From NCBI GenBank assembly GCA_018897435.1, contig JAHIKI010000036.1, positions 1-44,357 of the forward strand: DNA of 44,357 bases, written 5' to 3'. This document shows, in pieces, positions 1 through 44,357 of this stretch; the first letter of the stretch is position 1, and the number at the start of each line of letters is the position of its first letter. The notes under the pieces are model-generated. The model made no database searches. It saw only the letters and a program-made list of their open reading frames with translations, and was not told where the DNA came from. This stretch comes from Acidobacteriota bacterium (lineage in GTDB: Bacteria; Acidobacteriota; Aminicenantia; UBA2199). Made by a program: the position numbers and the translations under genes.

Positions 1-1
1 C

Positions 2-124
2 GGCAGCAAAAGTCAAAACGGTGCATCAACACTGGCTGTCATTATGAGCATCCTACAAACACTTAACCTTCAAAACAAACCGTTGATCCCGTCTCTGAAA
101 GAATCCATACTAAACTCGCTTTGA
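2..124 (+). pseudogene. C-terminal tail of a probable transposase (cut by window edge)
   Basis: The frame is open from the first bases and ends at TGA 122-124, giving about 40 residues that include GSKSQNGASTLAVIMSILQT. This resembles the extreme C-terminus of IS66-like transposases, where a conserved G-x-x-x-x-G stretch precedes a hydrophobic helix, but the match is by eye only. The rest of the gene lies outside the window, so I cannot tell whether it is intact. A further 39 codons stay open in the same frame after the stop, ending at TAG 242-244 (contains RQMKSRYLEYLLQKL). I do not recognise them; they could be debris of the same or a neighbouring gene. Confidence 0.4.
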
Positions 125-265
125 ACAACTGAATACTTACTCGCATCCAGGTTCATCCAGGCCCATTGGAACCACCGGGCTATGGCCAGCCGACAGATGA
201 AGTCACGCTATTTGGAATACCTGCTGCAAAAACTTAAGTATTAGGAGCCCCAGCCGAGATTTCGG

Positions 266-294
266 TTGTTTTTCGGCTGTGATTCTGGTATATT
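266..294 (+). promoter_or_regulatory. Probable promoter of the FKBP gene
   Basis: TTGTTT (266-271), a 17-base spacer and TATATT (289-294) preceded by TG one base upstream form an extended -10 promoter. A hairpin with arms CAGCCGA (251-257) and TCGGCTG (273-279) overlaps the -35 side. It has no T-run, so it is not a convincing terminator. Confidence 0.45.
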
Positions 295-323
295 AGCCGC
301 AAATCAAAACCAAGGAGTCGCCT

Positions 324-1061
324 ATGAAAAAATTCTACGTATTGGCACTGATCCTGCTTCTGGCCGGCCTGGGGGCCTGTCAAAAAGCCGTCAATGAAGC
401 CACAGTCAAACCCCTGAAAACTGCGGATCTTGACAACCAGAAAAAGAAAGTCAGCTACGCCATCGGCCTGGATATTGGCCAGAATTTCAAGAACAGGGCC
501 ATGGATATCGACATGGACATATTGTTCCAGGGACTGCGTGACTCGCAAAAAACGGAAAAGCCCCTGCTCGGCAGCGAAGAGATCCAAAAGGTCATGACCC
601 AATTCCAGCAGGACATGATGAAAATCGAGCAAGAAAAGCGCGCAACCCAGGGACAGGGCAACAAAAGCAAGGAAGAAGCCTTCCTCAAGGAAAACGCCCA
701 GAAACCAGGGATTAAAATCACGGCCAGCGGTCTGCAGTATAAAGTGATCACGGCAGGGAGCGGTCCTCTGCCCAAAGAGAGCGATACGGTGAAGGTCCAC
801 TACCGCGGCACCCTGCTGGACGGCACCGAATTTGACAGTTCCTATAAACGCAATGAACCTGCCGTTTTCCCGCTCAAAGGCGTGATCAAGGGTTGGACCG
901 AAGCCCTGCAGCTGATGAAAGTGGGTTCCAAATATCAGATTTTCCTGCCCAGCAATCTGGCTTACGGCGAACAGGGCGCCGGCCAGCTCATCGGCCCCAA
1001 CGCCTCCCTGATCTTCGACGTGGAGTTGATCGCCATTGAAAAGGCAGCAGCGGCAAAATGA
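324..1061 (+). CDS. FKBP-type peptidyl-prolyl isomerase, lipoprotein
   Basis: The product is 245 residues. It begins with a lipoprotein signal (hydrophobic run, then LGAC with Cys19), so it is expected to be lipid-anchored in the periplasm. Residues about 40-125 match the FKBP N-terminal dimerisation domain (KKKVSYAIGLDIGQNF). Residues about 135-240 are the FKBP catalytic domain with VKVHYRGTLLDGTEFDSS and GWTEALQLMKVG. The length and order are those of FkpA/Mip-type foldases, which speed proline isomerisation and act as chaperones for exported proteins. AAGGAG at 312-317 sets the ATG. The gene stands alone and is followed at once by a tspO fragment, so the downstream border is probably a recombination scar. 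Confidence 0.93.
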   Translation: MKKFYVLALILLLAGLGACQKAVNEATVKPLKTADLDNQKKKVSYAIGLDIGQNFKNRAMDIDMDILFQGLRDSQKTEKPLLGSEEIQKVMTQFQQDMMKIEQEKRATQGQGNKSKEEAFLKENAQKPGIKITASGLQYKVITAGSGPLPKESDTVKVHYRGTLLDGTEFDSSYKRNEPAVFPLKGVIKGWTEALQLMKVGSKYQIFLPSNLAYGEQGAGQLIGPNASLIFDVELIAIEKAAAAK

Positions 1062-1066
1062 ATTAG

Positions 1067-1207
1067 CCCAAATTGCTGGCCAGCGTGGTCACTATCTTCG
1101 CCTTCTCGAAAATATCTGCGCCCGCGGCCTGGCTGCTGGTTCCCTATCTCCTCTGGGTCAGTTTGGCTACGGCCCTGAACATCTCTATATATTTTCTGAA
1201 CCGCTGA
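1067..1207 (+). pseudogene. tspO: 3' remnant of a TspO/MBR-family gene
   Basis: Only about 46 codons remain, with no start codon and a stop directly upstream in frame. The piece PAAWLLVPYLLWVSLATALN followed by ISIYFLNR and TGA matches the fifth membrane helix and C-terminus of TspO/tryptophan-rich sensory proteins. The first four helices are missing and the fragment begins five bases after the FKBP stop codon, so a deletion has joined the two genes. Two kinds of interspersed repeat lie directly downstream (1225-1248 and 1267-1404), which makes repeat-mediated rearrangement a plausible cause. Confidence 0.78.
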
Positions 1208-1224
1208 TTGTTTATGAAACGCAC

Positions 1225-1248
1225 GTAGGGGCACGGCGTGCCGTGCCC
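1225..1248 (+). repeat. Family A REP palindrome (solo copy)
   Basis: GTAG followed directly by the palindrome GGGCACGGCGTGCCGTGCCC. It is identical to the copies around the RAYT gene at 9611-10759, more than 8 kb away, so the element disperses. It lies 17 bases after the tspO remnant stop. Confidence 0.85.
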
Positions 1249-1266
1249 TAAGCGAACCGAACTCTC

Positions 1267-1404
1267 GATCCCCCCGGCTAGCGCCACCCCCCTTAGTAAA
1301 GGGATTTTTTAACCTAAAACTGTCAGTTAGAAAAACATGAATTCCAAGATAGATTTCCTGTTTTTAATGTCCCCTCACTTAAGAGGGGATGCAGGAGGGA
1401 TTTA
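1267..1404. repeat. Family D C-run/G-run repeat (degenerate copy)
   Basis: Contains TCCCCCCGGCTAGCGCCACC at 1269 onward, then CCCCCCTTAGTAAAGGG, and 1371-1404 with CCCCTCACTTAAGAGGGG and GGAGGGATTT. The same words occur in the arrays flanking the DUF559 gene at 26242-26530 and 27016-27200. No gene is visible in this 200-base gap. Confidence 0.65.
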
Positions 1405-1460
1405 AAAGGTCGCCGATTTTTCTTACTTTTGCCTTTTGCCTTTTTACTTTTTCATTTCCC

Positions 1461-2882
1461 CTAACCACGCATCACCGAGTCGATGCTCTGGCCTTCCTGG
1501 CGGCGGGAATCGGCCCGCTTGAGCAGTATGGCGAAAACAAAGCCCACCACGCCCAGCAAGGCGAACATGAGCATGGTCGAGGTGTAATCGACCATGGCGA
1601 CGTTTTGGCCGTTGATCACCTTCTGCGTGGTATGAGCGTCGGAAATACGGCCGGCGATATAGGGAAAAAGCATCAACCCGACATTCTGAATATAGCCGAT
1701 TACGCCGAAGGCCGTGCCCAGTCTTTTTTCCGGAACCATCATCGGGATGGCGGCCCACAGGGCGGCAGGAACCAGCGACAGGGCAATGCCCACGACAAAG
1801 ATCGGGATGATGGGCGGGATATAGGTGTAGCCAAGCAGCAGGTGGCAGGGAATGAGCAGCAGCGATCCGAGCATCATCAATTTGGCCCGCTTGCCGAAGC
1901 GGTCCACCAGCCAGCCGAAGATCGGCGTGAAGATCATGGTGCCGAAGATCAGGGCCGATGCGATGGTACCGGCCATGATCTCACTGTATTTGAATTTCTG
2001 CACCAGAATATCAGGCGCGTAGGCCTGGAAAGGAAACACGGCTGAATAAAAGGTGACGCACAAAAGGGAAATGAACCAAAAGGAAGGGCTAAAGGAGAAA
2101 ATTTCTTTCAGGCGGAACTTTTCTTCAGGCTGGTTCGCGGCCCCAGCGAGGGCCAAACCGCCTTCGGCGATCGGGGCGCCTTCGCGGCCGCGCGCCTTCC
2201 GTTCCAGCCAAAGATACAAGAAATAGGTCGAAAAACCAATCAGCATTATAAAGGCAGCGAACCACAAAGCGTTGCGCAATCCCCAATGCTTAGCCACCGG
2301 TGCCTGGATATTAAGGGCCAGGAATGTTCCCAGACGCATGATGGTCAGGTTCAGGCCGTAGGCGAAGGCCAGTTCCTTGCCCTTGAACCAGCGGGCCAAT
2401 ACCTTGTTATTGACCACCAAAATAGCCTCGGCGCCCACGCCGTAGATGGCGCGCCCCAGCAGCATGACCTTCAATTGCGGGCTCCATTCGGGAAGAAAAG
2501 CGGTGCGCAACCATTCATAAACCGGGCCCAGGAGGTGCGGTAGGCTCTCCATGGCGCCCAGCGCCGTCAAAGCGGCGCCCAGGAAGCACAGGAAGCCGTA
2601 GAAGATGCCCGACTTTTTCAGGCCGAGCTTGTCGACCAACACGCCGGCGATCAGCAGCATGAGCAAAAAAACGTTGGCCACGGCATAGGCGGAGAAGAGC
2701 AACCCGTACTGCGACCCGGAAAAACCAAGCCCGCCCTGGGCCGGCGGCGCTTTGATCAAGCTGCCCAGCGGCGTCACCGAATCATAAATGAAGTATTGGG
2801 CGAAACAGATAAGGCTCATAATGGCCAGAACCAGCCAGCGAAAATAGGGTTTCAATGCACTTTTGTCAGAAATTGCCGTCAT
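1461..2882 (-). CDS. MFS transporter
   Basis: About 473 residues with roughly 12 membrane segments, so an inner-membrane major facilitator carrier. Typical loop motifs are visible, such as GVLVDKLGLKKS between early helices (motif A-like) and GWLVDRFGKRAK at the start of the second half. The substrate cannot be told from sequence. A TTG 18 bases upstream also opens the frame. I prefer the ATG at 2882 because AAAAGGAG sits five bases before it and the protein then starts at MTAISDKS. The C-terminal tail RRQEGQSIDSVMRG is cytoplasmic and polar. It runs in the same direction as the flbD-like gene upstream, with a gap of about 50 bases. Confidence 0.88.
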   Translation of the reverse strand: MTAISDKSALKPYFRWLVLAIMSLICFAQYFIYDSVTPLGSLIKAPPAQGGLGFSGSQYGLLFSAYAVANVFLLMLLIAGVLVDKLGLKKSGIFYGFLCFLGAALTALGAMESLPHLLGPVYEWLRTAFLPEWSPQLKVMLLGRAIYGVGAEAILVVNNKVLARWFKGKELAFAYGLNLTIMRLGTFLALNIQAPVAKHWGLRNALWFAAFIMLIGFSTYFLYLWLERKARGREGAPIAEGGLALAGAANQPEEKFRLKEIFSFSPSFWFISLLCVTFYSAVFPFQAYAPDILVQKFKYSEIMAGTIASALIFGTMIFTPIFGWLVDRFGKRAKLMMLGSLLLIPCHLLLGYTYIPPIIPIFVVGIALSLVPAALWAAIPMMVPEKRLGTAFGVIGYIQNVGLMLFPYIAGRISDAHTTQKVINGQNVAMVDYTSTMLMFALLGVVGFVFAILLKRADSRRQEGQSIDSVMRG

Positions 2883-2935
2883 GAAAACTCCTTTTTTCAA
2901 GTAGGCGCATGGTCAAGCCGGCAATAAAGAGGAAC

Positions 2936-3178
2936 TCATAGCGGCCGATTTTTTTTGTCCCTTTCGTTGGACTCCTGGTCATCAACGTTTCGGTTTTCTT
3001 CATTTATGCCGATCCGGTAGGCTTTAATTTTGGTCACTACGTCGGACAGTGTATTCTTGACCTGGATCTTTTCGCCGTTGAGCAGGGTGATGATCGTATC
3101 GGGATCGGCTGCAATGTCTTTTATCAAGTCAACATTCAACATGAATTCAAGTCCGTCCTGGCGAAACAACCTGATCAT
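2936..3178 (-). CDS. flbD: FlbD-family small protein
   Basis: Eighty residues; MIRLFRQDGLEFMLNVDLI and PDTIITLLNGEKIQVKNT match the short FlbD family (PF06289-type), normally encoded beside motA/motB in flagellar operons. The frame opens 21 bases further upstream. GGAGG lies nine bases before the ATG at 3178 and the family starts at this methionine, so I use it. The last 20 residues are highly charged and beyond the usual family length. No flagellar gene is nearby, so this is an orphan copy. Its role is unknown and the family link rests on the N-terminal 60 residues. Confidence 0.8.
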   Translation of the reverse strand: MIRLFRQDGLEFMLNVDLIKDIAADPDTIITLLNGEKIQVKNTLSDVVTKIKAYRIGINEENRNVDDQESNERDKKNRPL

Positions 3179-3306
3179 TTTTTGCTGCCTCCGCCTCATT
3201 ATATTGGGCGTAGCGAAATTTTAAATTAAGATGAATCATAGCACTTTTCTTTTTTTTTCACAATTTTTTCAAGTTCGAGCCGACAACAATGAAGCGAGTG
3301 GCAGGT

Positions 3307-3335
3307 TTGACTTTTTGTGCTGCCGTATCTATAGT
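3307..3335 (+). promoter_or_regulatory. Promoter for a leaderless methyltransferase mRNA
   Basis: TTGACT (3307-3312), a 17-base spacer and TATAGT (3330-3335) are followed after only six bases by ATG 3342. Transcription should therefore begin at or next to the start codon, and no Shine-Dalgarno sequence is present. Confidence 0.65.
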
Positions 3336-3341
3336 TCAGGC

Positions 3342-4097
3342 ATGGATGCCGAAAAATTCCACGATCATTACCTCCTGCAGGCCGAATGGCTGGCTCCGGG
3401 CCGGCACTGGCTCTACCGCAAGATCGGCCTGGCCAGCCATGAACGCATCCTTGACTTCGGCTGCGGCAGCGGCGTGATCACTGAAGAGATCCGGCATATC
3501 TGCGGCCGGCCGGTCACGGCCGTCGACAAAGACCGGGAGATACTGGAATTCGCCCGCGACAAATTCCCCAAAAACAAGTACCGCATCGGAAACGAAAACG
3601 ACTTGCTGAAGGAAAAGCAACGCTTCGACCTGATCGTGCTTTCCTTCGTTCTGATGTGGCAGCGCCGGCCGCTCCACTTTCTTGAGAAAATGAAAAAACT
3701 GCTCGCCAGCGGAGGAACGCTTCTGATCCTGGCCGAACCAGATTACGGCGGCAGGATCGATTACCCGCCCAAGCTCGATTTTTTAAAAGAGATCTTCAGT
3801 CACCATATCCTGCAATCGGGAGGCGATCCGTATCTGGGCCGCAAACTCAAATCCCTGCTGCAAAAATCGGGATTCCGATCCGATGTCGGCCTGGCCAGCT
3901 GCTTGAATTACCCCGAAAGCTACCAGTTGGACGTCTGGGACCGAGAGTGGCGGTTCTGGAAGCAACTTGCCGGCCTGAATGATCTGACCCTGAAAAAAAT
4001 CCGCCGCCTGGAAATAAACGCCGGCCGACACCGGGAACGGCTGGTGATTTTCCCTGTCTTCTACGCGATCGCCACTCCCCTTAAAAAGCGAATTTGA
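3342..4097 (+). CDS. Class I SAM-dependent methyltransferase
   Basis: 251 residues from the chosen ATG. The glycine-rich SAM-binding motif I is ILDFGCGSGVITEEI (about residues 36-50). An acidic residue follows in VTAVDKDREI, and DLIVLSFVLMW is the post-motif region. The rest of the fold and the C-terminal half are ordinary for small-molecule methyltransferases; the substrate is unknown. The frame is open upstream to 3231, but the added 37 residues (FSQFFQVRADNN) look non-coding and the promoter 3307-3335 would lie inside them, so I start at 3342. The 3' end overlaps the convergent kinase-like gene by 17 bases. Confidence 0.85.
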   Translation: MDAEKFHDHYLLQAEWLAPGRHWLYRKIGLASHERILDFGCGSGVITEEIRHICGRPVTAVDKDREILEFARDKFPKNKYRIGNENDLLKEKQRFDLIVLSFVLMWQRRPLHFLEKMKKLLASGGTLLILAEPDYGGRIDYPPKLDFLKEIFSHHILQSGGDPYLGRKLKSLLQKSGFRSDVGLASCLNYPESYQLDVWDREWRFWKQLAGLNDLTLKKIRRLEINAGRHRERLVIFPVFYAIATPLKKRI

Positions 4098-5904
4098 TCG
4101 AAACGGTGAGCCAGACCTTGACCTTGACACCGTCCTTCAAGGCCGGCGTATATTTCCATTTTAAAAGAGTATCTTCCAACTCCGATTTAATATCGGCTGG
4201 CACATTACCCGTCAATAACTTTATTTTCGTGACATTGCCGTTTTCATCGACAAGGATCATGGTCGGGACGGTGAAAACCTTGCCTTGGTATTTGTTCTTC
4301 ATGGAAGCGGTGATTGAGGGCGGGTTACCGGATATTTTTTCTGGTTTGGCTGTGACTTCGTTCAGAGAGACCTGATCCCCTTCCTTGACCCTGGCCGCCT
4401 CGATGCGTTTCTTTTCAGCTTCTTGCTGCTTCAGTTTTTCCTCTTCTTTCTTATTCTTTTCCAATTCATCCTGAGTTTGTTTTTCTGTTTCTTCCTTTTT
4501 CACCCGGTCGGTTTCTTCCTGCTGTTTCCGTTTTTCATCCTCGGCCTTCATCCGGACCTGTTCTTCTTCCTTCTTCCTCTTCTGTTCTTCCAGGCGCTGT
4601 TTTTCGAGTTCGATGACCTTTTTTTGAGATTCATCGGCCGTGGCTTTCGATAACTCCAACTCCTTGATCTGGTCGGCCATGGCCTTGATCTGGGCGGATT
4701 GTTCCTGCAAGGCCTTTTGGCGCTGATCTTCCAGTACACGTTCTTGAGCGGCTATCTCGCCTGATTTTTTTCCGGAACTCACAACAAAGAAGATCCCGAT
4801 GGCGCTGGCGAGCAAAACCACGCCCAGCACCGGCCAAAGCCACCCCGGCAATTTCTTGCGCTCATCCAACCCATCCAGTATACCGCTGACCAAGTCATCT
4901 TTTGCCTGCCTGATTTGGGCCGGTTCTCTTTTGGGTTCGGGCACCACGTACTCCAGTTCCTGCTTGAGAATCTTGTCTTCCTCCTCGATACTTTCACCAT
5001 AAAGCGAATTCATGAAATAAGCCAGGTTGAAGGTGATGGAAGACAACTCTTCGATATGAAAGTAATTGGCGATAAAATCCTTGAAATCCTTGATGGACAG
5101 GAATCGTTTCAACGGATCGGGATTCAGGGTTTTTTTGAAAAAAGTGATAACATTGGTCAGAAAACTCTTGTCCGTAGATGGCATGTATTGTTTGAAAGTC
5201 AGGTTAGCGAACTTGGCATCAAAATCTTCGCCGGCGGCATAGGAGAAATATTTTCCCGTCAGTATCCGGTACATCAGATATCCAAGGTGGTAGACGTCTG
5301 ATTGGGTAACAATTTTTTCCTTTCTGATGAATTCCGGTGTTAGCCAGGAGCCGTAACGCTTTTCCATTTCCAAGTAGAACTGCTCATCCTTTTCCAAGTA
5401 TGGGAAAATACCGTAGTTCTTCAAGAATATCTTGCCGTCATAATGGACCAGAATGTTGTCGGGAGTAAGAAAACCGTGGAAAGATTTCTCGCCGCTGACA
5501 ATGATAGAGGATCCGACTTCGATGATATCGGCGATGGCGATGCAGGTCGACATGGCCAGATCAAAATTGAAGGACATGCCCTTCTTTTCCGTGTCGACCA
5601 AGATCTGTTCGAAATTTTTCCCTTTAAAGTAGTCAAACACCAGCTGGTTCTGCTTTTCATTGACAATGACCTTTCCCGGCGAATACAAAAAGGGAATGTT
5701 CGATTTTTTTATCCCTTCCAGGAGAATTTTAACCCTTTTCCACATATCGGCATTGCTGGAAATGAAAGGGCTCACCTCGCAAAGCAGCTTATGGCCAACA
5801 GGCTTGCGGTTCTGGATCGGGGCTACGCGGTAATTGCTGCCCATGGTGTCGGAAAACAAATCCCGGTAATACAGATAATCGTTCATCATTTTGTATTCTT
5901 TCAT
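4081..5904 (-). CDS. Membrane pseudokinase with coiled coil and TonB-type C-terminal domain
   Basis: 607 residues in four parts. Residues about 30-285 follow a Ser/Thr kinase fold: HGFLTPDNILV (143-153) stands where HRDxKPxNIL is expected, NYG (163-165) where DFG is expected, then TPEF (189-192), SDVYHLGYLMYRILTGKYF (202-220) and NPDPLKRFLS (261-270). The catalytic Asp, its Lys partner and the metal-binding Asp are all replaced, so this should be a pseudokinase. One membrane helix spans about 354-376. Residues 383-525 are a highly charged Glu/Lys/Gln coiled coil. Residues about 535-607 resemble the TonB/TolA-like C-terminal domain (GNVTKIKLLTG, LLKWKYTPALKDGVKVKVWL), placing it in the periplasm. 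GAGGG precedes the ATG. The gene is monocistronic. Confidence 0.82.
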   Translation of the reverse strand: MKEYKMMNDYLYYRDLFSDTMGSNYRVAPIQNRKPVGHKLLCEVSPFISSNADMWKRVKILLEGIKKSNIPFLYSPGKVIVNEKQNQLVFDYFKGKNFEQILVDTEKKGMSFNFDLAMSTCIAIADIIEVGSSIIVSGEKSFHGFLTPDNILVHYDGKIFLKNYGIFPYLEKDEQFYLEMEKRYGSWLTPEFIRKEKIVTQSDVYHLGYLMYRILTGKYFSYAAGEDFDAKFANLTFKQYMPSTDKSFLTNVITFFKKTLNPDPLKRFLSIKDFKDFIANYFHIEELSSITFNLAYFMNSLYGESIEEEDKILKQELEYVVPEPKREPAQIRQAKDDLVSGILDGLDERKKLPGWLWPVLGVVLLASAIGIFFVVSSGKKSGEIAAQERVLEDQRQKALQEQSAQIKAMADQIKELELSKATADESQKKVIELEKQRLEEQKRKKEEEQVRMKAEDEKRKQQEETDRVKKEETEKQTQDELEKNKKEEEKLKQQEAEKKRIEAARVKEGDQVSLNEVTAKPEKISGNPPSITASMKNKYQGKVFTVPTMILVDENGNVTKIKLLTGNVPADIKSELEDTLLKWKYTPALKDGVKVKVWLTVSIKFAF

Positions 5905-6075
5905 TTTTCCCTCGCTTTGTTATTAAAAGTGCAATATATAAAATAAAATAAATAAATTCAATAGGCCGGATCGATTTTATAATTTTTATGGCTGGCGGAC
6001 TGAATTTGAAAAGGGGGCGGGTCTATGATAGAATTTTTAATCCAGGCAACCTTTCAAAATGTCCAAGGAGGCACC

Positions 6076-7302
6076 ATGGGGAAAAGAATCTGGCTGGGTA
6101 TCTTTTTGCTGACAGCCCTCTGCGCCTGCAATGGGAAATTTGCCGCGGAACAAGCGAAAAAAATGGCGGGCGCTTATGACGAACTGACAAGCAAATACGA
6201 CCGCCTCAATGACCGCTTGAACAGCAAATTGAAGAAAACCGGCAGCAACCGCTTGCCTGACCAATTCGTCAGTGAATACAACCGCATCATGACCGAGAAA
6301 AGACAGGAACTGGAAGCTCTGCTTAAGAAAAACGAAAACAGCGCCGCCAGCGACGATCTGGATCTGCTGCGCAGTAAGATATTGATCGAGATAGGCCGTT
6401 TTGATGACGCCGAAAAGATTATCGACCGCTTGAGCGGGAGCACGGCGTATCTTGCCACAGAAGCAAAACTGCAAAAGGTCATTCTCCACCTGATCAGGCG
6501 CCGGCACGTGCTGGCGGTCGAGCTGTTCAGGGAACTTGAGCCCGGCATCAAAAAAGACATACAATTTTACAACATTTGCCTGGCATTGGCTTTTTCCAAT
6601 CCCGATGCCGCGGTCCGGGAAGAATATTCGCTCAAATTGATCCAAACCCCCGACCTGCCAGCGAAGGTCAAGCATATGACGGCCAGGGTCTACGCCAATT
6701 TGGCCATGCTGGCCAAGGAAAAACGCCAGGCCGAAAATGCCAAAAACTACCTGCAAAAAGCCCTGGCTTTTGAAAGCGAAGCGGACATGAAATTGAACTG
6801 GGAAAATGAACTGAACCAACTCTCCCTTTTGGACCAGCCGCCCCCGCTCCTCGCTGCCGAAACCTGGCTCAATTCCCAGCCGCTGACATTGGCCGAACTC
6901 AAGGGCAAGGTAATTGTCATCGATTTTTGGGCCCCCTGGTGCAATCCCTGCCGCCAAGTGATGCCAAGCTTGCTCGAGCAATACGAAAAAAACAAGGACA
7001 AGGGTTTGCTGGTCATCGGTTATACCAGACTGTACGGCAGATACAGCGATGACCTGGAAAAAAAGGACAAGGTCAGCGCCAGCGAGGAATTGGCCCTAAT
7101 AAAAAAATATTTGGCCAGAAATAAAATTTTCTACCCAGTGGCCGTTTCCAGCGAAGGTTCAGGCTTTGACACCTATGGCGTGACAGCCATTCCAACCATG
7201 GTTTTTATTGACCGCCAGGGCAAAGTCGCTTTCATCAAAACCGGGTCCGGTACCAGCAAGCAGATCCAGGACATGATCGCTTCTCTGCTGGCGGTGAAAT
7301 AA
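6076..7302 (+). CDS. TlpA-like thioredoxin-fold lipoprotein with long helical N-domain
   Basis: 408 residues. The start at 6076 has AAGGAGG (6065-6071) in front; the frame is open 17 codons further but without signals. A lipobox LCAC gives lipid attachment at Cys18. Residues about 20-260 are helical and repeat-like (tetratricopeptide-style pairs such as YLATEAKLQKVILHLIRR and NAKNYLQKALAFESEADM). Residues about 265-405 are a TlpA/ResA thioredoxin domain with WCNPC (Cys289, Cys292) and the cis-proline loop AIPTMVFIDRQG. It probably handles disulfides at the outer face of a membrane. Its stop codon overlaps the next start as TAATG, so the two thioredoxin-fold genes are translationally coupled. 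Confidence 0.87.
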   Translation: MGKRIWLGIFLLTALCACNGKFAAEQAKKMAGAYDELTSKYDRLNDRLNSKLKKTGSNRLPDQFVSEYNRIMTEKRQELEALLKKNENSAASDDLDLLRSKILIEIGRFDDAEKIIDRLSGSTAYLATEAKLQKVILHLIRRRHVLAVELFRELEPGIKKDIQFYNICLALAFSNPDAAVREEYSLKLIQTPDLPAKVKHMTARVYANLAMLAKEKRQAENAKNYLQKALAFESEADMKLNWENELNQLSLLDQPPPLLAAETWLNSQPLTLAELKGKVIVIDFWAPWCNPCRQVMPSLLEQYEKNKDKGLLVIGYTRLYGRYSDDLEKKDKVSASEELALIKKYLARNKIFYPVAVSSEGSGFDTYGVTAIPTMVFIDRQGKVAFIKTGSGTSKQIQDMIASLLAVK

Positions 7303-7607
7303 TGGAAAAGATCAGCTTGGCGGAATTGGACCAAAAACTGCTATCATCCACTTTTGTCCTTCTTGATTTCTCTTCACCCGGCTGCACCCCCTGCCAAAAG
7401 ATCGCCCAGGGCTTGCCGGCTCTGCTTATTGAATTGCAACCTGCGCCCATCGCGGCCTACGAAGTGGATATCAGCCGCGAGGCATTGATCGCCGCCAGAT
7501 TTTTCGTTCTGGGAGTCCCCACTTTAATCTTGTTTAAAGGAGGATTGGAAATCGGTCGCTTCAATTCTCTGCCCAAAACCGATACAATCAAACGCCTCTT
7601 GTCCTGA
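7302..7607 (+). CDS. Small thioredoxin-like protein
   Basis: 101 residues, a complete thioredoxin fold. The active site is PGCTPC (Cys28, Cys31) rather than the usual WCGPC, and VPTLILFKGG holds the cis-proline. No signal peptide is seen, so it is probably cytoplasmic, unlike its lipoprotein neighbour upstream with which it shares one base (TAATG). The two may act as a relay, but that is inference from coupling alone. Confidence 0.85.
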   Translation: MEKISLAELDQKLLSSTFVLLDFSSPGCTPCQKIAQGLPALLIELQPAPIAAYEVDISREALIAARFFVLGVPTLILFKGGLEIGRFNSLPKTDTIKRLLS

Positions 7608-7639
7608 AAATGGGACAGTTCGGCGCCATGGTAGCAATT

Positions 7640-7666
7640 ATGAATTGGCATTTGAAATGCATTCAT
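7640..7666 (+). promoter_or_regulatory. Inverted repeat upstream of the barrel gene
   Basis: GCATTT G AAATGC (7648-7660) is nested inside ATGAAT (7640-7645) and ATTCAT (7661-7666), ending about ten bases before the GGAGG of the barrel gene. It could be an operator or an mRNA hairpin that gates translation. There is no direct evidence for either. Confidence 0.3.
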
Positions 7667-7683
7667 GCTAGCGGAGGTTTAAA

Positions 7684-8352
7684 ATGAAACGCATGTTAAT
7701 TTTAATGGCTGTTTTTGGCTTGGCATCAGGAATTCTCATTTCCCAGAGCATGAACTTCAAGATAGGATTATTTGTTCCCCAAATGCGATCGGATCTGTGG
7801 GAAATCAACTTGGAAAATCTTGCTTTCAGCAAATCCGACATGATGAGCACCTATTATGGAGTTGAATACGAAGCATATCTCAACCGCTACAGCTCCTTTT
7901 CCCTTGAAATCGGCAGTTACAACCGAACTATTTACAGCCAATACCGTGACTACACCTATCAGAACGGTAGTTCGATTTTTCAGAATATCTCACTGCGCCT
8001 GACCCCCATAGAAGCCAATTTCAAAGTGTATCCCCTGGGTCATCGTTTCCTGGTCTTCCCGTTTTTCGGAGTCGGCGCCGGCGTGTTTGCCTGGACATAC
8101 CAGCAATGGGGAGATTTCATCAACTTTGAAGATGACAGCATCAGCGAAGGCTTTGCCGAAACCAAAACCTTTAGCATCGGGTTCAATAGCCGTTTCGGTC
8201 TTGTTTTCCGTTTCCACCCGCGGCTGGCGCTGGCCCTGGAAGGTAAATATCAATACCTGAAGGGACGCCTTTCCGGCTACTTCGAGGATTTTGACCTTCT
8301 GGACCTGGGTGGATTCACAGCCAGCATAAGTGTCAATATTTACTTCAAATGA
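7684..8352 (+). CDS. Predicted outer-membrane beta-barrel protein
   Basis: 222 residues with an N-terminal signal sequence (MKRMLILMAVFGLASGILIS). The mature part alternates polar and hydrophobic residues in strands ending with aromatics, for example YSSFSLEIGSYNRTIY, NSRFGLVFRFHPRLALALEG and GGFTASISVNIYFK. The final residue is not Phe but the strand pattern is that of small 8-stranded OmpW/OmpX-like barrels. No named family is recognised. GGAGG precedes the ATG. It is followed after seven bases by the GWxTD lipoprotein gene, so the two are very probably expressed together. Confidence 0.7.
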   Translation: MKRMLILMAVFGLASGILISQSMNFKIGLFVPQMRSDLWEINLENLAFSKSDMMSTYYGVEYEAYLNRYSSFSLEIGSYNRTIYSQYRDYTYQNGSSIFQNISLRLTPIEANFKVYPLGHRFLVFPFFGVGAGVFAWTYQQWGDFINFEDDSISEGFAETKTFSIGFNSRFGLVFRFHPRLALALEGKYQYLKGRLSGYFEDFDLLDLGGFTASISVNIYFK

Positions 8353-8359
8353 GGCAATC

Positions 8360-9253
8360 ATGAAACGATCTCTTCTAACAATTTTAGCGGTACTAGTGTT
8401 GATGAATGCCTGCGCCGCGCGCAGCACAAGAATCGAACGTGATCCCTATTTCGAATCTTTCTATGAAAAAGCGCGGCTGATCATGACTAAAGAGGAGATC
8501 CAAATTTACAAGCATCTTCCCGATACCCAGGCCAAGGACGAATTCATCGACGAATTCTGGAAAAAAAGGGATCCTTTCCCGGAAACGCCTGAAAATGAAA
8601 ACAAAATCGAATTTGAGAGACGCATTGCCTACGCCAACCGCTGGTTCAGGGAGAACCGCTCTATGGGGCGGGGCTGGGAGACACCGCGAGGACGGATATT
8701 GATCCAGTTGGGCGAGCCGGACAACCGGTTATTGAGCGACATGATCAATAATCCGTCCATCAAGGGTTACGAACGCTGGATCTATTATTACTACCAAATG
8801 GAACTGATTTTTATCGACAGTGATGGTTTTGGTGAATACAAACTGAAAAATTGGCCCCCGGAATTGCTGACCTCTATCGATATGGCAAAATTCACCCTGA
8901 ACCTGGCCGACCGGGAAGCCATGAAAAATGCCTTCAGCTTTGAAGTCAAATACCGCGACGGACAGATCGTCATTGCCATTCCCTTAAAAAAAATCCGCTT
9001 TCGGGAAGTCGAAAACACCATCCAAGCTGATTACAAAATATCTGTCTATGTATATCACGAATTCCGCAAAATTGACTCTCCAATATTTACCAAGCAGCTC
9101 AGCTACCCCAAAGACCAGATTCCAACCGAAAAAATGCTCGAATTCTCCCTGCCTTACCGATTAAGCAAAAAAGGGGAATATTATTTCGACGTGCTGATGA
9201 AAGATGTTCTTACCGCAGCCAGATCGCGAAATTTCATCAGTTTTAAATATTAA
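8360..9253 (+). CDS. GWxTD-domain lipoprotein
   Basis: 297 residues. An N-terminal hydrophobic stretch ends at MNAC (Cys18), a likely lipid attachment site. Residues about 28-160 carry the GWxTD domain, a domain of unknown function frequent in Acidobacteriota and Aminicenantes. The signature here is GRGWETPRGRILIQLGEPDN (about 104-123), and YEKARLIMTKEEIQIY and DEFIDEFWKKRDPFP precede it as usual. Residues about 195-297 are beta-rich. The frame is open 30 bases upstream inside the barrel gene, but GAGG at 8351-8354 and the signal peptide fix the ATG at 8360. The function is unknown; the neighbour suggests an outer-membrane partner. Confidence 0.88.
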   Translation: MKRSLLTILAVLVLMNACAARSTRIERDPYFESFYEKARLIMTKEEIQIYKHLPDTQAKDEFIDEFWKKRDPFPETPENENKIEFERRIAYANRWFRENRSMGRGWETPRGRILIQLGEPDNRLLSDMINNPSIKGYERWIYYYYQMELIFIDSDGFGEYKLKNWPPELLTSIDMAKFTLNLADREAMKNAFSFEVKYRDGQIVIAIPLKKIRFREVENTIQADYKISVYVYHEFRKIDSPIFTKQLSYPKDQIPTEKMLEFSLPYRLSKKGEYYFDVLMKDVLTAARSRNFISFKY

Positions 9254-9343
9254 CCCGCATTTCTCATAAATATTTGCTGCAATTGCCGGTTAAAACCGGT
9301 TCGCCAATCGGCCTGCCGCCTGCCATTTTCTAAGCGACAGAGA

Positions 9344-9372
9344 TTGACAGGAACGGATAATTATGTTACAAA
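9344..9372 (+). promoter_or_regulatory. Promoter of the tRNA-Lys/tRNA-Glu pair
   Basis: A perfect TTGACA (9344-9349), a 17-base spacer and TACAAA (9367-9372) with an extended TG (9364-9365). The expected start is about 10 bases before tRNA-Lys. Confidence 0.75.
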
Positions 9373-9389
9373 TATGCCTGACTTTAGTT

Positions 9390-9462
9390 GGGCCGTTAGC
9401 TCAGCTGGCAGAGCACCGCCCTTTTAAGGCGGGTGCCGTTGGTTCGAATCCAACACGGCTCA
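9390..9462 (+). tRNA. tRNA-Lys(TTT)
   Basis: 73 bases fold as a full cloverleaf: acceptor GGGCCGT with ACGGCTC, D-arm with AGCTCAGCTGGCAGAGC, anticodon stem CCGCC/GGCGG with loop CTTTTAA (anticodon TTT), and T-arm GGTTCGAATC. CCA is not encoded. Confidence 0.96.
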
Positions 9463-9468
9463 TTTTAT

Positions 9469-9540
9469 GGCCCGTTCGTCTATCGGTTAGGACACAAGAT
9501 TTTCATTCTTGTAAGAGGGGTTCGACTCCCCTACGGGCTA
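9469..9540 (+). tRNA. tRNA-Glu(TTC)
   Basis: 72 bases: acceptor GGCCCGT with ACGGGCT (first pair G-U), anticodon stem CAAGA/TCTTG with loop TTTTCAT (anticodon TTC), T-arm GGGGTTCGACTCCCC. It lies six bases after tRNA-Lys and shares its promoter. CCA is not encoded. Confidence 0.96.
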
Positions 9541-9610
9541 TTTGACCTTTCAATACATACCCTCTTGATCCACAATCCCAATTATTTCCATGATAATTTT
9601 AATACATGTC

Positions 9611-9717
9611 GTAGGGGCACGGCGTGCCGTGCCCATTGATCGCGTAACAATTTCAGGTCATGAACATGATCGCGGGGGCAGGCACAACAAAAGGGGCACG
9701 GCACGCCGTGCCCCTAC
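9611..9717 (+). repeat. Family A BIME (REP plus inverted REP)
   Basis: Opens with GTAG plus the family A palindrome (9611-9634) and closes with the inverted palindrome ending in CTAC (9714-9717). The roughly 60-base middle is shared with the copy at 10655-10759. The terminal CTAC, read on the minus strand, supplies the TAG stop codon of the RAYT gene. Confidence 0.88.
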
Positions 9718-10403
9718 GTTAGGGGATTTTCTTCGTCGGATTGCCAATTTTCCGGATTACAGCAAATATATCCCATGATTTTCTGCAATTCGTCATTATC
9801 GCGGATAATGTGCTCATAATAATTGCGCTGCCATACTGGAGTTCCTGGAGAGCCGCGGCTCTCGTTGACATATTTCCCGGCCGCTGACTTGAATGAGCGA
9901 ATGATGGTGGGTAATGATCCGGAAACGGGTCGTCCAAATCGTTCACATTTCAGGTCAGGTGTAGGGGCACAGCGTGCTGTGCCCAATGTTTCAGGATTCA
10001 TTTTATTGATCTGAGTGTCGTAGGGGCACGGCGTGCCGTGCCCATTTGTCGCGAAATGGCTATAGGCATTGGGCGATATCAGGGGACAGGATAAAGAAGG
10101 GGCACGGCACGCCGTGCCCCTACGCTGAACCTCATCTACTATCCAAATGATTCCGTGAAAATGGTTGGGCATGATAATGAACTCATCTAATTTGATGCTG
10201 GGCCTTATAGCTGCCGTCTCCAGCCAAGCTTTTTCGATGCACTTACCCTGTTCATTTAGGACCATCAAACCATCGGAGATGTTCCCGAAGATGCACTCCT
10301 TTTGATAAGAGCAAATGGTTACGAAATATGCATTGCCCTGGGTGTAATTGAATCCCTTCAGGCGGATAGAGCGTCGATGATGTTTTTCCCTATCAAATGG
10401 CAT
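9714..10403 (-). CDS. REP-associated tyrosine transposase (RAYT, Y1/IS200-like)
   Basis: 229 residues from the ATG at 10403, the usual family start MPFDREKHHRRSIRLKGF. The HUH metal-binding motif is MPNHFHGIIWI. The C-terminal part has VWQRNYYEHIIRDNDELQKI, the helix region that carries the catalytic tyrosine in this class, and NPENW. RAYTs are single-strand nucleases that cut at the GTAG foot of REP hairpins. Between the HUH motif and the C-terminal part, about 50 residues (RRGTACRAPS, GHGTPCPYD, LGTARCAPT) are translated REP sequence from elements at 10020-10123 and 9961-9984, yet the frame stays open. The stop codon TAG lies in the BIME 9611-9717. Whether the enlarged linker is tolerated is unknown. 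Confidence 0.87.
   Translation of the reverse strand: MPFDREKHHRRSIRLKGFNYTQGNAYFVTICSYQKECIFGNISDGLMVLNEQGKCIEKAWLETAAIRPSIKLDEFIIMPNHFHGIIWIVDEVQRRGTACRAPSLSCPLISPNAYSHFATNGHGTPCPYDTQINKMNPETLGTARCAPTPDLKCERFGRPVSGSLPTIIRSFKSAAGKYVNESRGSPGTPVWQRNYYEHIIRDNDELQKIMGYICCNPENWQSDEENPLT
9961..9984 (+). repeat. Family A REP inside the RAYT gene, compensated variant
   Basis: GTAG plus GGGCACAGCGTGCTGTGCCC. Relative to the consensus both arms differ by one base (G to A, C to T), so the pairing is kept. It lies in the coding region and reads as GTARCAPT in the protein. Confidence 0.85.
10020..10123 (+). repeat. Family A BIME inserted in the RAYT gene
   Basis: GTAG-palindrome at 10020-10043, then the 49-base spacer typical of the 73-base unit, then an inverted palindrome ending in CTAC (10120-10123). 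It lies just after the codons of the HUH motif and its immediate flank. Confidence 0.88.
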
Positions 10404-10435
10404 TGATTCATAATAACAGAAAGCTAGTATTTTCC

Positions 10436-10654
10436 GTAGGGGCACGGCGTGCCGTGCCCATTGGTCGCGAAATGGCTATAGGCATTGGACAATATCAGGG
10501 GATAGGATGTAGGGGCACGGCGTGCCGTGCCCATTGGTAGCGAAATGGCCATAGACATTGGACAATATCAGGGGACAGGATGTAGGGGCACGGCGTGCCG
10601 TGCCCATAGCTCGCGAAATGGCCATAGACATTGGACAATATCAGGGGATAGGAT
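10436..10654 (+). repeat. Tandem array of three 73-base family A units
   Basis: Units begin at 10436, 10509 and 10582, exactly 73 bases apart; a fourth GTAG at 10655 starts the BIME that follows. Each unit is a 24-base REP plus a 49-base spacer such as GCGAAATGGC and CAATATCAGGGGA. The array starts 33 bases upstream of the RAYT start codon and fills the space to the Nudix gene. Confidence 0.93.
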
Positions 10655-10759
10655 GTAGGGGCACGGCGTGCCGTGCCCATAGCTCGCGGACCAATTTCAC
10701 GTCATGATCGATCTCGGGGGCAGGCACAATAAAAAGGGCACGGCACGCCGTGCCCCTAC
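10655..10759 (+). repeat. Family A BIME, near-copy of 9611-9717
   Basis: GTAG-palindrome, a middle with CGGGGGCAGGCACAA, and an inverted palindrome ending CTAC (10756-10759). It matches 9611-9717 along its length, so the RAYT gene and array are bracketed by two related composite elements in direct orientation. Confidence 0.88.
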
Positions 10760-10764
10760 GCCAA

Positions 10765-11862
10765 TCACTTTTCCTTAAAAACCTGCTTTAAAAGAATATC
10801 GAACTCCAATTCAAAATTGGGAGTCAGGACCTTCTGGCCGCGCGCTTCCTTGATCTTGCTGATCTTCCAGAATTTCCCCTCGCTGATCTCGGTATGGTTT
10901 ATCAACGGCTGCTGGTTGGTGCGGGTGAGGAACATGTAGACCAGCTCGGACTCGACATCGCTTTCCCACAGGTAACGGGCCAGGGCCACGGCCTTGAATC
11001 CGCTCAGGCCCAATTCCTCTTCAGCCTCCCTTTTCAACGCGTTTTCAATGCTTTCCCCGCTAAGCGCGTGGCCGCCCACGGCCGTATCCCATTTGCCGGG
11101 CTGGATCTGTTTATGCGCTGAACGCTTTTGCAAAAACAAGCGGTCCTCGGCATTCATGACATGGAGGTGCACCACCGGATGCAATAGCCCTCGGCGTGAA
11201 TGGCAGACGCTGCGCGGCGCTTTGCCGCGCACCTTTCCCTCGACATCAACAATGTCGAACCACTCCTCATCGGCGTATTGGGTGGCGGCTGCTGCAGCAG
11301 AGCGCCGGGCGTTCCGGCGGTTGCGCAGCCATTCCACGAGAAAATAGGCGGCGAACAGGATATAGAACAGGCCGCCCGATATGAAGCCCCAGGCCGCCGC
11401 CGACATGGCCAGGGCGGCATAGATGATCAGGGCCGCGTGGCCCAGAAAGAGAAAAAACAAAACTTTCATGCCCGTCATCATCGATTTGACCTGCTCTTCA
11501 TTCAAGGTCAAGGTTTTGAGGTAACGGCGGGACATGGCCAGCAGGACATTCACGGGTGAATACACCGAGATGCCCAGGATCAGGCAAAAAACAAGTTCAA
11601 CCAGGGCAGGCTTCAACCTGAAAAAAACATCGGTTCTCAGCTGCAGCGAAACACCGCCCAGCAGGACGATCAGTCCGGTGTCCAGCAAGATGAAGCGGTC
11701 CAGTTTTTTTTTCTTGATATAGGAAACCGCCATTTCAAGAATTCCGAAAAGCACGGCCACAACCAGACCGATACGTGTGCCCCATAAGGCGTCGGCAGCG
11801 ATAAAAACCAGCAACGGTAAAAAGCCCGGAGCCAGGGTTTTAAACAGCTGCAGTCGGTTCAA
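10765..11862 (-). CDS. Membrane domain fused to Nudix hydrolase
   Basis: 365 residues. Residues 1-180 hold about five or six membrane helices in the pattern of YciB/intracellular septation A proteins (LAPGFLPLLVFIAADALWGT). Residues 198-360 are a cytoplasmic Nudix domain like those in the isopentenyl-diphosphate isomerase/YfcD group: EWFDIVDVEGKVRGKAPRSV, then the Nudix box from G264 to L286 (GHALSGE, REAEEELGL), which has all required residues. The substrate is unknown. It starts with an ATGA-type overlap of four bases with the heptose kinase gene, so it is the last gene of the LPS operon. The fusion of a septation-type membrane domain to a Nudix enzyme is unusual. Confidence 0.83.
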   Translation of the reverse strand: MNRLQLFKTLAPGFLPLLVFIAADALWGTRIGLVVAVLFGILEMAVSYIKKKKLDRFILLDTGLIVLLGGVSLQLRTDVFFRLKPALVELVFCLILGISVYSPVNVLLAMSRRYLKTLTLNEEQVKSMMTGMKVLFFLFLGHAALIIYAALAMSAAAWGFISGGLFYILFAAYFLVEWLRNRRNARRSAAAAATQYADEEWFDIVDVEGKVRGKAPRSVCHSRRGLLHPVVHLHVMNAEDRLFLQKRSAHKQIQPGKWDTAVGGHALSGESIENALKREAEEELGLSGFKAVALARYLWESDVESELVYMFLTRTNQQPLINHTEISEGKFWKISKIKEARGQKVLTPNFELEFDILLKQVFKEK

Positions 11863-12836
11863 TGTTGTTTGAGGATGAATTTGAGCCTTGTCAGCAATTC
11901 CTCCAGGCCGACCTGCGCGGTGCCTATTTTTTCCACTACAATGGAGGCGGCGGCGTTGGCCAGGGCCACGGCTTCACGCAGATCGGCTCCGGCAGCCAGA
12001 GCCAGGGTCAGCACTGCGACCACTGTATCGCCGGCTCCGGTTACATCGAAAACTTCATGGCTGAAAGCCGGAAGATGGAATATTTTCCTGTTTTTTTCAG
12101 CGGCCGAAATTCCCTTGCCGCCCCTGGTAATCAAGGCGAAATCAGTCCTGAATTTGCGGCGGATGCGCTTCAAGGCCAGGGCGACATCAAGATCACCGGC
12201 CACGGGATTTCCCGCCATGGCTTCTGCTTCCTTCTGGTTGGGGGTGACACCGGTCACACCGTGGTAAAAATCAAAATGGGGCGGCTTGGGATCCACGACA
12301 ATGGGAACGTTGAGGGCGGTGGCCCGGGCCTTGAGCAGGGACATCACTTCTGCATTCACCGTGCCCTTGGCGTAATCCGATATAATAACGGCATCTATTT
12401 CGGCTGCATCCACAGCGGCTTTTATCTGATCCATCACTGCCGAGCCCAGGCGGATCTGTGCTTCGCGGTCGACACGGACGATTTGCTGCCGCTGGGAAAT
12501 GATCCGCGTCTTGACGATGGTCTGGTTGGCCGGGTCGCTGATCACCCAGTTGCCTGTTTTTTTCAGCCGGGCGATTTCGTCGGCATAGCCGTCCGCGCCA
12601 ACGACACCCAGCAGCAAGGCCTTGGCTCCCAGCTGATCAATGTTGGCCGCTACGTTACCGGCTCCGCCCAAACGCATTTCTTCGCTGTCGACTTTGACCA
12701 CCGGCACCGGAGCTTCCGGCGAAATGCGCTCAACCTGGCCAAAAATATAGCGGTCCAGAATGATGTCCCCGAAGACCAGGATCTTTTTATTGGCGAAGCG
12801 GGAACAAACTTCAGCGATTCTCTTTAATTTGAACAT
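11859..12836 (-). CDS. rfaE1: D-glycero-beta-D-manno-heptose-7-phosphate kinase
   Basis: 325 residues, PfkB/ribokinase fold, the length of a stand-alone first domain of HldE. It phosphorylates heptose 7-phosphate to the 1,7-bisphosphate on the way to ADP-heptose for LPS inner core. Visible signatures are GDIILDRYIFGQVERISPEA near the start, RLGGAGNVAANI, and the catalytic GAGDTVVAVL near residue 270. The HldE second domain (nucleotidyltransferase) is absent here and must be encoded elsewhere. GAGGAAG lies before the ATG. It overlaps the O-antigen ligase gene by 26 bases upstream and the Nudix gene by four bases downstream. Confidence 0.94.
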   Translation of the reverse strand: MFKLKRIAEVCSRFANKKILVFGDIILDRYIFGQVERISPEAPVPVVKVDSEEMRLGGAGNVAANIDQLGAKALLLGVVGADGYADEIARLKKTGNWVISDPANQTIVKTRIISQRQQIVRVDREAQIRLGSAVMDQIKAAVDAAEIDAVIISDYAKGTVNAEVMSLLKARATALNVPIVVDPKPPHFDFYHGVTGVTPNQKEAEAMAGNPVAGDLDVALALKRIRRKFRTDFALITRGGKGISAAEKNRKIFHLPAFSHEVFDVTGAGDTVVAVLTLALAAGADLREAVALANAAASIVVEKIGTAQVGLEELLTRLKFILKQH

Positions 12837-14001
12837 GGGCTTCCTCTTTCAGAATCAAAAAAGGCAGGCTGATAAAATAAAAAAGGATGAATTTGATCTC
12901 ACTGTCGCCGAAATTGTATTCGAACATGCCGGCGATCAAAAAACCGATAAAGGCAAAAAGCACTGCGGCCGTGATGGCGTGCCAATCGCCTGTCCTTGAC
13001 TTCAGCAATTTCAGCAATTGCATGATAATGAACAGGCAGGCTAACAGGAAACTGGCCAGGGCGAATATCCCCCTTTCGGCCATTATCTGCAAAAAATTAT
13101 TATGCAAGTGGGGATTGATCTTTTCAGCCAACGGATGGCGGTAGCGTTTTTCATTGCCGGCGATGACCTTTTCGATGTTGTTGCTTCCCACCCCGGTCCA
13201 GGGGTGATCCTGGAATATTCTAAAGCCCGAATAGACCATGTGAATGCGGTCACGGTTTGACTTGTCATGCAGATCCACAATGGACAGAACACGGTTTTTC
13301 ACCGCTAAAGGCGCCAATAACGCCAGGATCAGCAACAGGGGCGCCAGCGCCAGAAAATATTTCGGTCTGAAAAAAACCAGAAAAATCAGTAAGGCGCCGG
13401 CAATGCCCAGCCATACTGAACGGGTCAGGGAAAAGACAATGGCGGTCAGCATAATGGCCAGCGCCCCGGAAATGACCAGCAACTGTTTTTTGTTCTTGCG
13501 CAACAGCAGCAGCACGAAAAAAAAGATAAAAGCGAACATCAGCAACCCGGCATAGGTCATCCAATGCGAGGTGAACCCCTTCAGGCGGTCCGACAGGGCG
13601 ATGCCCTTGTTCCAGACCGTAAAAATCCCCACCAGCGCCGAAAACACTCCCGAGGCCATGACCGTCCATATGGACAACCAAACCCGTTTCCAGGTATTCA
13701 GCAGCCAGAGATAGAAAGGGATCAGCAGGAAGATAAATAATTCCTTGTTGTCGCGTATGCTGGCAGCCCGGTCAACGGAAAAAACCGTGGCCAGCAGGGT
13801 AAATAAAATGTAGGCGGCAAAGAAATAGCAAAAAAAAGGAGGCAGCGGGAATTCTCCGCCCCGGGCCAGATGGAGAATGAAGAGCAGCAGGATCAAGGTC
13901 AGAAAAATATAGCAGCCGGCAATGGAGAAATTGATAAGAAAAAGGAATGCCAGCAGCAGGGCAAAAGCCAGGTTATTTGATGAATTTGCTGACAGCTTCA
14001 T
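12811..14001 (-). CDS. O-antigen ligase / Wzy-type polymerase family membrane protein
   Basis: 396 residues from the ATG at 14001 (GGAAAGAG in front; the frame runs 15 codons further upstream). About 12 membrane helices surround one large periplasmic loop (about 245-310) with FRIFQDHPWTGVGSNNIEKV and NPHLHNNFLQIMAERG. The G-x-G-x-N-x-[FY]-like and H-x-x-x-L motifs there are those of the Wzy_C/WaaL superfamily, which join O-antigen to lipid A-core or polymerise repeats. Which of the two cannot be told from sequence, but the heptose genes on both sides favour a ligase role. It overlaps the heptosyltransferase by 29 bases. Confidence 0.86.
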   Translation of the reverse strand: MKLSANSSNNLAFALLLAFLFLINFSIAGCYIFLTLILLLFILHLARGGEFPLPPFFCYFFAAYILFTLLATVFSVDRAASIRDNKELFIFLLIPFYLWLLNTWKRVWLSIWTVMASGVFSALVGIFTVWNKGIALSDRLKGFTSHWMTYAGLLMFAFIFFFVLLLLRKNKKQLLVISGALAIMLTAIVFSLTRSVWLGIAGALLIFLVFFRPKYFLALAPLLLILALLAPLAVKNRVLSIVDLHDKSNRDRIHMVYSGFRIFQDHPWTGVGSNNIEKVIAGNEKRYRHPLAEKINPHLHNNFLQIMAERGIFALASFLLACLFIIMQLLKLLKSRTGDWHAITAAVLFAFIGFLIAGMFEYNFGDSEIKFILFYFISLPFLILKEEAHVQIKENR

Positions 14002-14995
14002 ATACTCTTTCCACATTGATTTGCCGCATGCAGTGAATTGTATCATACTTGCATTTCCTTTGCGAACAGGGCCGGCAGGCCATTTCCAGTTGGATGATCT
14101 CTACCTGCTCCCGGCGCCAAGGTCCGCTGATCTCGGCCAGGTTGGGCCCATAAAGGGCAACCAGCGGAGTCGCGGTTAAGGAAGCCATGTGCAAAGGGCC
14201 CGAATCGGCCCCGACATACACCGCCGCCCCTGCGATCAATGCCAGCATTTCTCGGCTGGACAGCGGGCCGGAAAAATCATGGACATGGGCGAGCTTGCCG
14301 AAAATCGCTGCCCGGGCAACTTCTTCCCTGCTGCCGCCGATCATGAAAACCGGGATGCGCCGGGCGCTAAGACGCTGGATCAAGGCGCTGAAATTTTCCA
14401 TGCCCCAATCCCGGAAACGGTTGCCGGCTCCCAGATGGATCACGACGCTGGGCTGGATATCCAGAACGGCGGCCACAGGGGCGGACAAAGGGAAAGAGCG
14501 GGCATCAATGACCGGTAAGGGAGGAAGGACATCGATGCCAATACCGATCTTTTCCAGCAGCCTGGCTTGATTGAACACCGAATGAGCGGGATAGTCTGCA
14601 CTTCTGCGGCTGACCAGGCGGTTGTAGGCCCAATTGCGGTTCGGAGTGCGGTAGCCGATGCGCTGGGCCGCCCCGCTGGCCAAAGTGAGCACAGCGCTGC
14701 CAGGCCCCGAATGGAAATCTATAACCGTATTGATGCCCAACTCTTTGATCTTGCCGCGAAAAGCAAGGATATCTTTCAAGCCGCGCCGAACAGGCACGGT
14801 TATGACATGATCGATACCGGGGATGATCCCGGCCATTTCAGCAAATCGTTCTTCCACGACATAATGCAGGCGGGTGCGGGGAAAGCGGCGCTTGAAAAGT
14901 TCAATGGCCGGAATGGTGAAAACAATATCACCAAGAAGACGCAGGCGGATGAACAACACATCGTCATCGAATGGTTCGCCATGAACTCTTGACAA
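13973..14995 (-). CDS. Heptosyltransferase (glycosyltransferase family 9)
   Basis: 340 residues. GT-9 enzymes transfer heptose from ADP-heptose to the LPS inner core at the cytoplasmic face. Signatures are FIRLRLLGDIVFTIPAIELF near the N-terminus, VVIHLGAGNRFRDWGMENF starting the second Rossmann half, and VGADSGPLHMASL for donor binding. A four-cysteine tail (CRPCSQRKCKYD and HCM) is like that of many RfaF homologues. The start is TTG at 14995; GGAGG stands seven bases before it and no better ATG is in frame. It is the first gene of a four-gene overlapping minus-strand operon. Confidence 0.9.
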   Translation of the reverse strand: MSRVHGEPFDDDVLFIRLRLLGDIVFTIPAIELFKRRFPRTRLHYVVEERFAEMAGIIPGIDHVITVPVRRGLKDILAFRGKIKELGINTVIDFHSGPGSAVLTLASGAAQRIGYRTPNRNWAYNRLVSRRSADYPAHSVFNQARLLEKIGIGIDVLPPLPVIDARSFPLSAPVAAVLDIQPSVVIHLGAGNRFRDWGMENFSALIQRLSARRIPVFMIGGSREEVARAAIFGKLAHVHDFSGPLSSREMLALIAGAAVYVGADSGPLHMASLTATPLVALYGPNLAEISGPWRREQVEIIQLEMACRPCSQRKCKYDTIHCMRQINVERVYEAVSKFIK

Positions 14996-15247
14996 TATAC
15001 GTCCTCCAGATAGTGCGACCGCCCGGCCGCAGGGTTAAATTGTATAGGAATTACACAATAATAGCATGGACAAATTGATTTTCGCATTTTCAGGGCGGCC
15101 TGTCAACGTGGCAGAGAAAATGGACTGTTCTGGTTGAAGTTTGCGAATCGTTGCCCCATGGTTGTCTCTGGTAATATCAATTACTATAGGTGTTCTGCGC
15201 ATATAAAAAGTATGCAATCCAAGATAAACCATACTCCATAAGATTTT

Positions 15248-15453
15248 CTAAAGTTTTAAATAAAGATTTCCACAGTCCTTGACAAAATTCCCTGACCGCT
15301 GTTGGTCTTCCAAAGAAACCCAGCCCACCTTAATCAAGATCCTGGATTTTCCATCTTCAATACCGGCCGGTATTTCGAAAAAAGAGATCGCCTGATCCAC
15401 TTTTTTTACGGTCAAAAACGCAAGCCAGACAATTCCACAGTTGCTGTGGAATT
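15248..15453 (-). other. Open frame without start, possible gene remnant
   Basis: In the 460-base gap between the heptosyltransferase and the M23 gene, one minus-strand frame is open for about 68 codons to TAG at 15248. The central part looks protein-like (AISFFEIPAGIEDGKSR, ILIKVGWVSLEDQQ), but there is no ATG or GTG at a sensible place and no ribosome site. I do not recognise it. The rest of the gap (15000-15247) is AT-rich and holds nothing I can name. Confidence 0.3.
15431..15453 (-). terminator. Hairpin after the M23 peptidase gene
   Basis: AATTCCACAG, loop of three, CTGTGGAATT: a perfect ten-pair stem starting nine bases after the M23 stop codon. No T-run follows, so it may be an mRNA 3' stabiliser rather than an intrinsic terminator. 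Confidence 0.4.
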
Positions 15454-15461
15454 AAGCGAGG

Positions 15462-17450
15462 TCATTTAAGGGAAAAAGTGTAGGCCTTCTCGCTCTTGTT
15501 GCCGCCACGATCATGCGCCCGCACCAAAAGACGGTTTTTCCCTCTTTGCAAATGCTGGAGATCTTTGATTAATATGTGGTTCCAATCAGGATCATACTCG
15601 GCATCGACAATCTGGCCGTTTAAAAACACCGCAACCGTCTGTTCATCGATCCCCTTGCCCCGGTCACTGACATGCACCACCAGGCGTTTCAACCTTTGCA
15701 GATGCCTTGACTCGGGGTTGCGGAAAAAAATCGCCGGCGGATCAATATCCCTGAGCAGAGCGAAAATTCCGGCTGTAAGGACCCGGCATTTCATGTATCC
15801 CGGATCGTGGTCGGGATGGGTAGCAATGTAACTCCATTTTTTTGACTCAATGCGGTATTTGAAAATACCCAACTGCTCAGGTCGGGTTTCTCCGGCGGGA
15901 ATCTTGAACTTGAAAAACACAGCGTCCAGGAAAGCGAAGTGGTCCGGTGCTAATTTGATCGGACCGGCCAGCAAGGGAAATTCCGTTTTTAGCTCGACCC
16001 GCTCAAACAGCAGGACCTTTGGTTCCAAAACCGATGTGGAACCGAACTCGGCGGTAAAATCATGGAAACGGACGACCTGGGCAAAATTTTTTATTAAAAG
16101 AACCGCTTGCAGTATTTGTTGCCTTTCTTCCACCCGCTGTTGGCCGTCGGACAATTCAAAACGTAGCAGCAGGCGCGGATCATGGTTCAACGGCTTGAAG
16201 CAATAATACAACCCGGCTGCGTATTCATGGGCCGCAACAGCTTGCTCACGATCACCCTGGATGATCTTCAGTTTCAGCAGGGTGGCCGGAACGGAGAGAT
16301 CCTTGATCTTGATCACCACGTCATCTTGATTGACATAGGTTGAAAATTCAGTTCTCTGCATGATACCGCTGTCAGTTTTCAGCACAGGATATTTTTTCTG
16401 CAGCCTGGAGGAATCCTTGCCGGTCACCATATGCAAGGGGATCAGGGCCAACGCCTGATTCTGCTGCCGGTCTTTGACGATGATCTTGATCTCGTGTGGG
16501 CCTGGAGACAATTGCCCCAATCTTTCGGCCAAACGTACCCTTGTTTTTTCCAGGTCGAATCCGCTCTGGTAACTGAGGTTAATAAAATAGGCGCCGGAAG
16601 TCGAATAGGCCATATCATAGAGCATGCCCAATTGGTTGTTGTCATCGCGTGTCAAATAGTCAAAATCGACTTGAAAAACCGGCTGGCCGTCCAGGAAGGC
16701 TTGCAAACTGTAGGGAGCGACTACATGGCCAACATCGGAAAGGTCAAGCGCATGCAAGGACAGGTCGAACGGCCCTGTAACCGTCAAAGGTTCTTCCAGG
16801 GTGTACAGCGTTCCATTTTTTCGTAATTTAAAATAAAATTCTCCACAATCGTCATTGATCATAGATGGACCGCGGCTGCGCAGCAAGATCCCTTTCAGCA
16901 GGGGTTCGTGCTCATCATGGGGGAGGTTGCCGATCAGCGACAACGGATTGATGGCCCGACCGAGTTGGTCGCGTATTTCCAGGTGCAGGTGGGGAAAGCC
17001 GGAGCCGCTTTCGCCGCTGAAAGCAATGACCTCGCCCCGGCGCACCGGCAAAGGCACCGGCAAGGCCCAGGGGCCGAAATATTTTTTTCCGCGTTTTTGC
17101 TGCACCTGGGCGACCTGGGCTTCGATGTCCTCACGGAATTTTTCCAGATGGCCGTAAACGGAATACCGGCCGTCCATGTGGCGCAGGTGCAGGCAGCGAC
17201 CATATCCCCGATCCGACATGGAGATGCGCTCGATCACCCCGGCAGCTACAGCCAAAACCGGAAAACCGGTTTGCCTGAATGTCCGCAGGTCGATACCGGC
17301 ATGGAAATGGTTGGACCTGAATTCCTGGAAGGTCGAACTGATACCGTTGTTGATGGTCAGCGGCCAGACGTATTGCTTTTCATTTTCCGGCGCTGTCAGC
17401 AGGCTCATCGCAGCGGTTGCGATCAAGGATAATAGGAATAATGCTCTCAT
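15462..17450 (-). CDS. M23-family metallopeptidase, exported
   Basis: 662 residues with a signal peptide (MRALFLLSLIATAAMSLLTA). The LytM/M23 zinc peptidase domain occupies about 28-175: HAGID gives His50 and Asp54, and PHLHLE gives His154 and His156, so all expected metal and catalytic residues are present. M23 enzymes cut peptidoglycan cross-bridges. The remaining 480 residues are beta-rich, with several Ig-like segments (for example SDRGKGIDEQTVAVFLNG and NRLLVRAHDRGGNKSEKAY), perhaps wall or partner binding. A -10-like TATAAA lies 11 bases before the ATG and there is no clear ribosome site, so its leader is very short. Confidence 0.9.
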   Translation of the reverse strand: MRALFLLSLIATAAMSLLTAPENEKQYVWPLTINNGISSTFQEFRSNHFHAGIDLRTFRQTGFPVLAVAAGVIERISMSDRGYGRCLHLRHMDGRYSVYGHLEKFREDIEAQVAQVQQKRGKKYFGPWALPVPLPVRRGEVIAFSGESGSGFPHLHLEIRDQLGRAINPLSLIGNLPHDEHEPLLKGILLRSRGPSMINDDCGEFYFKLRKNGTLYTLEEPLTVTGPFDLSLHALDLSDVGHVVAPYSLQAFLDGQPVFQVDFDYLTRDDNNQLGMLYDMAYSTSGAYFINLSYQSGFDLEKTRVRLAERLGQLSPGPHEIKIIVKDRQQNQALALIPLHMVTGKDSSRLQKKYPVLKTDSGIMQRTEFSTYVNQDDVVIKIKDLSVPATLLKLKIIQGDREQAVAAHEYAAGLYYCFKPLNHDPRLLLRFELSDGQQRVEERQQILQAVLLIKNFAQVVRFHDFTAEFGSTSVLEPKVLLFERVELKTEFPLLAGPIKLAPDHFAFLDAVFFKFKIPAGETRPEQLGIFKYRIESKKWSYIATHPDHDPGYMKCRVLTAGIFALLRDIDPPAIFFRNPESRHLQRLKRLVVHVSDRGKGIDEQTVAVFLNGQIVDAEYDPDWNHILIKDLQHLQRGKNRLLVRAHDRGGNKSEKAYTFSLK

Positions 17451-17531
17451 AAAGATGATATTTTATACAAGAATGGTTATAAATGCAAACTGCGCAGGCA
17501 GCAGTTGAGGCCCGGATTGGCGCTTGGATTC

Positions 17532-18200
17532 TCAATTACATGAACGGCGCTCAGAACCGGCGTTTCTCCTCTCCAGGAAAGTTTTAATATGATCACGCAC
17601 GGCCTGGTGGGTATTGTCGTCACAAAACATTTTCTGCAAGCCCGTGAGTCCCAGGTAGGGAATGATCTTCAAAAGGATTTTGATGGGTGCTTCCCGATCG
17701 TGGGCAACGGCTTCGGCCACGGCCGGATTCTGGTGCCACTGGGTGGCGTCCAGCGCCGTGTAGAAATTGTAGCGCTCAGTTGCGCGATTGACAAAACGCA
17801 GCACCACGTCTTCACTGCAATAACCGCTTTGCAGAATGGTTTGGATCAGTTGCGGCTGGTTTTCTTCACTGAAAGTGAGCAGCAGCGAGTTGGGTGCCAT
17901 TTTCAAAAGTGAGATTTTCTCGCCCAGGGCCAACCGCTTGTAGCGCTGGCTGAATTCCAGCTCGGCTTTCTTGCGGATGAATGGGTTGGTCTTGACGTTT
18001 TTAATGACCCGTACCAGGTCCACGGCGAACAGTTTGCTGATGATGCCCAAAGAAAGGCTCTGGGGGAATTTGGGATGCTGGGCCAGGTGCAGCAAAATCC
18101 GGTATTCGTTTTTATGCTGCCGGTAGATCTCTTCCAATTCCTCCTGGCTGATCCCGGCGCTATGCAGTTTTTTGATGACGGTTAAGGGTGGCAAGACCAT
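17532..18200 (-). CDS. Uncharacterised helical-repeat protein
   Basis: 222 residues, no signal peptide or membrane helix. The sequence is almost entirely alpha-helical with short paired helices (ILLHLAQHPKFPQSLSLGII, NPFIRKKAELEFSQRYKRL, APIKILLKIIPYLGLTGLQK), which suggests a HEAT-like solenoid that binds a partner. I do not recognise a family. It begins one base after the stop of the UbiA-type gene (TGA-A-ATG), so it is translationally coupled to it. That constant coupling is the only hint about its role. Confidence 0.72.
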   Translation of the reverse strand: MVLPPLTVIKKLHSAGISQEELEEIYRQHKNEYRILLHLAQHPKFPQSLSLGIISKLFAVDLVRVIKNVKTNPFIRKKAELEFSQRYKRLALGEKISLLKMAPNSLLLTFSEENQPQLIQTILQSGYCSEDVVLRFVNRATERYNFYTALDATQWHQNPAVAEAVAHDREAPIKILLKIIPYLGLTGLQKMFCDDNTHQAVRDHIKTFLERRNAGSERRSCN

Positions 18201-18201
18201 T

Positions 18202-19083
18202 TCAATGATTCACCAGCAAAATGAAAACACTGACCCAAAGGATGATGTTCAGTGTAAAGGGCAGGTCGCTGTAGATGATATCGGTAGGACTCTCCCCTTC
18301 CCCCTTGGAATAAGCAAGAAACAAATAGCGAAAAATGCCGAAGATGACAAAGGGAACCGTATAGTAAAGTTTGCTGGTATGAAATTTCTGTTGGACATCA
18401 AGGGAAAGGACATACATGATGTAAGAGATCAGGGTGGTGGCCGTGGCGATGCTGATCATCTGGTCCAGCATACCCAGGTTGTAGCTCTGCAGGGTCTTGC
18501 GGGTGAGCTGCTCGGGATGCAGGCTTTGAATTTTAAGAAACTCCTGCCGGCGCTTGATCAGGGCCAGGAAAATGGCCAGCAGAAAAGTGGTGATCAGTAT
18601 CCAGGGATAAACGACGACATGGTTTACCGCGCCACCGATCATAATGCGCAGCACGAACCCCAGGGCGATGACCATGGTGTCAATGATGACCACGCTTTTT
18701 AAAAACAGTGAATAAAGAATGTTCAGGCCGATATACAAAACGGCGATCACGAAGAATTCGCGGTTGAAACGGGCGATGAGCAGCAACACTCCGGCCAGCA
18801 AAGCAAAGGCCGCCAGCCCAGCGACAGGCGCGCTCAAGCGGCCCGAGGCAATGGGTCGGTTCTGTTTTACCGGGTGCAGCCTGTCATGGCCACGATCCAG
18901 GATATCGTTGAAAATGTAGATCCCGCCTGTGACCAGACTGAAGAGAAAAAAAGCCAGCAGGCTTCTCTGAATGTAAGCGGGTTGGAACATGTGCAGGGAA
19001 AATATCATGGGAGCAAAAATGAATATGTTCTTCACCCATTGTTTGATGCGCAGGGAAATCAGGATATTTTTCAGCATTGTCAT
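18202..19083 (-). CDS. UbiA-family prenyltransferase, decaprenyl-phosphate phosphoribosyltransferase type
   Basis: 293 residues with eight or nine membrane helices. The first Asp-rich motif is NDILDRGHDRLHP (Asn59 to Pro71), followed by NRPIASG, as in the subgroup that moves phosphoribose onto decaprenyl phosphate (Rv3806c-like). RRQEFLKI and LQSYNLGMLDQMISIATA also fit that subgroup better than quinone-forming UbiA. The product would feed a DprE-type epimerase for arabinose-like sugar donors, but no dprE1/E2 gene is in the window. The ATG is preceded by a palindrome with a -10 box and by no ribosome site. Confidence 0.85.
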   Translation of the reverse strand: MTMLKNILISLRIKQWVKNIFIFAPMIFSLHMFQPAYIQRSLLAFFLFSLVTGGIYIFNDILDRGHDRLHPVKQNRPIASGRLSAPVAGLAAFALLAGVLLLIARFNREFFVIAVLYIGLNILYSLFLKSVVIIDTMVIALGFVLRIMIGGAVNHVVVYPWILITTFLLAIFLALIKRRQEFLKIQSLHPEQLTRKTLQSYNLGMLDQMISIATATTLISYIMYVLSLDVQQKFHTSKLYYTVPFVIFGIFRYLFLAYSKGEGESPTDIIYSDLPFTLNIILWVSVFILLVNH

Positions 19084-19101
19084 TTTGGTATTATACCAAA
19101 A
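19083..19101 (-). promoter_or_regulatory. Perfect palindrome holding the -10 box at the UbiA start codon
   Basis: TTTTGGTATAATACCAAAA is a perfect 19-base inverted repeat. TATAAT is at its centre (19095-19090) and its last A is the A of the start codon, so the -10 to ATG gap is six bases. It could be a repressor operator over a leaderless promoter. The -35 region is weak (ATTACT at 17 bases), which suggests an activator or a weak promoter. Confidence 0.55.
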
Positions 19102-19117
19102 GTTCAGTAATTAGTAA

Positions 19118-19212
19118 TTAGTGAGTAGAGATTAGTGATTGGTAAAAATCAAATTTCAACTGTCTCGATTATTGCCTTTACAAATCATAATTTACTAATC
19201 ACTATTCACTTA
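19118..19212. repeat. Degenerate inverted repeat after pgi
   Basis: AGTGAGTAGAGATTAGTGAT on one side and the complement of AGTGAATAGTGATTAGTAAA on the other form an imperfect inverted pair about 90 bases long. The pgi stop codon lies within its right arm. It may be a decayed miniature element or a shared terminator structure. Confidence 0.4.
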
Positions 19213-20837
19213 GAACTGTGCTTCTTGAAATACTCGATCAAAGCTCGGGTGGAGCTGTCTTGGCTGGATTCCATTTCCGTATCACCGGCAAGCCGGAGCA
19301 GGATTTTTTTGGCCAGGCTCTTGCCCAGCTCCACCCCCCACTGGTCGAAGGAAAAAATGTTCCAGATTACTCCCTGCACGAAGACCTTGTGCTCATAGAG
19401 GGCGATCAATTTGCCCAGTACGTTGGGGGTAAGCTCTTCGGCCATGATGGTGTTGCTGGGGCGGTTGCCGGGAAACTCGCGAAAAGGCAGCAGCGTTTCG
19501 GGAACGTGTTCAGCTGCCAGTTCCTCCAAGGTCCTGCCGAAAGCCAGGGCCTGGCTCTGGGCGAACATGTTGGCCAGCAATCGCTCATGGTGGTCTGCAA
19601 AGGGGTTAAGGGAACGACAAAAGCCGATGAAATCGCAGGGCACCAGGTGGACACCCTGGTGCAGCAGTTGATAAAAAGCGTGCTGGCCGTTGGTTCCCGG
19701 TTCGCCCCATAGCACCGGTCCGGTCGCGTAATCGACCGAGCGCCCTTCGCGGTTGACGCGCTTGCCGTTCGATTCCATGTCCAGCTGCTGCAGGTAAGCA
19801 GGGAAACGCCGCAAGTATTGGTCGTAAGGGAGAACGGCGTGGCTCGGGGCGTCATAAAAATTGATCTGCCAGACGCCAAGCAGGGCCAGCAGAACCGGCA
19901 GGTTCTTTTCCCAGGGAGATGAGCAAAAATGGCGGTCCATTTCCCAATAGCCGCGCAGCATTTCCTCGAAGCGCTCTGGACCGACAGCCATCATGACGGG
20001 AAGGCCGACAGCGGAAGCCAGGGAATAGCGGCCGCCCACCCATTCCCAGAATTCGAATACATTCTCCGCAACGACGCCGAAATCCAGCGCCGCCTTAGGG
20101 TTGGCGGTCACAGCCGCAAAATGGCTGGACAAAGCGGTTTCTTGAGAGAAATGTTGGAGCAGCCAGGCGCGGGCGCTGGCGGCGTTGGCCATGGTTTCCT
20201 GGGTGGTGAAGGTCTTGGAGGCGATAATGAACAAAGTATTTTCCGCTGACAGCGACCGCAGTGTTTCGGCCAAGTGTCCGGGGTCCAGGTTGGAGACGAA
20301 ATGAAAATGCAGGCTGCGCTGTGAGTAAAAGCGCAGCGCCTGGCAGGCCATCTGCGGCCCCAGGTCACTGCCGCCGATGCCCAGGTTGACGACATGGGTC
20401 AGCGGATGGCCGCCATGACCCAGCCAACAGCCCGATCTGATTTTCTTAGCAGCCGCCGCCATGTGTTCCCGCACCCGGCGGATCGCCGGCATAACGTCGC
20501 AGCCGTCGATCCGGACCGCTCGCTCGGAAAAATTGCGCAGCGCCCAATGCAGGACGGGACGATCTTCGGTTTCATTGATCTTTTCAGCCGCGAACATCCG
20601 TTCGATATCGTTATCCAGGCCGCAGGCCCTTGCCAGTCCGATCAGCAATTCCATGGTCTCGGCCGTGACCGGGTGCTTGGCGTAATCCAAGCGAATGCCT
20701 TCTGCCTCAACAGCGAAACGGCTGCCGCGTTCGTGGTCGGCGGCGAACAGGTCGCGCAGGTGCAGCTGTTTCATTTTCGCCGCGTGTTTGCCCAGTGCCT
20801 GCCACTCGGGCATCCTTTTCCTGTTTTGCCGGTCCAT
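19206..20837 (-). CDS. pgi: Glucose-6-phosphate isomerase
   Basis: 543 residues, the length of the long bacterial/eukaryotic type. It interconverts glucose 6-phosphate and fructose 6-phosphate in the cytoplasm. Signatures are [19 protein letters not shown], the first PGI pattern region [45 protein letters not shown] (active-site Glu and His) and [15 protein letters not shown] (catalytic Lys). GAGGAG precedes the ATG, and TATAAA about 20 bases before the start is a likely -10. It is monocistronic. Confidence 0.96.
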
Positions 20838-20925
20838 GCGTCTCCTCGCCCCGTTTTATACATTTTCCACACTTCAAAGTCAAACCATTATGATTTTTAT
20901 CCAGCTCATAATCCTTTTTTGTCCA

Positions 20926-21018
20926 GGCGGGTTTGAATCTATTTGTTTTATGCACGGACGGGTTTAATTCTTTGGGCTGCTATGTGCGGGCGGATTTAAA
21001 TCTATTTGTCTTATGTAC
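20926..21018. repeat. Decayed tandem units leading into the family C hairpin
   Basis: Three related 30-32 base units start at 20926, 20956 and 20988, each of the form GGxxGGGTTT...TTATG(T/C)AC. They lie in the 270-base gap between pgi and larC, which holds no gene. A similar but more decayed run (ATTTGAATCTTTTGG) precedes the second family C copy near 39200. Confidence 0.6.
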
Positions 21019-21057
21019 GGGAGGGTTTGACCCCCTAAAGGGGGCGCGAACCCTCCC
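21019..21057. repeat. Family C double hairpin
   Basis: Outer arms GGGAGGGTT (21019-21027) and AACCCTCCC (21049-21057) enclose inner arms CCCCCT and AGGGGG. The same 40-base structure recurs at 39257-39295, 18 kb away, directly upstream of znuA. Confidence 0.85.
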
Positions 21058-21072
21058 CTACTGAAGAAAACC

Positions 21073-21101
21073 TTGACGGGATTAGGCCGATGGGGTATAA
21101 A
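21073..21101 (+). promoter_or_regulatory. Promoter for a leaderless larC mRNA
   Basis: TTGACG (21073-21078), a 17-base spacer, TATAAA (21096-21101), then six bases to ATG 21108. The -10 sits inside the near-palindrome ATGGGGTAT AA ATGCCCCAT, the same layout as at the UbiA gene. Confidence 0.68.
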
Positions 21102-21107
21102 TGCCCC

Positions 21108-22292
21108 ATGGCGCAAGAACTGCTGTTTCAAACCAATTGCGGGGCTTCGGGAGACATGATCCTGGCCTCCATGATCGACCTGCTCGCCGCCGGCAAAGAG
21201 TTCAAGAAGACCTTTGAAAACATTGGCCTGAACGTGACCGTGACCGTGGAAGACACGGAGAAAAACCACCTGCGCTGCAAGAAGGTCACTGTCGCCTCCC
21301 CCGCCGCCGACCACGCGGTGACCTGGAGCGAGATTGACGCCTTCATCACCACCACCCCTTTTACGCCCGAAATCAAGGCCAACGCCCGCCGCGTTTTCAC
21401 CGCCATTTTCGAGGCCGAAGCCGCGGTTCACGGCAGTGAATTGAAAAATGTTCATCTGCACGAGATCGGCGCCGCCGATTCGCTGGTCGACATCCTGGGA
21501 TTTTGTTTTCTTTGGGAAAAGCTGGATTGCTGCCCGATCTATTTTACCACCCTGGTAACCGGCCATGGAAACATCCAGACGCGGCACGGACTGCTGCCGG
21601 TGCCGCCGCCGGCGGTGCTGCACCTGGTTCAAGGCTACGCCTGCCGCCGCGGTAACATCGCAGGTGAATTGCTGACCCCCACCGGCGCCGCCATCCTGAC
21701 CACGTTCGGCCGTCAGGCTGATGCCGACCGCACAGCCAAGCCGTTTAAAAACGGCTGCGGCTGCGGCCACAGGACCTATGATGGTATGCCCAATCTGCTA
21801 CGCGTTGTGCTGGAAGAAAGAGACGGCGCAAACGCCAACGATCGCATTTGGGTGCTGGAATGCAATGTGGATGATATGGGTCCCGAATTGCTCGCCGCCG
21901 CCGCCGATAAGATCGTGCTGGCCGGAGCCGTGGATATTTTCATCGCTTCCGGCCTGATGAAAAAAGGCCGTTTAGGATTCAACCTAACGGTCCTTTGCCA
22001 CGAAAACGAACGTGAAAAAGTGATCGCCGCCATTTTCCGTGAAAGCTCGGTCATCGGTCTGCGCCAACGTCTGGAAGACAGGGTGATCCTGCAGCGCGAG
22101 ACACAAATCCTCCGCGTGCATTGCCGGGATGTACGGGTAAAATTAAGCTCCTGGCAGAATTGTCCCCTGAACGTCAAGCCCGAATTCGCCGATATCTGTC
22201 ATTTGGCCGAAGAATTGAACATTCCGGTAAAACAAGCCATGTTAATGGTCCAGGGAGCCGTAAATGAAAAGTATGGATATAGACAAGATTAA
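21108..22292 (+). CDS. larC: LarC-family nickel-insertion protein
   Basis: 394 residues. LarC is the CTP-dependent nickel insertase that finishes the nickel-pincer cofactor of lactate racemase and related enzymes. Signatures are FQTNCGASGDMILASMIDL at the N-terminus, NVHLHEIGAADSLVDILGF, LLPVPPPAVL, LLTPTGAAIL and ECNVDDMGPELLAAAADKI. The frame also opens at 21090, but that would place the promoter inside the gene, so I start at 21108. LarA, LarB and LarE, which make the cofactor with it, are absent from the window. The stop overlaps folE by 29 bases. Confidence 0.9.
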   Translation: MAQELLFQTNCGASGDMILASMIDLLAAGKEFKKTFENIGLNVTVTVEDTEKNHLRCKKVTVASPAADHAVTWSEIDAFITTTPFTPEIKANARRVFTAIFEAEAAVHGSELKNVHLHEIGAADSLVDILGFCFLWEKLDCCPIYFTTLVTGHGNIQTRHGLLPVPPPAVLHLVQGYACRRGNIAGELLTPTGAAILTTFGRQADADRTAKPFKNGCGCGHRTYDGMPNLLRVVLEERDGANANDRIWVLECNVDDMGPELLAAAADKIVLAGAVDIFIASGLMKKGRLGFNLTVLCHENEREKVIAAIFRESSVIGLRQRLEDRVILQRETQILRVHCRDVRVKLSSWQNCPLNVKPEFADICHLAEELNIPVKQAMLMVQGAVNEKYGYRQD

Positions 22293-22842
22293 AAAGGGAG
22301 TGAGCCTGATCCTGGATGGCATCGGCGAAGACGCCGCCTCAGAAAGATTGCGGGAAACCCCGGTCCGGGCCGCCGCCATGTTCGCTGAAGTGCTTTCGGG
22401 TACTGGCAAGGATCCCAACGATTTTTTAAAATGCCTGACCGAGGAAAAGCACGATGAAATGGTTATCCTCAAGGATATTCCCATTTATTCCATGTGCGAG
22501 CATCATCTGCTGCCCTTCTCAGGCAAAGCCAGCATTGCCTACATTCCCAAGAAAGGCCGCATCATCGGCCTAAACAACCTGGGCTACCTGGTCGACTACC
22601 TGGCCAAGCGCCTGCAGCTGCAGGAGCGGCTGACCAAGCAGATCGCCGATTACCTGGTGCAGTCCCTTGACCCCTTGGGCGTGATGGTGGTCATCAAGGC
22701 CGAGCACCTGTGCATGACCATGCGCGGCGTGAAAAAGCCGGGTTCGCTGACCATTACCTCGGCCGTTCGCGGCGTGTTCCGCGAAAATCTCGGCCCGCGC
22801 CAGGAAGCCATGTCTCTGCTTACGACCCCGGAAAACCGCTGA
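22264..22842 (+). CDS. folE: GTP cyclohydrolase I
   Basis: 192 residues. It opens GTP to dihydroneopterin triphosphate, the first step of folate, pterin and queuosine pathways. Zinc and active-site motifs are present: YSMCEHHLLPFSGKASIAYI (Cys and His ligands), GLNNLGYLVDYLAKRLQLQE, RLTKQIAD and AEHLCMTMRGVKKPGS (Cys ligand). AGGGAG in the end of larC precedes the ATG, so translation is coupled to larC. The length is slightly short of E. coli FolE because the variable N-terminal helix is reduced. Confidence 0.95.
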   Translation: MKSMDIDKIKKGVSLILDGIGEDAASERLRETPVRAAAMFAEVLSGTGKDPNDFLKCLTEEKHDEMVILKDIPIYSMCEHHLLPFSGKASIAYIPKKGRIIGLNNLGYLVDYLAKRLQLQERLTKQIADYLVQSLDPLGVMVVIKAEHLCMTMRGVKKPGSLTITSAVRGVFRENLGPRQEAMSLLTTPENR

Positions 22843-22886
22843 ACAAGCCCGGCGGCGCGATAGGAAACTGAGTCCAAGGAGGAAAC

Positions 22887-23450
22887 ATGATGGAAGTCAA
22901 AGGCGTGATCATTCATTCGATTCCCAAGAATATCCTGGACAAATTCGGCCAGTACGGGTTGAAACGCTGGTTGGAACTGATTTCGCCCCATGCCCGCAAA
23001 GTGTTCAGTTCCGAAATAGACCAGGAAGCCTGGTTCCCCCTAAAGGAAACATTGATCGAACCCATGGCCAACATCGCCCAACTTTTTTATGACTGGGACT
23101 TGAAAGCCGCCGCCTGGGAGTTCGGGCGCCTGAGTGCCGATGTCAGGTTCCATGGAGTGCGCAAGCTCCTGGCCAAAATTCCCTCGGCCACTTCTCTGAT
23201 CAACAAGGCCGGCGAATACCTCTCCACGCATTACCGCCCCTGCACCATATATGTGCCTGTAAGCGAAGCGAAATTCTGCGTGCTGCGCATCTCCCAGTTC
23301 CCGGAATTGGACAAGACCACCGAATACCGCATCTGCGGCTGGATGGAGCGCGCCCTGGAAATTACCGGCTGCAAGGGTGTTAAGGTGGATATCGTCAAAT
23401 CACTGACCAATTTCCAGCCGGTCTCCGAATACGAATTGCGCTGGAAATAA
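22887..23450 (+). CDS. Conserved protein of unknown function (possible HNOB/DUF2378-like fold)
   Basis: 187 residues, soluble. KGVIIHSIPKNILDKFG at the start, then WFPLKETLIEPMANIAQLFY, and in the second half YLSTHYRPCTIYV and ICGWMERALEITGCKGVKVD. The layout resembles proteins related to heme-NO-binding and V4R-type domains (TIGR02265/DUF2378 style), but I see no clear heme-ligating histidine in context, so this is tentative. AAGGAGG lies before the first ATG. It follows folE by 44 bases and may share its transcript. Confidence 0.75.
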   Translation: MMEVKGVIIHSIPKNILDKFGQYGLKRWLELISPHARKVFSSEIDQEAWFPLKETLIEPMANIAQLFYDWDLKAAAWEFGRLSADVRFHGVRKLLAKIPSATSLINKAGEYLSTHYRPCTIYVPVSEAKFCVLRISQFPELDKTTEYRICGWMERALEITGCKGVKVDIVKSLTNFQPVSEYELRWK

Positions 23451-23472
23451 AATAAGGACCAGCCCGAAGGAC

Positions 23473-25161
23473 TCAATAGCAGGTCAGCGTGAAAGGCATG
23501 GCCATGGCCGGGAAGAAGCGCTTGTAAACCTGCAGCCGGGTCTGCACATCCAGGGGATTCTGGGCCTTGGCATCGGCCAGCTCAAAGATCATGTCAAAAA
23601 AAGACTTTTTCTGCGGATAGATCTTTACCCCGAACTTTTCGCTCAGCGGGATGCGGGCCAGTTTCCTGGCTTCGGCCAAAGCGTCATTTAAACCGCCCAA
23701 ACTGTCGATCAGGTTCAATTTCAACGCCGCCTGGCCGCTCCACACACGGCCGCGGGCGATCTTGTCCACTTCGGCCACGGCCATTTTGCGGTTGCCGGCC
23801 ACTTTTTTCAAGAACTCATCGTAGATGCGCTGCATGTCGGCCATGACCTTTTGCTTTTCCCGCTCGGAAAACAACTGGTAATCAGAATACATGCCGGCGA
23901 ATTCAGAGGTTTTGACGATCTCCTTGCTGATGCCCAGCTTGTCATAAAGTCCCTTCAGCACGAACTTACCGGAGATGACTCCGATCGACCCGGTTATGGT
24001 CTGGGCCTGGGCGAATATTTTCCGGGACGACAGCGAGATCCAGTAGCCGCCGGAAGCGGCCATGTCGGACATGGATATGACCAGTGGTTTTTTCTGGGCC
24101 AGCAATTCGGCCTCGCGCAGGATGACATCGGATGCCACGGCCGAGCCTCCCGGGCTGTCGATCCTGAGCACAACCGCCTTGACAGCGTAATTGTTACGCG
24201 CCCGGCGCAACTGGCCGGCCAAGGTGTCGGCGCCCAGGACGTCGCCGCCGAAAAGGGACTGGCCGCCGCTCCGGCCCATGTTGATCTCTCCAGATGCGAA
24301 AATGACGGCAATCTTCTTGCTGCCGCTGAACGGGAGAGGCGAACTGGTTTTGGCATAGCTTTTAAAATCCACTTCCGGATACTTGGCCGGCAGGGATTGG
24401 AACATGTCGTCCTCGTAACCCAGGGCATCGATCAGTTTGCTTTTGACGTATTCTTCCTGGGGCAGCGGCGATTGGTCGAGTATCTTCTTGACCTCCCGGC
24501 CGTCCAGTTTGCGGTTGGCGGCAATGCCGGAAATAACGGCCTGGTAAAGGTCGTCGATGAGCGCTTGGGTGGATTCCCGATGAGCCGGAGTCATGCGCTC
24601 TTCGGTGAAGGTGTTGCTGGCAGTCTTGTAATCGCCGATATGGAACACCTCGGCCTGAACCCCCAGTTTGGATAGGGTGTTTTTTAAAAAAAGCGCCTCG
24701 GCGCCGATGCCGCTGATGGAGAGACAGCCGCCTTTGAACATAATCACTTTGCCGGCGAAAGAGGCCAGGTAATATTCCTTCAAGCCGCCGTCGACGATGA
24801 AGGCCACGACCGGTTTTTTGCTGGCCGCGAATTTTTTTAGCAATTGGCCGATCTCCTCGATCTTGGCAAAGCCGGTTTCCAGGTATTGCACGCGCAGCAA
24901 TACGCCCTTGATCCGTTCATCCTTGGCCGCCCTTTCCAGGTTGTACCAAAGATCGTTAATCGATATGGCGGCTCCCGACAGCCCCGGGAAGCGGGTGGGG
25001 GCTGTTTCGGCCAAGGAACCGGCAAGGTCGATTTTCAAATAGGCTTTTTCGGGAACATAGGGTTCCTGGTTGAACTGCAGATAAATAAAACCGCCGATAA
25101 TGAACAGGCCCAACAAAATGACGATGACCACCAGCAGGGCGATCAGCACGCTTCGCTTCAT
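23473..25161 (-). CDS. sppA: Signal peptide peptidase SppA, 67K type
   Basis: 562 residues with one N-terminal membrane anchor (about 5-28) and the catalytic domain in the periplasm. SppA degrades cleaved signal peptides using a Ser-Lys dyad with the two residues in different halves. The Lys is Lys179 in HIGDYKTASNTFTEERMTP and the Ser is Ser370 in SMSDMAASGGYWISL, both in the expected context. RIDSPGGSAVASD forms the oxyanion region. The tandem-domain length matches the long E. coli-like form. AAGGAGA precedes the ATG. It is followed downstream only by the convergent unknown gene. Confidence 0.94.
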   Translation of the reverse strand: MKRSVLIALLVVIVILLGLFIIGGFIYLQFNQEPYVPEKAYLKIDLAGSLAETAPTRFPGLSGAAISINDLWYNLERAAKDERIKGVLLRVQYLETGFAKIEEIGQLLKKFAASKKPVVAFIVDGGLKEYYLASFAGKVIMFKGGCLSISGIGAEALFLKNTLSKLGVQAEVFHIGDYKTASNTFTEERMTPAHRESTQALIDDLYQAVISGIAANRKLDGREVKKILDQSPLPQEEYVKSKLIDALGYEDDMFQSLPAKYPEVDFKSYAKTSSPLPFSGSKKIAVIFASGEINMGRSGGQSLFGGDVLGADTLAGQLRRARNNYAVKAVVLRIDSPGGSAVASDVILREAELLAQKKPLVISMSDMAASGGYWISLSSRKIFAQAQTITGSIGVISGKFVLKGLYDKLGISKEIVKTSEFAGMYSDYQLFSEREKQKVMADMQRIYDEFLKKVAGNRKMAVAEVDKIARGRVWSGQAALKLNLIDSLGGLNDALAEARKLARIPLSEKFGVKIYPQKKSFFDMIFELADAKAQNPLDVQTRLQVYKRFFPAMAMPFTLTCY

Positions 25162-25301
25162 TATATGTCTCCTTGGTTATAAATCCTTAGGAATATTATT
25201 ATACTGTTTTCGACACGACAAAGTTCAAAAAAATCAGGGCCGGCAACAGTATTTCGTCCAGAGCGAAGATATTGACTCGTAGGATCAGCGGCCGGGAAAT
25301 T

Positions 25302-26177
25302 TCAGGCGTTGCTTTGGAATGGCAGGGCTTTGGTTTTGCCACGGTGGGAATTCAAGGCCAGGGCCAGCAGGATCATGGCGGCGCCCAGGGCCAGGCGGAC
25401 GAGATCTGTTCGTTCATGAAAAAAAAGAAGGGACACCGCAATGGCTAAAGGGATCTTGACATTGTTGGAAACAGCCAATAAACCTGCAGAAACCTTGGTC
25501 GCGCCTACGTTCCAAAGGAAAAATCCCACTCCGGAGGCCAGCAATCCCAAATACAACAGGACCAGCACTTGGCCGCTGTCCAGTATCAGGTCCGGCAGAC
25601 CCGTAACCAACAGCATGGCCAGACCCGCAGCCGTCGTTCCGCCCAGGTAAAGCCAGGCGAAACCTTCGCGATCCTTCCATATCCTGACCGCCGGCATCAG
25701 GCGCCGGTAAAAGATCTGACCCAAGGCGAAACAAAGGTTGGAAACCTGCACCAGGGCAAAACCAACAAGCAGGTCGGCCCTGCCCAACCCGGAATACACG
25801 ATCATAGCGGTCCCGGCTACAGCCAGTAGCGCTGTCCAAAAATGGAGTGGCCGGAAACGTTTTTCCCAGAGATCGTCTACTGCAGTCACATAGAGCGGGG
25901 TGAAAATGGTGAACAGGGCCACCTGGTGGGCAGCCAAAAAACGGAACGACTGGATATAAAAAACGTACATCAAACCAAACTGGATCATACCGATTAAAAA
26001 AAGGCGCAGGGTCATGGCCGCAGGGATCTTTCGCGGCCGCAGCTGGGGAAGAAAAAGCAGCAAAGATAGGGCCAGGCGGGCGAAGGCCACAAAACCAGCG
26101 TCCAGGCCACCGAGATATTTTTTAATCAAACCGAAAGAAAAGGCCCAGATGAATGAAGTGATCAGCAGAAGCGCCAT
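25302..26177 (-). CDS. EamA/DMT-superfamily transporter
   Basis: 291 residues, ten membrane helices in two repeats of five (drug/metabolite transporter family). Typical text includes SFIWAFSFGLIKKYLGG and FARLALSLLLFLPQLRPRK in the first repeat and NVKIPLAIAVSLLFFHERT in the second. The substrate is unknown. The ATG lies seven bases after a TATAGT box with no ribosome site, so a leaderless message is likely. Confidence 0.88.
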   Translation of the reverse strand: MALLLITSFIWAFSFGLIKKYLGGLDAGFVAFARLALSLLLFLPQLRPRKIPAAMTLRLFLIGMIQFGLMYVFYIQSFRFLAAHQVALFTIFTPLYVTAVDDLWEKRFRPLHFWTALLAVAGTAMIVYSGLGRADLLVGFALVQVSNLCFALGQIFYRRLMPAVRIWKDREGFAWLYLGGTTAAGLAMLLVTGLPDLILDSGQVLVLLYLGLLASGVGFFLWNVGATKVSAGLLAVSNNVKIPLAIAVSLLFFHERTDLVRLALGAAMILLALALNSHRGKTKALPFQSNA

Positions 26178-26184
26178 GCCCCCG

Positions 26185-26212
26185 ACTATAGCAGATTTAG
26201 CCGAATTTTCAA
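26185..26212 (-). promoter_or_regulatory. Promoter for a leaderless EamA mRNA
   Basis: TTGAAA (26212-26207), a 16-base spacer and TATAGT (26190-26185), then seven bases (CGGGGGC) to the ATG. Confidence 0.58.
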
Positions 26213-26241
26213 AAATTAGCTGAACAAATGTCAGACGTCAA

Positions 26242-26530
26242 TTATCCCCCCGGCTGCGCCACCCTTAAAAAAGAGGGTTAAGAAAAAGGCAATATTGCCT
26301 GCTGTTCCCCTCCCCCCTTACCCAAGGGGGGATAAAGGGGGGATCAGTATTCCGAAAGTAAACAACAATGCCTTCCACTAAAAACTTATCCCCCCGGCTG
26401 CGCCACCCCCCTTGCCAAGGGGGGTTGTCTAACGAAAACACCATGAATAAACAGGTATCTGCAATCGCTCCATTCTTCATCTCACTCCCCCCTTACCCAA
26501 GGGGGGATAAAGGGGGGATCAGTATTCCGT
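26242..26530. repeat. Family D repeat block, left of DUF559
   Basis: Built from TTATCCCCCCGGCTGCGCC, CCCCCCTTACCCAAGGGGGG (an eight-pair stem with loop ACCC), GGATAAAGGGGGGATCAG and CCAAGGGGGG units. Stretches 26251-26343 and 26306-26412 recur almost base for base at 27104-27199 and 27016-27119 on the other side of the nuclease gene, as direct repeats of about 100 bases. The block contains no gene. Confidence 0.88.
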
Positions 26531-26570
26531 AAAAAGGTATGGTTAATAAAATAAATGTAATACTAAGGCT

Positions 26571-26969
26571 CTATGAACACATCGCCAGAATTCTGTCGCA
26601 AACTCCAGTGAAATGCATCATTACATCATGATCTGAAAAACGGACAACCCGTAAACCATATGCTACTAAAATTTCCGTTCGTTCCTTGTCCAATGCCCTC
26701 CCTTTATCCTTGAAATGACCGGCACCATCGATCTCAATAACAAGTTTCATTTTGGGGCAATAGAAATCAACAATGAAATTGTCTATTGGGCGCTGTCGTA
26801 ATACACGAAATTTAAAATCCCGAAGCAATCCTTCCCACAGTTTTTTTTCCGCAGAGGTCAAAGCCTTTCGCATTGAACGGGCCAGACCGACCAGATCAGG
26901 ATTGTAAGGCAAGTGAAAACCGGTAGTGATCAATCCCTTTCTTTTTAACGATTCATAATCCCAATTCAT
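26571..26969 (-). CDS. DUF559-family nuclease-like protein
   Basis: 132 residues. DUF559 belongs to the PD-(D/E)xK/Vsr-like endonuclease superfamily. ALTSAEKKLWEGLLRDFKF and RVLRQRPIDNFIVDFYCPK are typical, and the catalytic core is VDF then VIEIDGAGH (Asp, then Glu-x-Asp), with DKERTEILVAYGLRVVRF at the end. All expected acidic residues are present, so it may be active. The first 25 residues (MNWDYESLKRKG) are an extension. It is isolated, points against the repeats' reading sense, and is enclosed by long direct copies of family D repeats, the look of a mobile cassette. Confidence 0.86.
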   Translation of the reverse strand: MNWDYESLKRKGLITTGFHLPYNPDLVGLARSMRKALTSAEKKLWEGLLRDFKFRVLRQRPIDNFIVDFYCPKMKLVIEIDGAGHFKDKGRALDKERTEILVAYGLRVVRFSDHDVMMHFTGVCDRILAMCS

Positions 26970-27015
26970 TTCGATTCATTGTAACAGATAGTACATTTAT
27001 TATCTTTGCTCACTT

Positions 27016-27200
27016 CCCCTCCCCCCTTACCCAAGGGGGGAAACAGGGGGGATCAGTATCTCGGAGTAAACATTTATGCCTTCCACTAAAAACTTATCCC
27101 CCCGGCTGCGCCACCCCCCTTAAAAAAGGGGGTTAAGAAAAAGGCAATATTGCCTGCTGTTCCCCTCCCCCCTTACCCAAGGGGGGATAAAGGGGGGATT
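27016..27200. repeat. Family D repeat block, right of DUF559
   Basis: Same modules as 26242-26530: CCCCCCTTACCCAAGGGGGG at two places, TTATCCCCCCGGCTGCGCC and CAATATTGCCTGCTGTTCCC. The order of modules matches the left block, so the pair frames the nuclease gene. Differences are point changes only, which suggests recent duplication. Confidence 0.88.
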
Positions 27201-27265
27201 TGAATATCGATGATTTTGAGGCTAAATATCTGTTGCATCCTTACGATTTTTCATAAACTCCCTAC

Positions 27266-27294
27266 TTGCAAAACATGGGCGCTTGTATTATAAA
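27266..27294 (+). promoter_or_regulatory. Promoter of the aminotransferase gene
   Basis: TTGCAA (27266-27271), a 17-base spacer and TATAAA (27289-27294), about 45 bases before the GTG start. Confidence 0.6.
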
Positions 27295-27339
27295 TAGATT
27301 TAACCTTTAACGATTTTCACCATCCATAAGGAGGATGCC

Positions 27340-28575
27340 GTGATCAATTACGATCAATTTTTATCCAATACTGCCAAGGGCATGAAACGTTCGGAGATCC
27401 GCGAGCTGCTGAAACTCACCCGCAAACCGGGCATCATTTCATTCGCCGGCGGCCTGCCGGCCCCGGACCTGTTTCCCATCGACGACATCAAGGAAATGTG
27501 CAAGATTGTCTTGGAAAAAGAAGGCAAAACCGCCCTGCAATACGGTCCTACCGAAGGCGACAACCGCCTGCGCGAGGAACTTGCCAAAATGATGAACAAG
27601 GACGGAGTAAATATCAGCAGCGACCATATCCTGATCGTCACATCATCCCAGCAGGGGCTGGACCTGGTGGGGAAAATATTCGTCGATCCGGGCGATGTGA
27701 TCATGACCAGCCGGCCCACCTATGTCGGCGCCATCCAGGCCTTCAACTCCTACGGTGCGAAAATGATGGGCATAGAGTTGGACCAGGAAGGCACCCAGAC
27801 GTCTCTGCTGGAAGCCGAGATCGCCAAGCTCGCCGCCAAGGGCAGCAAGCCGAAATTCATTTACGAAATTCCCGATTTCCAGAACCCCTCGGGCATCACC
27901 ATGAGTCTGAAAAGAAGAAAGGAACTCATCCGCATCGCCGAAAAATACGACCTGATCATCGTCGAAGACTCACCCTACCGGCAGCTGCGCTTCGAAGGCA
28001 AATCCGAACCATCGCTGATCAGCATGAACTCGGAGCGGATACTTTCCCTGTACACCTTCAGCAAGATCCTGCTGCCCGGCTTTCGGTTGGGCTGGATGGC
28101 CGGCCCCAGCGAACTGATCCAAAAAGCTGTGATCGCCAAGCAATCGGTCGACCTATGCTCCCCCCCGTTCAACCAGTCCATCCTTTACGAATACCTGAGC
28201 CGCGGTCTGTTGGAAAAACAGATCGTTGTCATTAGCAAAGCCTATAAGGAAAAGAGGGATTTCATGCTGGACAAAATGGCCCAGTACATGCCCAAACTTC
28301 CCGGGTTGAAGTGGACCCACCCCCAGGGCGGCTTGTTTCTTTGGGTCACTCTGCCGGAAAGCATGGATGCCGGCGAAATGTTCATTGCCGCTGTTGAAAA
28401 GCAGGTAGCGTATGTAGTAGGCACGGCTTTTTACCCGGACAGCGGCGGCAGCAATTGCTTCCGTATGAATTTCTCTTATTCGAGCATGGCCGAGATCGAG
28501 GAAGGGGTGAAACGCCTGGCCCTGGTCATCGGTACATGGAAAGGACGCCAGGAGACTTCGATTATTACTCCATAA
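27340..28575 (+). CDS. PLP-dependent aminotransferase, LysN/2-aminoadipate type
   Basis: 411 residues, fold-type I class I/II aminotransferase. ISFAGGLPAPDLFP near residue 33 and QYGPTEGDNRLREEL are typical of the MocR-related LysN/AadAT group that acts on 2-aminoadipate, leucine and aromatic amino acids. NPSG (182-185), Asp210, the Schiff-base Lys242 in YTFSKILLPGFRLGW and Arg249 are in place. The C-terminal NCFRMNFS holds the carboxylate-binding arginine. The start is GTG at 27340, with AAGGAGG (27328-27334) six bases before. Substrate specificity cannot be settled by eye. Confidence 0.9.
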   Translation: MINYDQFLSNTAKGMKRSEIRELLKLTRKPGIISFAGGLPAPDLFPIDDIKEMCKIVLEKEGKTALQYGPTEGDNRLREELAKMMNKDGVNISSDHILIVTSSQQGLDLVGKIFVDPGDVIMTSRPTYVGAIQAFNSYGAKMMGIELDQEGTQTSLLEAEIAKLAAKGSKPKFIYEIPDFQNPSGITMSLKRRKELIRIAEKYDLIIVEDSPYRQLRFEGKSEPSLISMNSERILSLYTFSKILLPGFRLGWMAGPSELIQKAVIAKQSVDLCSPPFNQSILYEYLSRGLLEKQIVVISKAYKEKRDFMLDKMAQYMPKLPGLKWTHPQGGLFLWVTLPESMDAGEMFIAAVEKQVAYVVGTAFYPDSGGSNCFRMNFSYSSMAEIEEGVKRLALVIGTWKGRQETSIITP

Positions 28576-28590
28576 AGAAGTAGTTAAAGC

Positions 28591-28617
28591 GTTGAAGTGT
28601 TGAAGAGTTGAAGTGTT
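28591..28617. repeat. Short tandem GTTGAAGTGTTGAAGA motif
   Basis: GTTGAAGTGTTGAAGAGTTG and the following AAGTGTT are three near-copies of a nine-base unit in the 75-base gap between the convergent aminotransferase and radical SAM genes. Nothing else is visible there. Confidence 0.4.
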
Positions 28618-28650
28618 ATAAATTAAGAAACGAAATCTAAGAACAAGGCA

Positions 28651-29982
28651 CTACTCGGAAATATTGAGGGGCATCCAGAGGACGGGAGAGCCGCCTTTCT
28701 CGAACCAATCAGCGCCTTCGCTGACCATGTCGAATTTCAGCCAGTAATCACCGCTACGGCTGACAGCAGGCAACTCCATTCTCACGATAGCTTTCTCTCC
28801 CCCGGTCATTGGACGTGGCAGAAAAGCCCGGGCGAAATTCAATTCCAACAATCTCTTTTCAGCGTCGTAGAGCTGGGCACCCAATCTGACCCAGCGCCGC
28901 CCTGAAAAGGCCTGGGTGATCCAGGTGGCGCCGCCGCGGTTTTTTACAGCTACATTTAGAACAATTTTTTGACCGCTAGGGCCAGCCAGGCGGTTTTTTT
29001 CTACTTTGATCCTGGCGCTATACCGATTGCCCTTCAGCGCCGAGCCGATCTGGCTTGAATCCCAGATCTGGTTAAATATCCGTTTCCAGGCCGGGCTGTC
29101 GATCCGGTATTTTTTTGAAGCCGCCCCGGCTGGATGATCGGTGATCTCCCAGGTCAGGCGGTCGACGCCGATTTTTTTTGCCAGAAGCTTGGCCTTGGCC
29201 ATCTGCCAGAAGGAGTCATTCCACTTGAACAGGATATAGCGCCAGTTGATGAAGGGCACTTCCCGCCCCAGGCGCCTTTTCTCCCTTACCAGCGCCGCCA
29301 TATTTTTCAACAGTTTGCCAAAATCGCCACCCTGGCGGTAACGGCCATAGGCGCGCTGATCGGCGCCATCGACAGAAAACGTGACCTCGTCGATGCCCGA
29401 TTCAGCCAAGCGGGTAATTTTTTTTTCATCAAGCAGCAAGCCGTTGCTGCTGGTGTATAAATAAATATGGGGGTATTTTTTTTTTACGTGCTCGATCATG
29501 TCCAGCGCCTGGGGATGGACGAAAGGTTCGCCATAATTGAAAAAATCGAGGCGGATCAGCCCGGCGCCGATCTCCTCCAGCAGGAGTTGGAATTCTTCCC
29601 TGGGGAAAAACTTCCTTTCCCTAGTGGCGACCAGACCTGCCCCCGGAGCGCAAACGGCCTGGAAACAGTTCAAATTACAGACAACCGTGGGTTCGAAGAA
29701 GATCCTGGGCAAAACTTCCAAATTGACCGGCTGCTGCGGCACCGGTTCTCCGTCTTTGAGGTTTTTTTTTAATCCGCAATCAAGACAAAAACCGGAAAAA
29801 CCGGCGTTCAACTCATGTCTGATCTGCCGCACTTTGGCACTGCGCCAGATAGCGATCAGGTTGGTTTCTCGCAAATGTCCCAGCGGCCTCTCGCCCTTGG
29901 GATCGGCGCAGCCGCAGACCACCTTGCCGTCACAAAGCACCACCAGGATATTAAAAATCCAATCGCAGGTGAAGCGTGTCAC
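28651..29982 (-). CDS. Radical SAM protein with N-terminal SPASM-like and C-terminal beta-sandwich domains
   Basis: 443 residues. Residues 1-72 carry a cysteine set (Cys6, 17, 23, 25, 66, 69) with the SPASM-like layout DGKVVCGCAD, GHLRETNLIAIWRS and GFCLDCG, but at the N-terminus instead of after the core. The radical SAM core runs about 93-310. Its cluster motif is CNLNCFQAVC (Cys102, 106, 111), a C-x3-C-x4-C spacing rather than C-x3-C-x2-C, followed by FNYGEPF. Residues about 325-443 form a beta domain ending in YWLKFDMVSEGADWFEKGG, known as an accessory domain near sugar enzymes. The start is GTG, abutting the mglA stop (TAA-GTG). The product is unknown. Confidence 0.8.
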   Translation of the reverse strand: MTRFTCDWIFNILVVLCDGKVVCGCADPKGERPLGHLRETNLIAIWRSAKVRQIRHELNAGFSGFCLDCGLKKNLKDGEPVPQQPVNLEVLPRIFFEPTVVCNLNCFQAVCAPGAGLVATRERKFFPREEFQLLLEEIGAGLIRLDFFNYGEPFVHPQALDMIEHVKKKYPHIYLYTSSNGLLLDEKKITRLAESGIDEVTFSVDGADQRAYGRYRQGGDFGKLLKNMAALVREKRRLGREVPFINWRYILFKWNDSFWQMAKAKLLAKKIGVDRLTWEITDHPAGAASKKYRIDSPAWKRIFNQIWDSSQIGSALKGNRYSARIKVEKNRLAGPSGQKIVLNVAVKNRGGATWITQAFSGRRWVRLGAQLYDAEKRLLELNFARAFLPRPMTGGEKAIVRMELPAVSRSGDYWLKFDMVSEGADWFEKGGSPVLWMPLNISE

Positions 29983-30573
29983 TTAGCCGATTTTGTTCTT
30001 GATTTCGGACATGATCTGCTTGGAAATTGCTTTCAGCGTATCCACCACCCCGTCGCCCTTGTAAGCGACGGCTTCGAGCACCGGCTCCTCTTTTCTTCTC
30101 AGCACACTGATCAGCTCGTTGGCCGGGGAAATATTGGGCAGATCGCGTTTGTTCAGCTGCAGGATATAGGGAATGGTAGCAAAATCTATCTTGTAATCAC
30201 GCAGGTTTTCCAGCATGTCCTGGATGCTTTCGATATTGGCCTCATAGCGTTCGGTCTGCGAATCGGCCACGAAAACCAGGCCGTCCACGCCTTTCAGAAT
30301 GAGCTTGCGCGAGGCGCTGTAATAGATCTGCCCGGGAACCGTGTAAAGGTGGAAGCGTACCTTGTAGTCCTTGATGGTCCCCAGGTCCAGGGGGAAAAAA
30401 TCAAAGAACAACGTTCGTTCGGTTTCGGTGGCCAGGCTCACCAGTTTACCCTTATTGTCTTTCTTTATTTTTTCATAAATATACTTGATGTTGGTCGTTT
30501 TGCCGCTCAGGCCGGGGCCGTAATAAACGATTTTAAAATTGATCTCTCTGGTGGAATAATTTAGGAAAGACAA
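29983..30573 (-). CDS. mglA: MglA-like small GTPase
   Basis: 196 residues, Ras-like. P-loop GPGLSGKTT (19-27), switch text TVPGQ (78-82) in place of the usual DxxGQ, and the guanine-specificity motif NKRD (141-144). LFFDFFPLDLG is the MglA hallmark after the first switch. MglA sets cell polarity and motility in Myxococcus together with the roadblock protein MglB. The start codon is TTG at 30573, with GGAG seven bases before, two bases after the mglB stop. It lies between mglB and the radical SAM gene in one operon. Confidence 0.93.
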   Translation of the reverse strand: MSFLNYSTREINFKIVYYGPGLSGKTTNIKYIYEKIKKDNKGKLVSLATETERTLFFDFFPLDLGTIKDYKVRFHLYTVPGQIYYSASRKLILKGVDGLVFVADSQTERYEANIESIQDMLENLRDYKIDFATIPYILQLNKRDLPNISPANELISVLRRKEEPVLEAVAYKGDGVVDTLKAISKQIMSEIKNKIG

Positions 30574-30575
30574 AA

Positions 30576-31064
30576 TTAATCTCCAAAAATGCGATCGATA
30601 TCTTCATCGGAAACCCCTTCGAAGGGAGAACTACCGGGAATCTTTTCGGAAGCTTTCAGTTTTTTGTTGATGGTCTCGAAGACCTTGATCAGTTCATCCA
30701 TGGCGCTGCGCACCCGGAAACGGACCAGCCCCAGGTTGGAGGTGTTGTCAAAAATAACCACCAGCATGGTGCGGTCATTGACCAGTGAAATGTGCAGGCT
30801 TTCCTTGGCGGATTCGTTCAGGACGGCAGTAAAATTATCGATTTTCAACATCTGGGCGATGCTGTTGATGGCGGCGACGCTGCCGGCGATCAGGGAAGAA
30901 ATGGAATTCAAGTTGATGTCGTCCATTTCTCCGGATGAGGCAATGCAATGGCCTTCCGAATCAGTGATGAATACGGCTTTGCCGCTGGTGTTGCTTTTTA
31001 ATTTTCGAAGAATTTCCTTGATCAGGACATATTCTTCATTGTAAATAATAAAATTTTCTTGCAT
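30576..31064 (-). CDS. mglB: MglB-like roadblock/LC7 protein
   Basis: 162 residues. A roadblock/LC7 domain covers about 10-125: GKAVFITDSEGHCIASSG, ISSLIAGSVAAINSIAQML and LHISLVNDRTMLVVIFDN. In MglB this domain forms a dimer that activates the GTPase of MglA. The C-terminal tail (SSPFEGVSDEDIDRIFGD) is acidic and may bind partners. It is the first gene of mglB-mglA-radical SAM. TATAAT at 31131-31126 could be its -10, but no good -35 is seen. Confidence 0.88.
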   Translation of the reverse strand: MQENFIIYNEEYVLIKEILRKLKSNTSGKAVFITDSEGHCIASSGEMDDINLNSISSLIAGSVAAINSIAQMLKIDNFTAVLNESAKESLHISLVNDRTMLVVIFDNTSNLGLVRFRVRSAMDELIKVFETINKKLKASEKIPGSSPFEGVSDEDIDRIFGD

Positions 31065-31177
31065 TTTTTATTCTTATTTCAACTCCTGGGCAAGCGGGCA
31101 TGCCATTTTTTACTCATATACATGAATTATAGCATTGCTGAAAAAAAAACGCCACCAACATTGTTTATTAAGACCTC

Positions 31178-31780
31178 CTACTTTACTTCCAGGCGGCCTT
31201 CGATGGCCTTGGCGATCGTCACTTCGTCGGCATAATCCAGATCGGCGCCCACCGGCAGTCCCTGCGCGATCCGCGAAATGGTAATTTTATACTGGCGGAG
31301 AATTTCTGTCAAATAATGAGCGGTGGCACTGCCTTCGGTGGTCGGGCTGGTGGCCAAAATCACTTCGCGGAAACTTCCGTTTTTGATCCGTTCGACAAGG
31401 CCGGAGATCCGCAATTCATCGGGGCCGATGCCGCGGATCGGCGAAAGGTTGCCCATCAGAACATGATAATGACCGTGGAACAAGCCGGTTTTTTCTATGG
31501 AATGAATATTGAACGGTTCCTCGACCACGCAGATCTTTTCGCTATCGCGCTCAGAGCTGGAACATATTTCACAAGGTTCGCTGGCGGTGATGTTGTTGCA
31601 GATCGAACAATAAAATATTTTTTCACGAGCCTGGACAATGGCGTCGGCCAGGGCCAGGGCTTTCTTTTTATCGGTCCGCAACAAGTAAAAAGCAATCCTT
31701 TGCGCCGACTTGCGGCCGATGCCCGGGATTTTTTTCAATTCCTCGATCAAACGGGCCAGGGGGGGGGTGTAATCAATCAT
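31178..31780 (-). CDS. recR: Recombination protein RecR
   Basis: 200 residues. RecR forms a ring clamp and loads RecA with RecO/RecF during gap repair. It has the helix-hairpin-helix (IPGIGRKSAQRIAFYLL), a four-cysteine zinc finger (Cys58, 61, 70, 73) and a Toprim domain (CVVEEPFNIHSIE to ATSPTTEGSATAHYL), then the Walker-like ARGLPVG position as AQGLPVGADLDYAD. Length and order are standard. It follows ybaB by about 40 bases on the same strand. Confidence 0.96.
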   Translation of the reverse strand: MIDYTPPLARLIEELKKIPGIGRKSAQRIAFYLLRTDKKKALALADAIVQAREKIFYCSICNNITASEPCEICSSSERDSEKICVVEEPFNIHSIEKTGLFHGHYHVLMGNLSPIRGIGPDELRISGLVERIKNGSFREVILATSPTTEGSATAHYLTEILRQYKITISRIAQGLPVGADLDYADEVTIAKAIEGRLEVK

Positions 31781-31819
31781 GACAGGATGGGGGTTGTCCA
31801 GGCCACAGGAACACCAACA

Positions 31820-32140
31820 TTACAGGGCGCCAAAAGGAAAACCGCCGGGCATAGCTCCAGCCATCCCCCCCAAACCGCTCTTTAATTTCTCTTCGACTTT
31901 GGTCTGGGCATCGTTGACCGCAGCCAAAATCAGGTCCTGCAGCATTTCGATATCCGCCGGGTCCACCACTTCGCAAGCGATGCGTATGGCTTTCAGTCGC
32001 TTGTGCCCATCCATATTGACCGTGACCATGCCGCCGCCGGCATTGCCTTCCACGCTGATGGCGTCCATTTCCTCTTCCATACGCTTGGCCATATTCTGGG
32101 CCATGCCCATCATTTTATTTATATCCGGCATTTTAGGCAT
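31820..32140 (-). CDS. ybaB: YbaB/EbfC-family nucleoid-associated protein
   Basis: 106 residues from ATG 32140. [20 protein letters not shown] is the helix of the family, followed by [20 protein letters not shown] and a glycine/methionine-rich tail ([16 protein letters not shown]). It binds DNA as a dimer. The frame is open ten codons upstream, but the start used here has GGAGG in front and overlaps the dnaX stop by eight bases, the classic dnaX-ybaB-recR arrangement. Confidence 0.93.
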
Positions 32141-33695
32141 CCTTGCCTCCCTTGACGCTTTCCACGGCAATCACATTGCCCTTGATCTTGTCCTTCAAGC
32201 TTTTGATCTTTTTATCGCTCTTCAGGTCCTGGACGATCCGGCTTTCATCCGCAGCGGTTTTTTGTGGCTGGAGAACGACCTCCAAGCCGATCTCTTTGCC
32301 CGCCAGGTCCTGAACCACTTCAAGCAGGTAGGGCTTGTTCTCTTTCAACATCTTGCCGGCGTTTTCAAAATTGGCGCCCACTTCAATGACCAGCGCATTG
32401 TCGCGCACGACCAGGGATGAAGAGCTCAACACCGAAGCCAGGCGCGGTTTTTCTTTTTCGATTCGCGTTTTCAGCTCCGGTAGCCAATCTCCATCCCCGA
32501 CCTTGGCCGGCGGACTCTCAAGCGGCCTGGCCTGGGACGGCGCGGTCGTCGTCAGCGGTGTCGGCTTCAGGTCCTTGATTTTTTTTAAGTATTCTTCGAT
32601 GCTGACCAGGGCCGAAAAATAGCTCAGTTTTAAAAACATGTATTCCAGGATGATGGAAGGGTGTTCGGTATTGCGGATGGTTTGCTCCAATTCTTTCACC
32701 GCATTGAAAAACCTGAGCAGCTCCACTTCGTTGACTCCCTTGACGATATCCTTGATCTCGGTGATGTTTTCCGGATTCAGGTTATGCAGCCGCTCGGCGT
32801 CGGGAATGGACTTGATGACGATCACGTCACGGATAAAACGCAGGTATTCGGTATAAAAAAAGCGCAGGTCGGTGCCGCGTTCGATCAGCTGGTTGATCTG
32901 CTCGATAATGCCTTTGCGGTTCTGGCTGAAAACGTGCCGGGTCAGAATGATGAATGTTTCCTCGGCAATGATCCCCAGTATCGCCACTACATCGTCATCC
33001 TTGACGTCGCCCCTGGAAATGGCGATGGCCTGATCAAGAATTTTTTTGGCGTCGCGCAGGCTGCCTTCGGCCGATTTGGCGATCAGGTACAGGGAATATT
33101 CTGATATTTTGATCGTTTCCTTTTGGCAGATATCCTTTAGAACCTGCTTGATGACCTCGAAGGGAATGCGCTTGAACTCAAAATGCTGGCAGCGGGAAAC
33201 AATGGTGGCCGGGATCTTGTGGAAATCGGTCGTGGCCATGATGAAAATGGTATGCTCGGGAGGCTCCTCAATGGTTTTGAGCAAAGCGTTCCATGCCGCG
33301 TTGGACAGCATGTGCACTTCGTCGATGACCACGATGCGGAAACGGTTTTTCAAAGGCTTGTATTTGACCGTTTCACGCAGGCTGCGCACCTCGTTGACGC
33401 CGTTGTTGGAAGCCCCGTCGATCTCCATGTAGTCGGCAGAATTATCTTCGGTGATCTCCATGCAGGTCTGGCATTGGTTGCAGGGCTCGATGGCCGGTCC
33501 TTTTTCGCAGTTCAGCGCTTTGGCCAGGATGCGGGCCGACGAAGTTTTGCCGACCCCCTTCATGCCGGAAAAGATCAGGGCCGGATATACCTTGTTCATG
33601 GCAATGGCATTTTGCAGGGTTTTGCTGATGCTGGCCTGACCGATCAGTTCGGCGAATTTCTGCGGCCGGTATTTTCTGGCTAAGGCGAGGTACAT
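32133..33695 (-). CDS. dnaX: DNA polymerase III subunit gamma/tau
   Basis: 520 residues. This AAA+ clamp-loader subunit has [18 protein letters not shown], Walker [10 protein letters not shown], a zinc knuckle CNQCQTC, Walker B IDEVHML and the SRC box ([10 protein letters not shown]). The C-terminal part from about 370 is shorter than in E. coli tau and holds a Pro/Thr-rich linker, so the product may serve mainly as gamma/tau without long partner domains. No obvious A-run frameshift site is seen. It begins 21 bases after the SRP RNA gene and probably shares its transcript. Confidence 0.96.
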
Positions 33696-33716
33696 ATTAT
33701 TTTCTCATTTTTAAAA

Positions 33717-33814
33717 GGCTCAGGAAATCCCGGACACCTGCGAAATTCTACTTATTGCTGCTACCTTTCGGTCCTGACAAGGTTCATAGGTTCGCACCGC
33801 CGGGCTCCTGAGCC
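33717..33814 (-). ncRNA. ffs: Signal recognition particle RNA, small bacterial type
   Basis: On the minus strand GGCTCAGGA pairs with TCCTGAGCC at the ends, and the conserved apical part GTCAGGACCGAAAGGTAGCA holds the GGAA-type tetraloop region and the asymmetric loop bound by Ffh. The length of 98 bases fits the 4.5S form without an Alu domain. A short T-run (TTTT) follows. Confidence 0.93.
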
Positions 33815-33867
33815 TTGTTCTCTTTTTGGCAAAGACCTTTTGCGGTCCTTTGAGGAACAGGCATCTT

Positions 33868-33954
<87 letters not shown>

Positions 33955-33966
33955 TAACAAAATATC

Positions 33967-33995
33967 ATTTTATAATTTATTTGGCTGGAATGCAA
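33967..33995 (-). promoter_or_regulatory. Promoter of tRNA-Ser and SRP RNA
   Basis: TTGCAT (33995-33990), a 17-base spacer and TAAAAT (33972-33967), 12 bases before the tRNA. Confidence 0.55.
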
Positions 33996-34012
33996 GAGCT
34001 TAACCGAACTAT

Positions 34013-34128
34013 CGTGATGCGTGATGCGTAAGGCGTGATGAGAAGCGGCAATAGTTCAAAATAATCAATGATTCTTTCTCTTCAACATGACGCATAGCGA
34101 AGTTCTGTAATTTCGTTCACGCCTAACG
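34013..34128. repeat. Imperfect inverted repeat with TGATGCG tandem
   Basis: CGTGATGCGTGATGCGTAAG at 34013 onward and GGCGTGATG are mirrored by ATGACGCATAGCG (34087) and TTCACGCCTAACG (34115). The element occupies most of the 200-base gap between tRNA-Ser and the GH13 gene. It may be a decayed miniature transposon; no gene is present. Confidence 0.42.
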
Positions 34129-34161
34129 AAAAGGGCGGGGCCGCAGAGTGAACTTTATGCT

Positions 34162-37100
34162 TTATTTGGCAGTGAATTGATCGAGTGTTTCAATAAAGAT
34201 TTCCAGCCTGTATTTCGCTTTCGCTGCCAAAACAGGCAGATAACTCATCAAATTCAGGGTCTCGGCCACTGACCTTCCTCTTTCCTGAAATTTTGCTGCA
34301 CCTTGGCGAAAGTATTCCCATAAAATCAGGGCGGTCAGCCAATGGCGGTAACTCTCGAATTCCTCTTTGCTGAAATACAAATCGTTCTGAAAACTATTGA
34401 CCTGCAGCAGGGTCTGCACATCACTGTCACGGAACATGTTTTTGATCAAATTTCCCGTATCCGCCGCAAGGCTCTTCCCCGCCTCCCCTTCTGCGGCGAC
34501 ATTTTCACGGATCCGTTCAATAAAACCGCAGGCAATGCGTATCATACGCAAAGAAGGTTCAATCCTGTTTTCCACGACCCCCCAGCCGCGTATGATATCG
34601 GCTATGACAGTGTCCAGCAGCCATTCATCGAACAAAGCACGGTCGTCCGGCCGCTTTTCGGTATCCATCTCTACTAGACATCGCGCGTAAAGCCCTAAAA
34701 GGAAAAGTCGTGCCGATTCCCCATTCTCCCTAAACTGTTTTTGCAGGTATTTTTTAGTTGTCTGCACGTCATCCGCCGCTTTTTTTGAGTGCCCTTTATC
34801 CGGGCGGAAAAGCGTTCGCAGGGCAAACAGCTCCTCAATGAGCATTTCAACGGCTTTACGGTTGCCGGCCGCAGACTTGTCTTGTCCGGGGGCATGGGAA
34901 ATCAGGTTTTTTATTTTTTCTTCCAGTTCCTGCCACAGTTCGCCTTCCTTTTTGCTGCCCGGCCGTCCATGAAAAACAGCCAATTGCCTGGCCAAAATTT
35001 CGGGATGGCACAACTCCCGCAGGGCGTGGTGCAAGGGCAGCAGGGCCATTTCCCGGCCGGCCTTTTCCAAACTGGCAACGCCGCGCCCCTGCAGATAGGC
35101 AGCCAGACGAGCCAGGTGCCCGTCAGTGTCTTCGGCCATTTCCCTGAAATCAATAAAGACATGGGTCTGGTAGGCATGCAGCTCGATCGCCAGTCCCTGG
35201 GCAAACAGATCGCTGTTGCCGCGGATATACTCCAGCCCTGAGACCAGATCGTGAAAAACCACGAACCAGCCGGGCTGGTCGCGCAATCCCAGTCCCTGGC
35301 CGAGATTTTTGCGCTGCAGCGAGCGGGCGCCGCCGGGACGGTCTTCGCCGGCAAAGGCTGCTGACATGTTTATCCAGCCCGAGGTACTGGCAAAGCGGTT
35401 GTGTACCACCACCAGGCAGCGTTCGCTTTCATGGCGGTTGGAGAAGGCGATCACGTTCTCGTCCACCACGCCGCCATGCTGGTAAAAATCATACAACATA
35501 AAATCACTCAGCCCGGAAAAAAGCGCCCGGTTGCGCAACAGCGGAAAGATCTGCCGCTCGTGGCGGCGGATTAAATCCTCGTCGGCGTGTTCATCCAGGT
35601 AAGCCCGGCGGTACTCCATGCCGTATTTTTCCGCGAAACCTTCGATCTGGCCGTGGCCGAACATCGGCAAACCCGGCAGGGCGGCCATCAGGGTGCAGGC
35701 GCAGAAATATTTGTCATCCTTGCCGAACTGGGCTAACGCGGTCTCTTCATCCGGGTTGTTCATGAAATTGACGAAACGCTTCAGAATTTCGGGATTGAAT
35801 TCCAAGACGTTTTTCAGCGAAGTGCGGAATTTGGCGTTCTCCTCGTCTTTCAGGAAATTCATGAAGGCGCTGTTGTATACACGGTGCATGCCCAAGCTGC
35901 GCACAAAATAAGATTCCATCAGCCAGAACGCTTCGGCCAGCAGCAGGGTGTCGGGAATTTCCGCTCCCACGCGATCGACCACTTCCCGCCAGAATTCTGC
36001 GGGCAACACCTCATCGAAATGCTCCTGGGTCATCCCTAGTCCGGCCCGCGAAGGGATGTCGCCGCCGCTGCCCGGCCTGGGGAACCAGAGCCGCTGAAAA
36101 TGCCTGCGCGTCAGGGTCATGGCAGCATCAAAACGAATGATGGGGAATTTCCTGGCCACGGCCAGAATGGTCTGCATGACCGCCTCGCGGACATCGGGCC
36201 GCAGGTAATTAAGTTGGGCCGTATCGTTCCAGGGCATGCGTGTGCCATCATTGCCGTGATAAATGTAGCGCACCGCTCCGCTGCGGCGGTCCACCCACTT
36301 GAAGACCACCGCGGCGTCGCTGCGATCATAGTAATGATCTTCCAGATAGATCGCCGTCCGCGGGTCGCTGGAAATATCCTCGCCGCTGAAACTGTAAGCG
36401 GGAAAGGGGCTGTGATCCAGTGAAACGAACCAATCGGGATGTTCGCTTACCCAGGGCGAATCAATGCCCATGTGGTTTGGTACCATGTCGGAAGCCAGCC
36501 TGATGCCCCGGGCCCAGGCACGCTGTTTTAAATTTTGCAAAGCCGCGTCTCCGCCCAGATCGGCGGCAATTTCATAGCGATACAGAGAATAGGCCGAGGC
36601 CATGGCTTCAGGATTGCCGCATTTCTGCTTGATGCGGCGCGAGGCCGGGCTGCGTTCCCAGACACCGATCAGCCAAAGCCCGCTGATGCCCCAGCGGGCA
36701 AGCTGGTCCAATTCTTCGTCCGGTATCTGCTCCAGGGTGGCGAGCGGACGGCCGTACTTTTTGCTGAGCTGATCCAGCCATACATACACGGTTTTGGCCA
36801 GCAACACCAGGCGGGGCATCCATTCCCGGTCAGCCGAAAACCTCTCAACCTCCTCGCCGTCAGCGCTTCCCGTCCCGGTAGTCCGGGCTGTGAAAACCGC
36901 AGCCGGACCCGGACCGGGGAAATACTTTTTTTCATCTTCTTTGATCAGGTCCAGGCTGCAAAGCAAGCGGTCGGCATACCTGTCCAGCAGCAAGCCCCAT
37001 TTTTCCTTTATATAGCGAAGCTGCCCCGATAACGATTCGGGATAGGCCAGGGCGGGACTTCTGAGCATAGCGACCAGGTTCTGCCCATCCGGACCGAAAG

Positions 37101-37767
37101 GGGGCATGCTTGAAAAAAATTCTTTCGCCTGGGCCATGAGCCGCTGGTAATCCGATTCCTGGGCCAGGCCGCTGTCGTCGAACAACTCGCGGAAAGGAGA
37201 AAAGGCCGGGTTCAAGTTCTCCAGCCAAAGCAGGAGCATCTCTTCCAGCACCGTTTCGCGGTTGAAAATCCCCTTGCTCGTTCCCAGCATGTATTCCTCA
37301 ACACTGACCTGTTCCTGATAAACCGCCTGCGGCGGAAATTCAGTGCAAAAGCGTATCAAGGTTTTGCGCACAATGTTGGCGCCCAGATTTTTTTCCAGAT
37401 CGGCCATGAGCATTTTGAATACCTGCGGCCGAGCCTGCGCTTCGTAAAGTGAAACCACGTAGTGCAGGATCTCGTCGATCAGGCCCATGGCATTCATTGA
37501 CCCGGCCCGAACCGCCTTTTCCGGGAAACGCTCCAGGTCGCGTTTTTCATTCATTTTCTGGGCAACGACGCGGACGGCCTGGTAATCGGCCAGGATCACG
37601 TTGCTGGAAAGGGAAAAAAGAGCCTGGTTGAATTGAAAACGACGGCGGCTGGCCCGGGAAACGTGGAACTCTTTTGCAGGTCCGGGCCGTTGCGGACAAA
37701 GAGAATCCCCTAATTTGGTCAGCCATATATCGAAACTCATGGGATTTGAACTCGGCGTTATTTTCAT
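34162..37767 (-). CDS. Very large GH13-type alpha-amylase-family protein
   Basis: 1201 residues, far above the usual 450-700. The GH13 barrel spans about 355-800 and its conserved regions are visible: region I DMVPNH (427-432), region II RFDAAM with nucleophile Asp547, region III LLLAEAFW with acid/base Glu612, and region IV FMNNPDEE with Asp673, where the usual His before the Asp is Pro. ISGLWLIGVWERSPASRRIK marks the substrate entry helix. The first 340 residues and the last 350 are mainly helical and unmatched. There is no signal peptide, so it is probably cytoplasmic alpha-glucan or maltooligosaccharide metabolism. No other glycogen gene is adjacent. Confidence 0.85.
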   Translation of the reverse strand: MKITPSSNPMSFDIWLTKLGDSLCPQRPGPAKEFHVSRASRRRFQFNQALFSLSSNVILADYQAVRVVAQKMNEKRDLERFPEKAVRAGSMNAMGLIDEILHYVVSLYEAQARPQVFKMLMADLEKNLGANIVRKTLIRFCTEFPPQAVYQEQVSVEEYMLGTSKGIFNRETVLEEMLLLWLENLNPAFSPFRELFDDSGLAQESDYQRLMAQAKEFFSSMPPFGPDGQNLVAMLRSPALAYPESLSGQLRYIKEKWGLLLDRYADRLLCSLDLIKEDEKKYFPGPGPAAVFTARTTGTGSADGEEVERFSADREWMPRLVLLAKTVYVWLDQLSKKYGRPLATLEQIPDEELDQLARWGISGLWLIGVWERSPASRRIKQKCGNPEAMASAYSLYRYEIAADLGGDAALQNLKQRAWARGIRLASDMVPNHMGIDSPWVSEHPDWFVSLDHSPFPAYSFSGEDISSDPRTAIYLEDHYYDRSDAAVVFKWVDRRSGAVRYIYHGNDGTRMPWNDTAQLNYLRPDVREAVMQTILAVARKFPIIRFDAAMTLTRRHFQRLWFPRPGSGGDIPSRAGLGMTQEHFDEVLPAEFWREVVDRVGAEIPDTLLLAEAFWLMESYFVRSLGMHRVYNSAFMNFLKDEENAKFRTSLKNVLEFNPEILKRFVNFMNNPDEETALAQFGKDDKYFCACTLMAALPGLPMFGHGQIEGFAEKYGMEYRRAYLDEHADEDLIRRHERQIFPLLRNRALFSGLSDFMLYDFYQHGGVVDENVIAFSNRHESERCLVVVHNRFASTSGWINMSAAFAGEDRPGGARSLQRKNLGQGLGLRDQPGWFVVFHDLVSGLEYIRGNSDLFAQGLAIELHAYQTHVFIDFREMAEDTDGHLARLAAYLQGRGVASLEKAGREMALLPLHHALRELCHPEILARQLAVFHGRPGSKKEGELWQELEEKIKNLISHAPGQDKSAAGNRKAVEMLIEELFALRTLFRPDKGHSKKAADDVQTTKKYLQKQFRENGESARLFLLGLYARCLVEMDTEKRPDDRALFDEWLLDTVIADIIRGWGVVENRIEPSLRMIRIACGFIERIRENVAAEGEAGKSLAADTGNLIKNMFRDSDVQTLLQVNSFQNDLYFSKEEFESYRHWLTALILWEYFRQGAAKFQERGRSVAETLNLMSYLPVLAAKAKYRLEIFIETLDQFTAK

Positions 37768-37874
37768 TTCCAGTGAAGACCGGCCGGCCTGACCTCCTTA
37801 TTCCACGGAACATAACGAACCCAGGTTTCCACGATAGCACAAACCGGAAAAAAAAGGAATGGAGCGAGCGGGCC

Positions 37875-39116
37875 TCAGGTTGAAGCCGGACCAGGCTTCC
37901 AGAATGCGAACAGCAGCAGCGCCAGAGAGGCCATGGCCGCGCCGAAATAAAATGGGGCCGCCGGCCCGAAGCCGGCCCACTTTCCCAATCCGCTCCAGAG
38001 GATACCGGCCAGGATCGAAGCAGGCAGATCGCTGAGCCCGAGTACGGCATTATAGGTCCCGAAAGCCATGCCGCGTGATTCGGTTGGGACCAGGTCGGTC
38101 ACCAGGGCCTTGGCCGTACCATAGCTCAAGCCGTAATAGGCACCGTAAATGACATACAAAATGACGATATGCACGGCGGAACGGGCTTGGGCCAGGCCAA
38201 GGTAGGTCAAGGCATACAAGGCCCAACCGGCCATAATGACGCGGCGCCGGCCGATGCGGTCTGACAGTTTTCCGGCCGGCAGGGAGATCACGGTATAGAC
38301 AAAATTAAAGGCGATCAACATGGCAAAGATTCCAGCGATGGACAGGCCGCGTTCCTGGGCGCGCAAAATGATAAAAGCGTCGGAAGAGTTGCCTAGTTCA
38401 AATATCCCGACAATGACAACAAAACAACGGAACCTTTTACCCAAAGGTTTGAAAGCGAACCTGGGAAGCCGGCCATCGCCGCCGATCTTTGTTTCCTTGG
38501 CGGCCAGGGCCAGAATGACCACCGCTGCCGCCGCCGGTAACAGGCTGGCCAGGACCAGGATGCGAAAAGTGCCGGCCAGCAACTCACCGCCGCCTTTTTG
38601 CAGGTACCAGACAATGGCCAGGCCGATGAGCAGTCCGAAAAAAGCACCTGCCGTATCGGCGGCGCGGTGAAAGCCAAAAGCGAAGCCGCGCTGGGAAGCG
38701 GGCGTTGAATCGGCCACCAGGGCGTCGCGCGGGGCGGTGCGCACACCCTTGCCGATGCGGTCTCCCCAACGGGCCGCGGCCACCATGCCCCAGGAATTGG
38801 CGAAATAAAAAAGCGGCTTGCTCAACGTCGAGATCCCGTAACCCAGGACTGCCAACAGCTTTCTTTTTTTCAATTTGTCGGACAACCAGCCTGAATAAAG
38901 TTTTACAAAACTGGAAGTGGATTCGGCCACGCCTTCGATCAATCCGATCACGCTGGTTTTGACTCCCAGAACATTCTTCAGGAAAAGCGGCAGGGTATTG
39001 ATGATCATTTCACTGGAAACATCGGTCAGGAAACTGGTGATGCTGACAACCCAGACATTGCGCGGCAGTTTTTTTGATTTTTTTTCTTTTTCTATATGCG
39101 ACTCCTTTTTTATCAT
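37875..39116 (-). CDS. MFS transporter
   Basis: 413 residues, about 12 membrane helices. WVVSITSFLTDVSSEMI in helix 1, GWLSDKLKKRKLLAVLGY as loop 2-3 motif A, GDRIGKGVRTAPRDALVAD, and GKLSDRIGRRRVIMAGW in the second half. The group is often annotated as a multidrug or sugar-type MFS carrier; the substrate is unknown. The first 18 residues are very basic. It lies about 100 bases upstream of the GH13 gene on the same strand, so a sugar link is possible but unproven. Confidence 0.88.
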   Translation of the reverse strand: MIKKESHIEKEKKSKKLPRNVWVVSITSFLTDVSSEMIINTLPLFLKNVLGVKTSVIGLIEGVAESTSSFVKLYSGWLSDKLKKRKLLAVLGYGISTLSKPLFYFANSWGMVAAARWGDRIGKGVRTAPRDALVADSTPASQRGFAFGFHRAADTAGAFFGLLIGLAIVWYLQKGGGELLAGTFRILVLASLLPAAAAVVILALAAKETKIGGDGRLPRFAFKPLGKRFRCFVVIVGIFELGNSSDAFIILRAQERGLSIAGIFAMLIAFNFVYTVISLPAGKLSDRIGRRRVIMAGWALYALTYLGLAQARSAVHIVILYVIYGAYYGLSYGTAKALVTDLVPTESRGMAFGTYNAVLGLSDLPASILAGILWSGLGKWAGFGPAAPFYFGAAMASLALLLFAFWKPGPAST

Positions 39117-39256
39117 CAGAAATAAGGATTATATAAAAAAGATTTATTTAAATACACAATTTTTAATATTATTCGTGCGCATTTTTTTTAGGGATCAGGT
39201 TTAAATCCAATTATCTAAATCTAAGGAAAGATTTGAATCTTTTGGCTGTGATATAC

Positions 39257-39295
39257 GGGAGGGTTTAACCCCCTGAAGGGGGCGCGAACCCTCCC
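39257..39295. repeat. Family C double hairpin, second copy
   Basis: Outer arms GGGAGGGTT and AACCCTCCC enclose CCCCCT and AGGGGG. It differs from 21019-21057 only in the unpaired bases (TAACCCC/TGACCCC and TGAAGG/TAAAGG). It ends about 20 bases before the znuA -35 box. Confidence 0.85.
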
Positions 39296-39313
39296 CTACT
39301 TCCTCACAATCAA

Positions 39314-39342
39314 TTTACTCCAGGGACTGATTCTGATACAAT
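39314..39342 (+). promoter_or_regulatory. Promoter of the znuACB operon, near-leaderless
   Basis: TTTACT (39314-39319), a 17-base spacer and TACAAT (39337-39342); ATG follows after ten bases, leaving a leader of about three or four bases and no ribosome site. No Zur-like palindrome was found. Confidence 0.52.
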
Positions 39343-39352
39343 TACTGCGATC

Positions 39353-40273
39353 ATGAAAAATGGATCTCGTTTTTTGCTTTGCCGCTGGCTCCTTGTGATC
39401 TTGCTGCTGCCTGCAATCAGCGGCTCGGCCGCAGCCGAAAAAGAAAGCAAACGCATGACGCTGGCGGCGACCATTTTCCCGATAGTCGATATCACTCGCC
39501 GCATCGCTGGCCCTGACATACGCGTGGTCCAGATCCTGCCGGCCGGGGCCTCGCCCCATACCTTCGACCTGACCCCCGGCCAGGTCAGGGAACTGCAGGA
39601 GGCACGATTCATTTTTAAGATCGGCGGTGTGGATGACTGGATCGACAGCGTAGCCGACAGCCTGCCGCGGGCGGTGATCATTTCCCTGCATAAGTACGTC
39701 ACCCTTAGACCCATGGCGGAAAAGGGACACGACCACGGCTCGGCCACGGCCTCCTTGCACGCGGAATTCGATCCCCATTACTGGCTGCGCGCGGATAACG
39801 GAGCGGTCATCGCCAAAAAAATTGCCGCGGCGCTGGTCGAAGCCGACCCGGCCCGGGCCGGCACCTATAAAACGAATTTGGCGGATTACAGCAAGCAACT
39901 GGATGCTTTGCACCAGGAGATAAAAAAAGATTTTTCCAGCCTTAAAAACAACAGGATGATGGTTTTCCATGACGCCTGGCGTTATTTCGCTGGCGCTTAC
40001 GGCCTGGAGATCACGGCGGTCTTCCAAACTTCGCCGGGGCGGGAGCCCACGCCCCGCGACATGCAGGAACTGTACTCCCAAGTCAAACACTTCGGCCTCA
40101 AAGCCATTTTTTCCGAGCCGCAACTTTCAACCGCCAGCCTGGAACCCATGCTGGAAGATCTGGGACTGGAATTGGTCGTCCTGGATCCGCTCGGTGGGAC
40201 CGTTGCCAACGATTCGTATGCCCGCATGTTACGCCGCAACGCCCAGGCCATACTCGGCGCTTTGGGCCGCTGA
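39353..40273 (+). CDS. znuA: Zinc/manganese ABC transporter substrate-binding protein
   Basis: 306 residues with a signal peptide (LVILLLPAISGSAAA), so periplasmic. It belongs to the cluster A-I metal-binding proteins. Likely metal ligands are His69 in AGASPHTFDL, His142 in EFDPHYWL, His206 in MVFHDAW and Asp277 in VVLDPLGG. The His-rich loop of typical ZnuA is only GHDHGS (125-130). The choice between Zn and Mn is not certain, though three His ligands favour zinc. It leads a three-gene operon with the ATPase and permease. Confidence 0.9.
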   Translation: MKNGSRFLLCRWLLVILLLPAISGSAAAEKESKRMTLAATIFPIVDITRRIAGPDIRVVQILPAGASPHTFDLTPGQVRELQEARFIFKIGGVDDWIDSVADSLPRAVIISLHKYVTLRPMAEKGHDHGSATASLHAEFDPHYWLRADNGAVIAKKIAAALVEADPARAGTYKTNLADYSKQLDALHQEIKKDFSSLKNNRMMVFHDAWRYFAGAYGLEITAVFQTSPGREPTPRDMQELYSQVKHFGLKAIFSEPQLSTASLEPMLEDLGLELVVLDPLGGTVANDSYARMLRRNAQAILGALGR

Positions 40274-40281
40274 ACAATGCC

Positions 40282-40989
40282 ATGTCACCTGTACTGGAAG
40301 TAAAAGATCTGACCGTGCGCTTTGCCGGGTGCACGGCCCTTGAAGGCGTCAGTTTCACCATTGAAAAAGATGCGATTATTGCCGTGATCGGACCCAACGG
40401 CTCGGGAAAAACTACCCTGCTGAAAGCCATCCTGGGCCTGGTCCCATTTCAGGGCGAGATCCGCGTCTTTGCCAAGCCGGTGCGCCAGGTACTGCCGCAG
40501 GTGGGATATGTACCGCAACGATTCGCCTTTGACAGCACCTTCCCCCTGACCGTCGAAGAATTCATCAACCTGACCTGCCGGACTCCGGAAAAACTTCCTC
40601 TCGGCGGCGTTCTCGACCAAGTGGGCATGAAGGAGTTCAAGGGCAAGCTGATCGGCGAACTTTCCGGAGGGCAGCTGCAGCGGGTCCTGCTGGCCCACGC
40701 CCTGGTGCACCGCCCCAGGATCCTCTTTCTCGACGAGGCGACCAGCGGCATTGATATCGAGGGCTTGGGCGACTTCTATTCTACCATCCAGCGCTTGAAC
40801 CGCGAGCACGGCGTGACCGTCATGATGGTTTCCCACGAGATCAACATGGTCTACAAATTCACCGACCGCATCATCTGCCTGAATCGCGACCTGGTCTCCC
40901 ACGGCGAGACGCGGACGGCCCTGACCAGGGAGGTTTTGAAAAAACTGTATGGCGACAGCGCCGATCTGAGAGATCACAGCCATGATTGA
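40282..40989 (+). CDS. znuC: Metal ABC transporter ATP-binding protein
   Basis: 235 residues. Walker A GPNGSGKTT, Q-loop in QVGYVPQRFAF, signature LSGGQLQRVLLAHAL, Walker B ILFLDEATSG and the H-loop MMVSHE. It drives import through ZnuB. The start is nine bases after the znuA stop region and the stop overlaps znuB by eight bases. Confidence 0.93.
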   Translation: MSPVLEVKDLTVRFAGCTALEGVSFTIEKDAIIAVIGPNGSGKTTLLKAILGLVPFQGEIRVFAKPVRQVLPQVGYVPQRFAFDSTFPLTVEEFINLTCRTPEKLPLGGVLDQVGMKEFKGKLIGELSGGQLQRVLLAHALVHRPRILFLDEATSGIDIEGLGDFYSTIQRLNREHGVTVMMVSHEINMVYKFTDRIICLNRDLVSHGETRTALTREVLKKLYGDSADLRDHSHD

Positions 40990-41818
40990 ACTGCTGCAAT
41001 TGCCTTTCATGCAACGGGCCCTGATCGCCTGCCTGTTCCTGGGCGTGCTGCTGGCCTATCTTGGCATCTTTGTCACTTTGCGTAAAATGGCTTTTTTCAG
41101 CGACGGCGTCGCCCATGCCGCCCTGGCCGGAGCGGCCATCGGGCTGCTGACCCGCTTCAGCCCGCTGATTTCAGCCCTGATCTTCAGCATGCTTCTGGCT
41201 TGCCTGATCTACTGGCTCGAAAAGAAAAGCAGTCTTTCCAGCGACGCCATCATCGGCATCCTGTTCACCAGCGGCATGGCCCTGGGCATCGTGCTGATCA
41301 GCTTGCGCAAGGGCTACCAACCCGAACTGCTCGGCTATCTTTTCGGCAACATCCTGGCCATCCGCCACCAGGACCTGGTCCTGATCGTAATCCTGGCCGT
41401 CCTGATCCTGGCCTTCATCATCCGCCACAAGCGCAAACTGACCCTGCTGGCCCTGGACGGGGAAATGGCCTACATGGCCGGCGTCAACCCCGATTTCTAC
41501 CAGTTGCTGCTCTACGTCATGCTGGCCTGCGCCCTGGTACTGGGCATCCGCGTCATGGGCGTCATCCTGGTCAGCGCCATCCTGATTGTCCCGGTTTCCA
41601 CCGCCCGCCTTTTCAGCCGCTCCTTTAAAGCGCTGACCCTGTGGACGGCGGTGATCGCCGAGAGCGTCATGATCGGCGGGCTGCTGCTTTCCTACTATCT
41701 GAACCTGCCCAGCGGTGCGGTGATCGTTCTCGCCGGCAGCACGATTTTTTCCTTGACCTTCATCGCCCACTCCCTGCGCCGGAGCCGGCTCCAGAAAGGG
41801 AAGAGCCCAACGCAATGA
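40982..41818 (+). CDS. znuB: Metal ABC transporter permease
   Basis: 278 residues with eight or nine membrane helices of the ABC-3 family. LPFMQRALIACLFLGVLLAY at the start, FSDGVAHAALAGAAIGLLTR as the conserved channel helix, and ALVLGIRVMGVILVSAILIV near the end. Coupled to znuC by overlap. The tail is basic (RRSRLQKGKSPTQ). Confidence 0.93.
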   Translation: MIELLQLPFMQRALIACLFLGVLLAYLGIFVTLRKMAFFSDGVAHAALAGAAIGLLTRFSPLISALIFSMLLACLIYWLEKKSSLSSDAIIGILFTSGMALGIVLISLRKGYQPELLGYLFGNILAIRHQDLVLIVILAVLILAFIIRHKRKLTLLALDGEMAYMAGVNPDFYQLLLYVMLACALVLGIRVMGVILVSAILIVPVSTARLFSRSFKALTLWTAVIAESVMIGGLLLSYYLNLPSGAVIVLAGSTIFSLTFIAHSLRRSRLQKGKSPTQ

Positions 41819-41920
41819 GAATCATTATAACTCCCATATATTTTTTTTTGGATGAAAAGATTCCCCGCGCTAAAATTTCATGATTGGATCTTGGATATCG
41901 ATGCGGGCTGAATGAAAAAA

Positions 41921-41996
41921 TGGCTCCTCAGGAGGGACTTGAACCCCCAACCTTATGGTTAACAGCCATCTGCTCTACCGATTGAGCTACTGAGGA
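41921..41996 (-). tRNA. tRNA-Asn(GTT)
   Basis: 76 bases including an encoded CCA, unlike the other tRNAs here. Acceptor TCCTCAG/CTGAGGA, anticodon stem GATGG/CCAT with loop CTGTTAA (anticodon GTT), T-arm GGGGGTTCAAGTCCC. Confidence 0.96.
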
Positions 41997-42007
41997 ACCC
42001 GATGATA

Positions 42008-42036
42008 TAAATACCAAAATTATTGATGGTTGTCAA
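42008..42036 (-). promoter_or_regulatory. Promoter of tRNA-Asn
   Basis: TTGACA (42036-42031), a 17-base spacer and TATTTA (42013-42008), about 12 bases before the tRNA. Confidence 0.68.
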
Positions 42037-42158
42037 TAGCGATTTCCGTTGAGTTTTTCTTTGAAATGGGACTTGAATCATCCCAATGGCGGACCTCCTG
42101 AGGAGCCATTATAACTGGACTTTTCACCTCCCCCTTATTTTTTTCCAAAACCGAATCC

Positions 42159-42197
42159 AGGGCGACCCGTCCGCCGGCGTTTCGCCTGGCGGATCCC
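42159..42197. repeat. Family B partial element upstream of the second RAYT
   Basis: AGGGCGACCCGTCCGCCGG followed by CGTTTCGCCTGGCGGATC repeats exactly at 42589 onward inside the RAYT gene. It forms a hairpin of GTCCGCCGGCG with CGCCTGGCGGA. The rest of the gap 41997-42269 holds only the tRNA promoter. Confidence 0.75.
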
Positions 42198-42269
42198 CCC
42201 TTCATAAAGACAAAATTTAATATAACGAATTTCCTGTATTTCATTTTTCAGCCATGTTATTGTTTTCAT

Positions 42270-42846
42270 ATGTCATTTGATTTTGAAAGGCGTTCCCGGC
42301 GATCAATTCGCCTGAAGGGATTCGATTATTCCAGCCCAGGTAAATATTATATAACGATATGTACCTTGAATCGGGAATGTTTGTTCGGCGATATCCACAA
42401 AGGGAAAATGAATATATCGGCAGCCGGGAAAATCGTTCACCATGAATGGCTGCGCACATCAATGGTTCGGCCCGGGATTGAATTGGACGCCTTTGTCATC
42501 ATGCCGAACCACTTGCATGGCATCATTTCCATCCGTTTGCGTAGGGGCGTTCCGCTGGAACGCCCTGTGGATGTTGGCGATGAGGATAGGGCGACCCGTC
42601 CGCCGGCGTTTCGCCTGGCGGATCGACCCTACCTTAAAACCAAACACCATTGGGGCGATCCTTGGTCAATTCAAATCCAATTCAACGAAAGAAATACGGG
42701 AGTCAGCATATCCGGGATTTTATTGGCAGCGTAATTATTATGAACATATCATCCGCAATGGATCGGAATTAAGTCAAATTAGGAAATACATTTTGGAAAA
42801 TCCAGCCAATTGGAACGAGGATCAGGATAACCCAGTGAATTTTTAA
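42270..42846 (+). pseudogene. REP-associated tyrosine transposase, disrupted by its repeat
   Basis: The N-terminal part in one frame gives SFDFERRSRRSIRLKGFDYS and the HUH motif MPNHLHGIISI. The C-terminal part continues in another frame as GFYWQRNYYEHIIRNGSEL and NPANW and ends at TAA 42844-42846. Between them lies a family B element (42541-42632), and the frame shifts there, so no complete RAYT can be made without recoding. The protein parts are about 40-50 percent like the RAYT at 9714-10403 by eye. The insertion point, a few codons after the HUH motif, is the same as in that gene. Confidence 0.85.
42541..42632 (+). repeat. Family B BIME inserted in the second RAYT gene
   Basis: GTAG (42541) plus palindrome GGGGCGTTCCGCTGGAACGC, then the spacer TGTGGATGTTGGCGATG, a second hairpin and CTAC (42629-42632). 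Its 92 bases are not a multiple of three. Confidence 0.85.
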
Positions 42847-42853
42847 TCCCGGC

Positions 42854-42970
42854 GTAGGGGCGACCCGGCGGGTCGCCCTGTGGCTGTTGGCGATGTGAAT
42901 AGGGCGACCTGGCGGGTCGCCCTGCGGATTTAGGTGAAGACAGCAGGGCGTTCCAGCGGAACGCCCCTAC
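42854..42970 (+). repeat. Family B composite BIME between RAYT and histidine kinase
   Basis: GTAG plus GGGCGACCCGGCGGGTCGCC, spacer TGTGGCTGTTGGCGATG, a second GGGCGACC/GGTCGCCC hairpin, and an inverted GGGCGTTCCAGCGGAACGCC ending in CTAC (42967-42970). That CTAC gives the kinase gene its TAG stop on the minus strand. Confidence 0.87.
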
Positions 42971-44127
42971 GGAACGGTTACTGGAAATTTTAAACGAAAA
43001 ACCGTCCCGGCGGAGTGGTCCAACTCGATGGAACTATTGAGCTGTTGGCTCAGCATCTTGATCAACTTCAGTCCCAGGGTTTCCGGATTTTCCCAGTCCA
43101 CTCCAACAGGCATCCCGATCCCGTTGTCGGACATGTTCATTTTGAGTACGCCGCCTTCATGCTTCACCACAACAGCGATTTCGCAGTTGTCCTCACCGGC
43201 ACGCGGTTTGCCCCCGGGAAAGGCGTGCTTGCAGGAATTGGTGATCAGTTCGTTCAGGATCAGTCCACAGGGAACAGCGATATCCAGGTCCACTTGCACT
43301 CCAGCTGCCTGCACCGAGAAACGGATATCGCGTTGCGCTCCGAACTGGGCGCGTATATGGGCGCTCAGCGTCTCGATATAGTTTTGCAGGTCGATCCGGG
43401 CCAGGCTTTCCGATTTGTGGAGGCTCTCATGCACCAGGGCCATGGCGCGCACCCGCCCTTCCAGTTCCTGAAACATAGGGTTGAACATCGCATTATTGGC
43501 CTTGGCTTCCTGCATTTTGATCAGGCCGATGATGGTCATCAGGTTGTTCTTGACCCGGTGATGCACTTCTTTTAGAAGTATCTCTATCACCTCTTTGGAA
43601 TGATTGCGCTCAATGATATCTGCTTTCAATATATCGCTGGCTTGTGTCAGCTCCGCCGTTCGTTCCCCCACGCGACATTCCAACTCAGCGTGGGATTTTT
43701 GCAGCGCATCTTCTACGCGTTTGCGCTCGGTGATATCCTCGATAGCCAGGAGGATGACCAGCTTTTTTCCCAATAATCTTTTAATCTTCCTGGCACTCAA
43801 AAGCAGTACCCGCCTGCCGATGGAGGCAAAATCGTGTTCAATCTCATAGTCGTCAAAGGTCGTTTTCTGGGAAAGGATGGTTTCCAGCAGTTCCCGCAGC
43901 TTGGGGATATTCCACTGTTTATTGCCGAGGTCATAGAGAAACTGCCCCACTGTCTCTTCAGGTTTTACTTTAAAGAAGTCATAGAATGAACGGCTGACTT
44001 TGACGACTCTTAAATTATTGTCAAGAACGATTAAGGGTTCACGCACGGTGTTGATGATGCTCTCGGCAAATTCATTGGCTTCATTTGCGGTTCTTTTAAT
44101 GAATCTTCGCGTAAACGTGTGGGTCAT
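42967..44127 (-). CDS. PAS-domain sensor histidine kinase, HisKA_2 type
   Basis: 386 residues, no membrane helix, so a cytoplasmic sensor. A PAS domain covers about 18-135 (NTVREPLIVLDNNLRVVKVS to AIEDITERK) and a coiled coil 136-185. The phosphoacceptor region is LLKEVHHRVKNNLMTIIGLI with His189, the HisKA_2 family. The ATPase has the N box LILNELITNSCKHAFPGG and the G box DNGIGMPVG. AAGGAG precedes the ATG. Its TAG stop is provided by a family B repeat, so the original C-terminus may have been changed. It lies downstream of an NtrC-type regulator gene on the same strand and the two probably form a pair. Confidence 0.92.
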   Translation of the reverse strand: MTHTFTRRFIKRTANEANEFAESIINTVREPLIVLDNNLRVVKVSRSFYDFFKVKPEETVGQFLYDLGNKQWNIPKLRELLETILSQKTTFDDYEIEHDFASIGRRVLLLSARKIKRLLGKKLVILLAIEDITERKRVEDALQKSHAELECRVGERTAELTQASDILKADIIERNHSKEVIEILLKEVHHRVKNNLMTIIGLIKMQEAKANNAMFNPMFQELEGRVRAMALVHESLHKSESLARIDLQNYIETLSAHIRAQFGAQRDIRFSVQAAGVQVDLDIAVPCGLILNELITNSCKHAFPGGKPRAGEDNCEIAVVVKHEGGVLKMNMSDNGIGMPVGVDWENPETLGLKLIKMLSQQLNSSIELDHSAGTVFRLKFPVTVP

Positions 44128-44173
44128 TTTATATCTCCTTGAGCATACAGGTAAGGTTTTTCAATAAGCCCGC

Positions 44174-44356
44174 TCATGGCTCGATTTGAAACTCCTTTAT
44201 CTTGGCATAAAGGGTCACGCGTTCTATTTTCAGGAGTTTGGCCGCGCGGGATTTGTTGCCGCCGGTTTTAGTCAAAGCTTTCCTTATCACTTCTTTTTCT
44301 ATCTCTGCGGCAACATCCTTAACCATGCCTTTCAGGGAAATAGTCCCGTCCATAAC
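44174..44356 (-). CDS. C-terminus of an NtrC-type sigma-54 response regulator (cut by window edge)
   Basis: Only the last 60 codons are present. AAEIEKEVIRKALTKTGGNK then SRAAKLLKIERVTLYAKIKE is a Fis-type helix-turn-helix, the DNA-binding end of sigma-54-dependent activators. The receiver and AAA+ domains would lie beyond the window. The stop is 47 bases before the histidine kinase start, so the two are probably one operon. Confidence 0.82.
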   Translation of the reverse strand, partial: VMDGTISLKGMVKDVAAEIEKEVIRKALTKTGGNKSRAAKLLKIERVTLYAKIKEFQIEP

Positions 44357-44357
44357 C

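Follow-up and report, generated by a model that had tools for sequence, protein, structure and literature searches.

The 44,357-nucleotide window, i.e., the whole stretch of DNA analyzed here, is a single contig from a metagenome-assembled Aminicenantia genome (G000; 2.19 Mb, 60% complete), and the closest relatives of its genes are found in records under Candidatus Aminicenantes. Our analysis centers on a gene at 26571..26969 on the minus strand that encodes a 132-aa DUF559 nuclease (YcjD/Vsr-like, PD-(D/E)XK fold). Its product matches Pfam family PF04480 with an E of 7.8e-27 and 93.7 bits against a curated cut-off of 20.6, covers profile positions 6-108 of 109, and is 39% identical to E. coli YcjD across 103 aa. 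The flanking genes, which served as anchors for the orthologous site, are by sequence an EamA-type transporter gene on the left (25302..26177, minus strand) and an aminotransferase-like gene on the right (27340..28575, plus strand). Only two full stand-alone DUF559 genes are present in the searched part of G000, and both lie less than 100 bases from a repeat. At the second of them (L001, G000 contig 104), an IS630-type transposase-like ORF begins directly upstream of the DUF559 start.

A sequence-only reading of the window had claimed that near-identical blocks of ~100 bases lie on both sides of the DUF559 gene. This held, since positions 26246-26355 and 27101-27210 are 88% identical and positions 26357-26426 and 27065-27134 are 90% identical. 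The hairpin sequence CCCCCCTTACCCAAGGGGGG occurs exactly four times in the window (26312..26331, 26487-26506, 27021-27040, and 27167-27186; repeat features are given without strand), and allowing up to two mismatches yields 7 matches, compared with 0.04 expected from shuffles. The claim that the unit is a direct repeat of ~100 bases had to be refined, as the true unit is an element of ~100-130 bp with inverted ends, arranged as ATCCCCCC-linker-hairpin-body-hairpin-linker-GGGGGGAT or, with its hairpins written out, ATCCCCCC-linker-CCCCCCTTnnnnAAGGGGGG-body-CCCCCTTnnnAAGGGGGG-linker-GGGGGGAT.

Three complete elements and one half unit surround the gene. Element A (26244..26344; repeats D4 and D5) reads ATCCCCCC-linker-(decayed hairpin)-GGCAATATTGCC body-hairpin-GGGGGGAT, and element B (26388..26519), likewise recognized from its sequence and repeats, has the same ends around another body; this body recurs in the sister genome G034, where a solo element without the gene occupies the orthologous site. 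The half unit (hairpin plus GGGGGGAT; 27021..27053) lies 5' of the gene and is followed by the complete element C (27096..27199), which is supported by sequence, repeats, and folding. A decayed copy claimed at 1267-1404, 25 kb away, was also confirmed and proved to be a whole orphan element of the same family at 1268..1401 (repeat D7), which starts with ATCCCCCCGGCTAGCGCCA and ends with GGAGGGAT. In addition, orphan elements with ATCCCCCC/GGGGGGAT ends and variable bodies occur between unrelated genes at several other sites of G000.

When folded as single strands, all four elements subjected to this analysis close a terminal ATCCCCCC:GGGGGGAT stem (z -3.5 to -4.3). Inside this stem, two separate C/G hairpins form in three of the four, including element C (z -3.5), and in the remaining one the hairpin regions pair with each other. 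An Rfam search returned no match above threshold. Palindromic sequences also appear to have been inserted into the loop of the hairpin upstream of DUF559 at one related locus (L020) and into the linker of the downstream element at another (L021), as though these repeats had in turn been targets of insertion. The contig additionally seems to host further dispersed GC-rich palindromic families, such as GGGCGACCCG... and ACGGGAGGGTTTRACCCCC... (42159-42974; 21013-21062/39251-39300).

Each end of an element consists of a hairpin (C-run arm, loop, and G-run arm) and a third G-rich strand located 2-10 bases further out. This third strand is a full mirror of its own G-arm in 74 of 112 distinct informative units, against 27.6 (maximum 43) when arms and strands were re-paired. 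Alternative-hairpin switching, for which the third strand should be a direct copy of an arm, was rejected as it lost by 9 to 36 against the mirror (triplex) arrangement. The mirror third strand is thus shown, and it places the repeats in the BoxC/PIT/TMECO class of intrastrand triplexes; triplex formation by the window type is inferred. Its C6/G6 arms are homopolymeric and hence compatible with a mirror but uninformative.

BoxC/PIT/TMECO repeats have been familiar since the 1990s; they occur in thousands of copies and have been linked to genome instability (PMC4666352 and earlier work cited there). Their consensus is CCCTCNCCC-N3-6-GGGNGAGGG-N3-GGGNGAGGG, and the repeats frequently come as inverted pairs (Holder et al. 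2015, PMC4666352). There are 23 copies in E. coli K-12 and many in cyanobacteria, and the E. coli motif forms a triplex in vitro (PMC4666352). The same study reported no transposase or integrase remnants around the repeats and mentioned neither ycjD nor any other nuclease (PMC4666352). Accordingly, the repeat family noted in the sequence-only reading is not a new one, and what is new is its enzyme partner.

The AlphaFold2 model of the DUF559 protein has a pLDDT of 85.9, and its Foldseek matches are led by structure 3hrl (E 2e-5) and the catalytic domain of the homing endonuclease I-Bth0305I (3r3p, E 2e-4), while Vsr is a weaker match; the DUF559 family profile also reaches 3r3p (E 0.004). Across 34 relatives, D68 and D94 never vary, and E79, D81, and H85 are almost invariant. 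The protein thus meets the fold and residue criteria of a PD-(D/E)XK nuclease of the Vsr/EDxHD type, while its catalysis remains inferred. A Pfam search with it returned only DUF559 and related PD-(D/E)XK families and no Y1_Tnp, and PADLOC gave only weak matches to the nuclease parts of other systems and no DUF559 defense system. Previous work placed YcjD beside Vsr, as a prediction of a Vsr-like nuclease only (PMC1189080).

That DUF559 genes are enriched near the repeat across unrelated genomes had been put forward as a check, and the outcome was strongly positive. Among 66 relatives from Cyanobacteria, Bacteroidota, Aminicenantes, Raymondbacteria, Deinococcota, and others, a C-first hairpin lies within 400 bp of DUF559 in 59 and on both sides of the gene in 37. 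Hairpin density reaches 3.43/kb near the gene against 0.061/kb beyond 1.5 kb, i.e., a 56-fold enrichment; in these 66 relatives, no G-first hairpin (the same letters, reversed) lay near a DUF559 gene, and AT-rich hairpins were not enriched there. A separate set of cyanobacterial genomes showed C/G hairpins within 450 bases of 27 of 28 complete DUF559 loci, compared with 0 of 30 HNH (PF01844) loci of the same class (p 1e-15) and 0 of 18 partial or fused DUF559 hits (p 7e-12). As a strict [CT]-only definition of the hairpin missed TCCCCCA types, a looser one was applied alike to DUF559 loci and controls.

C/G hairpins were also found at all eight named loci drawn from other collections, i.e., those of E. 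coli, Sinorhizobium, Azospirillum, Deinococcus, Sphingomonas (between sufB and sufC), Photobacterium, a contig labelled as phage, and Neisseria gonorrhoeae, from which structure 3hrl (NGO0050) comes. Collectively, stand-alone DUF559 genes are generally associated with C/G-run hairpins, and for complete stand-alone genes this association spans Cyanobacteria, Aminicenantia and other Acidobacteriota, Bacteroidota, Deinococcota, and Pseudomonadota. One could argue that C/G-run hairpins are simply common and adjoin DUF559 by accident or through base composition. Such an artefact can be all but ruled out in view of the 56-fold enrichment, the empty HNH and fused-DUF559 controls, and the lack of reversed-order hairpins near the genes.

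At the level of whole genomes, the four of 149 genomes of the phylum that contain at least three hairpins all have a stand-alone DUF559 gene (P 4e-5), and two genomes of the same genus (G083 and G138) have neither gene nor hairpins. Of 214 cyanobacteria, at least 20 hairpins occur in 41 of 109 with a strong DUF559 hit and in 10 of 105 without one (p 9e-7), a difference that weakens to p 0.005 in genomes of at least 4.5 Mb. This co-occurrence is confounded by lineage and genome size and shows association only. DUF559-positive cyanobacteria without this hairpin type carry other hairpin types at the gene. Abundant repeats in genomes lacking any DUF559 gene, which would have refuted the sequence-only reading, were partly met with, both in repeat-rich cyanobacteria (G300 with 262 hairpins, G206, G348, and G353) and in many ycjD-negative E. 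coli.

The hairpins differ between DUF559 clades (CCCCCCTT, TCCCCCAATT, CCCCTCTCC, CCCCTCC, and TTCTCCCA). Mapping the five types onto a tree of 118 DUF559 proteins required 14 changes, against 49.9 after shuffling (0/200). A well-supported CCCCCTT clade unites Cyanobacteria, Aminicenantia, Raymondbacteria, and Deinococcota, cyanobacterial hosts contain several hairpin types, each with its own nuclease clade, and three genomes (G149, G159, and G162) host two DUF559 genes apiece with a separate hairpin type at each. The pairing of repeat type and nuclease clade is thus shown, also within single genomes, and the repeat tracks the enzyme and not the host.

The window contains a second locus of relevance. 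A RAYT-like tyrosine transposase gene (9714-10445, minus strand; locus 9611-10760) encodes the motif MPNHFHGI and matches Y1_Tnp with an E of 0.009, which is below the Pfam cut-off. Around it lie GTAGGGGCACGGCGTGCCGTGCCC palindromes, three 73-base tandem units among them, in what appears to be a REP/RAYT locus. With this gene and its GTAG-type repeats, both kinds of system appear side by side in the window. The sequence-only proposal of a non-HUH counterpart of RAYTs in the same genome fits the genomic evidence. Since the RAYT-like gene comes with GTAGGGGCACGGC repeats of its own, one could also suppose that this transposase moves the C/G repeats and that DUF559 is a mere passenger. We consider this very unlikely, as the RAYT repeats belong to a separate family that bears the GTAG tag and clusters at the RAYT-like gene, whereas the C/G-run units lack such a tag and their specificity across phyla is to DUF559.

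A comparison of orthologous sites gave evidence of movement. In G034, the window site holds one gene-less element with matching flanks on both sides, and in G083 it holds neither element nor gene; where G000 has its second DUF559 gene, G034 has gene-less elements arranged in an array, and the DUF559 gene of G034 lies at a third site. The two G000 copies differ by a dS of 0.075, compared with 0.42-0.48 between them and the G034 copy, and hence the gene was duplicated recently. In Bacteroidota, a cassette of the form CCTCACCCC-hairpin-DUF559-hairpin-GGGGTGAGG lies in frame within leucyl-tRNA synthetase (LeuRS) in eight genomes (L142, L198-L201, L204, L205, and L214), at the start of the editing domain; the residues on either side of it match positions 235 and 242 in the T. 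thermophilus enzyme (2v0c). Ten relatives have an uninterrupted LeuRS gene, and these empty orthologues show no repeat.

Presence and absence at orthologous sites, recent duplication, and in-frame insertion are thus shown, and the empty sites lacking both gene and repeat that had been called for as a check were found at the level of orthologous sites (G083 and the LeuRS relatives). No target-site duplication or exact insertion boundary was readable at the sites compared, as even the closest empty sites have diverged too far, and the flanks of a Microcoleus locus (L029) were too shuffled relative to its relatives for a clean empty site. The ends around the gene occur in two arrangements, facing inward in most cyanobacteria and outward in LeuRS, and the transposing unit is therefore unsettled.

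The nuclease is under purifying selection, with a dN/dS of about 0.07-0.18 in the LeuRS set where computable and 0.11-0.22 between Aminicenantes species. Together with the Vsr-like fold, the single conserved locus of ycjD in E. coli (see below), and the reported genetic instability of triplex motifs (PMC4666352), this selection could favor a housekeeping role, in which DUF559 resolves stalled triplex or hairpin structures in the manner of Vsr-type repair, the adjoining repeats serve the enzyme as regulatory sites or substrates, and no part of the system moves. We find this quite unlikely, since the place and number of gene and repeats differ between sister species, cassettes lie in frame in LeuRS and restriction genes, the gene was recently duplicated in G000, and its distribution tracks horizontal transfer and not host phylogeny.

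Many further in-frame cassettes seem to lie in restriction-modification genes (L172-L175, L178-L180, L186, L193, L194, and L087), with hosts that we take to be HsdR, HsdS, and type II-like methylases on the basis of sequence motifs and not profile searches. This may reflect a preference for, or a tolerance of, such hosts, and a bias is not established. At one locus (L094), DUF559 and its hairpins lie inside what we take, again from sequence motifs and not profile searches, to be an intein (CFRAGTEVKTQ...VFDLIVEEDHSYITAVG), in the position where a homing endonuclease would sit.

The main rival to a mobile system is a homing parasite. According to this explanation, the repeats spread by other means (replication slippage or another transposase), and a homing-type DUF559 nuclease cuts empty repeat sites, whereupon its gene is copied in through recombination between flanking repeats. 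In its favor are the fold and profile relation to I-Bth0305I, the apparent intein, and the occupation of the same LeuRS and restriction-enzyme sites in several genomes; homing also predicts that both gene sites of G000 are sites of gene-less elements in G034. Nevertheless, homing into independent repeats predicts neither a clade-specific repeat type across phyla nor the absence of repeats from same-genus genomes without DUF559, and the LeuRS insertion entered a gene whose empty orthologues show no repeat. We therefore regard this explanation as unlikely.

The association can also be followed in E. coli. In strain DH1 (a K-12 strain), a perfect BoxC/PIT/TMECO match lies ~170 bp after ycjD, and ycjD itself is present in about 3364 of 5426 E. 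coli genomes at a single conserved locus, sapF-ycjD-fabI. Using a chimeric query of ycjD plus repeat, we counted a median of 9 repeat copies (5-16) in ycjD-positive and 6 (1-10) in ycjD-negative genomes of an even sample, and a further 586 genomes contain neither ycjD nor the repeat. As lineage confounds this co-occurrence, it too shows association only. A precise empty site was not found at sapF-fabI; in UTI89, the interval is taken by the efflux (eef) region, without an exact boundary. ycjD and the efflux operon eefRABCD have been described as alternatives at this interval (L245, L246; PMC12817139), and it is possible that a DUF559 element took part in their replacement.

We propose, as the likely reading, that the DUF559 gene and the C/G-run hairpins constitute one mobile genetic system, in which cleavage and transposition are inferred. 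In this model, a single-stranded end would fold as a hairpin or an intrastrand triplex. Two facing ends, whose outer strands are mutually complementary, would make up the element of ~100-130 bp, with scattered gene-less elements as non-autonomous copies and nuclease genes flanked by the same ends as autonomous ones. The Vsr/EDxHD-type nuclease is predicted to recognize the folded end of its own type and to cut it, probably at moments when replication or transcription leaves that end single-stranded. Repair of the break would copy the element to a new intergenic site or, in frame, into a gene, and the nuclease gene would sometimes be copied as well. Gene-less elements would be moved in trans. 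Recognition of the folded end, its cleavage, and the copying step are all inferred without biochemistry, and the same applies to the sequence-only claim that the nuclease processes or spreads the repeats. Against a single mobile system stand the repeat-rich genomes without DUF559 and the up to 10 copies kept by ycjD-negative E. coli.

A bolder reading, for and against which we find the evidence equally balanced, is that of a previously unrecognized class of mobile element present in many phyla, including E. coli K-12. Its Vsr/EDxHD-type nuclease would recognize its own hairpin or triplex ends, spread gene-less triplex repeats (BoxC/PIT/TMECO and lineage variants), and place its own gene in intergenic DNA or in frame within host genes, among them those of an essential tRNA synthetase and many restriction-modification enzymes.

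We found no earlier report of a link between DUF559 and the repeat in the literature searched, which leaves out most subscription journals and preprints, so priority is unproven. The repeat half of the system was already known, and the enzyme half and the link between them are new as far as searchable papers show. The link joins two open questions, i.e., BoxC/PIT/TMECO repeats without an enzyme and a DUF559/YcjD family without a role, both of which can be tested in the laboratory in E. coli K-12 with its one ycjD and about two dozen repeats. If true, it would add a second, unrelated class of enzyme that makes REP-like repeats and possibly a nuclease specific for hairpin or triplex DNA, and it would explain Pro/Gly-rich insertions (such as LPSPPAPLPQERG) within many annotated bacterial proteins.

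Several known systems share features with the one described here. The window protein is a member of the YcjD/DUF559/COG2852 family (PF04480; 3hrl, NGO0050), which previously had no assigned role. The repeat is common to our system and to BoxC/PIT/TMECO (C-run, loop, G-run, short second loop, and mirrored second G-run), but earlier work described it without a mobility gene, whereas we add a partner gene and lineage-specific triplex variants in many phyla. Window-type elements resemble MITEs in being short, non-autonomous, bounded by terminal inverted repeats, and dispersed in copies. EDxHD/Vsr-like homing endonucleases (I-Bth0305I, 3r3p) offer the closest characterized fold, with a weak but significant profile match, and share with DUF559 cassettes the insertion within host genes, once in an apparent intein; in contrast to them, DUF559 cassettes are mostly free-standing and bounded by hairpins or triplexes, have dispersed gene-less copies, and lack a surrounding intron. 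Rickettsia palindromic elements (RPE) can sit in frame inside protein-coding genes, and in-frame palindromes are common to both systems. RPE, however, are not known to carry a nuclease gene, whereas the DUF559 palindromes bound one and read as Pro/Gly-rich linkers around the DUF559 domain.

The closest parallel in behavior is with REP/BIMEs and their RAYTs (TnpA-REP, Y1 HUH). Both systems have short dispersed palindromes, often in inverted pairs, and a single-copy enzyme gene flanked by the same repeats that are dispersed elsewhere; in both, the repeat type co-varies with the enzyme, and genomes without the enzyme keep leftover repeats. DUF559, on the other hand, is a Vsr/EDxHD-type PD-(D/E)XK nuclease with no HUH motif and no catalytic tyrosine. 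Its units lack the GTAG tag of REPs (they read GATCCCCCC-linker-hairpin or hairpin-linker-GGGGGGATC) and carry a mirror third strand, and its cassette also inserts in frame into genes. The genomic evidence thus fits a system that works like RAYT/REP without being a member of it, with catalysis of movement by the nuclease as the inferred part.
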